Source: a virus. Taken from it: DNA of 46,392 nt. Position 1 is the stretch's first letter. Each line of letters starts with the position of its first letter. This document shows positions 1 through 46,392 of the stretch, piece after piece. The translations under genes and the position numbers were made by a program. The stretch covers positions 1-46,392 of IMG/VR virus record IMGVR_UViG_3300030101_002457. One strand, written 5' to 3'. The notes beneath the pieces are model-generated. The model was not told where the DNA came from. It worked only from the letters and a program-made list of their open reading frames with translations, and made no database searches.

Positions 1-821
1 CTTCTTCAATAGATACCCATTTTACGTGACTAACTGGATGCTCTGACTGCATTATCATTCCTCATATGTTTTGGTATAAATTTCAAATCATTTTCTGGTC
101 TACCCCAATTTATCTTCTGACCTCTCTTGAATTTCAAAAAATTTATTGTTTCTGGTCTGCCAAGAAAATTATCAATCTTCGTAAAATGCCAATCATTTGC
201 AAGTATTGATAGTATCTCGTTCTTATGCCTTACTTCAGATAGAGCCATTCCATCAAATTTCTTATCAAGGTCTGAGAATTTTTTATTAAATAATGTTTTT
301 CGCTCTTCTGTTTGTATGAGGTTATCAACAAGGTAATCTCTATATTCCTTCCATGAACTAAACATGAACGGCAATTCTTTAACAGAAAACATATCTTTCT
401 TATTGATATGCTTTGTCTGATTAACTCCGCTGAGTCTTTTGTTAAGAGCATTCCAAGTATCCGCTTCTAGCTCATGCAGATAATACAATTGGTCTACTGC
501 TGTTTCATGGTGTAAATTGGAAACACGCATTTTGATTGGTGCGATTCCATACCTATAAAATTCATCATATATCTTGCAATAATCCCAATTATTATCATGG
601 ATTGCTTTCCAAATATCTTTGTATGACCAATCATAAATGAAGTTAAAAACATAATGATTCAACTTCTCATCATATTTTTTACCATAAGTGATGTGTTTAT
701 AGGTTTGCCCTACTGTCAGACCTGCTCTCCTGTTTGGACTTTCTTCGGCTCTTACACCGCCAAGGAGAGCTACGCTTCTATCAGGGTAATGATGTTTCAA
801 GTATTTTGGGAATAACCCATG
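1..821. repeat. Left copy of imperfect terminal redundancy
   Basis: This segment is repeated in the same orientation at 45616-46392. The copies differ by roughly two dozen single-base changes and by a 44-base stretch present only here (about 203-246). It covers the 3' part of the IbrA-like gene and the first codons of the IbrB-like gene. The redundancy shows that the contig closes into a circle of about 45.6 kb. Because the copies differ, it is more likely overlap between co-occurring strains than an exact packaged terminal repeat. Confidence 0.85.
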
Positions 822-1220
822 AAACCTATCAGTATTATAAACATTATCTTTGATGCTAATTTCTTCTTTTTTCCTCATCCATTCTTCATTTGGTGACCAA
901 CAGTTTAACCAAGGGTTATTCATTGAAGTCGCATTGAATAATTTTATTGGAATTTGCAACCAATGTGGATTAACTCTTGTATCTTGCATTACTCTGCGTA
1001 CATATTCGATAACAAGATTCCATTCCGCTTCTTGATCTATAAACATGACTGTTAAAGGGAGTCTTTTCTTTTTTTCTGCAATCATAAGCGCAAGATTGAG
1101 TATTACAGTGCTATCTTTGCCACCAGAAAACGAAACTACTACTTCATCAAACTCTTCAAATAAATATTCTAATCTTTTTAAAGACGCATCAAAAACATTT
1201 TGATCTAAAAATATTTTCAA
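30..1220 (-). CDS. IbrA-like PAPS-reductase-family protein (DUF3440)
   Basis: A 396-residue adenine-nucleotide alpha-hydrolase-fold protein. The PP-loop motif SGGKDS lies near residue 32, in the strand-loop-helix context of phosphoadenosine phosphosulfate reductases. A basic region about residues 150-185 (GGVRAEESPNRRAG) and a long C-terminal part fit the DUF3440/IbrA branch rather than metabolic CysH. IbrA with its ParB-like partner IbrB is known in E. coli as a prophage-associated activator pair, and its chemistry is unsettled. The start is TTG, directly after the TAA of the upstream ParB gene and behind a GAGGG stretch. Across the circular junction the 3' end overlaps the start of the IbrB-like gene, so this is one operon. 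Adenylation or sulfur chemistry on DNA or protein is inference. A frameshifted second copy lies at the right end. Confidence 0.85.
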   Translation of the reverse strand: MKIFLDQNVFDASLKRLEYLFEEFDEVVVSFSGGKDSTVILNLALMIAEKKKRLPLTVMFIDQEAEWNLVIEYVRRVMQDTRVNPHWLQIPIKLFNATSMNNPWLNCWSPNEEWMRKKEEISIKDNVYNTDRFHGLFPKYLKHHYPDRSVALLGGVRAEESPNRRAGLTVGQTYKHITYGKKYDEKLNHYVFNFIYDWSYKDIWKAIHDNNWDYCKIYDEFYRYGIAPIKMRVSNLHHETAVDQLYYLHELEADTWNALNKRLSGVNQTKHINKKDMFSVKELPFMFSSWKEYRDYLVDNLIQTEERKTLFNKKFSDLDKKFDGMALSEVRHKNEILSILANDWHFTKIDNFLGRPETINFLKFKRGQKINWGRPENDLKFIPKHMRNDNAVRASS

Positions 1221-1796
1221 TTACATACCCTCAAACTTAAATGATTTTGAACAATGTGGACAAACAACCTCTGTAGCTCTTAAAGATACATCTTGATTTG
1301 TTCTGTTTATAGAACCGCCTAATGATTCTTGAGCGTTTTCTAAATCCTCATCTGTTATATCAGAATAAAACGTTTCTGGGTTTGTATCTGGTGAAAAGTT
1401 CATAGATTCAAACTCCTCACTCATACCTGTCAAATCAATATTGAAATCTGTTTCTGCAATCTGTTTTAACTCAGAAAACAATAATCCATAATCCCAATCG
1501 CCTTTTTCTGCGATTTTATTGTCTGCGATTATGTATGCTTTTTTTTGCTCATCACTCCATCCGTGAGCTTCTATACATGGAACTTTATCCAGACCGAGCT
1601 TGATTGCCGCATACAATCTGCCATGCCCTGCCAAGATTTCATTCTGTTCATCTATTAATATTGGTATCGTAAAACCCCATTCTTTTATACTTTCCGCTAA
1701 CAAATCTACTTGGAAATCTGGGTGCATTTTGGGGTTTGTCATATAAGGCGTTAAATCTTCAACCTTTTTTTCGACAATTATCTTGGATGATTCCAT
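1221..1796 (-). CDS. ParB N-terminal-domain protein
   Basis: A 191-residue protein with a ParB/sulfiredoxin-like domain at about residues 10-105, including the GHGR motif (LAGHGRLYAAI) in the nucleotide-binding position. Such domains often precede DNA methyltransferase domains in phage proteins. Here there is no methyltransferase, only a short C-terminal tail with a CPHC knuckle. A longer reading from 1961 is possible, but its N-terminus is hydrophobic and not ParB-like. ATG at 1796 follows AGAGG at proper spacing, so I use it. It is the first gene of the late-strand operon and abuts the IbrA-like gene. Its promoter appears to share the palindrome at 1866-1881 with the divergent amidoligase gene. 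Function is unknown; nucleotide-dependent DNA binding is the family expectation. Confidence 0.8.
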   Translation of the reverse strand: MESSKIIVEKKVEDLTPYMTNPKMHPDFQVDLLAESIKEWGFTIPILIDEQNEILAGHGRLYAAIKLGLDKVPCIEAHGWSDEQKKAYIIADNKIAEKGDWDYGLLFSELKQIAETDFNIDLTGMSEEFESMNFSPDTNPETFYSDITDEDLENAQESLGGSINRTNQDVSLRATEVVCPHCSKSFKFEGM

Positions 1797-1865
1797 AGTT
1801 TTCCTCTTAAACATATAAAATAATGTAACATAATCAAAAAAAAATGAAAATAATATAATTTTGTT

Positions 1866-1881
1866 GTTGACATATGCCAAC
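1866..1881. promoter_or_regulatory. Divergent promoter/operator O1
   Basis: The palindrome GTTGACATATGCCAAC provides a -35 box on each strand. On plus, TTGACA is followed after 17 bases by CATTAT, leading to the amidoligase gene. On minus, TTGGCA is followed after 17 bases by TATATT, leading to the ParB gene. The same 16-bp pattern recurs at 7493, 13335 and 38796, and weakly at 38728. A single bound dimer could shut off both directions. Confidence 0.65.
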
Positions 1882-1939
1882 CAATAGTTCATTATCATTA
1901 TATAACGTGGCTGTAACCACATAAAAAATGGAGCAAAAA

Positions 1940-2950
1940 ATGGAATATTACGGAACAACATTTGGAGTTGAAGTTGAATTCAACAGAGAAAGTCTTTCAC
2001 GTTTAGAAAGGCATATGAACGCTGAACTAGAACAACATAATATCAGCGTTGCCTATGAGGGCTATAACCATACAACCAGAAACCATTGGAAATTAGTAAC
2101 GGATGCTAGTTGTGGTTCAGAGTTGGTAAGCCCTGTCTTACAAGGTAGCGCAGGTTTTCGTGAATTAAAACTTGTCTTACAAGCTTTGAATTCGTTTGGA
2201 ATTACAGAGCCAGAGTCCACTTGTGGTGTTCATATTCACTTGAAACCAAGAAATCTAACAGTTGAAAAAGTAAAAAATATCTATAAAAGGTATGCAAAAT
2301 ATGAGAGAGAAATAGATTCATGGATGCCTCCTAGTAGGCGTGGGAATCGCAACCAATGGTGTTACAGCATCATCTCGAATGCAAACGCTCCTGCATTTGA
2401 GGCTTATCAAGGAAATAGTTTTTATGAGTTGGTTGCGAGCCTTCCCAATTCAATAAGGTATCACAAAGTAAACCTGAGATCTCTTACTCGCTATGGCACT
2501 GTTGAGTTTCGTCAGCATTCTGCAAGCACGGATTATACAAAAATTTCTAATTGGATTAAATTTCTAATTGAGTTTTGTGAACAGGAGGAGAGCGATTCTA
2601 ATTTCTCAACCACCTATAGAAGAAGAAGAAAAGTTGCTTATGGTGAAATCCGCGAACAAGTCGCAAATATGGGTTGGGATTTACGCTATGCAGGTCATCA
2701 ATACAAATTGTTCAATGAGCATGGTGAATTAGTTGAAACTATCCAATTTTGTGTTCTCGAAGAAATGTATGAACCAAACAGCAGAACACTAACACAGCAT
2801 TTTGTCAATTGGTTTACATCTCATTTTCCTGTAGCTGTAGAAAACAATTCTGTTTTTGCAGGAGTGCCAGAAGAATTGCAAAACTATTTCGCAGAACGTG
2901 TAGAAGAGCATATTGCACGTCACCCAAACCACCCCACAAACATTCGTTAA
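1940..2950 (+). CDS. Amidoligase (Amidoligase_2-like, COOH-NH2 ligase)
   Basis: A 336-residue protein with features of the glutamine-synthetase-fold amidoligases. It opens with FGVEVEF (acidic metal/ATP-binding strand), has GVHIHLKPRN near residue 95 and VEFRQHSAS near residue 185 followed by an aromatic helix, as in that family. Such enzymes use ATP to join a carboxylate to an amine, often a glutamyl group on a peptide or metabolite. The next gene is a gamma-glutamylcyclotransferase homologue, the partner typically found beside amidoligases. The start at 1940 is preferred over ATG at 1928 because the first ATG supplies the GGAG ribosome-binding site, as in this phage's other early leaders. 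The substrate is unknown: peptide, host-protein or cell-envelope modification are all open. Family call confident, role inferred. Confidence 0.8.
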   Translation: MEYYGTTFGVEVEFNRESLSRLERHMNAELEQHNISVAYEGYNHTTRNHWKLVTDASCGSELVSPVLQGSAGFRELKLVLQALNSFGITEPESTCGVHIHLKPRNLTVEKVKNIYKRYAKYEREIDSWMPPSRRGNRNQWCYSIISNANAPAFEAYQGNSFYELVASLPNSIRYHKVNLRSLTRYGTVEFRQHSASTDYTKISNWIKFLIEFCEQEESDSNFSTTYRRRRKVAYGEIREQVANMGWDLRYAGHQYKLFNEHGELVETIQFCVLEEMYEPNSRTLTQHFVNWFTSHFPVAVENNSVFAGVPEELQNYFAERVEEHIARHPNHPTNIR

Positions 2951-2963
2951 GGAGAAAAGAAGA

Positions 2964-3395
2964 ATGATTTATTTAGCATATGGTTCAAACTTGAATAAAG
3001 AACAAATGAAATTTAGATGTCCCAAGGCAAAACCAAGAGGATTTATTATGTTGCCAGATTACAAAATGATATTCAGAGGTGTAGCCGATATGATTCCACT
3101 CAAGGGTCATTACTGCCCTGTAGGTATTTGGGATATCACAAAAGATTGTGAGATTGCACTTGATAGATATGAGGGTTTTCCACACTTATACAGAAAAGAA
3201 TATTTCATCAACAATGAAACTGATGAAATCATGATGGCATATGTTATGAACACAAATGATTTCTCAATGCCAAGTAAACTTTATTACAGCATCATAGAAA
3301 AAGGATACGAGGATTTCAACATTCCTAAAAATTCCTTGTTTGACTCATTAAATTGGACTAATGAAAGAGAACAGGAAATCTCATATTCCGCTTAA
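2964..3395 (+). CDS. Gamma-glutamylcyclotransferase-like (GGCT/AIG2) protein
   Basis: A 143-residue GGCT-fold protein. The N-terminus has the substrate-binding YLAYGSNLN motif (residues 3-11). The segment ALDRYEGFP near residue 70 carries the family's catalytic glutamate. Cyclotransferases of this family release gamma-glutamyl groups as 5-oxoproline. In amidoligase neighbourhoods they are thought to edit or reverse the ligase product. The start at 2964 follows AAGGAG; an upstream in-frame start at 2913 would overlap the amidoligase gene and lacks family similarity. It is co-transcribed with the amidoligase, about 13 bases downstream, and followed by hairpins at 3420-3457. Confidence 0.85.
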   Translation: MIYLAYGSNLNKEQMKFRCPKAKPRGFIMLPDYKMIFRGVADMIPLKGHYCPVGIWDITKDCEIALDRYEGFPHLYRKEYFINNETDEIMMAYVMNTNDFSMPSKLYYSIIEKGYEDFNIPKNSLFDSLNWTNEREQEISYSA

Positions 3396-3419
3396 TATTC
3401 TAGGGTACAAACATACATG

Positions 3420-3465
3420 GGCTATCTCTAAAGCCTGTGTATGGGCTTCTGAGAGCCTCGGTTTT
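3420..3465 (+). terminator. Possible tandem-hairpin terminator after the amidoligase/GGCT pair
   Basis: Two short inverted repeats follow each other: GGCT/AGCC at 3420-3435 and GGCTT/GAGCC at 3444-3457, the latter leading into CGGTTTTATA. The inner AGCC and second GGCT could also pair with each other. The stems are short, so support is moderate. It lies between convergent genes. Confidence 0.4.
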
Positions 3466-3487
3466 ATATAGAATCTTCATTATAATA

Positions 3488-4129
3488 TCATTTTGATGTA
3501 TTTTTACGCAAACGATGAATAGTTTTATCCAGACGTTTTGAGTTCAATTCATTTCCTCTAAAGGCAAGATTATGTTTGATTGCAGATTGTGCTGTGTAAC
3601 CCATACCACACATAGGGTCTAATACGATTCCTGTTCCTTTTATTTCTTTTGATAATATTTTTTCAAATATGAATATAGATAAATCACCACCACGATATTT
3701 CAAACACCCTGTTTTGAATTCATCATCTATTTTAAATATGCCAGATTTACTAAAAACATGAACATCAAGTGGCAATAACTTTTTTGAATTGCCATACAGA
3801 GATGTGCAGACACCACCATGTATAAATCCGTAACTATCTACATAAGATATTATATCATCTCGCCACTTTTCACCATATTCTATTACAACAACATCTTTGG
3901 CAAATTTTCTAAAGATTCCAAAAAGAGTAGGCAAAAATTTTTCGTACTTTATATCAGTCGGCTCTGTCCCTGTATGACGTTTGTTTATTGTCTGCCAATA
4001 TTTTAAATTGCCCTGACCCCAAGGTGGATCGCTATATATTAAATCAGCCATTTCATTTTCCATGAGATTATCTATCCCACTCATAATATCGCCATGTTGC
4101 ACTTTATGTTTGCCAATTTTTGTTATCAT
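3488..4129 (-). CDS. DNA methyltransferase (N6-adenine/N4-cytosine type)
   Basis: A 213-residue SAM-dependent DNA methyltransferase. The catalytic DPPW motif is at residues 34-37. A SAM-binding motif I-like segment (VLDPMCGMGYTA) lies near residue 170, so the motif order is the permuted one of the beta group. No restriction endonuclease is adjacent, so it is an orphan. Protection of phage DNA from host restriction is the usual reading; regulation of phage genes or packaging is also possible. It lies 2 bases downstream of another methyltransferase gene, with AAGGAG about 11 bases before its ATG. The recognition sequence cannot be predicted. Confidence 0.8.
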   Translation of the reverse strand: MITKIGKHKVQHGDIMSGIDNLMENEMADLIYSDPPWGQGNLKYWQTINKRHTGTEPTDIKYEKFLPTLFGIFRKFAKDVVVIEYGEKWRDDIISYVDSYGFIHGGVCTSLYGNSKKLLPLDVHVFSKSGIFKIDDEFKTGCLKYRGGDLSIFIFEKILSKEIKGTGIVLDPMCGMGYTAQSAIKHNLAFRGNELNSKRLDKTIHRLRKNTSK

Positions 4130-4131
4130 TC

Positions 4132-4812
4132 TTATCTAACTCCTTGGATAGTTCCTTCGATTATCCAATACTGACACCCTTCTAGGTTTCCAGAATAGGT
4201 TAACATCGTTTGTTGTTGTAATAAATTTTCAAAGGATAACTTTTCTGCTCCTAATACATCAAAAGATAAACCAAATATGTTATATTCAAAACCATGAAGA
4301 TTTAATTCTCTTCTTATATCTTCTAATTTATATTTATAAGAATGACCTTCAATATAACTTGGACTGTATCCTTCTGCATACACAACTGATAAAAACCTTG
4401 AATCTTGATGATATTTATCTTCTTCATAATCAAGATTACATTTGTGTGCAATAATCCAATCTTCTATTCCCATATAATTCATCTGACCGAATACAGAGAG
4501 AACAATATCCCAAAGACCGCCATAAACATTAGTAAGAGCTTCTTGTTGTTTGAAATCATAATCAGGATATTTTATTTTTGCTTCTTTAAGCATATTTTCT
4601 GATATATCTACACCAAGATAATGTTTAACAGGAAGCCGTCCGACTGTAATCATATTTCCTGTTCCGCAACCTATATCTAATATCATTTTGCCATTCAAAT
4701 TTTCTGGCAAAAAAGATGCGATTATTTCTTCTTCGACAAAACACTTAGTTGTTTTATATTTTGAATCATACCTTGAGGCTAATTGATTATATATTTTTTT
4801 GATTTCTTCCAT
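4132..4812 (-). CDS. Class I SAM-dependent methyltransferase, small-molecule type
   Basis: A 226-residue protein with canonical motif I ILDIGCGTGNM (about residues 44-54), motif II YLGVDIS and a YDSKY-like N-terminal segment, as in ubiquinone/UbiE-like and other Methyltransf_11/25 enzymes. It lacks a DPPY-type motif, so DNA is not the obvious substrate. The start at 4812 has no Shine-Dalgarno sequence. TATAAA ends about 8 bases before the ATG, suggesting a leaderless transcript. It is transcribed with the DNA methyltransferase. Substrate unknown. Confidence 0.75.
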   Translation of the reverse strand: MEEIKKIYNQLASRYDSKYKTTKCFVEEEIIASFLPENLNGKMILDIGCGTGNMITVGRLPVKHYLGVDISENMLKEAKIKYPDYDFKQQEALTNVYGGLWDIVLSVFGQMNYMGIEDWIIAHKCNLDYEEDKYHQDSRFLSVVYAEGYSPSYIEGHSYKYKLEDIRRELNLHGFEYNIFGLSFDVLGAEKLSFENLLQQQTMLTYSGNLEGCQYWIIEGTIQGVR

Positions 4813-4818
4813 GTGGTT

Positions 4819-4832
4819 ATTTTATATTATTT
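4819..4832. repeat. AT-only promoter word, 14 of 15 bases
   Basis: Carries the first 14 bases of the word ATTTTATATTATTTT, which occurs intact at 7458, 10414, 13301 and 38748. Here it lies immediately before the methyltransferase start and contains its probable -10 region on the minus strand. Confidence 0.5.
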
Positions 4833-4851
4833 ATTATTATTTACAATAAAA

Positions 4852-4918
4852 AAAGAGCTAGGTGGCAATTTACATGGTGAAGTACCCAGTACGACCCAAT
4901 AGCACACTCTAGCCCTTT
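4852..4918 (-). terminator. Long structured hairpin, probable terminator of the replication operon
   Basis: On the minus strand AAAGGGCTAG (4918-4909) pairs with CTAGCTCTTT (4861-4852) over 10 bp. One position is a G-U pair that works only in minus-strand RNA. The stem continues through GUG/CAC, GC/GC and AUU/AAU with small bulges, and a small GTAC/GTAC hairpin forms the apex. Further T residues follow. It lies downstream of the primase-helicase and upstream of the methyltransferase genes. The loop is larger than in ordinary terminators, so it may have an added RNA role. Confidence 0.6.
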
Positions 4919-5001
4919 GACCACAAACTCTGAAACTATTTGGAGAAAAGATAACAGAGCAATATTATCTTTTTACACAATTAAAATCTAATTGTAAATC
5001 C

Positions 5002-6756
5002 CTATTCATAATCATAGTTTGGTAAATCTCTTACATCTTTTTCAACATAAATATGTCTTTTCAAATCATAGGTAAAAATCACTTCTCCAATATTTCCATA
5101 CAAACCTTGCTCCCTAACTTTTCGTGTCATGATTCTTGTTTCATCAGCATCAAAATCTCTATGAACAACCAAACCTACATCTGCCATATTGTTCCAATGA
5201 GCTGATCCACTTACATCATACATACTTGGGGCAGGTATAATTCCATCTTGATTGCGTTGCATTTTTGCAGGATGCGCCACCATCCACATTGCTATTTCAT
5301 GTCTTCTGCAAAATTGTTTACAAGCAGATATTAAATCACGAATATGCTCATCCTCTCTTTTGTTTCCCTCACGGCTTGAATCTATTTCATTGTAAGGATC
5401 AATTATGATGCCTTTAACACCATATCTAAGACAAGCGACTTTCATCTTACCCAATAACCAATCTATACTTGGTATTGTATCTCTGCTTTCAATAAAATAA
5501 AATTTGTCTTTTAAGAAAGCCATTGAATTTATAAGATCATCAGCAGACATTCTTTCGTTAGGACCAACATCAAAAGGTTTCTCAACAATCTTTTCTGATA
5601 ACCTTCTTATATGGTTAGCAGTAGAATGCTCTGGACTAAATATTGCAAATCTCCAATTTTCATTTTTCGCTAAGTTGATAGCAATCTGATCTATAAAATT
5701 TGATTTGCCATGATTGGGAACACCTGTAACCAAGCAGAATGTTGATGGCATCACTTTATATATTGTATCTAAATTTGTAAAACCTGTGGATACAGGCTTT
5801 TGTACTTTACCCTCATAGATATTATATACTTCTTGTTTATAATCTTCTGAAGTATATATTCCCTCAACAGGAAAATGAACACGTTGCTTTACAATTTCTT
5901 TTAAAACATCCGAACCATGATACATTAAAACTTCATTAGCATCTTTGGTTTTAACATCATTAGAATCTGGAAACTTTATGATAGAACATCTGTCTTTGCC
6001 AAATCTATGTAAAAGCTCTAACTGAAGTGCGTTACCTGCCTCGTCATTATCTACTGCTAAAATAATTTCATCTGCATGGTTAATCCACTCTGAATCTGAT
6101 AGGGCTTGGAATCTTTTATCATCTGCATCAAACTTAGCCGTTTTTGGTGCGCCATCTGGTAATGATACCACATGAGGAAATCCTGCTTCGTAAAATGAAA
6201 GAACATCCATTTCCCCCTCCACAAATATCAATCGCTTCTTCTTCTGTGGGTTTTGTTCCCAAAACTCAAGAACCCTATCCATATTAAATAAAGTTCTTTT
6301 GGCATCTTTTTCTTGTCTAAACTGTTTATCTTTTGTTCTGTATTTTATATTTACAAGTTCACCATTTTGGTAATATGGAAATGCAATACATCCTGCTTCA
6401 CCATTACTAAACCAATTGACAGTTCTTGTGATATTAAATGCTTCTACTGTTTCTTTACTTATTCCCCTAGCTTTAAACCATTCCAACATGGTGTTACTTT
6501 CTGGGTCTGATTGTTTTGGTGGTTCAGGTTTTTTATATACTTTTTTTTGTGGGGCTTGATAGGTATCCCCTGCAACACCGCCAACCCAATCACAATGATG
6601 GCATTTCCACACTGCCCCCCCATCACTTTTTATTGTTACTGAAAGGCATTGGTCTTTCTTGTTTTTTCTTGTATGCGAACATTGAGGACAAACTGTTTTA
6701 TAATCCCCAACTGCATAACTTCTTAATTTAATATTATTATCTAATAATTTCTCCAT
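5002..6756 (-). CDS. Bifunctional DNA primase-helicase (T7 gp4-like)
   Basis: A 584-residue replication protein with three parts. An N-terminal zinc-binding domain has CPQC and CHHC pairs (about residues 23-55). A TOPRIM domain has FVEGEMDVLSF and LAVDNDEAG, the acidic metal-binding motifs of primases. A C-terminal DnaB/RecA-like helicase has Walker A GVPNHGKS and Walker B GIIIDPYNE. It should unwind and prime DNA at the phage fork. No phage polymerase is visible, so the host replicase presumably extends the primers. It lies one base after the initiator gene in one minus-strand operon, with the hairpin at 4852-4918 downstream. Confidence 0.93.
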   Translation of the reverse strand: MEKLLDNNIKLRSYAVGDYKTVCPQCSHTRKNKKDQCLSVTIKSDGGAVWKCHHCDWVGGVAGDTYQAPQKKVYKKPEPPKQSDPESNTMLEWFKARGISKETVEAFNITRTVNWFSNGEAGCIAFPYYQNGELVNIKYRTKDKQFRQEKDAKRTLFNMDRVLEFWEQNPQKKKRLIFVEGEMDVLSFYEAGFPHVVSLPDGAPKTAKFDADDKRFQALSDSEWINHADEIILAVDNDEAGNALQLELLHRFGKDRCSIIKFPDSNDVKTKDANEVLMYHGSDVLKEIVKQRVHFPVEGIYTSEDYKQEVYNIYEGKVQKPVSTGFTNLDTIYKVMPSTFCLVTGVPNHGKSNFIDQIAINLAKNENWRFAIFSPEHSTANHIRRLSEKIVEKPFDVGPNERMSADDLINSMAFLKDKFYFIESRDTIPSIDWLLGKMKVACLRYGVKGIIIDPYNEIDSSREGNKREDEHIRDLISACKQFCRRHEIAMWMVAHPAKMQRNQDGIIPAPSMYDVSGSAHWNNMADVGLVVHRDFDADETRIMTRKVREQGLYGNIGEVIFTYDLKRHIYVEKDVRDLPNYDYE

Positions 6757-6757
6757 A

Positions 6758-7390
6758 TTATCCTGCTATCTGGTTTTTAGTTGTTTGTGGTTTTTCTATA
6801 TCTATGGTTTCCCATCTTTTTTGATTCAGCCAAGTTGTCGCATGAGGTATATACCTTTTTTCTGTATGCGTGTTTTTAACCTTAAAACGAATTGTTTTCA
6901 GTAACAATACTTCAACGTCTATTTCTCTGGATATGGCATTTGACCAAATCTTATAAGCACTTTTTTTAGAACCATCATGTCTTGGATAGGCTTGCCAAAA
7001 TTGCTCAAAATCAGGAGGGTACTTTTTGTCACCCCTCTGTTTGTTTAATATAGTTTTGTTTATATTGATAGTATTGGGGTCACTTTTTGTCACCCCCACC
7101 CCCTCATTTTTGTCACCCCTAATTAAAATGGTGTATAAATTACTTGTTTGTTTTCCATCAATTGTAAATCGTTCTTTAATTTCTATAATCTTTTTTTGAT
7201 GCAAAAGAGTCAAAGCTCTCTTAATCGTCCTCTCATTGCTTTCACACAATTCAGCAAGAACGCCTATAGATGGAAAACTTTGAAAATTTTCGTCAGCATA
7301 ATTGGCAAGAAATATCAAAACAAGTTTTGCTGTTGAATTTCCAACTTTTGTTTTTTTGTTAGTAACATAACTAAGTGCATCCCAACTCAT
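6758..7390 (-). CDS. HTH replication initiator/organizer-like protein
   Basis: A 210-residue protein with an N-terminal winged-helix domain (about residues 10-85; the segment SFPSIGVLAELCESNERTIKRAL is a typical HTH). A polar linker follows, then a C-terminal module (FEQFWQAYPRHDGSKKSAYKIW) seen in phage replication proteins of the lambda O/replisome-organizer kind. It probably recognises the origin and recruits the helicase encoded next. Start ATG at 7390 follows AAGGAGAATTG; an in-frame TTG precedes it. The leader carries the ACCACAAA..GGAGAA sequence common to early genes. An origin may lie inside this gene, as in lambda O, but I see no clear iterons. Confidence 0.7.
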   Translation of the reverse strand: MSWDALSYVTNKKTKVGNSTAKLVLIFLANYADENFQSFPSIGVLAELCESNERTIKRALTLLHQKKIIEIKERFTIDGKQTSNLYTILIRGDKNEGVGVTKSDPNTININKTILNKQRGDKKYPPDFEQFWQAYPRHDGSKKSAYKIWSNAISREIDVEVLLLKTIRFKVKNTHTEKRYIPHATTWLNQKRWETIDIEKPQTTKNQIAG

Positions 7391-7457
7391 CAATTCTCCT
7401 TTTTTTTGTGGTAAAATATTTTATAAACAAAAATAAAAAAACTGCAAATAAAAAATT

Positions 7458-7472
7458 ATTTTATATTATTTT
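7458..7472. repeat. AT-only promoter word
   Basis: Exact copy of ATTTTATATTATTTT, found also at 10414, 13301 and 38748. It ends about 20 bases before the palindrome at 7493. Confidence 0.6.
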
Positions 7473-7492
7473 ATATTAATTTATATTTTTAG

Positions 7493-7508
7493 GTTGACAA
7501 GTGCCAAT
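7493..7508. promoter_or_regulatory. Promoter/operator O2 (divergent)
   Basis: GTTGACAAGTGCCAAT: TTGACA of the plus-strand promoter is embedded in the palindrome; TATCGT lies 17 bases on and a better TATAAT 22 bases on. On minus, TTGGCA is followed after 16 bases by TATAAA, aimed at the replication operon. Confidence 0.6.
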
Positions 7509-7549
7509 TTAGTATATATCGTATAATTACACAAACAACGGAGAAAAAA

Positions 7550-7753
7550 ATGGAAATCAAAGAATTTGTAGAACAAGTTGAAACTTGCAACTCGTTTTTG
7601 CCACTTGCAGGTTTAAACGTGCGTGAATGGATTACAATAAAAAAATATGTCACAAGTGGCGAAATAATAAATCAAGAAATTTTTGAAAGTGCAAAAGAAA
7701 AAATAGAAAATTTTGAACGCAATATATATAGAAAGGCATTTGGTAATGCTTAA
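7550..7753 (+). CDS. Small early protein, unknown function
   Basis: A 67-residue protein with no motif I recognise. It is charged and predicted helical (FESAKEKIENFERNIYRK), without signal peptide or membrane segment. It is the first plus-strand gene behind operator O2, with a clear CGGAG ribosome site. Its stop overlaps the start of the next gene (ATGCTTAA), so the two are probably translationally coupled. The position suggests immediate-early expression and perhaps a host-takeover role. Confidence 0.7.
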   Translation: MEIKEFVEQVETCNSFLPLAGLNVREWITIKKYVTSGEIINQEIFESAKEKIENFERNIYRKAFGNA

Positions 7754-8933
7754 AACACATTTGGATTCAGATATTGTAGAGAAAAAAGAACAACTAAAAC
7801 CAGATGCTTTTGTCAATGAGGTGCTTGCAGGTTTGGCACAACCAAAAAGAGGTATTGAAAATTATCTGGGGAAAAACAAAAAGAGTGAGTTTCATCTACG
7901 CAAAGCACAAATGGAAATTGTTAGAAGCACAAAATATTTTTTATCTAATAATTTTGTGCAACACGCTGTGTGGGGTTCATGGGTGCAACCAAGTAAAATA
8001 GTTCAAGCATTAGAATTTGCGATTCCGCCATCCAATAATATGTGGATTGAATGGGATGAAAATTTTCGCAAAGAAGAAATCTTCAAAGTTTTTCAAAAAT
8101 ATATGGATGGACTTTTTGACAAGGGTGTTGATAAAGATACCTTAAAAATGGGTTATCATATAACTAGAGTATCACATAACCCTTTTGATGTTCACCCTCA
8201 TACAAGAAGACCAGATTTTGAAAGCATTGAAAGTGGTATAAAAGATTTTGATAGATTTAACTTTCAAGGTTTTGCAAAAGACCCAGAAGGCAATATATTG
8301 ATATTACCTATTCAGTTTGATTTATATAACCACCAGATTGATGAGACAGTTCTTTCTCAACAAAAATATAGAGATGATTTTGTGAAGTCTGGTTTAGATT
8401 TGTGGGGAGATGGTTATCTTCATTATTGGGGATGCAAGGGACACAACACTGAGAAACTATCTCGCAGAACCTGTTTGCAAATGGATAACCTTACATTTCT
8501 AACTATGAATTCTGAAATGATTGCTAATGCTCAATCAGATGATAATGACCTCACAAAACATTTTGGAACAATATTGAGAGGTGATCTGCGATTTCTTATT
8601 TCCGTATTTACTATTCTTAATTATCCAATAGTTTCACATGAAACGATTCAACCAAAACAACAGATTGATACAATTCGTTGGGGTCGCAGAGTACCAAAAA
8701 ATGAATATAAAATATATGATGTTGATTTGCCCAAACCAAGAGGTGTTCGTATGTATGAATCCATGTTTACAGGTCATGGAACACCAAAGCGTCAACACAT
8801 CCGCAGAGGCCACCCAAGGCGAATCAAAAAGTTGGATGGCACTATAGAAACAAAATGGATTGAGGAACAAGTAGTAGGCAACCCAGAATTAGGAACAATA
8901 ATAAAAGATTACAACTTAAAGGCAAAAGTTTAA
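7746..8933 (+). CDS. Conserved phage protein of unknown function (RRGHPRR C-terminal motif)
   Basis: A 395-residue protein. The distinctive C-terminal part, RQHIRRGHPRRI, then WIEEQVVGNPELG and IKDYNL, is a motif recurring in otherwise diverse phage and plasmid proteins; its function is not known to me. No catalytic motif, membrane segment or signal peptide is evident in the N-terminal 300 residues. ATG at 7746 overlaps the stop of the preceding gene; a longer reading from 7713 would lie inside that gene. It belongs to the O2 early unit and is followed by a hairpin terminator at 9001. Confidence 0.7.
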   Translation: MLKTHLDSDIVEKKEQLKPDAFVNEVLAGLAQPKRGIENYLGKNKKSEFHLRKAQMEIVRSTKYFLSNNFVQHAVWGSWVQPSKIVQALEFAIPPSNNMWIEWDENFRKEEIFKVFQKYMDGLFDKGVDKDTLKMGYHITRVSHNPFDVHPHTRRPDFESIESGIKDFDRFNFQGFAKDPEGNILILPIQFDLYNHQIDETVLSQQKYRDDFVKSGLDLWGDGYLHYWGCKGHNTEKLSRRTCLQMDNLTFLTMNSEMIANAQSDDNDLTKHFGTILRGDLRFLISVFTILNYPIVSHETIQPKQQIDTIRWGRRVPKNEYKIYDVDLPKPRGVRMYESMFTGHGTPKRQHIRRGHPRRIKKLDGTIETKWIEEQVVGNPELGTIIKDYNLKAKV

Positions 8934-9016
8934 TTAATATTTACAATTATCCAAACAAGTATTGCTAACACAACTCCTAAACAAATAAATATGATAAGAA
9001 GAGCCACTATTTCCAA
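8930..9016 (-). CDS. Possible 28-residue transmembrane micropeptide
   Basis: Directly after the TAA of the zinc-knuckle gene, in the same frame, TTG opens a short reading of 28 codons. It is almost wholly hydrophobic (VALLIIFICLGVVLAILVW in the centre) and ends in TAA. It would be one membrane helix. The neighbours upstream are also membrane proteins and translation could re-initiate at TAATTG. There is no independent ribosome site. Alternatively it is stop-codon read-through sequence or chance. Confidence 0.4.
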   Translation of the reverse strand: MEIVALLIIFICLGVVLAILVWIIVNIN

Positions 9017-9029
9017 TTAGGTGGCTTTT
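9001..9029 (+). terminator. Terminator of the O2 plus-strand unit
   Basis: GAGCCAC at 9001-9007 pairs with GTGGCT at 9021-9026 and is followed by TTT. It lies 70 bases after the stop of the 395-residue protein gene and overlaps the end of the convergent zinc-knuckle gene. Confidence 0.55.
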
Positions 9030-9208
9030 CCCTGTTCACGATGTTCTGAACAGTACCAAGTTTTCCCACAATCATAACTATAAGAAGCCCTATCAGACCC
9101 ACATACTATGCAATCATGAGCTATGTGTACTTTATTCATGTCTTCTGGATAACGAATATCATGCCTCTTAAATTTGGGCTTTGGGAATGTTGCCTTGCGG
9201 TATCTCAT
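9017..9208 (-). CDS. Small zinc-knuckle protein
   Basis: A 63-residue protein with a basic N-terminus (RYRKATFPKPKFKRHD) and a likely zinc site: HDCIVCG followed by YDCGKTWYCSEH, giving CxxC and CxxxxxC/H ligands. It is probably a small nucleic-acid- or protein-binding factor. Its start overlaps the end of the EF-hand membrane protein gene by four bases (ATGA), so it is coupled to it. The specific function is not recognised. Confidence 0.65.
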   Translation of the reverse strand: MRYRKATFPKPKFKRHDIRYPEDMNKVHIAHDCIVCGSDRASYSYDCGKTWYCSEHREQGKAT

Positions 9209-9546
9209 TTACGAGACATCCATGCACTGACACCCATATACGTTCCTGTGATTCCTCCGCCTGTTATGTAAAGAAGATTGCTCAAATCTGTAAGTAATTT
9301 TATTCTAGAGTCTGGTATGAACGGGGCAAACATCAGCAAAGTATAAACAGCCATGAAAATGAGGACTGCTGTTGCCATGCGTCTTTGAGCCGTGAGTTTA
9401 CGAAGTTCTGCATTATCTTTAGCATCTTGAGTTTCAATGGCATGAAGTTTTTCATAAAGAGCTAGTTCGTCATCATCGACCACTCCATCACCATCTGCGT
9501 CCAGATGATTGTATGATGAATCTTTTTCTAATTTTTTTTGAATCAT
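9205..9546 (-). CDS. EF-hand membrane protein
   Basis: A 113-residue protein. A canonical calcium-binding loop, DADGDGVVDDDE, lies at about residues 16-27, followed by a charged helix. Two hydrophobic segments follow, about residues 57-75 and 88-107. Related EF-hand plus two-helix proteins occur in marine phages, where a holin or virion-membrane role is sometimes suspected; I cannot decide here. It overlaps the preceding gene by four bases (ATGA). Confidence 0.7.
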   Translation of the reverse strand: MIQKKLEKDSSYNHLDADGDGVVDDDELALYEKLHAIETQDAKDNAELRKLTAQRRMATAVLIFMAVYTLLMFAPFIPDSRIKLLTDLSNLLYITGGGITGTYMGVSAWMSRK

Positions 9547-10022
9547 AATTTTCCCCTGTTTATGTAGAGATAGAGAACAAGAAAAAGAAAGCCTACAATA
9601 ACAACTATCAAAATCATTATTGCTACCACTTCCATAAAATGCTTTCTTGCTTCCCTTTGAGCGTATAAAGTTTCTTGTCTTTGTTTACGAATATCACGTT
9701 CCATCCGTATAAGTTCCTGCCAAGCCTGTGGTCCGCACATTGATGAAATCAATTTTCTTAGTTCATCTCTTTGATTCTCTAATTGCTTTTTTTGTGTAAA
9801 CAGTTCCATTGCTTCTTGTTCAACAGATTTACCATTAAATAATTTTTTGAATATCGGTGGGTTCTTTGCTTCATGGTGTGCGCGGTCAATATCCGATACC
9901 GCAGACATCCATCGTGATAAATCTTTGCCCATCGATTCTATATCACGACCTATGGACACACCTCGTTTTAGTGCGCTAAATGCTGAACCTGCTATTGCCA
10001 TAGCCGAGATAGGGTCGACCAT
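9543..10022 (-). CDS. Conserved marine-phage protein with C-terminal membrane helix
   Basis: A 159-residue protein starting MVDPISAMAIAGSAFSALKRG. A long charged, probably coiled-coil middle (about residues 60-130, with KQRQETLYAQREARK) precedes one strong membrane segment near the C-terminus (VVAIMILIVVIVGFLFLVLY). I recognise this architecture from cyanophage and other marine-phage proteins of unknown role. ATG at 10022 follows AGGAGG; the TTG just before it is rejected. It is co-transcribed with the EF-hand protein, so the two may act together at the membrane. Confidence 0.7.
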   Translation of the reverse strand: MVDPISAMAIAGSAFSALKRGVSIGRDIESMGKDLSRWMSAVSDIDRAHHEAKNPPIFKKLFNGKSVEQEAMELFTQKKQLENQRDELRKLISSMCGPQAWQELIRMERDIRKQRQETLYAQREARKHFMEVVAIMILIVVIVGFLFLVLYLYINRGKL

Positions 10023-10074
10023 CAAAACCTCCTGTTAAGATGATAGCCCTATTAGACGTATCACTCATATTATA

Positions 10075-10392
10075 TCAAAAAATTTCCCTCACTACAATTG
10101 GGGGTTCATATGTTTGTATTATCTTCATCTTTAATTTATAAATTGGAGTTTTTGTGATTGGTGATTTGACATCTTCAATTATAGTTTCTCCATTTTTCTT
10201 ATATTCAAAGTCCGCAACATAATGACCAATCTTCACACCATTTACCATCAATGGTATTCTTGGTTGCAGTTTGAGATTATAGATTTTGCCTGTCATTTCT
10301 AACAATGCAAGCTCTGAATATCTATGGGCTTCACGCTTAGATGCAAAACTTATTCCATCTACTATAGTTCTTTTATTTCTAAACTTATTCAT
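10075..10392 (-). CDS. DUF1064 nuclease-like protein
   Basis: A 105-residue protein matching the DUF1064 pattern: GISFASKREAHRYSELALLE, then LQPRIPL, then VADFEYKKNGETIIEDVKS. The E..D..EDVK arrangement is that of the PD-(D/E)XK nuclease fold. It probably acts in phage recombination or junction processing, which fits its position opposite the exonuclease/annealing operon. The ATG at 10392 has no Shine-Dalgarno sequence; TATAAA lies a short way upstream within the shared AT-rich spacer. Confidence 0.75.
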   Translation of the reverse strand: MNKFRNKRTIVDGISFASKREAHRYSELALLEMTGKIYNLKLQPRIPLMVNGVKIGHYVADFEYKKNGETIIEDVKSPITKTPIYKLKMKIIQTYEPPIVVREIF

Positions 10393-10413
10393 TATTTGTT
10401 TTACTTTTATATT

Positions 10414-10428
10414 ATTTTATATTATTTT
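10414..10428. repeat. AT-only promoter word in divergent spacer
   Basis: Exact copy of ATTTTATATTATTTT inside the 42-base spacer between divergent genes starting at 10392 and 10435. Overlapping copies make an approximately 10-base periodic AT tract. Confidence 0.6.
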
Positions 10429-10434
10429 ATTTTT

Positions 10435-11199
10435 ATGAATAATAACGCTTATAATGAACATAATATTGAATGGCTTTCAGCATCAATGATTAATTTATAT
10501 ATTGCTGACCCTGCAATGGCTATGATGAAGTTGGCAGGTTTTAAAGGATACGCAGGTGCTTCTGCGTGGAGAGGGATTGGAGTTGATAAAGCATTGACAA
10601 CTGCAATACAAATATCTGATATGGAATTAGATTCAGTTATATCTCTCGGCAAAAAAGAAATGAGCAAATATAAACCAAAACCTTTTATGGATGGTTATTC
10701 TGAGAAATACACCAAAGAAGAAAAAACATTAGAAAGATGTATTACAAAAGCATTTGATGGTTTTATACAAAAGTATAGGCAGAAAGATTTAATTGCATCT
10801 CAAGGAAAAATAACACTAGAGATTGAAGATATACCCATTCCTTTTATTGGCTATTATGATTGGTTGTTTGATGATTGCGTTGTTGATTTAAAAAGTAAGG
10901 GTCAAAAAACATCTAAAGCAGATGAGGGAGTGCATAGGCAACTTGCGATATATTCTAAGGCGACAGGAAAACCGCCTATCGTTGCATATGTTTCGCCAAA
11001 TGATATTACAGAAATAGAGATTCATGATGTTGAAAAACATCTTGATAATATAAGAACTGCATCATTTAATCTTGAGAGAATATTATCATACTCAAGTGAT
11101 ATAGAAGAATGTTGTAGGCTCTTATATCCAAACTTTGACCACTGGATGTGGGGTGAAAGTGAAATAACACAAGCAAAAAAAATTTGGAGAATTAAATGA
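10435..11199 (+). CDS. PD-(D/E)XK exonuclease (RecB/Cas4-like)
   Basis: A 254-residue protein starting near WLSASMINLY, a typical N-terminal motif of this nuclease family. The catalytic region is FIGYYDWLFDDCVVDLKSKGQ: D, then D-x-K, followed by HRQLAIYSKATG (the QxxxY motif). It should resect double-stranded DNA to feed the annealing protein encoded by the next gene, as lambda Exo does for Beta. ATG at 10435 is chosen because residues upstream of it in the frame are not family-like. It lacks a Shine-Dalgarno sequence. It overlaps the annealing-protein gene by four bases. Confidence 0.85.
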   Translation: MNNNAYNEHNIEWLSASMINLYIADPAMAMMKLAGFKGYAGASAWRGIGVDKALTTAIQISDMELDSVISLGKKEMSKYKPKPFMDGYSEKYTKEEKTLERCITKAFDGFIQKYRQKDLIASQGKITLEIEDIPIPFIGYYDWLFDDCVVDLKSKGQKTSKADEGVHRQLAIYSKATGKPPIVAYVSPNDITEIEIHDVEKHLDNIRTASFNLERILSYSSDIEECCRLLYPNFDHWMWGESEITQAKKIWRIK

Positions 11200-11729
11200 G
11201 TACAGATGAATTTTATGTAAAATATAAATCAAAAGATGATGTGAAACGTGCTAAATCAATTTGGGATAATTTGACGCAACATGAAGTAGAAGATCGCCAT
11301 ATTGAAGCAAGACAAATAAAACAAAAGTTCAAAGATGATAAGGGACAATGGCAAGTTAAAGATGTGACTCTTCATTATTATTCTTGGTCAGAATGTTGGG
11401 CAGAATTAAAGAAAAGATATCCAACAGCAGATTGTGAATTCAAAATATTTGAACGTGAAGGCAAACAGCATGGATGTATGTATTACCTTGATGGTTCAGC
11501 AGAAGTACAATGTACAGTCACAATAGATGGATTAAGTCATACGATGCATCTCGCTGTTATGGATTACAACAATAAGGCGATACAAAACCCAAGCTCTGTT
11601 GATGTTAGCAATGCTAAGATGCGTTGTATGGTCAAATGTATAGGATTATTTGGTCTTGGTTTGGATGTATATAGAGGTAAATATAGCCCAGATACAGAGG
11701 TAGCAGATGAAGAAAAAGACAGTAAATAA
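11196..11729 (+). CDS. DUF1071 single-strand annealing protein (Sak3-like)
   Basis: A 177-residue protein. YYSWSECWAELKKRYP and VSNAKMRCMVKCIGLFGLGLDVYRG match the two hallmark blocks of DUF1071. That family belongs to the Erf/Rad52-like phage annealing proteins. With the preceding exonuclease it forms a recombination pair for repair, concatemer formation or gene exchange. The ATG overlaps the exonuclease stop (ATGA). Confidence 0.82.
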   Translation: MSTDEFYVKYKSKDDVKRAKSIWDNLTQHEVEDRHIEARQIKQKFKDDKGQWQVKDVTLHYYSWSECWAELKKRYPTADCEFKIFEREGKQHGCMYYLDGSAEVQCTVTIDGLSHTMHLAVMDYNNKAIQNPSSVDVSNAKMRCMVKCIGLFGLGLDVYRGKYSPDTEVADEEKDSK

Positions 11730-11970
11730 AATATGGCAGGGTAGATATGTATCCATAAGAGATTATGAACTTAAAGAAGCAATTAAAAAAGGTGGATTAC
11801 TTATAACCTGCCAAGGAAAACAAATGTTTATAGATGCTGAAGAACTTAAATTTTTAAAACCATCAGGGCATTGGCATCAATCCAAGTTCAAAGGCAAATA
11901 TCGCTTGGTTGATATTTTATGGAGAGAAACAAAAAAAGACGAGAGACAAGGAGAACTCAATGGCATATGA
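11707..11970 (+). CDS. Recombination-operon protein, unknown function
   Basis: An 87-residue basic protein (MKKKTVNKIWQGRYVSIRD at its start). It is lysine-rich, without membrane segments or recognised motifs. It overlaps the annealing-protein gene by 23 bases, with GAGG before its ATG, and the next gene by 11 bases. Its place between annealing protein and putative SSB suggests DNA binding, as inference only. Confidence 0.7.
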   Translation: MKKKTVNKIWQGRYVSIRDYELKEAIKKGGLLITCQGKQMFIDAEELKFLKPSGHWHQSKFKGKYRLVDILWRETKKDERQGELNGI

Positions 11971-12364
11971 GATGAAGAATCAAACTGGTTCATTCTTTCA
12001 ACCAAGAGAAGACCAATCAATATTCTATCAAGGTAAAATAAAAATAGCAGATGAAGAAATAGATGCAATAATTATAAAAAAGAGAATACAAAACCAAGAT
12101 TCTCGTTTTCGAATATTTGCAGATATTGGTGGTATCAAACCATTAACAGAATCAGATAAAGCAAAGTTCAAGCAAAACCCCCCATCTGTGAATGGAGGTT
12201 TCACAAAAGATTATGTTGAATACTGGTTTACTGCATGGAGCAAGGAAACTAAAGATGGTGACAGAATGTTATCCGCAACTATTGAACCAAAAGAAGAACA
12301 AAGAGAGATACCACAACAAAATAAATCACAAGAATTTGAAACAGATTTTAAAACAGAATTTTGA
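11960..12364 (+). CDS. Possible single-stranded-DNA-binding protein
   Basis: A 134-residue protein. The first 100 residues look beta-rich (FYQGKIKIADEEIDAIIIKK, FRIFADIGG). The C-terminus is a polar linker ending in an acidic tip, EFETDFKTEF, resembling SSB tails that recruit replication proteins. It is located in a recombination operon. No OB-fold signature is certain, so the SSB call rests on tail, size and context. The start at 11960 follows AAGGAG; the longer reading from 11909 is rejected. Confidence 0.5.
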   Translation: MAYEMKNQTGSFFQPREDQSIFYQGKIKIADEEIDAIIIKKRIQNQDSRFRIFADIGGIKPLTESDKAKFKQNPPSVNGGFTKDYVEYWFTAWSKETKDGDRMLSATIEPKEEQREIPQQNKSQEFETDFKTEF

Positions 12365-12672
12365 TGAAAAAAAGATACGCTAATAAAAAGCACCTTGATT
12401 GGATACATTCTCAACAATGTTGCTTGAAGATTTATAGTTCATGCCAAGGTGTTATTCAAGCGCATCATTTATTGAAACCTTGGAATGGAACAAGAGGCAT
12501 GGGCATGAAAGCAAATGATAGGAATCTTATACCCCTTTGTATGCACCATCATACTCAGTTACATAAAAGAGGAAATGAGAAAGCATTTTTTTTAGAGCAA
12601 ACCAAGGATGAAAGTTTCGGTCAAACACAAGCAGAAGCATTTTGGGATTTCAGCCCATTCAATGAGGATTAG
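12364..12672 (+). CDS. HNH-like nuclease/zinc protein
   Basis: A 102-residue protein with paired cysteines (QQCCLKIYSSCQG), then AHHLLKPWNGTRGMGMKANDRNL and IPLCMHHHTQLHKRG. This HH...C..HH..H layout is that of HNH/DUF968-like phage nucleases (compare P1 Ref and lambda Orf-neighbour proteins). It probably cuts or binds DNA during recombination. It is coupled to the preceding gene by TGATG. Confidence 0.7.
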   Translation: MKKRYANKKHLDWIHSQQCCLKIYSSCQGVIQAHHLLKPWNGTRGMGMKANDRNLIPLCMHHHTQLHKRGNEKAFFLEQTKDESFGQTQAEAFWDFSPFNED

Positions 12673-12996
12673 ATGATTACAGAAGAAGAAGTTCAACTGG
12701 CAGTAGATTTTCTTAGAGATAACGCTGAAGATGCCGCTAAGTGTAAAGCAGAAAGAATTTATCTTGAAGAATATAGAAAATCTCTTAAAGCAATGTTGAT
12801 GTCTGTTCATAAAGATTTGCCTGTATCTGCACAAGAACGTGAGGCATACAATAGCAAACAATATCAAGAACATTTAGTAGCAATTAAAATAGCGGTAAAG
12901 CTAGATGAGAAACATAGATTTATGAGAGAAGCCGCCAAAGCAAAGATTGAAGCGTGGCGGTCTATGAATGCAAATATGAGGGCGGTGACATTATGA
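12673..12996 (+). CDS. Coiled-coil early protein, unknown function
   Basis: A 107-residue protein, almost entirely helical and charged (AAKCKAERIYLEEYRKSLKAML, DEKHRFMREAAKAKIEAW). No catalytic motif or membrane segment. It begins directly after the HNH gene's stop and overlaps the AlpA-like gene by four bases. Confidence 0.7.
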   Translation: MITEEEVQLAVDFLRDNAEDAAKCKAERIYLEEYRKSLKAMLMSVHKDLPVSAQEREAYNSKQYQEHLVAIKIAVKLDEKHRFMREAAKAKIEAWRSMNANMRAVTL

Positions 12997-13193
12997 CACA
13001 AACAAAAGATAAAATAAATCAACGATTATACAACAAAGCTGAGACAGCAAAATATTTAGGATTATCAATACCAACTTTAAATAAATTAATAAAAGAGGAT
13101 AAAGTTCCCCAAGCTATAAAGTTAAGTAAAAGAAGATGGGCATGGGATAGTGAAGTTTTGAGCAAGTGGATTGATGAACAACAGGAAACATGA
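12993..13193 (+). CDS. AlpA/excisionase-like HTH protein
   Basis: A 66-residue protein with a MerR-like winged helix: YNKAETAKYLGLSIPTLNKLIKEDKVPQ, then RRWAWDSEVLSKWID. This is the AlpA/Xis pattern. No integrase is visible, so it is more likely a transcription factor than a recombination directionality factor. The start at 12993 overlaps the preceding stop (ATGA); a reading from 12954 would begin inside the previous gene. Last gene of the recombination operon, before the terminator at 13271. One of two candidates for the early-promoter regulator. Confidence 0.75.
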   Translation: MTQTKDKINQRLYNKAETAKYLGLSIPTLNKLIKEDKVPQAIKLSKRRWAWDSEVLSKWIDEQQET

Positions 13194-13204
13194 TATAATA
13201 ATTT

Positions 13205-13242
13205 TGAGGGTTGTTCAGAATTAGCGTTTTATCCAACCCTCA
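13205..13242 (+). other. Nine-base-pair perfect stem, no T-run
   Basis: TGAGGGTTG (13205-13213) pairs perfectly with CAACCCTCA (13234-13242) around a 20-base loop. It lacks a trailing T-run, so it is not itself an intrinsic terminator. It may protect the 3' end of the recombination-operon RNA. Confidence 0.5.
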
Positions 13243-13270
13243 CCAACAATCTCATGATTTCCTCCCAAGC

Positions 13271-13297
13271 CCCATCTCAATAGATTTGGGGTTTTTG
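13271..13297 (+). terminator. Intrinsic terminator of the recombination operon
   Basis: CCCCATCT (13271-13278) pairs with AGAT-TT-GGGG (13283-13292), with two bulged T residues, followed by TTTTTGTTATTTT. It separates the recombination operon from the O3 promoter. Confidence 0.8.
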
Positions 13298-13300
13298 TTA

Positions 13301-13315
13301 TTTTATATTATTTTA
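13301..13315. repeat. AT-only promoter word
   Basis: Exact copy of ATTTTATATTATTTT, 35 bases ahead of TTGACA in O3. The distance in O2 is 36. Confidence 0.6.
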
Positions 13316-13334
13316 CATTTTTTTTCATTTTATG

Positions 13335-13350
13335 GTTGACAATGGGCAAC
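13335..13350 (+). promoter_or_regulatory. Promoter/operator O3
   Basis: GTTGACAATGGGCAAC contains TTGACA; TATATT follows after 17 bases, with TATAAT slightly further on. It drives the plus-strand operon that starts at 13398 and contains the XRE regulator, compatible with autoregulation. Confidence 0.65.
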
Positions 13351-13397
13351 ATATAACATATATTTATAATATAACCACAAACCTATTGGAGAAAAAA

Positions 13398-13580
13398 ATG
13401 ACTTATAAACAAATATGCGAAAACAAAACAATTGATGAACTTAACAAAACTATTGATATACTTACACAATGGCTTGATGAAGCAAACAAAAGAACAAAAA
13501 TTTGTAAGCCTGAGATTCTTAAACTTTCAAGAAGCCTTAAAACCGCTTACAGAGTATTAGCTAACAAATACGGAGCATAG
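13398..13580 (+). CDS. Small early protein, unknown function
   Basis: A 60-residue helical protein (MTYKQICENKTIDELNKTID.., KPEILKLSRSLKTAYRVL), basic at the C-terminus, without recognised motifs. The start at 13398 follows TTGGAGAAAAAA; the longer frame from 13332 would run through the promoter and is rejected. First gene of the O3 operon. Confidence 0.65.
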   Translation: MTYKQICENKTIDELNKTIDILTQWLDEANKRTKICKPEILKLSRSLKTAYRVLANKYGA

Positions 13581-13581
13581 A

Positions 13582-13824
13582 ATGGGATTACCTACAGAAC
13601 GACTAAAAGAATTTTTCAACAACATTATTTCTGATACTTCAGCAGAAAATATTATTCAACAATTAGAACCCCTTGCAGAAGATGAGATAAATTCAATACG
13701 AGATTTTCTGCAACAGCTTGATATGCTTACTTATGATAGAATGATTATTATAGATAAGAAACTTGATGAAGAATTTGAGCAAAGCATTGAACAATTAGAT
13801 AACTTATCAATAAGGAGTAATTAG
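13582..13824 (+). CDS. Small acidic early protein, unknown function
   Basis: An 80-residue, strongly acidic, helical protein (DEEFEQSIEQLDNL near the C-terminus). CGGAG precedes the ATG. Its stop shares a base with the GTG start of the XRE regulator, so translation is coupled. Acidic small phage proteins next to regulators can be DNA mimics or antagonists of host factors, but nothing specific supports that here. Confidence 0.65.
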   Translation: MGLPTERLKEFFNNIISDTSAENIIQQLEPLAEDEINSIRDFLQQLDMLTYDRMIIIDKKLDEEFEQSIEQLDNLSIRSN

Positions 13825-14012
13825 TGGATAAAGAAGTATTTAGAAAATTCAGAAATGATATTGGAGTGTCTCAGCAACAAATGGCTGAGATACTCGGATA
13901 CAAAGATAAGTCTATCATATGTAAATATGAAACAGGCGAAAGAACAATAAATCCAAGATTAGAAAAACTTATAATGAACGAAATGGAGAAAAGAAATGTA
14001 TCCAATACCTAG
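13824..14012 (+). CDS. XRE/Cro-family HTH regulator
   Basis: A 62-residue protein made of one Cro/C1-type helix-turn-helix (FRNDIGVSQQQMAEILGYKD, then SIICKYETGERTINPRLEKL). It has no peptidase or dimerisation domain, so it is Cro-like in size. The start is GTG behind AAGGAG. It lies downstream of operator O3 and is the best candidate to bind the shared 16-bp palindromes. Control of all early units is inferred from context, not from a recognised DNA-contact code. Confidence 0.8.
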   Translation: MDKEVFRKFRNDIGVSQQQMAEILGYKDKSIICKYETGERTINPRLEKLIMNEMEKRNVSNT

Positions 14013-14271
14013 ATGGGATAATGCGCCAGAATGGTCACACAAAGGATATGTATATCAACCTTTCCTAGATGAGGATGATGATAGAGTAAAAGTACATCAT
14101 GATATTTATAGAAGAGTTGATTTGTTGCAAGCTCAAAAATTTAATTCGACTGCTACCCCTGTTTATACAAGCAATAGTTTACAGGATTATTCAGCGTATC
14201 AATATCTGACTGAGGAACAATTTGTGGAATTTATAAATAAGATGGATTGGGTGTTGCAAGATGGACGATAA
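13996..14271 (+). CDS. Early protein, unknown function
   Basis: A 91-residue tyrosine- and aspartate-rich protein (PFLDEDDDRVKVHHDIYRRVD). No membrane segment or known motif. TGGAG precedes the ATG, which overlaps the XRE gene by 17 bases. Translational overlap with both neighbours marks it as a real gene of the O3 operon. Confidence 0.65.
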   Translation: MYPIPRWDNAPEWSHKGYVYQPFLDEDDDRVKVHHDIYRRVDLLQAQKFNSTATPVYTSNSLQDYSAYQYLTEEQFVEFINKMDWVLQDGR

Positions 14272-14449
14272 TGAAACAGTAGAGGAGTTTAAAGAAAAAC
14301 TTAAAGAATCTTGGGATAAGGTAATCAACTTTCAAGAACAACCACAAAAAGAACTGAAACAGAAAAAACAAAGACCAATGACATCTGTTGAAGCAAGGGC
14401 GAAAAGTGGATGGCGTAGAGGTCTGGAATTAGGAGGATCTATAAGATGA
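14261..14449 (+). CDS. Small charged protein, unknown function
   Basis: A 62-residue protein: an acidic helical N-terminus (EFKEKLKESWDKVI), then a basic Q/K linker and a C-terminal ARAKSGWRRGLELG segment. No family recognised. It overlaps the preceding gene by 11 bases and the lipoprotein gene by four. Confidence 0.6.
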   Translation: MDDNETVEEFKEKLKESWDKVINFQEQPQKELKQKKQRPMTSVEARAKSGWRRGLELGGSIR

Positions 14450-14667
14450 GAATGTTTTTAATAATATTCGTGTTATCAGGGTGCGCTTACAAACCGCTTG
14501 TTGATTTAAGAGCTTCTGAAGAAAAGGCTCAGCTTGTACAGCGTGATACTATGGAGTGCGAAACGATTATAAAAAATAATATTCCTTGGTATGATGATAG
14601 AAATATCGCATTACAAAATTGCCTTGAAGGTAGAGGTCATTCTGTACTTAATAAATTGACAAGGTAA
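14446..14667 (+). CDS. Small lipoprotein
   Basis: A 73-residue protein with a short hydrophobic signal (MFLIIFV) and lipobox LSGC, predicting lipidation of Cys13 and residence in the cell envelope. The mature part has two further cysteines (MECETI, LQNCLEG) that could form a disulfide. Possible roles are superinfection exclusion at the envelope or an Rz1-like spanin partner. It is not in the main lysis cassette, so I favour an early envelope role. Confidence 0.7.
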   Translation: MRMFLIIFVLSGCAYKPLVDLRASEEKAQLVQRDTMECETIIKNNIPWYDDRNIALQNCLEGRGHSVLNKLTR

Positions 14668-14684
14668 AAATATTAATTAATAAT
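14656..14684 (+). promoter_or_regulatory. Promoter without the operator palindrome
   Basis: TTGACA (14656-14661), a 17-base spacer and AATAAT (14679-14684) precede the DUF932 gene. The leader ACCACAAA...CGGAGAAAA is shared with other early genes. The right half (GCCAAC) of the palindrome is absent, so this internal promoter may escape the common regulator. Confidence 0.55.
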
Positions 14685-14712
14685 TTATAACCACAAAAAA
14701 ACGGAGAAAAAT

Positions 14713-15543
14713 ATGGATGGTACAATATTAAACGAATGGGATTTCCCTGTTCATGAAGAAATGATGCAAACTACAACTGGCATCAAGATTCCTGCAAATA
14801 TGCAAAAAGCAATTATACGCTCTGATACAAATCAACCACTTGCGACAGTGGGCAAAAAATACACGATTGTGAAACATCAGGATGTTGTCAAATCAATAAG
14901 AGATGCAATATCAAAAGCCAATATATCAAAAGATTTCACAGAAAATATTGAGGTGTTTGATGGTGGTAAAAGAATAAGAGGTTCAATGCTTTTTAATGAT
15001 ATGACAATAGAACCAATGGTCGGTGATTACATAAAATATCAAGTTCTGTATTATAATTCTTATGATGGAACTTGGTCTTTTTCTGTAGCAGGTATGGGTT
15101 TTAGATTGTTCTGTAATAATGGATGTGCAGATCAGCACTCTATCGCAAAAACAGTCAACAAACATACCGCTAATATAAACATACAAGCATCAACCAAACA
15201 GATTGAAAAGAGTGCAGATATCTTCTTCAATAATATTGGTTGGTATAAAGCAATGAGTCTAGCAACAATAACAGATTTACAAGCAGAGGGATTTTTTAAA
15301 TTACATATGTGTAGGGCTTACACAAAAACATCTGAAGAGAAGATAAATAAAAAGCGTCTTGAAAAATTGATGGGCTTTTGGATTGATAACAAAAGACAAG
15401 TCGGTTCTAATAAATGGGCTTTGTATAATGCCTGTACCTATTGGGCAACTCATACAAATGATGTGAAGAACCCAGAGATAGAAAGGAATGAGAGAGAAAG
15501 ACTTGTTGCAAAAGCCGTCAAGGAAACTGTTTGGTCAATATAA
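14713..15543 (+). CDS. DUF932 family protein
   Basis: A 276-residue protein matching the DUF932 phage/plasmid family: LATVGKKYTIVKHQDVV near residue 40, GKRIRGSMLF, and a C-terminal YNACTYWATH near residue 240. Family members occur widely in phages and plasmids near recombination genes; the biochemical role is not established. It has its own promoter and a CGGAG ribosome site. The TM protein and hydrolase genes follow closely. Confidence 0.78.
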   Translation: MDGTILNEWDFPVHEEMMQTTTGIKIPANMQKAIIRSDTNQPLATVGKKYTIVKHQDVVKSIRDAISKANISKDFTENIEVFDGGKRIRGSMLFNDMTIEPMVGDYIKYQVLYYNSYDGTWSFSVAGMGFRLFCNNGCADQHSIAKTVNKHTANINIQASTKQIEKSADIFFNNIGWYKAMSLATITDLQAEGFFKLHMCRAYTKTSEEKINKKRLEKLMGFWIDNKRQVGSNKWALYNACTYWATHTNDVKNPEIERNERERLVAKAVKETVWSI

Positions 15544-15553
15544 GGAGATTACC

Positions 15554-15724
15554 ATGCGAAAATACAGAGACACATTATTTGTTTTATTTTTTATGCTTGG
15601 ATTCATTCTTTTGTTTGAATTCATCGCTATTAATTGGGTGCTTGGTTGCGAAACATGGGATTCAAGTTTATGGACTGCAGAAAGTTCTTGTATGACACCT
15701 GCACAACTTTTTGGGTTTAACTGA
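15554..15724 (+). CDS. Small single-pass membrane protein
   Basis: A 56-residue protein with a strong hydrophobic segment (LFVLFFMLGFILLFEFIAINW, about residues 8-28) after a basic MRKYRD start. Cysteines in the C-terminal part suggest that end lies outside. AAGGAG precedes the ATG at 15554. Its TGATG overlap with the SleB-like hydrolase gene suggests a holin, anchor or transporter-like partner; this is inference. Confidence 0.65.
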   Translation: MRKYRDTLFVLFFMLGFILLFEFIAINWVLGCETWDSSLWTAESSCMTPAQLFGFN

Positions 15725-16143
15725 TGATAGAGTCATTCATAGCCTGTATAGCTACTGCGATTTACTTCGAAGCAAGGAGTGAACCCTTGCTCGGTCAAAT
15801 TGCCGTTGCCCACGTTATAATGAACAGGGTTGAGGATGAAAACTTTCCAAATGACCCTTGCTCTGTTGTGACACAATCCAAAACGCACAGTTGGAATCCA
15901 GATGTGCCTATTCGGAATCAATGTCAATTCAGCTTCTATTGTGATGGCAAATCTGACATACCTACAGATATGCAAGCCTATGAACTAGCAAGAATGATTG
16001 CTTGGGGCGTATATCACAGCCGTGTAAGCGACCCAACGGATGGTTCTGTGTATTACCACGCAGATTACGTTGCGCCTGTGTGGGCTTCTAAAAAGCAGTA
16101 TTACAGGCAAATAAAAACTCACATATTTTATAAGGAAAATTGA
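15724..16143 (+). CDS. SleB/CwlJ-like cell-wall hydrolase
   Basis: A 139-residue Hydrolase_2 protein with the full set of conserved blocks: AIYFEARSEPLLGQIAVAHVIMNRV with the catalytic glutamate, CQFSFYCDGKSD, and YYHADYVAPVW...KTHIFYK. It should cleave peptidoglycan. It has no obvious cleavable signal, so export may rely on the membrane protein encoded just upstream. Its early-strand position separates it from the lysis cassette, suggesting a second role, or lysis under different timing. Confidence 0.85.
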   Translation: MIESFIACIATAIYFEARSEPLLGQIAVAHVIMNRVEDENFPNDPCSVVTQSKTHSWNPDVPIRNQCQFSFYCDGKSDIPTDMQAYELARMIAWGVYHSRVSDPTDGSVYYHADYVAPVWASKKQYYRQIKTHIFYKEN

Positions 16144-16719
16144 ATGGCTTTAGCAATACCCCCAGAGATAAGAAACAGTGATATTGGTGTTACTTCTTGC
16201 TTAAACTTGACTCAACAAGAAATACAAAAAATTATTGATTTGCATGAAGATGATTCGACTTTACATCGCAAGGGAAAAGTACAGAATGAAGATTCAAATG
16301 TGATTGATTTTAAAAAAAGAGAAGTGGATGTATTTGTCATTCATGAAAAACAAGAATGGGTTGATGAACTGTTAATCCTTGGTGCAAAAAATGCAAATGA
16401 GCTTTTCCAGTTTAATCTCACTGGAATTTTAGAAAGACCCCAACTTTTGAGATATTCTGCTCCATCAATTGGATATGGGTGGCACTTAGATATTGGGACA
16501 GGAGATCATAGTACTCGCAAAATAAGCATCAGTGTTTGTCTAAATGATGATTATGAGGGTGGAGAACTAGCTTTTTTTATGAGTGGTGAACAAAGTATCA
16601 AACCAGATGCAGGAACAGGGATAGCATTTCCATCATTTATGCCTCATAAAGTTACTCCTGTTAGAAAAGGAGAAAGATGGGCATTAGTGTGTTGGATTAC
16701 AGGTGAACCATTCCGATAG
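16144..16719 (+). CDS. 2OG-Fe(II) oxygenase (PKHD-type hydroxylase)
   Basis: A 191-residue protein. The iron site is visible as HLD in SIGYGWHLDIGTGDHS and the distal histidine in FPSFMPHKVTPVRKGERW, whose arginine should bind 2-oxoglutarate. NDDYEGGELAFF is the usual strand between them. Relatives hydroxylate prolyl or other residues and are common in marine phages. The substrate here is unknown. It starts directly after the hydrolase stop and is the last gene of the plus operon, one base from the convergent lysis cassette. Confidence 0.85.
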   Translation: MALAIPPEIRNSDIGVTSCLNLTQQEIQKIIDLHEDDSTLHRKGKVQNEDSNVIDFKKREVDVFVIHEKQEWVDELLILGAKNANELFQFNLTGILERPQLLRYSAPSIGYGWHLDIGTGDHSTRKISISVCLNDDYEGGELAFFMSGEQSIKPDAGTGIAFPSFMPHKVTPVRKGERWALVCWITGEPFR

Positions 16720-16720
16720 G

Positions 16721-16990
16721 TTATTCTGGCTCGACGTAAGATAAACGCATTGGCTCAAAATCATCACCTGTTACAAGTAAGCCACAGAAAAAAGCTAATC
16801 GATGTAGTTCTTTTGTTCCTTTTTCAGTCAAAAATATTTCATCTGCTGATTGAAAAACATATTGCTCATGCAATAAATCTTTCAAAATAAAATCATATGG
16901 TTTACGCCCAAAAAAAACTGTGATCAGACCTGCAAATCTTTTGTTTTGTGGCTCACTTAGATAACGTGCTTTTTGGAGTGGTGGATTCAT
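16721..16990 (-). CDS. Protein at the end of the lysis cassette, unknown
   Basis: An 89-residue soluble-looking protein (RFAGLITVFFGRKPYDFILKDLL, then IFLTEKGTKELHRLAFFCG). It may be a small winged-helix-like fold, but I recognise no family. It overlaps the holin gene by four bases (ATGA) and is the last gene of the late operon. Confidence 0.65.
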   Translation of the reverse strand: MNPPLQKARYLSEPQNKRFAGLITVFFGRKPYDFILKDLLHEQYVFQSADEIFLTEKGTKELHRLAFFCGLLVTGDDFEPMRLSYVEPE

Positions 16991-17361
16991 TTGGTATCTG
17001 TTTTCTTTAACTTGTCATATGATCTCATTCCACCGATTCCTAGCATACTCAAAAGAAGCGGCATCATCGTACTTGTATCTGCCTGATTTATATCTATTCC
17101 AAACCCTTCACATATTGGAATGACAAGGAAGTTAATCGCCATGCCAAGCACCGCCACATATCCTGCTAAAGGTCGCCAACTAGATTGAAACCAGTTCCCC
17201 TTTGCATCCAGTTTCAAAACTTCTATTTGTTGAAGTGCTAATTCCTGAGAATGTTTCTCTGACATCGTTGCGATTTCGTGTGCCAGTTTTGCCTTCTGGT
17301 CTTTATCTTCTATAAACTTATCAAGCAACCCAGATACAGGAGCAATTAAACTTTGAATCAT
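16987..17361 (-). CDS. Holin (3TM_holin-like)
   Basis: A 124-residue protein with an amphipathic N-terminal helix rich in E/K/Q. WRPLAGYVAVLGMAINFLVIPI follows, then a second hydrophobic stretch (MMPLLLSMLGIGG) and a basic tail. The SWRPLAGY motif is characteristic of the 3TM holin family found beside phage and GTA lysozymes. It should form the membrane lesions that release the endolysin. Coupled by ATGA to the nuclease gene. Confidence 0.8.
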   Translation of the reverse strand: MIQSLIAPVSGLLDKFIEDKDQKAKLAHEIATMSEKHSQELALQQIEVLKLDAKGNWFQSSWRPLAGYVAVLGMAINFLVIPICEGFGIDINQADTSTMMPLLLSMLGIGGMRSYDKLKKTDTK

Positions 17362-17744
17362 ACTAACCGCCTTATTTCTTTTAGCTTTTTAATATCTTTT
17401 GTTTTCGTGCCACCATCATATTTCCACGCATAACCACGCAACACCATTTCTTCGTTGATATTGGTTGCGCTACACCAGATATCCCCAAGCATCCGTCCAT
17501 ATTTTCCATCCTTCTCTGTTGCAACCCAGAGATTATCACAATCCTCTAAACGTCTTTCTAGGAATTCTTTCGCATCTATTCCAAGTGCTTTTTCTTCTGT
17601 ATCTAATGTTCTGGATTCTGGCGCATCTATTCCATTTAACCGAATGCGCTCTTTCTTGAACATATCAAAACCCAAATCAAGAATGACATCGACTGTATCA
17701 CCATCAACAACCTTTACCACTTCTTTGATTTTATATTCATACAT
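17358..17744 (-). CDS. Staphylococcal-nuclease-like (thermonuclease) protein
   Basis: A 128-residue SNase-domain protein. VVDGDTVDVILDLGF carries the calcium-binding aspartate. RIRLNGIDAPES has the catalytic Arg and Glu. KDGKYGRMLGDI has the second catalytic Arg. It should hydrolyse DNA or RNA with calcium. It sits between lysozyme and holin in an overlapping run, an odd place for a nuclease. Degrading host nucleic acid at lysis is a possible role. No signal peptide is seen. Confidence 0.85.
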   Translation of the reverse strand: MYEYKIKEVVKVVDGDTVDVILDLGFDMFKKERIRLNGIDAPESRTLDTEEKALGIDAKEFLERRLEDCDNLWVATEKDGKYGRMLGDIWCSATNINEEMVLRGYAWKYDGGTKTKDIKKLKEIRRLV

Positions 17745-18172
17745 TAGAAATCGTCCGAATCTGTGCCTGTGCGAATCATCTCAACAATACGACCCCCACG
17801 CTGTCCTACTTGTTTATACCAACGACTATCAGCAAATTCATCTGCGCTAGTTTGGTAGTCTCTGCGCTTTAACGCATCTAACGCTTTCACAAATCCGTGA
17901 AGTCGTGGCATACCCATATTGAAAACTAAATCTGCAAGGCATCTTGCCCTTACCTCATCCAGATCTCGCCACCAAGGCAACTCTTTATCTAGCTCTGCTT
18001 CAACAATATCAATATCATTTGATAATAAATAATCTACTTCATCATCAGATAATCCTCTATCTTTTAGATTCCTACCCACCCCTATCGTTTCAATTCCAAG
18101 TGTGTCTAAATATACTTTATTATGAACACCTTCGTGAAAGCGTATTTGTTTAATAAATCTATTCTTATTCAT
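17744..18172 (-). CDS. Endolysin, GH24 (T4-type) lysozyme
   Basis: A 142-residue lysozyme. RFHEGVHNKVYLDTLGIETIGVG holds the Glu14-Asp23-Thr29 triad with exactly the T4 lysozyme spacing (Glu11, Asp20, Thr26). LADLVFNMGMPRLHGF and a C-terminal VGQRGGRIVEMIRTG complete the family pattern. It cleaves the MurNAc-GlcNAc bond. There is no signal-anchor segment, so release through a holin is expected. It overlaps both neighbours by 1-4 bases. Confidence 0.92.
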   Translation of the reverse strand: MNKNRFIKQIRFHEGVHNKVYLDTLGIETIGVGRNLKDRGLSDDEVDYLLSNDIDIVEAELDKELPWWRDLDEVRARCLADLVFNMGMPRLHGFVKALDALKRRDYQTSADEFADSRWYKQVGQRGGRIVEMIRTGTDSDDF

Positions 18173-18399
18173 TTATCCACCTTTTGATCTAGCTTATCAA
18201 AAATAGCAGATAGCATCTTTTTGATGTCTGCTATATCATCTTTATAATCATCTCTGCGAATGTATGTATCTGGCATATATCTTTCCCACGCAGTCATATC
18301 TTGCTTTATTTTCTGTTGACCATCCCACAAGGTTTTAATAATGAAACCTAGACTTGCCACTAAAACACCACCGATGATATTAATTAACATTTGTTCCAT
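18169..18399 (-). CDS. Single-TM lysis-cassette protein (holin/spanin candidate)
   Basis: A 76-residue protein with one N-terminal membrane helix (LINIIGGVLVASLGFIIKTLW) and a charged helical C-terminal part. Location directly before the lysozyme suggests a second holin, pinholin or i-spanin-like role. Sequence alone does not decide. Confidence 0.65.
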   Translation of the reverse strand: MEQMLINIIGGVLVASLGFIIKTLWDGQQKIKQDMTAWERYMPDTYIRRDDYKDDIADIKKMLSAIFDKLDQKVDK

Positions 18400-19025
18400 T
18401 ACAACGCCTCAATGCAACTAAAACTGATACCATATAAACTGGTTCTGCTTGCATCCCATCCTAAATCATTTGATTCCATGCGGAATAATCCTTTTGGAGA
18501 ATTATATGTTATCTGTTGACCAGTACCTACGACAGCTTTTATCGATGGTTCGATGGTGACAGTTACAACACCAGAGCTGTTACTGTTTGCATCAGCCGTT
18601 ACCATATGCAATTTAGAAGTTCCTGCCGAACCTAACTGAATGTAATCACCTTTGCGAAACATATTGTTTGTGCTGTTTTGACTTGTTGCCAAAGCAACTG
18701 TAAAATCGCCAACTGCAACGGCTGAGTTCAATGTTACTGTTCCTGTAACCACACCTTGCGGACTTGACGCATCAGGATCACCCAGAAGGAAAGTTCCCTT
18801 GACTCCATGCAGTTGCATCAAAAATGCCTCCCACTCTCTTGCTTGCTCACGTTTCATTGGTGGCAAACTAAGAGTCGCTCCCCAAAGTGCATAATCATAT
18901 TCAAATACTTGTTGCGCCCCAGTAAACTGAGATTGAGATACTGCAACCCTACGATTCAACCGCCAAGAAGAATCAGTAAAATTAGGAGTCGTTGGCATTG
19001 TAAGTGGATAGGTTGGCGCAGTCAT
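18399..19025 (-). CDS. Distal-tail-like structural protein
   Basis: A 208-residue protein starting with PTYPLTMPTTPNFTDSSWRL, followed by ALWGATLSLPPMKREQAREWEAFLMQLHGVKGTFLLGDP. That block recurs in phage tail proteins encoded after the tape measure, and I take it as a distal-tail or tail-tip adaptor. The remaining half is beta-rich (VAVGDFTVAL, FRKGDYIQLG). The start abuts the tape-measure stop. Unusually, the rest of the tail-tip genes lie far upstream (31297-24508). Confidence 0.7.
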   Translation of the reverse strand: MTAPTYPLTMPTTPNFTDSSWRLNRRVAVSQSQFTGAQQVFEYDYALWGATLSLPPMKREQAREWEAFLMQLHGVKGTFLLGDPDASSPQGVVTGTVTLNSAVAVGDFTVALATSQNSTNNMFRKGDYIQLGSAGTSKLHMVTADANSNSSGVVTVTIEPSIKAVVGTGQQITYNSPKGLFRMESNDLGWDASRTSLYGISFSCIEAL

Positions 19026-21302
19026 TTAGCCACCAAATGTAGCCGCAAATGAGCCACCCCTTTGTCGTGCATTTCGAACCGCACTTAATGTGGAATTTTG
19101 TATCATTGGCATCATCGTCAATATCTCTGCTCTTACTGTTTGAGCTACCCCTGTTTCTATATTCAACGTTTGATTAACTACGACAGGTTGTCCACCCATC
19201 ATTGATTTTGTATCTTGTGCATTTTTAATAACCCCTGCACTGTGAGGAATGAAAAGTTCGGGACCACGCTCTCCTACCATTCTTGGAGAAGAGATTGACC
19301 CACCTGATGCAGTTTGTGGCATCCCCATCGTAGGCAATTGTTGAAAACCTGTGACACCGCCAAAAATGCTATTCATAATTCTATTTACCACCATCAATTC
19401 AAATGCCTTTGAAATAATAGTTTTCACCATATTTTCAAACACATTTTTTAGACCTTCCATGTTTGTTTTTCCGCTTACCAACATATCAGCAAAATTATCA
19501 GATATTCCACGACTTGCTGATTCTACAGAACTTTGAAATGTTTTCATCATCTCTGATGTTTTTTCATTTACCTCTGCCACTTCCTTTGTCTGCTCGCTTA
19601 ACTTTTTCAACATCTCCTCATATTGTTCTAAAGTAATAACACCTGTTAAAAAGGCTTCAATCAATCCTAATTCTATTAATCTTAATCTATCCGTATCATT
19701 TGCCATTTCATCTATGAAACCTAAAGCCGCCTCTAAAGCAGGGCTTACTTTTTCATCTAATGTTTCTGCAACATTATTTTGTATTTCGGCTAATCTAATA
19801 AATTCTTCAACTTGTTTCGCAGTCGCTTCTGGAAATTGCTGAAGAAAACCCAAAACGCTTTCAAGAGAACCTTCAAATCCCATTGATTCCAAATGAGCCT
19901 GTCCAACTGATGATTTGAAATCTTGAAGAAATTGATCTGTTTCTGAAAGTTCGTTTTTAAATTCCTCTATGGTTTCGCTAGTTTCTTCTGTTGATTGATT
20001 TATACTATCTAGGATTTCCTTGCCATTGGTTAAACTCATAAATACTTTCTCAAGCTCTGGTCTGACAGCTTCAAACTCATCTCCTAATTTTTGTTGTGCT
20101 TCAGCTAACATAAAAGTCAAAGAAGTTGGACCATGCCCTTCTAGTTGGAGCGTTAATAAAGCAAGTTCGTTATTATACTTTTCAAGAAATTTTTGCCCTT
20201 TTGAAACTTCATCATTTGTTTCTTTGGTTGCTTCTGCTTCTTTGTTTTTATCTAATATATTTTTACTTAGAATTCCTGCGAGTTTTTGTCTGATAGCGAA
20301 TTCTTGTTGATCTAATTTAAGTCTTTCCGCTTGGATTCCTACCATCATGTTATCTAAAGCTAATTGAGTTTTTGCAATTTCTCTGAATACTTTTTCTCTC
20401 TCTGCTAACTCCAATCTTTTTTCTGCAATAACATTTAGTTGTTGCATACCATCAAGTCGAATAATATTCATACTCGCAAGAAATTTTGTTGTAGCAATCG
20501 CTAATTTATTGAAAGCCGCAACCAACGCTGTTGCATGAGGTAAAATCTCATCTCCAATTTCTTTTCCTAAAATCATCAAAGACGCATTTAACGCCCTTGT
20601 TTGATTTGCAAAACTACCTGCTGTTCGTGCGGCATCTCCTTGAGCATCAGTTGTACCTGCCATTATAAGATTCAAACGAGCTTGTATTTTAGTAGCTTGA
20701 TCAACATCTTTTGATGCTTTGTTGATTCCCATGCGTAGAAGTTCTTCCTTTAACTCTACTTCAGTTATCACAATACCAAATCTTCTGACAGTTTCATGGT
20801 TTCCAACTAAAGCTGATTGAAAAGCGTTCATAACATCTGTATCTTGTGCGTTGTTAAATGATGCAACATCTGTAGCTAATTTTGCGAGTTGCACAGATAG
20901 CTTTGCGGCTTCACCTCTTTGTATCCCCATAGGAACAAACGTATCTTGTACACTTGCCGCCATTCCTTCTAATTCAAATGCTGATCTTCCAACTTCTTGT
21001 GCAAACTCAGATAACTGTTGTCTTACCTCTCCTGCAAACGCACCGAAAACAACATCAGATTTTGCTTGCATTTCCTCAATATCAGAAGCCAATCCTATTA
21101 CTGCTTTTGAACCTGCGGCAACCGCACCTGCAAACGCAACACCGATTGCAGGACCAACAAACCTTGATAACCCTGCAAAAGCACCTTGCATTTTTTTAGT
21201 TGATGATTGTGTAGTCTGCTCAAGCCGTTTTAAATCACGTCTGATGCCAGACATATCAGCTTCAATGCGAACTAATAAGGTATCTACTGTTGTTGCCGCC
21301 AT
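19026..21302 (-). CDS. Tail tape-measure protein
   Basis: A 758-residue protein. It has an N-terminal coiled coil (about residues 10-45), a glycine/alanine-rich hydrophobic segment (VGPAIGVAFAGAVAAGSKAVIGLASDIEE), a tape-measure core with FNNAQDTDVMNAFQSALVGNHETVRRFGIVITE, long coiled coils to about residue 600, and a C-terminal domain including ASGGSISSPRMVGERGPELFIP, a signature of lambda-H-like tails. It sets tail length and helps DNA entry. It follows the chaperone genes as usual and begins right after their stop codon. Confidence 0.92.
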   Translation of the reverse strand: MAATTVDTLLVRIEADMSGIRRDLKRLEQTTQSSTKKMQGAFAGLSRFVGPAIGVAFAGAVAAGSKAVIGLASDIEEMQAKSDVVFGAFAGEVRQQLSEFAQEVGRSAFELEGMAASVQDTFVPMGIQRGEAAKLSVQLAKLATDVASFNNAQDTDVMNAFQSALVGNHETVRRFGIVITEVELKEELLRMGINKASKDVDQATKIQARLNLIMAGTTDAQGDAARTAGSFANQTRALNASLMILGKEIGDEILPHATALVAAFNKLAIATTKFLASMNIIRLDGMQQLNVIAEKRLELAEREKVFREIAKTQLALDNMMVGIQAERLKLDQQEFAIRQKLAGILSKNILDKNKEAEATKETNDEVSKGQKFLEKYNNELALLTLQLEGHGPTSLTFMLAEAQQKLGDEFEAVRPELEKVFMSLTNGKEILDSINQSTEETSETIEEFKNELSETDQFLQDFKSSVGQAHLESMGFEGSLESVLGFLQQFPEATAKQVEEFIRLAEIQNNVAETLDEKVSPALEAALGFIDEMANDTDRLRLIELGLIEAFLTGVITLEQYEEMLKKLSEQTKEVAEVNEKTSEMMKTFQSSVESASRGISDNFADMLVSGKTNMEGLKNVFENMVKTIISKAFELMVVNRIMNSIFGGVTGFQQLPTMGMPQTASGGSISSPRMVGERGPELFIPHSAGVIKNAQDTKSMMGGQPVVVNQTLNIETGVAQTVRAEILTMMPMIQNSTLSAVRNARQRGGSFAATFGG

Positions 21303-21491
21303 TTAATCTGGATACCTTTCCATCAAGTCTTCTAGTTCACCCTGTGTCATAGGCGGTGGCTTACCCCCTGAGTGAAACTCTGCAAAACCATTTACTGCGG
21401 CATAAAATTCTTGAAAACTCATATCCCAAAACACGTTTGGTTGAATTTGCATCTTACCAAGTGCAATTTCCATCCATTCTTGCCAAGGCAA
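21303..21491 (-). CDS. Tail assembly chaperone, downstream part (Phage_TAC_6-like)
   Basis: A 62-residue reading from TTG: PWQEWMEIALGKMQIQPNVFWDMSFQEFYAAVNG. This matches small chaperones of GTA/alphaproteobacterial phages (the FW..s..EF block). Its frame is -1 relative to the upstream chaperone and stays open back to a GGGAAAC slip site at 21530-21524. It is therefore likely made mainly as the C-terminal part of a 180-residue frameshift fusion, like lambda gpGT. Independent initiation at TTG 21491 is weakly supported. Confidence 0.8.
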   Translation of the reverse strand: MPWQEWMEIALGKMQIQPNVFWDMSFQEFYAAVNGFAEFHSGGKPPPMTQGELEDLMERYPD

Positions 21492-21496
21492 TTCTT

Positions 21497-21844
21497 TTAT
21501 GACGCTTGAGCCACCTCGTCTTCGTTTCCCTCATCACCACCAGAACCAAGCACAATTGCTATTATTTCTCCAATGGCTTTCATACCATCTGCTAAACCTG
21601 CTCCCCATAGAGCCTGTCCAACTTCTTTTTCATTTACATCATTTCCACCTGCGCGAATAACAGGAGTGAGGATGAATGTCATTTCTGTAGTTTTGAGTGA
21701 TCCTTCTGACATTCGTTGGGCTATTTGAATTATTCCCATATTCAAACCATTTTCAATCCTCTGTACTACATCGAGGGTCACTCTACCTTCAAACGTCTTC
21801 TCCCCCAGTTTTATCTTCAGTTCCCCTCGCCTTGGATTTGCCAT
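21497..21844 (-). CDS. Tail assembly chaperone / GTA gp10-like (Phage_TAC_11)
   Basis: A 115-residue protein: RRGELKIKLGEKTFEGRVTLDVVQRIENGLNMGIIQIAQRM matches the GTA gp10-like chaperone family. The C-terminus is acidic and glycine-rich (GSGGDEGNEDEV). Like lambda gpG it should coat the tape measure before tube polymerisation. The ATG at 21844 follows GGGAG. The slippery heptamer GGGAAAC lies eight codons before its sense stop. Confidence 0.82.
   Translation of the reverse strand: MANPRRGELKIKLGEKTFEGRVTLDVVQRIENGLNMGIIQIAQRMSEGSLKTTEMTFILTPVIRAGGNDVNEKEVGQALWGAGLADGMKAIGEIIAIVLGSGGDEGNEDEVAQAS
21524..21530 (-). promoter_or_regulatory. Programmed -1 frameshift site (GGGAAAC)
   Basis: In the chaperone frame the codons read GAG GGA AAC, giving X XXY YYZ with heptamer GGGAAAC; lambda G/GT uses GGGAAAG. 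After slipping, the frame is open through 73 codons to the stop at 21303. The position between tail tube and tape measure is exactly where tailed phages conserve such a shift. Confidence 0.85.
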
Positions 21845-22061
21845 CATTGACTCCCTTGGTTACAACAATAATTTCTTCATTGCGATCAGCTACATTCTCA
21901 ACCGAAATTGCCGTGTGAGTTTTGCCACCACTTTTAAACTTCCCACCCTCATCAATCTCTGATGCAAATGGAAAACACCACACAATATTACCATCAGATA
22001 GCTTTTTTGAAACTACCCAATCTGTATCATCAATTGTGGCTTTTACCTGCTCCCAACTCAT
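21789..22061 (-). CDS. Tail-module protein, unknown function
   Basis: A 90-residue protein (WEQVKATIDDTDWVVSKKL, IVWCFPFASEIDEGG) with a lysine/glutamate-rich disordered C-terminus. Family not recognised. It lies between the tail tube and chaperone genes and overlaps the chaperone start by 56 bases. ATG at 22061 is preferred over 22103, which would lie in the tube gene. There is no strong ribosome site, so coupling to the tube stop (TAATCTGATG) is likely. Confidence 0.6.
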   Translation of the reverse strand: MSWEQVKATIDDTDWVVSKKLSDGNIVWCFPFASEIDEGGKFKSGGKTHTAISVENVADRNEEIIVVTKGVNDGKSKARGTEDKTGGEDV

Positions 22062-22065
22062 CAGA

Positions 22066-22479
22066 TTACACTGTAGCAAAAGTGAGCGCACCAGATGATT
22101 CAAATGTGAAAGAATAAGTCACTTCACCATTGTATTCACCTGCATACTCTAATGATGTTAGTTGAAATGCCCCAGTATATGTTCCAAAATCAGGTATCAA
22201 AAATTGATAATTTCCCAAGGTTGATGCATCATATTTTGAGCGTAAAGTTGTTTCTGATGCTGAATCTGTAAACACTCCAGACCCAGATACAGTCATGCTT
22301 GTTACACCTGCTTGAGCTAGTAATGTTCTCGCTCTTGCTGAGTCCTTATTCGTTACATCAACCATCTCATCATTGAGTGTCATACTTGTTGAGCGCATAC
22401 CACCAATAGTAGTGAATGTTTCTGGTGATCCTGCGTTGCCTATTTTCATCAATAGGGCTGAACCTTTTTGTGCCGCCAT
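22066..22479 (-). CDS. Major tail tube protein
   Basis: A 137-residue protein of the TP901-1/GTA tail-tube family. It has AQKGSALLMKIGN at the start, TFTTIGGMRSTSMTLNDEMVDVTNKDS, and a C-terminal GAFQLTSLEYAGEYNGEVTYSFTFESSG. It polymerises as hexamers around the tape measure. The gene lies between DUF3168 tail-terminator and chaperone genes, the standard order. Confidence 0.9.
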   Translation of the reverse strand: MAAQKGSALLMKIGNAGSPETFTTIGGMRSTSMTLNDEMVDVTNKDSARARTLLAQAGVTSMTVSGSGVFTDSASETTLRSKYDASTLGNYQFLIPDFGTYTGAFQLTSLEYAGEYNGEVTYSFTFESSGALTFATV

Positions 22480-22491
22480 GTCTAACTCCTT

Positions 22492-22902
22492 TTAACTATC
22501 TGACACTACTGCACGAAATCTCATGATGCCATGCCTAGTTATTCCATCGCCCTCGACAATAGTTGTATCAAACTCATGCTTGATATTAATGCCAAGCGCA
22601 CCACTTACGGAAAGAGTAACATCATTCAATGCCGTGTAAACCCTTTGCATAATCTCTTTTATATCACGCCTTCCACGATATTGCGACCAAATATGTATAT
22701 TTAAAGTGTGTTCGTGAATATCTAGTCCTTTTGCAGATATATTTGTAGCAGTATCATCACCTATTGTAATATACGGATAGGCTGTTCCCTCTGGTACATC
22801 ATCAAATACCCCCGTAATAGCGTTTCCTGCCTCGTCAGTGATGTTTGCACTATTCAAGGCAGTGAATATAGCCTTCTGTAGATTGAAACTGTGTAGCCCC
22901 AT
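22492..22902 (-). CDS. DUF3168 tail terminator/completion protein
   Basis: A 136-residue protein matching DUF3168: NLQKAIFTALN, VPEGTAYPYITIGDD, and HTLNIHIWSQYRGRRDIKEIMQRVYTALND. Such proteins cap the tail tube at the neck end. It overlaps the upstream gene at the stop/start. Confidence 0.85.
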   Translation of the reverse strand: MGLHSFNLQKAIFTALNSANITDEAGNAITGVFDDVPEGTAYPYITIGDDTATNISAKGLDIHEHTLNIHIWSQYRGRRDIKEIMQRVYTALNDVTLSVSGALGINIKHEFDTTIVEGDGITRHGIMRFRAVVSDS

Positions 22903-23327
22903 TATTTAGCCTTTATCATTCTTTTTTCTAATGCGCGTATTTTGCTCTTATTGGATTCTAATGCAGGTTGCAGAAATGGTCTAGCCGCCATTTTTGATGT
23001 GCCAAATTCAAGGAACGCTGAATAATTTGCCCTACTTTCTACAGAAACACCTAAACTGTCAGCATCTATTTTTAAAGCAATATTATTAACTAAGAATCCT
23101 GTGTCTGTTGCAGGTGGTTGACCTGCGCTTGATGCTCTATGAGTTCTTCGTGGATTATACTTTTCATAAACGACCCCAGACTTAGCTCCTTGTTGAATGG
23201 ACTGAACAGCGGTATTTCTTACAAGATTACCTGCCCTACCTACCAATGCTTTTGCATCTGCCGTATATTGGCTTATCACGCTGTTGTGGCGTGGTTTGTT
23301 GGTTACTCTTGTAGTTACCCTAGCCAT
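22902..23327 (-). CDS. HK97 gp10-like tail completion protein
   Basis: A 141-residue basic protein: LVRNTAVQSIQQGAKSG, ASSAGQPPATDTGFLVNNI, and YSAFLEFGTSKMAARPFLQPAL, the hallmark of the HK97 gp10 / minor tail Z-like family. It joins head and tail. Start ATG 23327 overlaps the upstream stop (TAATG); the longer reading from 23351 is rejected. Confidence 0.88.
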   Translation of the reverse strand: MARVTTRVTNKPRHNSVISQYTADAKALVGRAGNLVRNTAVQSIQQGAKSGVVYEKYNPRRTHRASSAGQPPATDTGFLVNNIALKIDADSLGVSVESRANYSAFLEFGTSKMAARPFLQPALESNKSKIRALEKRMIKAK

Positions 23328-23674
23328 TATGTTGCAACGCCTTCCTCGCACATTATTTCAAGATATTTATCTCTCTCGCCTTTATTCTCTATTCGTTTGA
23401 TATTAAAGGTGCGTGTGTATAAAACATTTTCTGAGGTAAACTGATAAACAATTCGATGTTTTATCGTCAAACCTCTGCGGAAGCGTATTGTGATTAAATG
23501 GCTAGTACGCCCTTCATTTTGATCGCCAAAAAATCTTTCTGAGCCACCCTGTGCTTCAATTCTACCAAAGACTGTTGCAATAGTAGAAAACGTAACACGA
23601 CCAGAACCACCCCCATCATCTGTGCGTGATGGAACTTGTAAAGCCAATCTATGTTGCATCTTACCAACAGACAC
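23327..23674 (-). CDS. Head-tail adaptor (SPP1 gp16 / Phage_H_T_join-like)
   Basis: A 115-residue beta-barrel protein: GKMQHRLALQVPSRTDDGGG, TVFGRIEAQGGSERFFGDQ, HLITIRFRRGLTIKHRI, TRTFNIKRIENKGERDKYLEIMCEE. These blocks define the stopper family that seals the connector. The start is GTG (TAGTG overlap with the upstream stop) behind a strong GGAGG. Confidence 0.88.
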   Translation of the reverse strand: MSVGKMQHRLALQVPSRTDDGGGSGRVTFSTIATVFGRIEAQGGSERFFGDQNEGRTSHLITIRFRRGLTIKHRIVYQFTSENVLYTRTFNIKRIENKGERDKYLEIMCEEGVAT

Positions 23675-24333
23675 TAATAATCACCTCCAAAACTTGATAC
23701 ACCATAACGTAAAATAGTGAATGGCAACAATAAAGATGTTAATATTTTTGGAGGTTCTGGTGGTGGGAATCTTTCAAAGTCTCCACGATGCTCATATAAA
23801 TACAAAATATATTGGAGCATGGCTGTTCTAATTGGCTCTGGCACATCAGCACGATTTGCACCATACCCTGCCACATAAGTGACTTCTAGTCCGTTGGCTT
23901 TTCTTAAATCAGTTGGAAATGAACCACCATCTCTCAAAACGATTCTTGCAGGATGACGCACTAAATCAACATAATAATTCGATGTTGCCCATGTGCTTTC
24001 GGTATCTGAATCATTGTAGTATTTTACAAAAGTTACACTCGACACTGGTGACTGTGGTAACTCAATAAAATTTAAAGAAGATGACTTGTAAGGCGCAGTA
24101 TAAACACCATCATACATAGGAATTTGATTCCCATACACAGAATCTAAAGATAACTTTAATGTAGTGTTTATCAAAGTTCTTTTTGTGTAATCTTCCACCC
24201 ATGTTCTTGCAGTTGTAATTAAAGATTCAACCAACATATTATCCACGCCAGAATCCAGTCTAAGATAATTTATTGTTTCCGCATTTGTAAGTGGTTCAAT
24301 AGTTGGGGGTGTGACTATAGATAAGCCTGACAT
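23674..24333 (-). CDS. Head-tail connector (gp6-like)
   Basis: A 219-residue protein. The N-terminus (SIVTPPTIEPLTNAETINYLRLD) and helix LVESLITTARTWVEDYTKRTL are those of the HK97 gp6/phiE125 gp8 connector family, with C-terminal PEPIRTAMLQYILYLYEHRGDF. It forms the ring beneath the portal. ATG at 24333 follows GGAG with good spacing; an ATG at 24345 overlaps the upstream small gene. Confidence 0.85.
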   Translation of the reverse strand: MSGLSIVTPPTIEPLTNAETINYLRLDSGVDNMLVESLITTARTWVEDYTKRTLINTTLKLSLDSVYGNQIPMYDGVYTAPYKSSSLNFIELPQSPVSSVTFVKYYNDSDTESTWATSNYYVDLVRHPARIVLRDGGSFPTDLRKANGLEVTYVAGYGANRADVPEPIRTAMLQYILYLYEHRGDFERFPPPEPPKILTSLLLPFTILRYGVSSFGGDY

Positions 24334-24334
24334 A

Positions 24335-24505
24335 TCAATCTCCATCCTCTTTCTTTGGTTCTTGTATCACTGGCTCATGCCACACTAAACCACGTTCTTT
24401 TATTTCTTCATCTGTCCATCTTCGCCATATTCGTGGATGTTTTACTCCGTTATCATCTGTCCAAGGTCTACCTTCTTTTATTATTCTAGAACCATATTTC
24501 CACAT
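24335..24505 (-). CDS. 56-residue conserved phage small protein
   Basis: A short reading: it starts MWKYGSRIIKEGRPW, continues TDDNGVKHPRIWRRWTDEEI and ends with a polar tail. The WTDDNGVKHP..W..W..EE pattern is one I recognise at the C-terminus of, or beside, tail-fibre proteins in marine phages, where it may be a chaperone-like tag; function unknown. It fits tightly between the lectin-fibre stop and the connector start, in the same operon. Confidence 0.65.
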   Translation of the reverse strand: MWKYGSRIIKEGRPWTDDNGVKHPRIWRRWTDEEIKERGLVWHEPVIQEPKKEDGD

Positions 24506-24507
24506 AC

Positions 24508-26952
24508 TTACCTCGCATTTGAATATTTAAAGGGGATTTCTGCGAATGCCATATAAATGTATTCACCACCAGAACCATTAATGTTATTGTGACTTGTTCT
24601 TAATTTAAAGCCATTTGATAGAAAATCTACATTTCTGAGCGTACTTGATGCTTCTGCAGTCGTACTATTTGCAAATATTCCTAAACTTGTTGGATTTATA
24701 GGATCGCGTTCACTATCAAGAATTGCCCAACTGGCAGTAACACCACTTGAAGCTCGTTTCAACATAACCCATGCAGGACGGAAACCAGTAAAAACAAACG
24801 TGCCATCATTGCTTCCATTTCCTGTGTATTCACCAAATTTAGAATAGCCGTCTATTGATGTAAAACAATAAGCTATATGCTCTTGTCCGTTTCTATTATT
24901 TCCTCCTGTGCCTGTGCCATGTACGCCAAAAGTTGTTGTGCTTGGTGTACCCCAAAATCCAGTTGATGAACCTTGCGTATTTGTTAGATTTAACTGTATA
25001 AAAGCATTTGCCCCCAAAGTTGTATGAAATACAATCCAATTATTAGATAAACCAAGACATTTTACTATAATCATATCAGGCACTGCACCTAACCCATGCC
25101 CAACACTCGCTGTTGTATTATCACCTGTATATTTTACAATGCTGAAACCTGCCTCTTGATTGGCTGAAACTGTACTTGAGCGACCACCATCTGTATTGCT
25201 GACGGCTGTTCCACCTGCTAACCAATTCCAAGCCACAAAATTAGTGGCGTTCTCATTTGTCCAGTTGCCACCACTATCAGAAACAGTAAATCCATCACTA
25301 TCAAAGCTAGGAAAAACGACACTACTATTTTCTGCGCTTGTAGCATTAGAAAATATACTTTTATTTACGCCTCTAACACTATCTAAAAATCCATGACTTA
25401 ATGAAGAACTATTCCTAGCTTTTATCCAAACCCAATCAGGTTGAAAGCCCACTCCTGTAATTGATTTACTGGTTGAGTCATCCCCTGTATACAGAACTGT
25501 ATTAAAATAATCTTCTGGAATTTCGTCATTCTTCGGGCTGATTGGTGGTTCTGCGAAGTTTTTTGTACACAATGCTAAAAAACCAGATGGAACAGAATGA
25601 TGAAACGCTCCGATCCCATTTTCATCAGCGTTAGAACCCACTGATTCTAAACCAGAAAATGTGCTATCTTGCCCAAAATTAGCGTGTTGTTCACTAGCAC
25701 CTGAAGTAGAGGCGTTAAGCATATAGGCTAAATAACTTTCAGTTCCAATGGTTGCCTCTGTGACAGTACCTTGACTCACTCCGTTTTTAAAAAATTGCAC
25801 TGTGTTATTTTCTCCGTCAACCGCTACCCCGATAACATCTCCATCAGTGTAAGTTGCGGCAGATACTTCAGTTGCCCCTGTGATTGAACTAAAAATCGCA
25901 CCACTAGCGGCAGTGTAATATATAGAACCTGTTTGTGCCGTTGGGTAACTTCTAGCACCACCAACATATGACTTTACGATACCTATAGCTGTTCCGTTTC
26001 CTGTAGAGTTCGACCTAGCTTCAAAATAGAATTTTTTAAAAGCATGGTTTACTGCATGATTACTCAAAGCATATCCAAGTTGTGAACCAGCACTTGTCGC
26101 TCTTAAATTACCTTCAGATACTGTGTAATCATCTAAAGTTGTAGAAAGTAAAGTAGAAAAATTATTAGTGGGACTATCTGAAACAACATCATGTACATTG
26201 AAATTATGTGGCGTATAATTATTTGTATTGCCGCTAGTATCTTCTCCAATGTTTGAACTATCAACAAATTCTAAGTTATAGCCATTTGTGCCGTAAGTTC
26301 CTGTGTAATTCTTTGGAATCCAAACGCCTGATTTTGTTTCCCCAAAACTAGTTGGGTTTAATTGTTGCCCATCAACAAAATTTATTTCAGCCATGTAACC
26401 ATCAAAATCTGAGGCTTCATCATACCCTTGATGTCCTATAGCATGTTCTACTGTAGAATTAAAAAAAGTATTTGTATCTTGATTAGGATATTGCGTTTGA
26501 CTAAGAGATTGCAAAGTTCCATTAATATAAATTTTTGTTCTATTTGAACTAGTGGCTTGTGTTGTATCTATAGCCACCAAAATATGATACCAAGAACTAG
26601 TATCTCTTAAGACAGCATTGGTTATAGCTACGCGAGAAGAACCTGAACCCCCACCTAAATTAACCCCAGATTCTCTGACATAATATCTGAGAGTATTATC
26701 AGTTTCTAAATAAATCATTCCTCTGTTAGTGCTTGCTGTACCTGCAAACGCAAGATGCTGTTGTGTACCCAAGTTACATCTTTTAATCCACGCACTCCAA
26801 GTCCACGTTTTCCTATCGCCTGTGCTTGATGGTGTCCTGCTTAGATAAGTGTTACTACCATCTTCAAAACGCAAAGACTTCCCTATGGAATGACCATAGA
26901 AGTCACCTGCACCTGAAAAAAATAGTTGTGATGCACCAAATACTCCTGACAT
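24508..26952 (-). CDS. Tail fibre/receptor-binding protein with LamG and SPRY domains
   Basis: An 814-residue protein built of lectin-like domains. A LamG/concanavalin-like jelly roll covers about residues 25-215 (FTWSAW-type strand TWTWSAWIKRC, SWYHILVAIDTT, IYINGTLQ, YDEASDFDGYMAEINFVDG). A SPRY/B30.2-like domain lies around residues 290-430 (FYFEARS, VIGVAVDGENNTVQFFKNGV). A C-terminal repeat-bearing region of about 320 residues follows (FQPDWVWIKARN, VPDMIIVKC, FRPAWVMLKRAS), like DUF7483. It probably binds host surface glycans. It overlaps the stop of the next upstream fibre gene (TAATG). Confidence 0.85.
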   Translation of the reverse strand: MSGVFGASQLFFSGAGDFYGHSIGKSLRFEDGSNTYLSRTPSSTGDRKTWTWSAWIKRCNLGTQQHLAFAGTASTNRGMIYLETDNTLRYYVRESGVNLGGGSGSSRVAITNAVLRDTSSWYHILVAIDTTQATSSNRTKIYINGTLQSLSQTQYPNQDTNTFFNSTVEHAIGHQGYDEASDFDGYMAEINFVDGQQLNPTSFGETKSGVWIPKNYTGTYGTNGYNLEFVDSSNIGEDTSGNTNNYTPHNFNVHDVVSDSPTNNFSTLLSTTLDDYTVSEGNLRATSAGSQLGYALSNHAVNHAFKKFYFEARSNSTGNGTAIGIVKSYVGGARSYPTAQTGSIYYTAASGAIFSSITGATEVSAATYTDGDVIGVAVDGENNTVQFFKNGVSQGTVTEATIGTESYLAYMLNASTSGASEQHANFGQDSTFSGLESVGSNADENGIGAFHHSVPSGFLALCTKNFAEPPISPKNDEIPEDYFNTVLYTGDDSTSKSITGVGFQPDWVWIKARNSSSLSHGFLDSVRGVNKSIFSNATSAENSSVVFPSFDSDGFTVSDSGGNWTNENATNFVAWNWLAGGTAVSNTDGGRSSTVSANQEAGFSIVKYTGDNTTASVGHGLGAVPDMIIVKCLGLSNNWIVFHTTLGANAFIQLNLTNTQGSSTGFWGTPSTTTFGVHGTGTGGNNRNGQEHIAYCFTSIDGYSKFGEYTGNGSNDGTFVFTGFRPAWVMLKRASSGVTASWAILDSERDPINPTSLGIFANSTTAEASSTLRNVDFLSNGFKLRTSHNNINGSGGEYIYMAFAEIPFKYSNAR

Positions 26953-27851
26953 TATGCAAATGCTTTCTGAGGTGTGCCAAGTAAAATTCTATTTGCGGCT
27001 ATGACAACGTATGGAACTAAATCAGTAGTTCCTCCTGTGCTTGATAAATCAAGTGTTGAACCACCTCCTGCTATTTCATAATCGCTTTCTAGCGAAACAA
27101 CTCTGCTCCCTGTTCCATCTTGAATAAACGCAATAAAACCTGATTGACCAACTTGTTCTGTTGATGGGTTTGCAAGTGTCACTGCACCTGTCAGCGTCAG
27201 AACAAAATTTTGATTGGTTGCAAAATCTAAAGTTACACTTCCAGTATTGCTTGTATCCGTATCTGTTGTAGCAATAGCAGTTCCTGTGACTGTGATTCCA
27301 TTCGCTGTTGTAGCTATTTTAGCAGAATTATTATGAAATAAAGTTACTGCACCATCATCAACAAATGTAGCCATTGTTTCAGATGTGCCTTTAATATCTA
27401 ATTGACTCGATATAATTGTCAGATTACCTGTGCCAGTATCTTCAATGAAACTACCATTAGTTGCGTGATGATATATAGATAAATCTGTTCCTGCTCCAAA
27501 AGTTAAACGATCATCAGAAGCACTTGCACTATCACCAAAAACAATATTTTTTGTATTGACATCTAAATTGCCGCCCAGTTGGGGAGTTGTATCCGACACA
27601 ATATTAATGGTTGTTGGGCTTGCAGTATCTGCACTTTGGTCAAACGTGAACAAACTGATAAAAGCATCATTGTCTGCGTTTCTGACCTTGAGAATGTTGT
27701 TTCCTGTATCATACCAATATTGATATGCAAATGTAGTGGATGGTGCTGTTCCATTAGAATTATTACTACTTATTGCTGATAATGCACCATTCAAATCACT
27801 TCTAAAATTTGGAAATGATTGGTTTGCAATTACATAATCATGAGTTGCCAT
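26952..27851 (-). CDS. Tail fibre protein with beta-repeat region
   Basis: A 299-residue protein. The N-terminus (THDYVIANQSFPNFRSDLNGALSAI) is a common attachment head in marine-phage fibres. The middle contains TTPQLGGNLDVNTKNIVFGD and short beta-strand repeats (DDRLTFGAGTDLSIYHHATNG, TISSQLDIKG). The C-terminus is hydrophobic. The PQLGGNLD block is shared with the fibre at 31553-33244. GGAG precedes the ATG. Confidence 0.8.
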   Translation of the reverse strand: MATHDYVIANQSFPNFRSDLNGALSAISSNNSNGTAPSTTFAYQYWYDTGNNILKVRNADNDAFISLFTFDQSADTASPTTINIVSDTTPQLGGNLDVNTKNIVFGDSASASDDRLTFGAGTDLSIYHHATNGSFIEDTGTGNLTIISSQLDIKGTSETMATFVDDGAVTLFHNNSAKIATTANGITVTGTAIATTDTDTSNTGSVTLDFATNQNFVLTLTGAVTLANPSTEQVGQSGFIAFIQDGTGSRVVSLESDYEIAGGGSTLDLSSTGGTTDLVPYVVIAANRILLGTPQKAFA

Positions 27852-27860
27852 TAGTGTCTC

Positions 27861-30740
27861 CTATGCCGCTACTTCCCCAAACCCTTTTGCAACATAATCA
27901 AAGGTTCGATTTACTCCTGCGTTACTACTATTAAAAAACTGTATAGTAAATCCTGTTGCTGATTTACTAGTTATAGCATAATAATCACCGCTTGATAAGT
28001 TTTGTGCTGTTATTCCTATTCCTGATAAAGTTTTATATGCAGGTGAAAAGGTAATTGTCTTTGTGCCTGTGCCACTTGACAAATCAGATTCAGCTATAAC
28101 TCTATCAGGCATATCTATTGTAACTTTCAATGTCCCTACTTTTGGGGATGCTGTGGTGGATGTTGTTGTAAGTATTGCCTTGAATTTAAATGCTCTTGCT
28201 TTGTAATCACCTGCAAAAAACTTGCGAAATGCGGTAAAAGTTGGTGAACCACTGGGATCACCTTCTGTGGTTGCTATTTGTATTTCTACATTTGTATCAT
28301 CAAATGCTTGAACATCACCATCAAAATTTCCTATTGCATCATCAAATAACCCTGTTGCGGAATCAAACAAATCTGCATATTCAACACGAGTCACAGAAAT
28401 ATCTGTTGAAACTCTGCTTGTAAAAACTTGTCCTAAATCAACGAAATTATCAAATTCATAAGTACCTGTTAGATGAACTGCATCTGCGCCTCCATCAAAC
28501 AAGCCTGTTGCATCATCAAAATTTCCCGTTGCCGCATCAAATAATCCTTGAGTTGAGAGAACCAATCCATCCTCTACTGCCGCCACGTTTGTTTTTGCGC
28601 CATTGAAATCAGGATTTTGTGTTGATGTTGCCACTGCATTTAACCCTTTAATACTCTCAATCAACGCAACTTGGTTTGATGCGTTTAAAGAATTATTGCC
28701 TAATTTATCTATTGATTTAATAAAGTATGTTCCAGTGATTGCAGGGACTACAACAGTGTTAGCAGGGCGTGAAACCTTTTCTGCTAGTGTTACACTATTT
28801 GAGTAAGTAGCACCGCTTGTCGAGCTTGAATGGCGTATTACATAGTGACTTAAATCTAGATCAGAAACAGGTGTCCATGCTAGATGTGCTTCTGTGCCTA
28901 TAATATTCACTGAAAAGTTTGTAACATCTGATGGCAACGCTGTTTTTCCAACCACTTGATGTTGTACTGTAGTGAACGCAGATGTAACGCCTATAGATGA
29001 TACCACCCTTGCTCTTATATCATAGGTTGCTGAATCCTCTACATCGACCAACTCAAATTTATTTGAAGCAGAAGTTCCTATCGCTATGAAATTTGAATCT
29101 GTTGCTTTTTTGGCTTCTACCTCAAACTGGTCTGCATAAACACTTGCAGATGTTGGTTCTGCCACCAAAACCGATAGAGCCTTTTCGTTGAAAACCTGTA
29201 GCTCATCAGAAACACTCAAACTAGGGGCTTGTATTGTGAATGGGTCAGGTAAGTTGGTATTATCTTGTTGAAAACTTGCTTCATCAACGGATTCCGTCCA
29301 ATCATAAACAGAGCTTGCTGTTTCTCTTAATGTCACTGCAATTCCTATTTCTGCGCTATCTGTTTTCAATCCCCACTCTACAACCTCAAATATTTTGTTT
29401 GTCATGCCAAGTTTTGAATTAGTAAATTGAACTGTATCACCAATCGCTAATTTAAACCCTTTTAGATTCATTCCAATTTGTAAAACTATTTGTTGTCTAT
29501 TTTGAAAAAGCTGTATCTTTGCAAGCCTTTGTGCCATAGAAGAAGATGTTGTGTAGGGCAAATCATAATTAACAAAAATCTGTTCACCATCTTCATTTAC
29601 AAATGTTGAAGAAGTTACTGTTGGATAATCAGCAGGAACGAAATTTGTTGTTGTGGGCGCAAAAATACCTTTGACAGAATTAAAATTATCTCTCTTACTT
29701 TTTCTTGTTGATACTGTAAGATTACCAATCAAATCTGCTTCTGTAATTGTCATAACTGGACTAGTAAATTTTGCCGCCTTAATTGTAAACTGACCATTAG
29801 AATAAGAAATTATACCACCTAAACTTGTTATCATTTTTTCAAGATTGCTTTTTGCTGAATCACCAGATTCCACAGAGCCATTAAAGGTGTACTTGCTTTC
29901 ACTTCCACCTGCTTTCAAGTTTATTGTTTCATCACATACGTTTGCGGCTGTTGCAAAATCAGTGTCATTTATTTCTGTTGATGATGCACCCAAACCAAAA
30001 CGAGAATTTGTTAAATAATCTCGTATACATAATGCAGGGTTTGTTGAAAATGATGTTGATGAATCTCTGGGGTCAAAAACTTTTCTTCCCTTTACCTTTG
30101 CTGAAATATTAGGCAATCCACTTGCAAAAGCATTCCTATCAAACTCAAGTCTTGCATACATATAAGCAATGCCTTGAAGTCTGTGTTGATCTGTCCACAC
30201 GCTTGATTCAGAAACGAGGTTTGTATCAGCCGCTTGGTTATCTGCACCAAGATGAAAATATATTCTAATTTTATTTGCAAATTTACTTGGTGATGTGCAG
30301 TTTCCATTTGAATCTAAGGTAATCTCTTCATCATTGATGAATATACCTATTGTATTACTTCCACTTGCTGTGCCTATTGCTTCAACCTCATGGCTTGCAA
30401 CACAAATCACAAGATGTAAAAATTTATCATTTTGCGTTGATTCAACATGAGCAAGCAAGCCTGATACCCTTGTTTCCCCATAAACTGCTCGTCTTGGAAA
30501 AGTAGGTTGTTTAATCATCTGCCTACGATTATTACTCACATTTGCAAAATCACTAAAATCAGGTAAATCAGGTTTTGGAGCGAGGGAAGATGCACCTGCA
30601 ATCAGTGCCGCATTTTTTGCCGTTGCGATTGCGAATGCTCTGAAACCACCTGCAGGTCCCATAGCAAAAGTCATGACTGCCGCTTGAATTAGAACTTCTG
30701 GCTTGGTTATGTTTTTAAAAAAATCTTTTATAAAACCCAT
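27861..30740 (-). CDS. Tail-tip host-specificity protein (gpJ-like)
   Basis: A 959-residue protein. The N-terminal ~45 residues are hydrophobic (VMTFAMGPAGGFRAFAIATA). The J-like hub region follows (RRAVYGETRVSGLLAHVES, then LTNSRFGLGAS). Fibronectin-III-like modules cover about residues 510-700. A run of LFD-x-ATG-type repeats (28310-28560 in the DNA) comes next, then a beta-rich C-terminus. It should sit at the tail tip and contact the receptor or translocate DNA. ATG abuts the preceding tip gene. Confidence 0.85.
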   Translation of the reverse strand: MGFIKDFFKNITKPEVLIQAAVMTFAMGPAGGFRAFAIATAKNAALIAGASSLAPKPDLPDFSDFANVSNNRRQMIKQPTFPRRAVYGETRVSGLLAHVESTQNDKFLHLVICVASHEVEAIGTASGSNTIGIFINDEEITLDSNGNCTSPSKFANKIRIYFHLGADNQAADTNLVSESSVWTDQHRLQGIAYMYARLEFDRNAFASGLPNISAKVKGRKVFDPRDSSTSFSTNPALCIRDYLTNSRFGLGASSTEINDTDFATAANVCDETINLKAGGSESKYTFNGSVESGDSAKSNLEKMITSLGGIISYSNGQFTIKAAKFTSPVMTITEADLIGNLTVSTRKSKRDNFNSVKGIFAPTTTNFVPADYPTVTSSTFVNEDGEQIFVNYDLPYTTSSSMAQRLAKIQLFQNRQQIVLQIGMNLKGFKLAIGDTVQFTNSKLGMTNKIFEVVEWGLKTDSAEIGIAVTLRETASSVYDWTESVDEASFQQDNTNLPDPFTIQAPSLSVSDELQVFNEKALSVLVAEPTSASVYADQFEVEAKKATDSNFIAIGTSASNKFELVDVEDSATYDIRARVVSSIGVTSAFTTVQHQVVGKTALPSDVTNFSVNIIGTEAHLAWTPVSDLDLSHYVIRHSSSTSGATYSNSVTLAEKVSRPANTVVVPAITGTYFIKSIDKLGNNSLNASNQVALIESIKGLNAVATSTQNPDFNGAKTNVAAVEDGLVLSTQGLFDAATGNFDDATGLFDGGADAVHLTGTYEFDNFVDLGQVFTSRVSTDISVTRVEYADLFDSATGLFDDAIGNFDGDVQAFDDTNVEIQIATTEGDPSGSPTFTAFRKFFAGDYKARAFKFKAILTTTSTTASPKVGTLKVTIDMPDRVIAESDLSSGTGTKTITFSPAYKTLSGIGITAQNLSSGDYYAITSKSATGFTIQFFNSSNAGVNRTFDYVAKGFGEVAA

Positions 30741-31297
30741 TAACGACCCCAGACAATTTCTTTATCTTGTAAATCAGCAACTAAATCTAAACCTAAATCA
30801 TCTGGAAAATCTATTTTTTGGTCTTCACTGGTAAACCTTCTTATTTTAGAACTTTCCAAACGAATAAGTCTATTTTCTACTGTTAGATTTATGGTAGCAG
30901 ATTCAGCATCATCTGTAATCGTCATAATATCCATAAAACCTTTGAATATTATAAATGGATCAGAGATAACTGCATTGCTCGAATCCAACGCACCAAAATG
31001 TATTGTTGCATCTCTTGATTGATAATTAAAATTTAATGCGGCTGAAATCAAATCCGTTGGCACTCCTGATAATGTTAAAGTTGAACCATTGGCTTGTATT
31101 TGACCAGTTTCCGTTGCTGTACTAACGCCAAGAATATTGCTACCCCCAGTATAAGATACACCTCCAAAAGTGATTGTGCCTGTTCCTGTCCAAAGGCGTA
31201 TGACATCTGTTTCAAAGTCTAAGGTAACTGCATAAAATGGTCTGATACTGCTAGTATTAAATTCGGTATTTAATGTGTTTGTAATATCTCTTGTCAT
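30740..31297 (-). CDS. Tail-tip/baseplate hub protein (DUF2163-like)
   Basis: A 185-residue protein: FYAVTLDFETDVIRLWTGTGTITFGGVSYTGG, then LTLSGVPTDLISAALN and IIFKGFMDIMTITDD...INLTVENRLIRLE. This strand pattern is that of baseplate hub proteins encoded just before gpJ-like genes in GTA-like tails. The family call is by pattern and position, not by a unique motif. Confidence 0.7.
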   Translation of the reverse strand: MTRDITNTLNTEFNTSSIRPFYAVTLDFETDVIRLWTGTGTITFGGVSYTGGSNILGVSTATETGQIQANGSTLTLSGVPTDLISAALNFNYQSRDATIHFGALDSSNAVISDPFIIFKGFMDIMTITDDAESATINLTVENRLIRLESSKIRRFTSEDQKIDFPDDLGLDLVADLQDKEIVWGR

Positions 31298-31325
31298 GTA
31301 GCAAATAAACTCATTGTAATTATTT

Positions 31326-31541
31326 TTAAAAAGGATTTTGTTCTGTTAAGATTTCTTTTGCGCTTTCAGATAAAACAAAAGTGCTGTCACCATTTGCTTT
31401 TTGAACTTGATACTCCTCTCGATGCAATAAGATAACCATACCCACGTATTCAGAATACTCACCCAAAATTTGAGAGTTAAGTTGCTTATGTAAAGGGGCA
31501 AAAGAATAAATTGATGCTTCACATTCTGATTTTAAACTCAT
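31326..31541 (-). CDS. Small structural-operon protein, unknown
   Basis: A 71-residue protein (SECEASIYSFAPLHKQLNSQIL, GMVILLHREEYQVQKANGD) with no membrane segment or recognised family. It sits between a fibre gene and the baseplate hub with the same direction and short spacers, so it is probably expressed with the tail. GGGGA lies upstream of the ATG. Confidence 0.55.
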   Translation of the reverse strand: MSLKSECEASIYSFAPLHKQLNSQILGEYSEYVGMVILLHREEYQVQKANGDSTFVLSESAKEILTEQNPF

Positions 31542-31552
31542 GATATTATCCC

Positions 31553-33244
31553 CTAGTTAATATTAAAAGTGCCTGATGCTCCACCATTTGAAATTGTGCC
31601 AAGCGTTGTTTCTTCGCCAGAAAAAGCACCAGTTGTGCTACTTTTCATAATTAAATCTTGTGTTCCACCAAAAAAAACTGAGTGTCCTAATACTACTTTT
31701 GCCGATTGTAAGGTAACATTAAACACACCAATATCCAATTGAATATACCAATCACTATAAGTAGAATTTTTACCTAAATTCCACCATTCAGTAAAAGCAG
31801 AACTATCAAATGCTTCCCAAGCTTCATATTGAAAAGAATATGCGCCAGAGCTTGAAGCAACAAGAGGTGTTGGCGCAGTGTTAGAAGTCATGTGACCTAC
31901 CGCATCAGGGTATTTAGTTCCAGACTGTCCAGTGCCTGTAAAAAACTCAATATCATCAACCATAGTATGAGAACTCCCACCACTACCATAGATGCGATAA
32001 TAACGAGGTTGAGCTGTGCCTACTGTAAACGAACCAACAACGAACTCACTTTCTAAATCTCCAAAATCTTGTGCTTTAACTCTGAGTTTATATGTTCCTG
32101 CTGAGGAAGGTGCAGTAAAAGTTAAACTAGTTGCAGTTTTAGTTATATTAGCATTAGTAACTAATGTCGTATCATCTGCATTGTTTCTGACCTCTGCAAA
32201 ATACGCAACTGCATCATAACTACCAGAGGAAGGAGCAACAGTTACTGTTGTTGAAGCTGAAGTAAATACATTAGCAGGAAAAGTTAAAGCAGGGTCAACA
32301 GTTAAACCGAGATTTGTATTCTGCCATACACCTGCTGTCGAATTGTATTTAAGTAAATCATTGTTCTGAAGACTTGATATAGTTACATCTGACAAACCGC
32401 CAAGAGTAGAGCTTCCACCACCACCACCAGAACCAATACCCAAATTAGTTGGCGTAATCTTTTTAAGTACACCATTATCATTTATAAGCACATGGTCAGC
32501 ATCACTGGAACTAGTCGTGGTTGTTGCTACATCTGCATTAGCTGTACTCAAAACTGTGCCAGTGGTTGCAGGAAGTGTGAGCGTTATATTACCAGCAAAA
32601 TCAGCATGAGCAGGGGCTTTAATACTAGCGTAGTGTGCGTTTGAGCTTTCACAATACAATCGCAGTTCTGATTGTGAGCCATCATTTTTTATATCAACAA
32701 CACCTTTTTCAAAAGTTGCTGTGCCTTGATAATCAATTTTAAATAAATTATCTGTCGCTGATCCTGTATTGGTTCTCACAATCAATGGCGTATTGGTTGA
32801 TGCGTTGTTTGTTTCTATAACATTACTGACAGTAAAATTGCTTCCTAGATAAGCACTTTCTGACGCAGGTGCTAATCTTAAAGGAACTTGAAATGTTCCT
32901 ATTAAAAATGTGCCGTTTGAATTGCCATAGGGATTGAAAGTTGAATTGAAATTTATAAAACCCCCAAATCCACTTCCTAAATTTCCAAAGTTAATATTTT
33001 TTTGATCATCCATTTCTATTTGAAATGCGTTGGTATCTAAGTTGCCCCCAAGTTGTGGTGATGTGTCGTCAACTACCGCAGATAAACCACCGCTCCCACC
33101 TAGTTCTTTGATACTTCCATCAGTATGTTTTGTGAATAATTTGGCATCTGCCGTATTGACGGCAATTTCTCCAACTGCGAGGTCACTTGCAGACGGAGTA
33201 TCTGAAGCTGTAGATGATCTCTTTATTTGTATTGTATTTGCCAC
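31553..33244 (-). CDS. Tail fibre with C-terminal discoidin-like domain
   Basis: A 563-residue protein. The N-terminal module (ANTIQIKRSSTASDTPSASDLAVGEIAVNT) is paralogous to that of the fibre at 33635-34759. A beta-helical middle contains DTSPQLGGNLDTNAF, and a glycine-rich hinge (GIGSGGGGGSS) follows near residue 285. The C-terminal ~165 residues (RYYRIYGSGGSSHTMVDDIEF, TEWWNLGKN, WYIQLDIG) resemble F5/8C-type carbohydrate-binding domains. GTG start behind GAGG. Confidence 0.8.
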   Translation of the reverse strand: MANTIQIKRSSTASDTPSASDLAVGEIAVNTADAKLFTKHTDGSIKELGGSGGLSAVVDDTSPQLGGNLDTNAFQIEMDDQKNINFGNLGSGFGGFINFNSTFNPYGNSNGTFLIGTFQVPLRLAPASESAYLGSNFTVSNVIETNNASTNTPLIVRTNTGSATDNLFKIDYQGTATFEKGVVDIKNDGSQSELRLYCESSNAHYASIKAPAHADFAGNITLTLPATTGTVLSTANADVATTTTSSSDADHVLINDNGVLKKITPTNLGIGSGGGGGSSTLGGLSDVTISSLQNNDLLKYNSTAGVWQNTNLGLTVDPALTFPANVFTSASTTVTVAPSSGSYDAVAYFAEVRNNADDTTLVTNANITKTATSLTFTAPSSAGTYKLRVKAQDFGDLESEFVVGSFTVGTAQPRYYRIYGSGGSSHTMVDDIEFFTGTGQSGTKYPDAVGHMTSNTAPTPLVASSSGAYSFQYEAWEAFDSSAFTEWWNLGKNSTYSDWYIQLDIGVFNVTLQSAKVVLGHSVFFGGTQDLIMKSSTTGAFSGEETTLGTISNGGASGTFNIN

Positions 33245-33252
33245 CCAACACC

Positions 33253-33633
33253 TCAGTTTTTCTTCTTGGGTCTACCTCTTTTTTTCAAAAGTGATTGATA
33301 TCTTTCTTTCCATTTTAGCGCAGATTCCCTTTCCAACTGTAATGTTTGTTTGATATCTGCCATTTGCCCCTTGATAGTTGTGACTGTACTCATCAAATCT
33401 GAGTTCTGTTTTTCAAAGGCATTTTTATTTGATGATACCGCTTCTAAAGTTTTGTGCGCTTCTTTGACCTGTTCTTGTTCTTTTTCTAGCAAAACTTTGG
33501 TCTCTTCAAAATCCTTAATTTGTTGTGCCGCAACTCTTAATTTTGCTTGTGCTTCTAAATATCTTCCTAATAATTCGCCTAAATACTGTTCATGACTTGC
33601 TACCATCGCAGTTAGCATGGTTTTGTTGTCCAT
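33253..33633 (-). CDS. Coiled-coil protein with basic KKRGRPKKK tail
   Basis: A 126-residue protein that is almost continuously coiled coil (about residues 25-110: QQIKDFEETKVLLEKEQEQVKEAHK and similar) and ends in SLLKKRGRPKKKN, an AT-hook-like basic tip. It lies between two fibre genes; a fibre chaperone or trimerisation helper is possible. ATG at 33633 lies 11 bases after GGAGG; the earlier ATG at 33651 overlaps the upstream fibre gene. Confidence 0.6.
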   Translation of the reverse strand: MDNKTMLTAMVASHEQYLGELLGRYLEAQAKLRVAAQQIKDFEETKVLLEKEQEQVKEAHKTLEAVSSNKNAFEKQNSDLMSTVTTIKGQMADIKQTLQLERESALKWKERYQSLLKKRGRPKKKN

Positions 33634-33634
33634 T

Positions 33635-34759
33635 TTAGTATGTGCCTCCATCTATTGTTTTATTATCTAATGTTTGTGTATGACTTGCAAAAACGAATGT
33701 ATCATTACCACCTAACAAAGGTAATGTCACAGTTCTATCTGACGCTAATTCTGATACTGCAAAAACATATTGATGATTTGCGCTTGTATCATTTATTTGT
33801 GGGGTTGTTAGGACAGGACTTGTTAGAGTTTTATTAGTTAATGTTTGTGAATCACTAGTGCCAACAATATCACCTGATGGCGCATGTTTACCATCAACCA
33901 TATCTGCGTTCAAATTCGAAACTGCTGTTGTGGATGTAATTACAAAAGGTGCTGTGCCGTCAGCTATTGTTGATGTAATTTGACCACTTGCAGATACTAG
34001 CCTATAAATTCCTTGGTCAGCAAAATTACGAAAGAATTTACGACCAGATGTTCCCAAATCTAATCCTTGATTTGTTCTTGGTCTAAGGGAATCTGCTAAT
34101 AATTCAAGCTCATCATTTCCTGCTACTTTGAAATCAATCTGGTCATCAGTATCAGCGTGAATAGTCGTATCACCATCAGCGTCCAAAATTAATTCGTTAC
34201 CATTCATATCTAAACTTGTTGCAATGGTTGCGGCTGTAATTGTTGGTGAACCTGCAAGATTACCCTCAATGTTTGCCTTTAATGTTTGTTTGTTAAATCC
34301 TGTTCCGCTTGTGTTAACTGTTGATGTTGGCTCTGCTTCCAATCCATCAAACAAAACAAACTTTCCTGAGTCATCTGCATCTCTAGCGATACCTGCAAAC
34401 TTTGTTGTTGCTGATTCTACATACTTGCCATAAAACCCTATATCAACTGAATTACCTGTGTTATCTTTTGATAACTTTATAAATGGGTCTGTAATACTTA
34501 CTGTTGTTGAATCGATGGTTGTAGTTGTACCCTCAACATCTAAATTTCCTGTGATTGTAAGATTACCATTAAACGTATCATTGGTATCACTTCGCAGAAA
34601 CGCTCCTTCACCACCTATTTTTCTAATGTTATCAGAAGCATCTCTATAGAATAAAATCTGTGTTGCCTCTGTAAACCCTAATTCACCTTGGGCGATATTG
34701 GATGTGGTTGGTGCATCTGAATCACTTGTATTTCGTTTTATTTTTATTGTATTTGCCAT
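33635..34759 (-). CDS. Tail fibre / structural protein
   Basis: A 374-residue protein: ANTIKIKRNTSDSDAPTTSNIAQGELGFTE at the start, then beta-repeats of the form GNLTITGNLDVEGTTTTID and LDMNGNELILDADGDTTI. The C-terminal repeats QTLTNKTLTSP and QTLDNKTIDGGTY are characteristic of marine-phage fibres. The last residues resemble the end of the next upstream gene product (EIDAGTY). Start overlaps the upstream stop (TGATG). Confidence 0.8.
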   Translation of the reverse strand: MANTIKIKRNTSDSDAPTTSNIAQGELGFTEATQILFYRDASDNIRKIGGEGAFLRSDTNDTFNGNLTITGNLDVEGTTTTIDSTTVSITDPFIKLSKDNTGNSVDIGFYGKYVESATTKFAGIARDADDSGKFVLFDGLEAEPTSTVNTSGTGFNKQTLKANIEGNLAGSPTITAATIATSLDMNGNELILDADGDTTIHADTDDQIDFKVAGNDELELLADSLRPRTNQGLDLGTSGRKFFRNFADQGIYRLVSASGQITSTIADGTAPFVITSTTAVSNLNADMVDGKHAPSGDIVGTSDSQTLTNKTLTSPVLTTPQINDTSANHQYVFAVSELASDRTVTLPLLGGNDTFVFASHTQTLDNKTIDGGTY

Positions 34760-35115
34760 CAGTATGTTCCTGCATCTATTTCTTGGGAATAAACAAACTC
34801 ATCACTAGATGAGCTAAATTTTATCATGTCTCCATCAGATGGTGCTGACGTTGGTAAATTCTTTCCACCAATAGTTGCTGTTCCGCTTGGTCCTTGTGGT
34901 CCTTGTGTACCAACTGAAACCACATCAATGTTTGTTGATATAATTTCTACATTCAAAGCTACATCTGCAATAGATACTGTATTAGCTGTTTCTTGAACTG
35001 TGACTGATGTTGAATCTGCGATTGTAACTGAGTTGAGTGTTTGTGCAATCTCGACTGTGTTTCCACCTGATACAGCTATTGAGTTTGTCTGCCCTGTTAG
35101 TATAACGTCATTCAT
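34759..35115 (-). CDS. Short fibre/neck protein with collagen-like segment
   Basis: A 118-residue protein. The N-terminal half has regular beta repeats (VEIAQTLNSVTIADSTSVTV, ETANTVSIADVALNVEI), then a short collagen-like GTQGPQGPSG and a C-terminal globule ending EIDAGTY. It is probably a small trimeric whisker or neck fibre. ATGA overlap with the upstream gene. Confidence 0.7.
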   Translation of the reverse strand: MNDVILTGQTNSIAVSGGNTVEIAQTLNSVTIADSTSVTVQETANTVSIADVALNVEIISTNIDVVSVGTQGPQGPSGTATIGGKNLPTSAPSDGDMIKFSSSSDEFVYSQEIDAGTY

Positions 35116-35462
35116 CTTGTGACCTCTCGCACAATAGAATAAGCACCTTCTATTAATCTTGTGACCACACCGCCACTTGATATTAATTCTAAATCATACA
35201 CTCCATCACCTGCTGTGAGATTTGCTGTATCTGTTGCGGCAACTGTAAGCGTTACTGTTCCATTTGCACCGCCCAAAGCAATGCGTCCGTTTTCAGTTGT
35301 AAGCGTTAAAACTGTTGATGAACTTTCTATCTCATCTCTTAACTGCATTCGTGCCGTAAAACCAGATAAGTTGATTGCTGAACCTGCGCTATCTTTGTAG
35401 GTAATAACCAAAGATAAAGTTGCCCCTTGTTCAACTGTGAGATAATAGCTCCCTGCGGTCAT
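35112..35462 (-). CDS. Beta-sandwich structural protein (BppU-N-like)
   Basis: A 116-residue protein: YYLTVEQGATLSLVITYKDSAGSAINLSGFTARMQLRD, then GTVTLTVAATDTANLTAGDGVYDLEL. This pattern is common to small beta-sandwich proteins in phage fibre and baseplate clusters. ATG at 35462 overlaps the upstream stop (ATGA). Confidence 0.7.
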   Translation of the reverse strand: MTAGSYYLTVEQGATLSLVITYKDSAGSAINLSGFTARMQLRDEIESSSTVLTLTTENGRIALGGANGTVTLTVAATDTANLTAGDGVYDLELISSGGVVTRLIEGAYSIVREVTR

Positions 35463-35737
35463 TTCGTTTCCCAAGCCTCATTTACATCTGGTGTTGATGG
35501 ATCATCTCCCTTCAACGTACCATCTGCGTTTCTAGCCCTTTTGCGTGGCTTTGCCTTTGTTTCGTTAGGTTTTACTACCTTTGTTTCTTGAGCCACCCCT
35601 GCGCCTATGAAATTAGCTACTAACGCCTGTTTCCAAGGCTTATCTATTATTATCTCTTCCCCTGCTTCATACATACGAACTTCTGACCCATGTTCGTTTG
35701 ATGCGCCTAATGTTGAGACAAGCATTTTTATTGCCAT
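35459..35737 (-). CDS. Small basic head-cluster protein
   Basis: A 92-residue protein. The first half (AIKMLVSTLGASNEHGSEVRMYEAGEEI) is ordered, and the second half is a disordered lysine/arginine-rich tail (KPRKRARNADGTLKGDD). Family not certain; it may be a head-completion or capsid accessory protein. Start at 35737 follows GGAGG; residues before it in the longer reading are rejected. Confidence 0.65.
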   Translation of the reverse strand: MAIKMLVSTLGASNEHGSEVRMYEAGEEIIIDKPWKQALVANFIGAGVAQETKVVKPNETKAKPRKRARNADGTLKGDDPSTPDVNEAWETK

Positions 35738-35782
35738 GATATCCTCCGAAAAAAGGGCAGAGTTTCCCCTGCCCCTCATTAC

Positions 35783-36259
35783 TTATGCGTTGTGAACGTC
35801 AAAAGCATTATCGCCAGTATGACGAGCATGACTCTTAACAACAGTAGTACCTAGAGGTGTTCCTGATGAATGTGAGCCTGTCTTAGCGATAGTGGTACGG
35901 ATATACCTTTTCCCACCGATGTAACCTACACGATAGGTTGACCCTGTTGAGTCTGGATTACCTGCTGTACCTGCTGTCCCTGTTCCATCAATTTTCAAGA
36001 ACACTCCATCCGACGCAATCGTACCATCAACAATGTCACTTTGAGTGGCATCTGTAAAAGTAACATTATCATCAGAATGTTCTAATCCAATTTCAAAGAA
36101 AACAGAACCAGATAAAGTATCACCTTCTGCACCAATTGTCACAAGAACTGTTGCACCTTCATAACCTTGAAGATCAACCCCTGTTCCATTTGATGCGGCT
36201 GTTGTGACTGCACTCTTATGAGAAAGTGCGGTTGCTATTGAGTTAGATAAGTCTTTCAT
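35783..36259 (-). CDS. Capsid accessory/decoration-like protein
   Basis: A 158-residue beta-rich protein (GVDLQGYEGATVLVTIGAEGDTLSGSVFFEIGLEHSDDN and VGYIGGKRYIRTTIAKTG). It is encoded right after the major capsid gene. Proteins with this YIGGKRYIR block are found in that position in many phages and are thought to be head decoration or neck components. Assignment by pattern and context. Confidence 0.7.
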   Translation of the reverse strand: MKDLSNSIATALSHKSAVTTAASNGTGVDLQGYEGATVLVTIGAEGDTLSGSVFFEIGLEHSDDNVTFTDATQSDIVDGTIASDGVFLKIDGTGTAGTAGNPDSTGSTYRVGYIGGKRYIRTTIAKTGSHSSGTPLGTTVVKSHARHTGDNAFDVHNA

Positions 36260-36270
36260 ATCACTCTCCC

Positions 36271-37488
36271 TTATGCTGAGATTGTTTGGGTGCGGAGTGC
36301 TTCAGCTAGAATTACCTGACCACCAACTCTACGTCTTGCAACATAACGAACTGTTCCGCTTGTAGCTTGGGTAAATGGATCACGCAATACAGATAAAGCC
36401 ACACGATCAACGACCATGTATCCACGGCTAAAATCACCGAATGCAACTGGTTTTGCACTACCTGCTACATCTGGCATATCTGGCATCTCTACATATGGAT
36501 AGCCAAGAATAGTATTTGGCACACCTGCTGTAAGCATCATACCTGCTTGAAACACATATTGTCCTGCTGTGTCTTTCAGCTTACGAATAGCCGCCAAGGT
36601 AGTACGATTGAAAATAAATGTACCATTTGCCCCATATGGACTTTTCACTGCATGAACGAGGTCAATTAAACCATCTGCTTTCAACAAGCTGTTGTCTCCA
36701 GAGTTTGTTGTTCCGACACTTGAATTTGTTAGAATACCCTCTGGTTTACCGACTGCATTTCCACTAATCATGGACGTGCCTTCAGCCTTTGCAAACTGAT
36801 CCGCAAACTCCTGTTGCATCTCTGCTTCAAGATTAAATACAGAATCCTCAAGCTCTTGCTCAGAAATATCAACTAGCGCATACAACTCATGTGTTGGAAT
36901 TTCTTCTAACTGTGTTGTATATCCTGTAGTCTCAGAACGTGTGCCTGTTTCTGCAACGAATTGTGCCGCAAAAGTCGCTGTTCGTGATGGTATCTGCACT
37001 GATTTCTGTGTTGTTTGTCTTACCCTTGCAATTGTTCTCATGGGCGAAACTTCAGTCAATGTTTTGATAAGTTCACGAACATATTCTGGTGGTGCAAGAA
37101 AACCTGCGGATGTATCGTCTGACACTGTGAGTGCCTTTACTTCATCAACATCCATGTTTTCTTTGCCTTTACGTAACCATTTTTCAAACGCCTTGGTTGA
37201 CATATCAACTTGGGGTGGTTGTAAACCTGCCTCTGGTCGCTTGAGGAGAGTTTCAAATTCAGTTAACTTTTCCTCAACCTTCTTTGACTCCTGTTGCTGT
37301 AGAGTAAGTTTTTGGTTTATATCTTCAAATCTATCAAGGTCAGCCTCAATATTTTTGATTTTCTCTTCAACGAGTGGGTCTGATGAACCCTTTTTTTCCA
37401 TTTCTGCTAATCGAGCATCATTGGTTGATTTGAACTCTTCAAATGCTTTTGCCATGCCCTCGACTGCATTTTTGACATCTTCTGACAT
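36271..37488 (-). CDS. Major capsid protein, HK97 fold
   Basis: A 405-residue protein. A coiled-coil N-terminal delta-like region (about residues 1-100; EEKIKNIEADLDRFEDINQKL) is probably removed by the protease. Then come the HK97 core segments: SAGFLAPPEYVRELIKTL, SPMRTIARV, ALVDISEQELEDSVFNLEAEMQQEFADQFAKAEG, GKPEGILTN, ILGYPYVEMPDMP, FGDFSRGYMVVDR. It forms the icosahedral shell. AGGAG precedes the ATG. Confidence 0.95.
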   Translation of the reverse strand: MSEDVKNAVEGMAKAFEEFKSTNDARLAEMEKKGSSDPLVEEKIKNIEADLDRFEDINQKLTLQQQESKKVEEKLTEFETLLKRPEAGLQPPQVDMSTKAFEKWLRKGKENMDVDEVKALTVSDDTSAGFLAPPEYVRELIKTLTEVSPMRTIARVRQTTQKSVQIPSRTATFAAQFVAETGTRSETTGYTTQLEEIPTHELYALVDISEQELEDSVFNLEAEMQQEFADQFAKAEGTSMISGNAVGKPEGILTNSSVGTTNSGDNSLLKADGLIDLVHAVKSPYGANGTFIFNRTTLAAIRKLKDTAGQYVFQAGMMLTAGVPNTILGYPYVEMPDMPDVAGSAKPVAFGDFSRGYMVVDRVALSVLRDPFTQATSGTVRYVARRRVGGQVILAEALRTQTISA

Positions 37489-37490
37489 CT

Positions 37491-38342
37491 TCAGTCTCCT
37501 TTTAGGATTTTAGTTAAATTAGCAATCTGCTTGATTACATCTGTTTGCTCATTGTCAACCTCTCGCTGATCTAAAGCCTTGTGAACGGCATTTGCCGCCA
37601 CTTTCGATTCACTCCTAGACAAGCCCCCTTCATCCCGAAAGAAACTTTCCCATTCCCGAACCGATTTGCTCTCACCTTTTACCGCTTGTATCCTTGCGCG
37701 TGGATTCATTGGAAAAGTAACAGCAGAAATCTCCATCAGATCAACTTCTCTGAGCATACGCTTTTTGCCCTTTTCATCATAAGTTGCGCCTTTTGGAGAA
37801 ACCCTGTAGCCGATAGACAAACCATCTATAGCACCCATTTTCATTAATTCATAAACTTCCTTGCCTTTTTGCGTACCCATCGCAAGCCGACCTTTTACCT
37901 TCAACCCTTTTCTATCTTCTAGAATTTCATCAAATACACCAATAGGCTCATCTGCCTTGTGTTGATATAATAGTTTAACGCCTTTTGCGCCCTTTGATGC
38001 GATTGACTTTGCAAACGCACCCTCCATCATTACATCATTTCCTAAATCTTTATTATTGAAGATTGAGCCATAACCAGAAAACATCCCTTTATTTTCATCT
38101 TCATCATCATCGCCATATGCTTTTAATTCAGCCTTTATATCTAAAACTTCTGTTTCCTCAAATTCTTCCATTGATTCTTGATCTAAATCCATCGCACTCT
38201 CCTTGCTATCGCCACGAAAACTGCTGAGACAAATCGCTAACCTCTGGTTTCGGGAATACTCAGCTTGCATTGTCCTGTCCCCCATACATCGTGACATGAA
38301 ATCTTCTTCCCCCTCGCCACTTGATGGTTTTGGTATAGGCAT
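37491..38342 (-). CDS. Prohead maturation protease (HK97 family, S78)
   Basis: A 283-residue serine protease. The core has FSGYGSIFNNKDLGNDVMMEGAF, LLYQHKADEPIG (catalytic His) and GAIDGLSIGY (catalytic Ser), then DLMEISAVTFPMNP. An N-terminal extension (IPKPSSGEGEEDFMSRCMGD) is the motif found in front of several phage head proteases. It should cleave the capsid delta region. ATG at 38342 sits six bases after AGGAG; an ATG two codons earlier directly abuts it. Confidence 0.9.
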   Translation of the reverse strand: MPIPKPSSGEGEEDFMSRCMGDRTMQAEYSRNQRLAICLSSFRGDSKESAMDLDQESMEEFEETEVLDIKAELKAYGDDDEDENKGMFSGYGSIFNNKDLGNDVMMEGAFAKSIASKGAKGVKLLYQHKADEPIGVFDEILEDRKGLKVKGRLAMGTQKGKEVYELMKMGAIDGLSIGYRVSPKGATYDEKGKKRMLREVDLMEISAVTFPMNPRARIQAVKGESKSVREWESFFRDEGGLSRSESKVAANAVHKALDQREVDNEQTDVIKQIANLTKILKGD

Positions 38343-38405
38343 ACGCATCTCCTGTTATGATTATAACATCATATTCAATACATAACAATCTTTTGAGTAA
38401 ATGAC

Positions 38406-38432
38406 AAATAAAAAGAGGGCATAAGCCCCCTT
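38406..38432 (-). terminator. Intrinsic terminator before the protease gene
   Basis: On the minus strand AAGGGGGC pairs with GCCCTCTT across a four-base loop (one G-U pair) and is followed by TTTATTTG. It ends transcription of the small gene at 38457-38681. The late capsid operon therefore needs either a fresh promoter downstream or an antitermination mechanism. Confidence 0.7.
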
Positions 38433-38456
38433 AGTTTTATTAATTAATATTTTTAT

Positions 38457-38681
38457 TTAATTCATCAATTGAGAAAGAATTTTTATTTCGTTTTGTACAG
38501 TATAATTTTTGCCTAGATGAATTCTAATGCTATGAACCAGTTTTTTTCTGGCTTTTGTTACTGCACCCTGTAGACCTGCTTTTCTGTTTGTGAAATCTGA
38601 ACTTTGCTCTTCACAAAATTTTTCTTCTGCTTCTTCTAATTTTCTACCTAATTCAATTATTTGTGTTGGTAACTTTTGCAT
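38457..38681 (-). CDS. Small helical protein, unknown function
   Basis: A 74-residue charged helical protein (IIELGRKLEEAEEKFCEEQ, VTKARKKLVHSIRIHLGKNY). No family recognised. The start at 38681 follows TGGAGAAAAA, the standard early leader of this phage. It has its own TTGACA promoter (38743-38728 region) and a terminator right behind it, so it is an early-type monocistronic gene inside the head cluster. Confidence 0.65.
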   Translation of the reverse strand: MQKLPTQIIELGRKLEEAEEKFCEEQSSDFTNRKAGLQGAVTKARKKLVHSIRIHLGKNYTVQNEIKILSQLMN

Positions 38682-38727
38682 TTTTTTCTCCATCTTTCAA
38701 AGTTCTTTTAATTATATTACATAGATA

Positions 38728-38743
38728 GTTTCCATATGTCAAT
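38728..38743 (-). promoter_or_regulatory. Promoter with degenerate operator O5
   Basis: Minus strand ATTGACATATGGAAAC keeps the left half and the spacing of the early palindrome (compare GTTGACATATGCCAAC at 1866) but loses part of the right half. TTGACA is followed after 17 bases by TAATAT. It drives the gene at 38681-38457. Confidence 0.5.
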
Positions 38744-38747
38744 AACT

Positions 38748-38762
38748 ATTTTATATTATTTT
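38748..38762. repeat. AT-only promoter word
   Basis: Exact copy of ATTTTATATTATTTT lying between the divergent promoters O5 and O4. Confidence 0.6.
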
Positions 38763-38795
38763 TTAATTTTTTTTATTATTTTTTATTATTTTATA

Positions 38796-38811
38796 GTTGA
38801 CATAAGGCAAC
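38796..38811 (+). promoter_or_regulatory. Promoter/operator O4
   Basis: GTTGACATAAGGCAAC contains TTGACA; TATATA follows after 17 bases and TATAAT after 21. It drives the plus-strand cassette 38859-40180. Confidence 0.65.
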
Positions 38812-38858
38812 ACACTTGCTATATATAATATATAAGAACACAAACTTTGGAGAAAACA

Positions 38859-39074
38859 ATGTTAGATATTACCAAATTTGAAATAGAACAACTTGAATGG
38901 CACAACCAACATGGAGAAGTTGCTGTGCAATTATGTAAATCTTTTGGCACTTATAAAGAATATGCGGAAGTACAAGCTATAAAAAAAGCACATGAAGCAA
39001 GAGGACATATTGAATATGCAGAACGTGTAAGAAGAGATGAAATTATTTCTAAATATTATAATTTAGCTAAATAA
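38859..39074 (+). CDS. Early cassette protein 1, unknown
   Basis: A 71-residue helical protein (EIEQLEWHNQHGEVAVQLCKS, VQAIKKAHEARGHIEYAERVRRD). Alanine- and histidine-containing helices suggest a small helical bundle. No known family. ATG at 38859 follows TTGGAGAAAAC; an in-frame TTG at 38847 lies within the ribosome site. First gene behind operator O4. Confidence 0.65.
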   Translation: MLDITKFEIEQLEWHNQHGEVAVQLCKSFGTYKEYAEVQAIKKAHEARGHIEYAERVRRDEIISKYYNLAK

Positions 39075-39085
39075 GGGAGAGAAAA

Positions 39086-39412
39086 ATGACAGAACATATG
39101 GAAGTAGCAAACACAATAAGAGACCAAATAACCCACTTTGCGCCATTCGCTTTGATGGCTTGGGGCGCAACTAACCCAACCGCAATGATAGGGGATGACA
39201 CAAAAAAAGGTGGATTACAACTTAAAGTGAGAGGGATGGTTCACAAAGGATATGTAGAAATTAAACTTGCATGGAATGATACATATACAGTTGAAACTTT
39301 CAAAGTAAGAAAAGGTGAGAAGAAAATAACAAAAACTATTGACCATGTTTACTTTGACCAATTGGTTGATGTTTGTGACCACTTAATTGAAGGACAGAGT
39401 TTCGCAAGATAG
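39086..39412 (+). CDS. Early cassette protein 2, conserved-looking
   Basis: A 108-residue protein: HFAPFALMAWGATNPTAMIGD, then LQLKVRGMVHKGYVEIKLAWNDTYTVETFKVRKGEKK, a beta-rich middle, and a helical C-terminus. I have the impression of similar uncharacterised proteins in marine phages but cannot name a family. GGGAGAG precedes the ATG. Confidence 0.65.
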   Translation: MTEHMEVANTIRDQITHFAPFALMAWGATNPTAMIGDDTKKGGLQLKVRGMVHKGYVEIKLAWNDTYTVETFKVRKGEKKITKTIDHVYFDQLVDVCDHLIEGQSFAR

Positions 39413-39425
39413 GAGAAAAGATTAA

Positions 39426-39692
39426 ATGAAAAACAAAAATGGAAACAAATTCAAAAAACCAAATGTTGATATTTCGTCATATATGAAAAATGACCATCCT
39501 CGACCTTGGAATGAAATAAATGAAGGTGAATGGATTATATTTAATTTTTATATTATGAGGTGGAAAACTTATTCAAGACCTAAATCATTCAACATATATG
39601 GATTCTCTAAAGGTCGACACACTTATGCAAGAATTTATTGGGGCATGAAGGTTCTGCATTTTAAATTTAAAATAAGAAGGATAATAGTATGA
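39426..39692 (+). CDS. Early cassette protein 3, unknown
   Basis: An 88-residue basic and aromatic protein (RPWNEINEGEWIIFNFYIMRWKTYSRPKSFNIYGFSKGRH). The hydrophobic residues look like strands rather than a membrane span. Overlaps the next gene by four bases. Confidence 0.6.
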   Translation: MKNKNGNKFKKPNVDISSYMKNDHPRPWNEINEGEWIIFNFYIMRWKTYSRPKSFNIYGFSKGRHTYARIYWGMKVLHFKFKIRRIIV

Positions 39693-40180
39693 ATATATTT
39701 CATTTAGATAAAGACCCAATAGAATCTGCAAAATATCATTGTGATAAACACGTTTGCAAAATGATTGTTGAAACTGCACAGATGCTTTGCACAGCACATA
39801 GATTACTTGACCCAAAATGGGCTGAAGAGATGAACCTAATGAAAGCAGGATTTGTAAATCACCCAATGACAATATGGGTAAGGACTTCTCAAAATAATTA
39901 CATATGGGCTTTTAATCTTTTTCAAGGATTACTTGATGAATATGAACATCGTTATGGCAGACTTCATAAATGTATGGAACATGAGATGGCGTTGTCATCT
40001 CCACCGCCTATGCCAGATATAGGTTTTACAGAAGTTCCTCTTTGTATGCCAAATCATTGTAAGAATGTTTTGAGCCATATACGATCATATAGAGAATACT
40101 ATCGAAAAGAAAAAAGATACTTCGCCAAATGGACTAAAAGAGATGTTCCTTATTGGTTTGATGATCCTGAGTTAGTCTAG
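39689..40180 (+). CDS. Conserved phage protein, unknown function
   Basis: A 163-residue protein: NIFHLDKDPIESAKYHCDKHVCKMIVETAQMLCTAH, NHPMTIWVRTSQNNYIWAFNLFQGLLDEYEHRYGRLHKC, and RSYREYYRKEKRYFAKWTKRDVPYWF. This is a recognisable family in cyanophages and other marine phages (helical, with conserved His, Cys and Trp), but no activity is known to me. The conserved DKHVCKM and HPMTIW blocks suggest an enzyme or metal site. Its 3' end overlaps the convergent Mu-F-like gene by nine bases. Confidence 0.75.
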   Translation: MNIFHLDKDPIESAKYHCDKHVCKMIVETAQMLCTAHRLLDPKWAEEMNLMKAGFVNHPMTIWVRTSQNNYIWAFNLFQGLLDEYEHRYGRLHKCMEHEMALSSPPPMPDIGFTEVPLCMPNHCKNVLSHIRSYREYYRKEKRYFAKWTKRDVPYWFDDPELV

Positions 40181-40954
40181 TAATTCATCTTCTGGTGATA
40201 CATACAAAGTAACACATCTGCAATTTATCACATTTGCAACCCCACCCTTGGGGTCTCCTGTGTAGCCCATTCGATATTCAAAACCTCTATAGGGTACTAT
40301 GAAATCTTCATCAAGTGGGACTTCTGTTCCGTTCATTGCTCTATGATGCGCTCTTGTTCTATCATCGTTGGCACTTACCCACCTCTTTACTTGATTCGGT
40401 ATGTTAAGACTAGCGTTAACTTCATGATTAGCGAAAGATGATGCGCTATGTGTTTCTGTTCTCGCGATTGTTGCAGAGCGATACCTACTAAATGAACCAG
40501 ACATTCTATCAAAGATTGCCTTTGCTGTGGTAGCGACTCCTAACCCTTCTAATTCAGATTGCCTTATTACTGACACAATCATAGCAAGCGTTGTATTACT
40601 GATTGCTTCAATATGCCTTGCGCCTTGTTGCAAAAGAAATAATTTTATAAGTCTGTCAAACAATGCTTCTTGCTTTCTGGCACTCAGGATTCGTTGACCA
40701 AACTCTTCTATTATCGCTCTGTAATTAGGTTCTAATATTGCAGATAGTTTAGGTTGAATGTCTATCCCAACTTTAATTAATCTTCCTGCTTCCGTATATT
40801 CCCTTCTAGCTTGCTCTCCAACCTCTACAAAAAAGGTGTTCATCTGTAATCTTATTTTTCTCTCATAAGATATTCGTAATCTATTTTGTTCAATGAATTC
40901 TTTTCTTGCAGATATTCGATATGCGTTCTGCTTCAGCGCAAGATTTGATTGCAT
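40172..40954 (-). CDS. Mu F-like head morphogenesis protein
   Basis: A 260-residue protein. The C-terminal Phage_Mu_F domain is clear: IARTETHSASSFANHEV, VKRWVSANDDRTRAHHRAMNG, then ANVINCRCVTLYV. The N-terminal part is helical. Family members are minor head proteins, sometimes ejected. ATG at 40954 overlaps the portal stop (TGATG). Confidence 0.87.
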   Translation of the reverse strand: MQSNLALKQNAYRISARKEFIEQNRLRISYERKIRLQMNTFFVEVGEQARREYTEAGRLIKVGIDIQPKLSAILEPNYRAIIEEFGQRILSARKQEALFDRLIKLFLLQQGARHIEAISNTTLAMIVSVIRQSELEGLGVATTAKAIFDRMSGSFSRYRSATIARTETHSASSFANHEVNASLNIPNQVKRWVSANDDRTRAHHRAMNGTEVPLDEDFIVPYRGFEYRMGYTGDPKGGVANVINCRCVTLYVSPEDELLD

Positions 40955-43317
40955 CAACTTTTTGACCTGAGTGGATGACCTTTTGGTAATAAGTCTAAAT
41001 CAAATTTTCCTGACCTAAACCTTCCTCTACGCACCGCATATAAAAAAGCATTTACCCTTGCGATAGCCCATTGATCAGGACCCATTACATTTCTTCTCAC
41101 TGATTCTGGATTTGTTCTGTATGCACCTACACCTCTACGAAAGACAGCTTCAAGCATCCGTTGTGTGACACGTTTACCTTTTTTATCACCATGCTTTTCG
41201 TTGTGTTCTTTGACTTTATTAGCAATTGTCTTTTTTGTTCTTGCTGATATTGGTGCTTTTTCTTCATAGGTGACAGGCTGTTCTTGCAAGTATTGTTCTA
41301 TACTTTTTTCTTTATCTCTTTCTTTATCTAATTGAACAACTTTTCGTTTTGCCCAAGATTGCCCTGCATCACCGCCCCATAACAACCAAGCTATTTTTCC
41401 TGCACTTGGATATCCATCTTCTCCTTGACGAAAACCTTCCGCACGCTTGTCAACTTCATGTCGTGAGAAAAAACTGTGCATTCTCCGAACAACTGATGGA
41501 GACAATCTTTCACGAGCAACAATTTGTCTGGCTCTAAGTGCGCCAACTCTAGTGCCTCCTCTACCGAACTCTTGTCGCATTTCCAATCCACGTTCTGCCT
41601 CCTGCGCCATCTCTCTTGTTGGTGTAGTATCTATATCACTTTCTGCTTTATCTTCATCATCTAAAAACTGCTCATCATCTTCCTTCTTACCTGATACCCC
41701 GAGATAAATGGCATGACTAGAACAAGGCATATAGTAGTTTCCATCTGGACCTTTTACTGTGTGAGTGCCATCACAACCTAGCGTTCTCGCCCTTCTTGCG
41801 GCTTCTGGTTGCGTTTCAAAAACATCTCTACCTTGACCATATCGAGGGTCTTGTTTTGGTGTTGACAAATCTCTCCCTGTCAATCGAGTGTAATCAGCGT
41901 GTGAAGCGCATGGCATAAATACTTTGCCATCATCCGTATCATGAGAATGGAAACCAAAACACCCTATTTCTCCTGCCCTATCTTCAGCCTCTTCTTGAGT
42001 AGTAAAAACATCTTTTGCAATTTCTCTCTTAATACCATAAGCATCTTCTGCATCCTTTTCTGCTTCTTGACCCTCTGAGGGTGCAACTTCTGTTGAACCA
42101 AGAGGGAAGAGATTAGCCGCGATAAAGACATCATCACCCCCTGTAATAGGCTCTAAACCTAATCTGTCTCTAGCCTCATTTCTTGATATAATACCTTCCC
42201 TAACTGCTTGCACAACATTTTCGTATGTTCTGCGCCTGCGTTCTGTCATGGCAGGGATTGATTCAAAATCATACGCCAGAGATATGTCATCACCAAACAT
42301 GGGTGCAAGCCATTCATTGAAATCTGATTCAACCCTTCTGGCAAGCGGAATAATTGTTTCTTCATAAAGTGCTAATCGTGCCTCTTGTACGTTTGCATAA
42401 GTTTGGCTATCTGGTATGCCAATAAGCTGTGATGGAACACCAAAACATAAAGCAATATCCTTTGCCGCCATATGTTTTTGTTGTAAAAAATCCATATCTT
42501 TTGGAGTCAAACCCATTTCACGCCAATCAAAATCACCTTCTAAAAGTAATGGTCTTCCTGCGTTTTTTGGACCTTGAAACTTCATACGCAAATCATCTTG
42601 CAACTGTTGGCGTTGACCATCTGTGAGTTGCATTGCCATTCCCCTATCATTTTGGGGCTTGAATATGATAGCACCGCTTGGTCTTGCTCCATTGTCTAAT
42701 AAAGCCACGTTGTGCTTGTTCACAGCATTATGATTATCAATATCTACAGAAGCCGCTTTAATTGGTGACATTCCGTAGAAGTCATCGAGTGGATTATACA
42801 TTTTAATATGCTTTACTTCAGATGCCCCTGTAACAGAGTCAGCATCATAAGTTTTTACTACCTTGCCATTGATAATATATTCAAAACCTTCTGGGTTAGA
42901 AGTTTTGCCTGTTTTTATACGAACCCTGTCTGGACGTAAAAGATATAATTCTCTTGGAAGACCTGCAACCTCTGATACTTGTGCGTAAGAGTTTCCAGAT
43001 ATTAGCAGAAAAGAATATAAAGATTGAAAATATTCTACACCTGCTTGCATAGGATTAGGTTTATTAATTAAGGTTAGTATAGGATGTTCATCTAGTTCCA
43101 TTTCTCCTTGAAACGCTTTAAATGGAATGGATGCCGCCCCATTTGCTATTTCATTCACGCATCTGTAAACAATGGCGTTTTGCGAATACCCTTCTTCTGC
43201 ATAATTATCGTAATTATCCCTGCGACTGTATGAGTACCCTGTTGTATTCAATACGACTTGCGGTGCTTCTTTAGTTTCAATTTTTGTTGTTCTGCGTAAA
43301 AAATCAAATAAACCCAT
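40954..43317 (-). CDS. Portal protein with long multi-domain C-terminal extension
   Basis: A 787-residue protein. Residues 1 to about 410 are an HK97-type portal (VYRCVNEIANGAASIPFKAF, GNSYAQVSEVAGLPRELYLLRPDRV, FGVPSQLIG.PDSQTYANVQEA, EARDRLGLEPITGGDD). The remainder is unusual. Two tandem repeats at 436-480 and 498-542 have the form DVF.T..EA..RA...GC.G.H...PC.SH..Y. A segment at 595-665 contains WGGDAGQSWAKRKV, as seen in phage protease- and scaffold-linked proteins. A DUF5824-like domain at 715-787 contains RVTQRMLEAVFRRGVGAYRTNP. Start at 43317 overlaps the terminase stop (TGATG). Confidence 0.9.
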   Translation of the reverse strand: MGLFDFLRRTTKIETKEAPQVVLNTTGYSYSRRDNYDNYAEEGYSQNAIVYRCVNEIANGAASIPFKAFQGEMELDEHPILTLINKPNPMQAGVEYFQSLYSFLLISGNSYAQVSEVAGLPRELYLLRPDRVRIKTGKTSNPEGFEYIINGKVVKTYDADSVTGASEVKHIKMYNPLDDFYGMSPIKAASVDIDNHNAVNKHNVALLDNGARPSGAIIFKPQNDRGMAMQLTDGQRQQLQDDLRMKFQGPKNAGRPLLLEGDFDWREMGLTPKDMDFLQQKHMAAKDIALCFGVPSQLIGIPDSQTYANVQEARLALYEETIIPLARRVESDFNEWLAPMFGDDISLAYDFESIPAMTERRRRTYENVVQAVREGIISRNEARDRLGLEPITGGDDVFIAANLFPLGSTEVAPSEGQEAEKDAEDAYGIKREIAKDVFTTQEEAEDRAGEIGCFGFHSHDTDDGKVFMPCASHADYTRLTGRDLSTPKQDPRYGQGRDVFETQPEAARRARTLGCDGTHTVKGPDGNYYMPCSSHAIYLGVSGKKEDDEQFLDDEDKAESDIDTTPTREMAQEAERGLEMRQEFGRGGTRVGALRARQIVARERLSPSVVRRMHSFFSRHEVDKRAEGFRQGEDGYPSAGKIAWLLWGGDAGQSWAKRKVVQLDKERDKEKSIEQYLQEQPVTYEEKAPISARTKKTIANKVKEHNEKHGDKKGKRVTQRMLEAVFRRGVGAYRTNPESVRRNVMGPDQWAIARVNAFLYAVRRGRFRSGKFDLDLLPKGHPLRSKS

Positions 43318-44630
43318 CAGCTGATTCTCCAATACGCTGTCCCACTGGTCGAGCTTAGTTCTGTTATTGCCCACACAAGAGCATCCATTCTATCAGGTGA
43401 CTTATTGCCGCCCACATATGTTGTCATCTGTTCTTCAAGAACATCAAAGGTTTGTAAATGTGTAACCTTCTTCTGCTCATATAATGCCGCAATAGGTTCT
43501 GCTCTGACGAGTTTACCCCTTGCCGCATGGACAGGTGTATATGGCACATCAGTATCTATTGTTCTTATCAACCGCTCAACCAAATCACCACCATTATTTA
43601 CTTCTGCAACAATTCTATCCGCTTGGTGTTCATAATACAAGTTGATTGCTAATCTTCCCCAAGCATCTGGACTCATCTTACCAGATTTATCTTCAATAAC
43701 ATAGTACCTTCCATCAACCCCTTTCCCTGCCACTATGATTCCTGTTTCATCAGATTCAACATTGCTTGTTACAGCAGGGTCTAAAGCCACGATAATCCTT
43801 TGCATTTCAGGTATTTCTGATTGCATAATTTTACAATCATCTATCATTTTATAAGTCCAAAGCGCACCTTCCGAATCATCTAATACTTCTGCAAAAAGTT
43901 CTTGTCTGCCTAATCTTGTGTTCTCATATTTTTCTTTTAATTGTTGTATAGCGGCAGGCGCAAGATTATCTTCATTCTCGAATGTTGACCCCCTTGTTAT
44001 CACAATATTTGTTCTTTTAAGGAGATTTTTGATTAATGGTGTTGGTTTTGGTGTTGTTGTGATTACACATTGTGGATTTTGCCCCAAACGTAAACCGAAC
44101 ATTAATTGGTCAAAAGTATCTGGATATTGCCAAGCCGCAAGTTCATCACACCACGCTCTGTGAAATTGTGGACCCCTTAATCTATCTGGCTCTGTCGCAC
44201 TGAAACCCATAATTTTAGAACCATTATAAAGATTTATTTCAGATGCACTTGCATTGTATCCCTTTCCCCTTCCATGCAATAAACAATCTGGGGGCAAAAA
44301 TTTGAGTATTCCTGATACCCCACCAAAGGCAACACGTCTTATATCTCCAAACGTGGGAGTGACGACTGCAACTTGGACATCTGGATTTTTTAGGGCGTAA
44401 AGAATAGTATCCATAGCACCTGTTCTTGTCTTACCCCAACCTCGTCCTGCAAGAATAAGCCAGATACTATAATCACCATACTTATTTGTTGATGGTGTTA
44501 TTTGACTAGCTCTGGCTTGTTTCTTCCACTCATTGTAGAGTATGCTCGTATGTTGATGACTTTTCTTCGGCAAGCCTGTCAAGTTCTTCAAGAACCTCTC
44601 GGAACGCCTCTGGGTTGATAACGTCTGCAC
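43317..44630 (-). CDS. Terminase large subunit
   Basis: A 437-residue packaging motor. The ATPase has Walker A LAGRGWGKTRTGA (about residues 61-73) and Walker B AWCDELAAW. The nuclease half has VALDPAVTSNVESDETGI and PDRMDALVWAI with the metal-binding aspartates. It is of the Terminase_6C/COG5323 kind found in HK97-like and GTA systems. The start is GTG at 44630, overlapping the small-subunit gene by 101 bases; AGGAG lies about 13 bases ahead. The packaging mode cannot be read from the sequence. Confidence 0.93.
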   Translation of the reverse strand: MQTLSTQRRSERFLKNLTGLPKKSHQHTSILYNEWKKQARASQITPSTNKYGDYSIWLILAGRGWGKTRTGAMDTILYALKNPDVQVAVVTPTFGDIRRVAFGGVSGILKFLPPDCLLHGRGKGYNASASEINLYNGSKIMGFSATEPDRLRGPQFHRAWCDELAAWQYPDTFDQLMFGLRLGQNPQCVITTTPKPTPLIKNLLKRTNIVITRGSTFENEDNLAPAAIQQLKEKYENTRLGRQELFAEVLDDSEGALWTYKMIDDCKIMQSEIPEMQRIIVALDPAVTSNVESDETGIIVAGKGVDGRYYVIEDKSGKMSPDAWGRLAINLYYEHQADRIVAEVNNGGDLVERLIRTIDTDVPYTPVHAARGKLVRAEPIAALYEQKKVTHLQTFDVLEEQMTTYVGGNKSPDRMDALVWAITELSSTSGTAYWRIS

Positions 44631-45087
44631 TTACTTTGCTTATCTCCTGCGCTTGTCCTAATGCTAATTTACCTATCTTTTGTGCGTTCAATGTAATTTG
44701 AGACAATTCTCTCAAATCATCTACAGGCAAACCCTCTGATGTTGGATTGTTTTGTTCTTCATCAAACCCTCTCTGCATACGTCTTGCAACACTTCGGATT
44801 AACCCTTGTGCAATCATCAAAGTTCTATCATCGAGCTTATTTGATTCTTCCACTAAATTCTTGATGCGGTCTGCATCGATTTGAGCTTGTATTTCAGATT
44901 GCACTTGGTTTTTTTGTTGTTGCCAATTTTCTTTATCTTGCAACCTATATAGTGTAGCTCTTGCTACATCATGACGTTTTACAAGCAAATCTATAGATGG
45001 ATATATTCGTTTGCCATCTTCTAAATAGCCATGAACGAATTCTTCTCGCATCACTTCTTTAATTTGTTCTGTTATTTTCTGTGACAT
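44530..45087 (-). CDS. Terminase small subunit
   Basis: A 185-residue protein. The N-terminal HTH (IYPSIDLLVKRHDVARATLYRLQDKENW) fits DNA recognition, followed by coiled-coil oligomerisation helices (QVQSEIQAQIDADRIKNLVEES) and an acidic C-terminus that may touch the large subunit. The call rests on position before the large subunit and this architecture. Confidence 0.8.
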   Translation of the reverse strand: MSQKITEQIKEVMREEFVHGYLEDGKRIYPSIDLLVKRHDVARATLYRLQDKENWQQQKNQVQSEIQAQIDADRIKNLVEESNKLDDRTLMIAQGLIRSVARRMQRGFDEEQNNPTSEGLPVDDLRELSQITLNAQKIGKLALGQAQEISKVSADVINPEAFREVLEELDRLAEEKSSTYEHTLQ

Positions 45088-45109
45088 ATTTAACCGTTAT
45101 CATAAAATA

Positions 45110-45673
45110 TCAATCAATCTCAAGTTCTTCTTGTTGCTTTTGTAATAAGATTTGATGTTTACTCACCCATGCCTTGTTATATTCGGCATCTTTGAATAGC
45201 TTTGAAAACCCTGTAATATGCTTTAAACGCAACAATTCATCTGCATCCATTCCAAGGTGATTACATATTTGTGCATCACCCCAACCATTATCAAGCATAT
45301 TAAATACCATATTGGACATACCACTTACGCTATGTGAACCTCTTGCCCTGTTGTGTCTCACTGTTGCCGCCATTCGCTCATTTATTTCTTTTTTGATAAC
45401 AACTATGGGTACACATCCCTCTGTGGCATCTCTAATATCTTTATTGTTTTTACAGGTAAAGTATCGGTGAAACCCATCCACTATTACATATTTCTTTTTT
45501 TCTTCATCCCATATTGTAACGATTGGTTGAGTATAGCCATCATGCTTTATGCTTGTATGCAATAGCTTCATCTCATGTCCTGCGACACTATTTGGATTAT
45601 AATCATTTGGCTCTACTTCTTCAATAGATACCCATTTTACGTGACTAACTGGATGCTCTGACTGCATTATCAT
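45110..45673 (-). CDS. IbrB-like ParB-domain protein
   Basis: A 187-residue ParB/sulfiredoxin-fold protein: WVSIEEVEPNDYNPNSVAGHEMKLLHTSIKHDGYTQPIVT, YVIVDGFHRYFT (GFHR in the ParB GxxR position), then VRHNRARGSHS and a C-terminal helical DNA-binding part (DAQICNHLGMDADELLRLK). This matches IbrB, the partner of IbrA. Its start overlaps the end of the IbrA-like gene by about 29 bases in either terminal copy, so the pair is coupled. The small-terminase gene follows after 22 bases. The function of phage IbrB proteins is not settled; transcription activation is known from E. coli. Confidence 0.85.
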   Translation of the reverse strand: MIMQSEHPVSHVKWVSIEEVEPNDYNPNSVAGHEMKLLHTSIKHDGYTQPIVTIWDEEKKKYVIVDGFHRYFTCKNNKDIRDATEGCVPIVVIKKEINERMAATVRHNRARGSHSVSGMSNMVFNMLDNGWGDAQICNHLGMDADELLRLKHITGFSKLFKDAEYNKAWVSKHQILLQKQQEELEID

Positions 45674-46392
45674 TCCTCATATGTTTTGGTATGAATTTCA
45701 AATCGTTTTCTGGTCTACCCCAATTTATCTTCTGACCCCTCTTGAATTTCAAAAAATTGATTGTTTCTGGTCTGCCAAGAAAATTATCAATCTTCGTAAA
45801 ATGCCAATCATTTGCAAGTATGGATAGTATTTCATTCAAGGTCTGAGAATTTTTTATTAAATAATGTTTTTCGCTCTTCTGTTTGTATGAGGTTATCAAC
45901 AAGGTAATCTCTGTATTCCTTCCATGAACTAAACATGAACGGCAATTCTTTTACAGAAAACATATCTTTTTTATTGATATGCTTTGTCTGATTAACTCCG
46001 CTGAGTCTTTTGTTAAGAGCATTCCAAGTATCAGCTTCTAACTCATGCAGATAATACAATTGGTCTACTGCTGTTTCATGGTGCAAATTTGAAACACGCA
46101 TTTTTATTGGTGCAATACCATATCTATAAAATTCATCATATATCTTGCAATAATCCCAATTATTATCATGGATTGCTTTCCAAATATCTTTATATGACCA
46201 ATCATAAATGAAGTTAAAAACATAGTGATTCAACTTCTCATCATATTTTTTGCCATAAGTGATGTGTTTATAGGTTTGCCCTACAGTCAGACCTGCTCTT
46301 CTGTTTGGACTTTCTTCGGCTCTTACACCGCCAAGGAGAGCTACGCTTCTATCAGGGTAATGATGTTTCAAGTATTTTGGGAATAACCCATG
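45616..46392. repeat. Right copy of imperfect terminal redundancy
   Basis: Repeats 1-821 in direct orientation with about two dozen single-base differences, all silent where both copies can be read in the IbrA-like frame, and a 44-base deletion around 45838. Confidence 0.85.
45645..46392 (-). pseudogene. Partial, frameshifted second copy of the IbrA-like gene
   Basis: This copy encodes the same protein as 30-1220 from the HHYPDRSVALLGG region to the end, cut off by the contig end. A 44-base deletion (not a multiple of three) near 45838 shifts the frame. The upstream part stops just after KKFSDLE at 45832, while the last 61 residues continue in another frame and remain identical to the intact copy. 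The flanks share a TC dinucleotide. It is either a true defective allele in a co-occurring strain or an assembly/sequencing fault at the circle junction; not a separate locus. Confidence 0.75.

Follow-up and report, generated by a model that had tools for sequence, protein, structure and literature searches.

Since 2009, genes for amidoligases and gamma-glutamyl cyclotransferases (GGCTs) carried by phages have been predicted to act on the envelope or the proteins of their hosts and to alter them. As described in excerpts of two reports, a gamma-glutamyl amidoligase and a GGCT belong to a seven-gene “peptidoglycan modification cassette” found in RIO1-like and other podoviruses (PMC5498523), and the same cassette in Pseudomonas phage U17 has been proposed to block superinfection or to prepare lysis (PMC11945000). 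Between them, the same excerpts name the cassette for RIO-1, LUZ24, PaP3, phiEco32, PSA-HP1, and U17 and credit it to Iyer et al. (2009), as a prediction, and to Hardies et al. (2013) (PMC5498523, PMC11945000).

Related gene sets are known from other phages and prophages. Members of the families phrog_2443 and phrog_2520 occur together in prophages of C. clostridioforme LM41 (PMC11318856, as excerpted), and the published part of the account of the Arthrobacter cluster AL phages used here lists the two kinds of gene under the numbers 97/98 (PMC5513430). In an excerpt on Phage-ZRK32, better growth on nitrate or ammonium is tied to four products of that phage, an amidoligase, a GGCT, a glutathione synthase, and a glutamine amidotransferase (PMC10945688). 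No substrate of a phage amidoligase/GGCT cassette is shown in the excerpts of these five reports (PMC5498523, PMC11945000, PMC11318856, PMC5513430, PMC10945688).

The Phage Genome and the Gene Pair

The window, that is, the whole stretch of DNA that was analysed, is a 46,392-base virus record whose gene set includes an HK97-type head, tail, terminase, primase/helicase, Sak annealing protein, and lysozyme. As near-identical repeats lie at its two ends (1-222 against 45616-45837, 97% identity; 265-564 against 45836-46135, 96%), it is probably a nearly complete phage genome. This imperfect terminal repeat (1-564/45616-46135, ~96-97%) duplicates part of a PAPS-reductase-like gene and represents either terminal redundancy or the assembly of two variants. 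Other predicted products include a cell wall hydrolase (PF07486; 15724-16143), a 2OG-Fe(II) oxygenase (16144-16719), a staphylococcal-nuclease-like protein (17358-17744), and a pyrimidine-dimer-glycosylase-like protein (39689-40180). The named phage collection contains no close relative; the nearest match of the terminase, at 47%, is to Roseobacter phage CRP-6, from whose annotation both amidoligase and GGCT are absent.

The two genes of interest are adjacent on the plus strand, the amidoligase at 1940-2950 and the GGCT at 2964-3395, with 13 nt between them. All five motifs on which the original prediction was built are present in the sequence, FGVEVEF, GVHIHL, and VEFRQH in the first reading frame and YGSN and DRYEG in the second. 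A GGAG at 1930-1933 has been placed as the ribosome-binding site for the start at 1940, with a further in-frame ATG at 1928, and a second GGAG (2951-2954) serves the GGCT gene.

The Amidoligase

Pfam and PHROG profiles, alignments, and an AlphaFold model all identify the 336-residue product of the first gene as an Amidoligase_2 protein, a glutamine-synthetase-like (GS-like) carboxylate-amine ligase. The matches to PF12224 (E = 1.3e-29, 104.3 bits against a curated cut-off of 22) and to phrog_2443 (E = 2.4e-40) establish the family membership that had been proposed from motifs. Phage amidoligases are mostly 20-50% identical to this protein. Residues G9, E11, E13, D55, E61, H98, H100, E189, and R191 are invariant both in 20 diverse amidoligases (20-37% identical to that of the window) and in a second set of 24 sequences, and P65 and G96 are invariant in the first set; the metal/ATP-type GxExE, HxH, and ExR residues of the GS-like fold are therefore conserved.

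The GS fold originally proposed also emerges from structure prediction. The best PDB match of the model (mean pLDDT 85.5) is the Escherichia coli carboxylate-amine ligase YbdK (E = 2e-4), followed by glutamine synthetases, so that the model supports this fold independently of sequence. These fold matches have low TM-scores (about 0.4), partly owing to a C-terminal extension that is without counterpart. Fold comparison alone succeeded here, as the sequence profile gave no match in the PDB.

The extension itself (about residues 225-336; 2612-2947, plus strand) is common only to the nearest relatives: a phmmer search with the last 115 residues finds only amidoligase C termini, from about 11 close loci. 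A match of this region to DUF5636 was rejected (E = 0.0023, below the cut-off, in 1 member of 24). Three phage amidoligases of a 24-sequence alignment (A3) match DUF3489 besides Amidoligase_2 (best E = 6.5e-7), so that varied extra domains may be attached to one ligase.

The Gamma-glutamyl Cyclotransferase

The second gene encodes a GGCT/AIG2-like protein of 143 residues with a predicted catalytic Glu70, as judged by profile, alignment, and model. Family and fold agree with the original prediction: the protein matches PF06094 (E = 2.1e-6, 28.8 bits against a curated cut-off of 22.8) and phrog_2520 (E = 1e-24), and both its sequence profile and its model (pLDDT 95.7) place human GGCT first. Across 29 GGCTs, Y6, G7, N9, D67, Y69, E70, and G71 are invariant and S8 is conserved in at least 90%; E70 is aligned with the catalytic glutamate of the human enzyme (a Gln in entry 3cry). 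NCBIfam offers nothing credible for the amidoligase or the GGCT. A different arrangement is seen in a gut phage contig (MT837878; locus L020, 1356-2606), where two tandem GGCT domains occupy one reading frame directly behind the amidoligase.

These comparisons bear on whether the pair synthesizes and turns over glutathione or gamma-glutamylcysteine, a role related to the glutathione-like target considered in the original prediction. YbdK, the nearest solved fold for the ligase, is glutamate-cysteine-ligase-like, and enzymes that degrade glutathione belong to the GGCT superfamily. Against this, the match of the GGCT model to human GGCT (TM 0.75, E = 1.4e-9) is far better than that to ChaC2 (E = 2e-3), with gamma-glutamylamine cyclotransferase also among the weaker matches (E = 5e-4), and the window proteins that were scanned include no recognizable glutathione synthetase. 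By sequence and model, the window enzyme appears much closer to general GGCT (C7orf24) than to the glutathione-specific ChaC enzymes, and a role in glutathione metabolism is accordingly disfavored and considered very improbable.

Linkage of the Two Families

How firmly the two families are associated was assessed by a census anchored on GGCT, because the amidoligase is too diverged to serve as anchor (no relatives came from scanning viral_contigs with it, and in alignment A1 no stretch was sufficiently conserved for a scan). The sampling thus did not favor loci with an amidoligase, and the census says less about amidoligases without GGCT. An amidoligase was present on the same strand in all of the first seven loci. 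A further set, of which a few members overlap these seven, had one in 62 of 80 viral loci, always on the same strand (39 upstream, 23 downstream), and many of the 18 viral loci without one are contigs that are short or truncated. In a set of 80 loci taken from the genomes of bacteria, for the most part Firmicutes, and frequently next to terminase and portal genes as in prophages, an amidoligase was present in 74, again all on the same strand; the amidoligase came first in 72 of the 74, and most gaps were within 100 nt. The conserved neighborhood that had been predicted is thus found in both collections. When loci were anchored instead on the primase, 2 of 23 contained an amidoligase, both as the complete pair.

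Beyond the two genes themselves, nothing recurs in every one of 59 nonredundant loci. Pairwise distances within the two families are correlated (Mantel r = 0.47; largest of 2000 permutations, 0.14), a correlation to which shared phage ancestry contributes. The reverse linkage is looser, with a GGCT (PF06094 or phrog_2520) in four of nine amidoligase-anchored records; three of the five records without GGCT are contigs no longer than 30 kb. Some phages, such as Porphyromonas phage019b, have an amidoligase and no detectable GGCT, a point against the favored mechanism below, and neither PF06094 nor phrog_2520 finds a GGCT in the cassette-bearing Pseudomonas phage HHBS10_2. The census shows a tight link between amidoligase and GGCT in phages and prophages alike, and the pair can stand without the other cassette genes, so that two enzymes are enough to test.

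The Accessory Island in a Sister Phage

Comparison with a sister phage (genome G001, source of locus L102) shows that the pair belongs to an accessory island between core genes, at 30-4812 of the window and 9893-15289 of L102. Core proteins of the two phages are mostly 80-98% identical (primase 96%, terminase 94%, Sak 98%), with lower values for repO (73%) and ParB2 (68%). The island includes, on the minus strand, a PAPS-reductase-like protein with weak similarity to DndC/BrxP (30-1220) and a ParB-like protein, ParB1 (1221-1796). These two recur as a phage pair of their own, with a ParB-like gene in all 12 GGCT-anchored viral loci that have the PAPS-like gene. ParB1, the PAPS-like protein, the methyltransferases MT1 and MT2, the amidoligase, and the GGCT are all found in L102, where they are reordered and only 28-50% identical to their counterparts, so that the island diversifies or is exchanged fast. 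Within it, the order of the pair is kept behind the same promoter, with identities of 38% for the amidoligase and 50% for the GGCT.

The company that the pair keeps might suggest that it takes part in hypermodification of phage DNA together with the neighboring ParB, PAPS-reductase, and methyltransferase genes. Physical proximity speaks for this, as do a ParB-like gene close by in 26 of 59 nonredundant loci and the resemblance of the PAPS-like protein to DndC. However, in the 80 viral loci anchored on GGCT, ParB1 is present in only 22, the PAPS-like gene in 12, MT1 in 2, and MT2 in 5, and several primase-anchored loci without the pair still have a ParB-like gene. Because ParB-like genes occur without the amidoligase/GGCT pair, the genes of the island need not all serve a single pathway; DNA modification was rejected as the main reading on this ground and is held to be very improbable.

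Island turnover also bears on whether the pair gamma-glutamylates and deglutamylates a protein of host or phage, or else a small molecule used in signaling or defense, in the service of takeover or counter-defense rather than acting on the cell wall. Location in a hypervariable island, where ParB-like, PAPS-reductase-like, and methyltransferase genes are its neighbors, is consistent with such a role, and the turnover of six genes in L102 (28-50%) beside a core at 80-98% suits an arms race with the host. The same hypervariability also fits changing envelope structures, however, and the argument from neighbors is weakened by the ParB-like genes that occur there without the pair. Moreover, PADLOC has no match for either protein. 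A protein or small-molecule target is thus regarded as doubtful, though by no means far-fetched.

Transcription of the Pair

Two divergent promoters draw their -35 boxes from a near-palindrome, TTGACATATGCCAA (TTGRCATATGYCAA), at 1867-1880, which is a probable operator. The promoter of the pair, TTGACA-17-CATTAT (1867-1895, plus strand), is 91% identical over 45 nt to that of L102, though the genes behind it have diverged, and this conservation upholds the shared promoter of the original prediction. The opposite promoter, TTGGCA-17-TATATT, faces the ParB-like/PAPS-reductase-like operon. The element TTGACANNNNSCAA occurs in five exact copies in the window, against 0.55 expected from shuffles (1867-1880, 7494-7507, 13336-13349, and 38797-38810, and 37545-37558 on the minus strand), and in five copies in the sister genome as well; these copies may mark a phage-wide regulon. 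An inverted repeat, GTGG...CCAC, at 1907-1920 was dropped, as it is not conserved in L102.

Behind the GGCT stop codon, two RNA hairpins (3412-3457, plus strand) form a probable transcript end between convergent operons (z = -2.35; 6 of 200 shuffles fold equally well), with a terminator-like match at 3443-3458. The promoter before the pair and the hairpins after it make a shared transcript likely. The promoter may be active early in infection, as originally predicted.

A Possible Mechanism

Ligases of the GS fold phosphorylate a gamma-carboxylate, which is then attacked by an amine, and GGCTs cyclize a gamma-glutamyl group that has a free alpha-amine to 5-oxoproline, setting the amine free. 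The favored explanation of the locus, judged to have about an even chance of being right, is a two-gene accessory cassette under its own regulated promoter in which a gamma-glutamyl amide is made by the ligase and trimmed by the GGCT, with an envelope peptide as target. Family, fold, conserved active sites, operon, and linkage, all of them observed, are the basis of this explanation, and the chemistry is that of the two families. By that chemistry, the ligase would spend ATP on activating a gamma-carboxylate, that of glutamate or of a glutamyl residue, and would couple it to an amine, and the GGCT would cleave gamma-glutamyl groups with free alpha-amines to 5-oxoproline, removing or trimming them, so that the pair could both add and remove terminal gamma-glutamyl groups.

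The same reactions could in principle serve metabolism, with ammonia and glutamate channeled through gamma-glutamyl compounds into nitrogen or amino acid metabolism during infection, as the excerpt on Phage-ZRK32 proposes (PMC10945688). The link reported in that excerpt rests on effects of the whole phage, however, not of these genes (PMC10945688); glutathione synthase and amidotransferase were undetected among the window proteins scanned, and spending ATP to arrive at 5-oxoproline would be a costly way to gain nitrogen. A metabolic helper is therefore quite unlikely.

For the favored cassette, the best guess as to target, following the published proposal, is a peptide of the cell envelope, for instance peptidoglycan, which would be altered against superinfection or for lysis. 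The D-Glu of intact peptidoglycan stems is N-acylated by L-Ala. Because a free alpha-amine is needed and this D-Glu is acylated, the GGCT should not cut intact stems, and a target in the wall would require the glutamyl group to be either a terminal cap that has been added or a freed fragment. Searches with Pfam and/or PHROGs of 29 window proteins, with some small reading frames outside the scan, found no ATP-grasp protein, second COOH-NH2 ligase, or glutamine amidotransferase, and for this reason the pair may act on a target other than that of the larger cassettes.

A more far-reaching version would have the two genes alone perform a minimal write-and-erase gamma-glutamylation directed against a conflicting host factor, with the pair exchanged or diversified as one unit. 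The latter is suggested by L102, in which promoter and neighborhood are kept while the pair itself has diverged. As a whole, this version is considered improbable.

Comparison with Known Systems

The pair had been put forward as an undescribed system, a claim that does not survive comparison with the literature: the same gene set is already the peptidoglycan modification cassette of the excerpted reports (PMC5498523, PMC11945000), and the PHROG pair has been noted in prophages (PMC11318856, as excerpted). The window shares with that cassette, so far as excerpts describe it, a GS-like gamma-glutamyl amidoligase and a GGCT in a phage accessory region. Those cassettes comprise five to seven genes, with an ATP-grasp protein, a second ligase, and a glutamine amidotransferase included, whereas the window has two. 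C. clostridioforme LM41 and other Firmicute prophages likewise have members of both PHROG families at short distance from each other, but differ in their distant sequences, their hosts, and their position before the terminase.

Adjacent or close amidoligase and GGCT genes are also seen in the Arthrobacter cluster AL phages, Geobacillus phage GR1, and Bacillus phage 035JT001, although in the Arthrobacter phages the order is the reverse of that in the window and an amidotransferase-like gene follows, and in 035JT001 the two genes are about 1 kb apart. Occurrence of the pair in phages of culturable hosts (Bacillus subtilis phage 035JT001, Geobacillus phage GR1, and Arthrobacter phage Kovu) makes it experimentally accessible. 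Among cellular enzymes, YbdK resembles the window amidoligase in predicted fold at about 10% identity, and human GGCT resembles its partner in predicted fold and catalytic glutamate at about 23% identity; at these distances the substrate of neither is transferable.

New in the present analysis are the quantified linkage, the match to general GGCT rather than the ChaC type, the two-gene form, and, from the sister phage, the paired divergence of amidoligase and GGCT. The window pair thus adds to a known kind of cassette its minimal, two-gene form.
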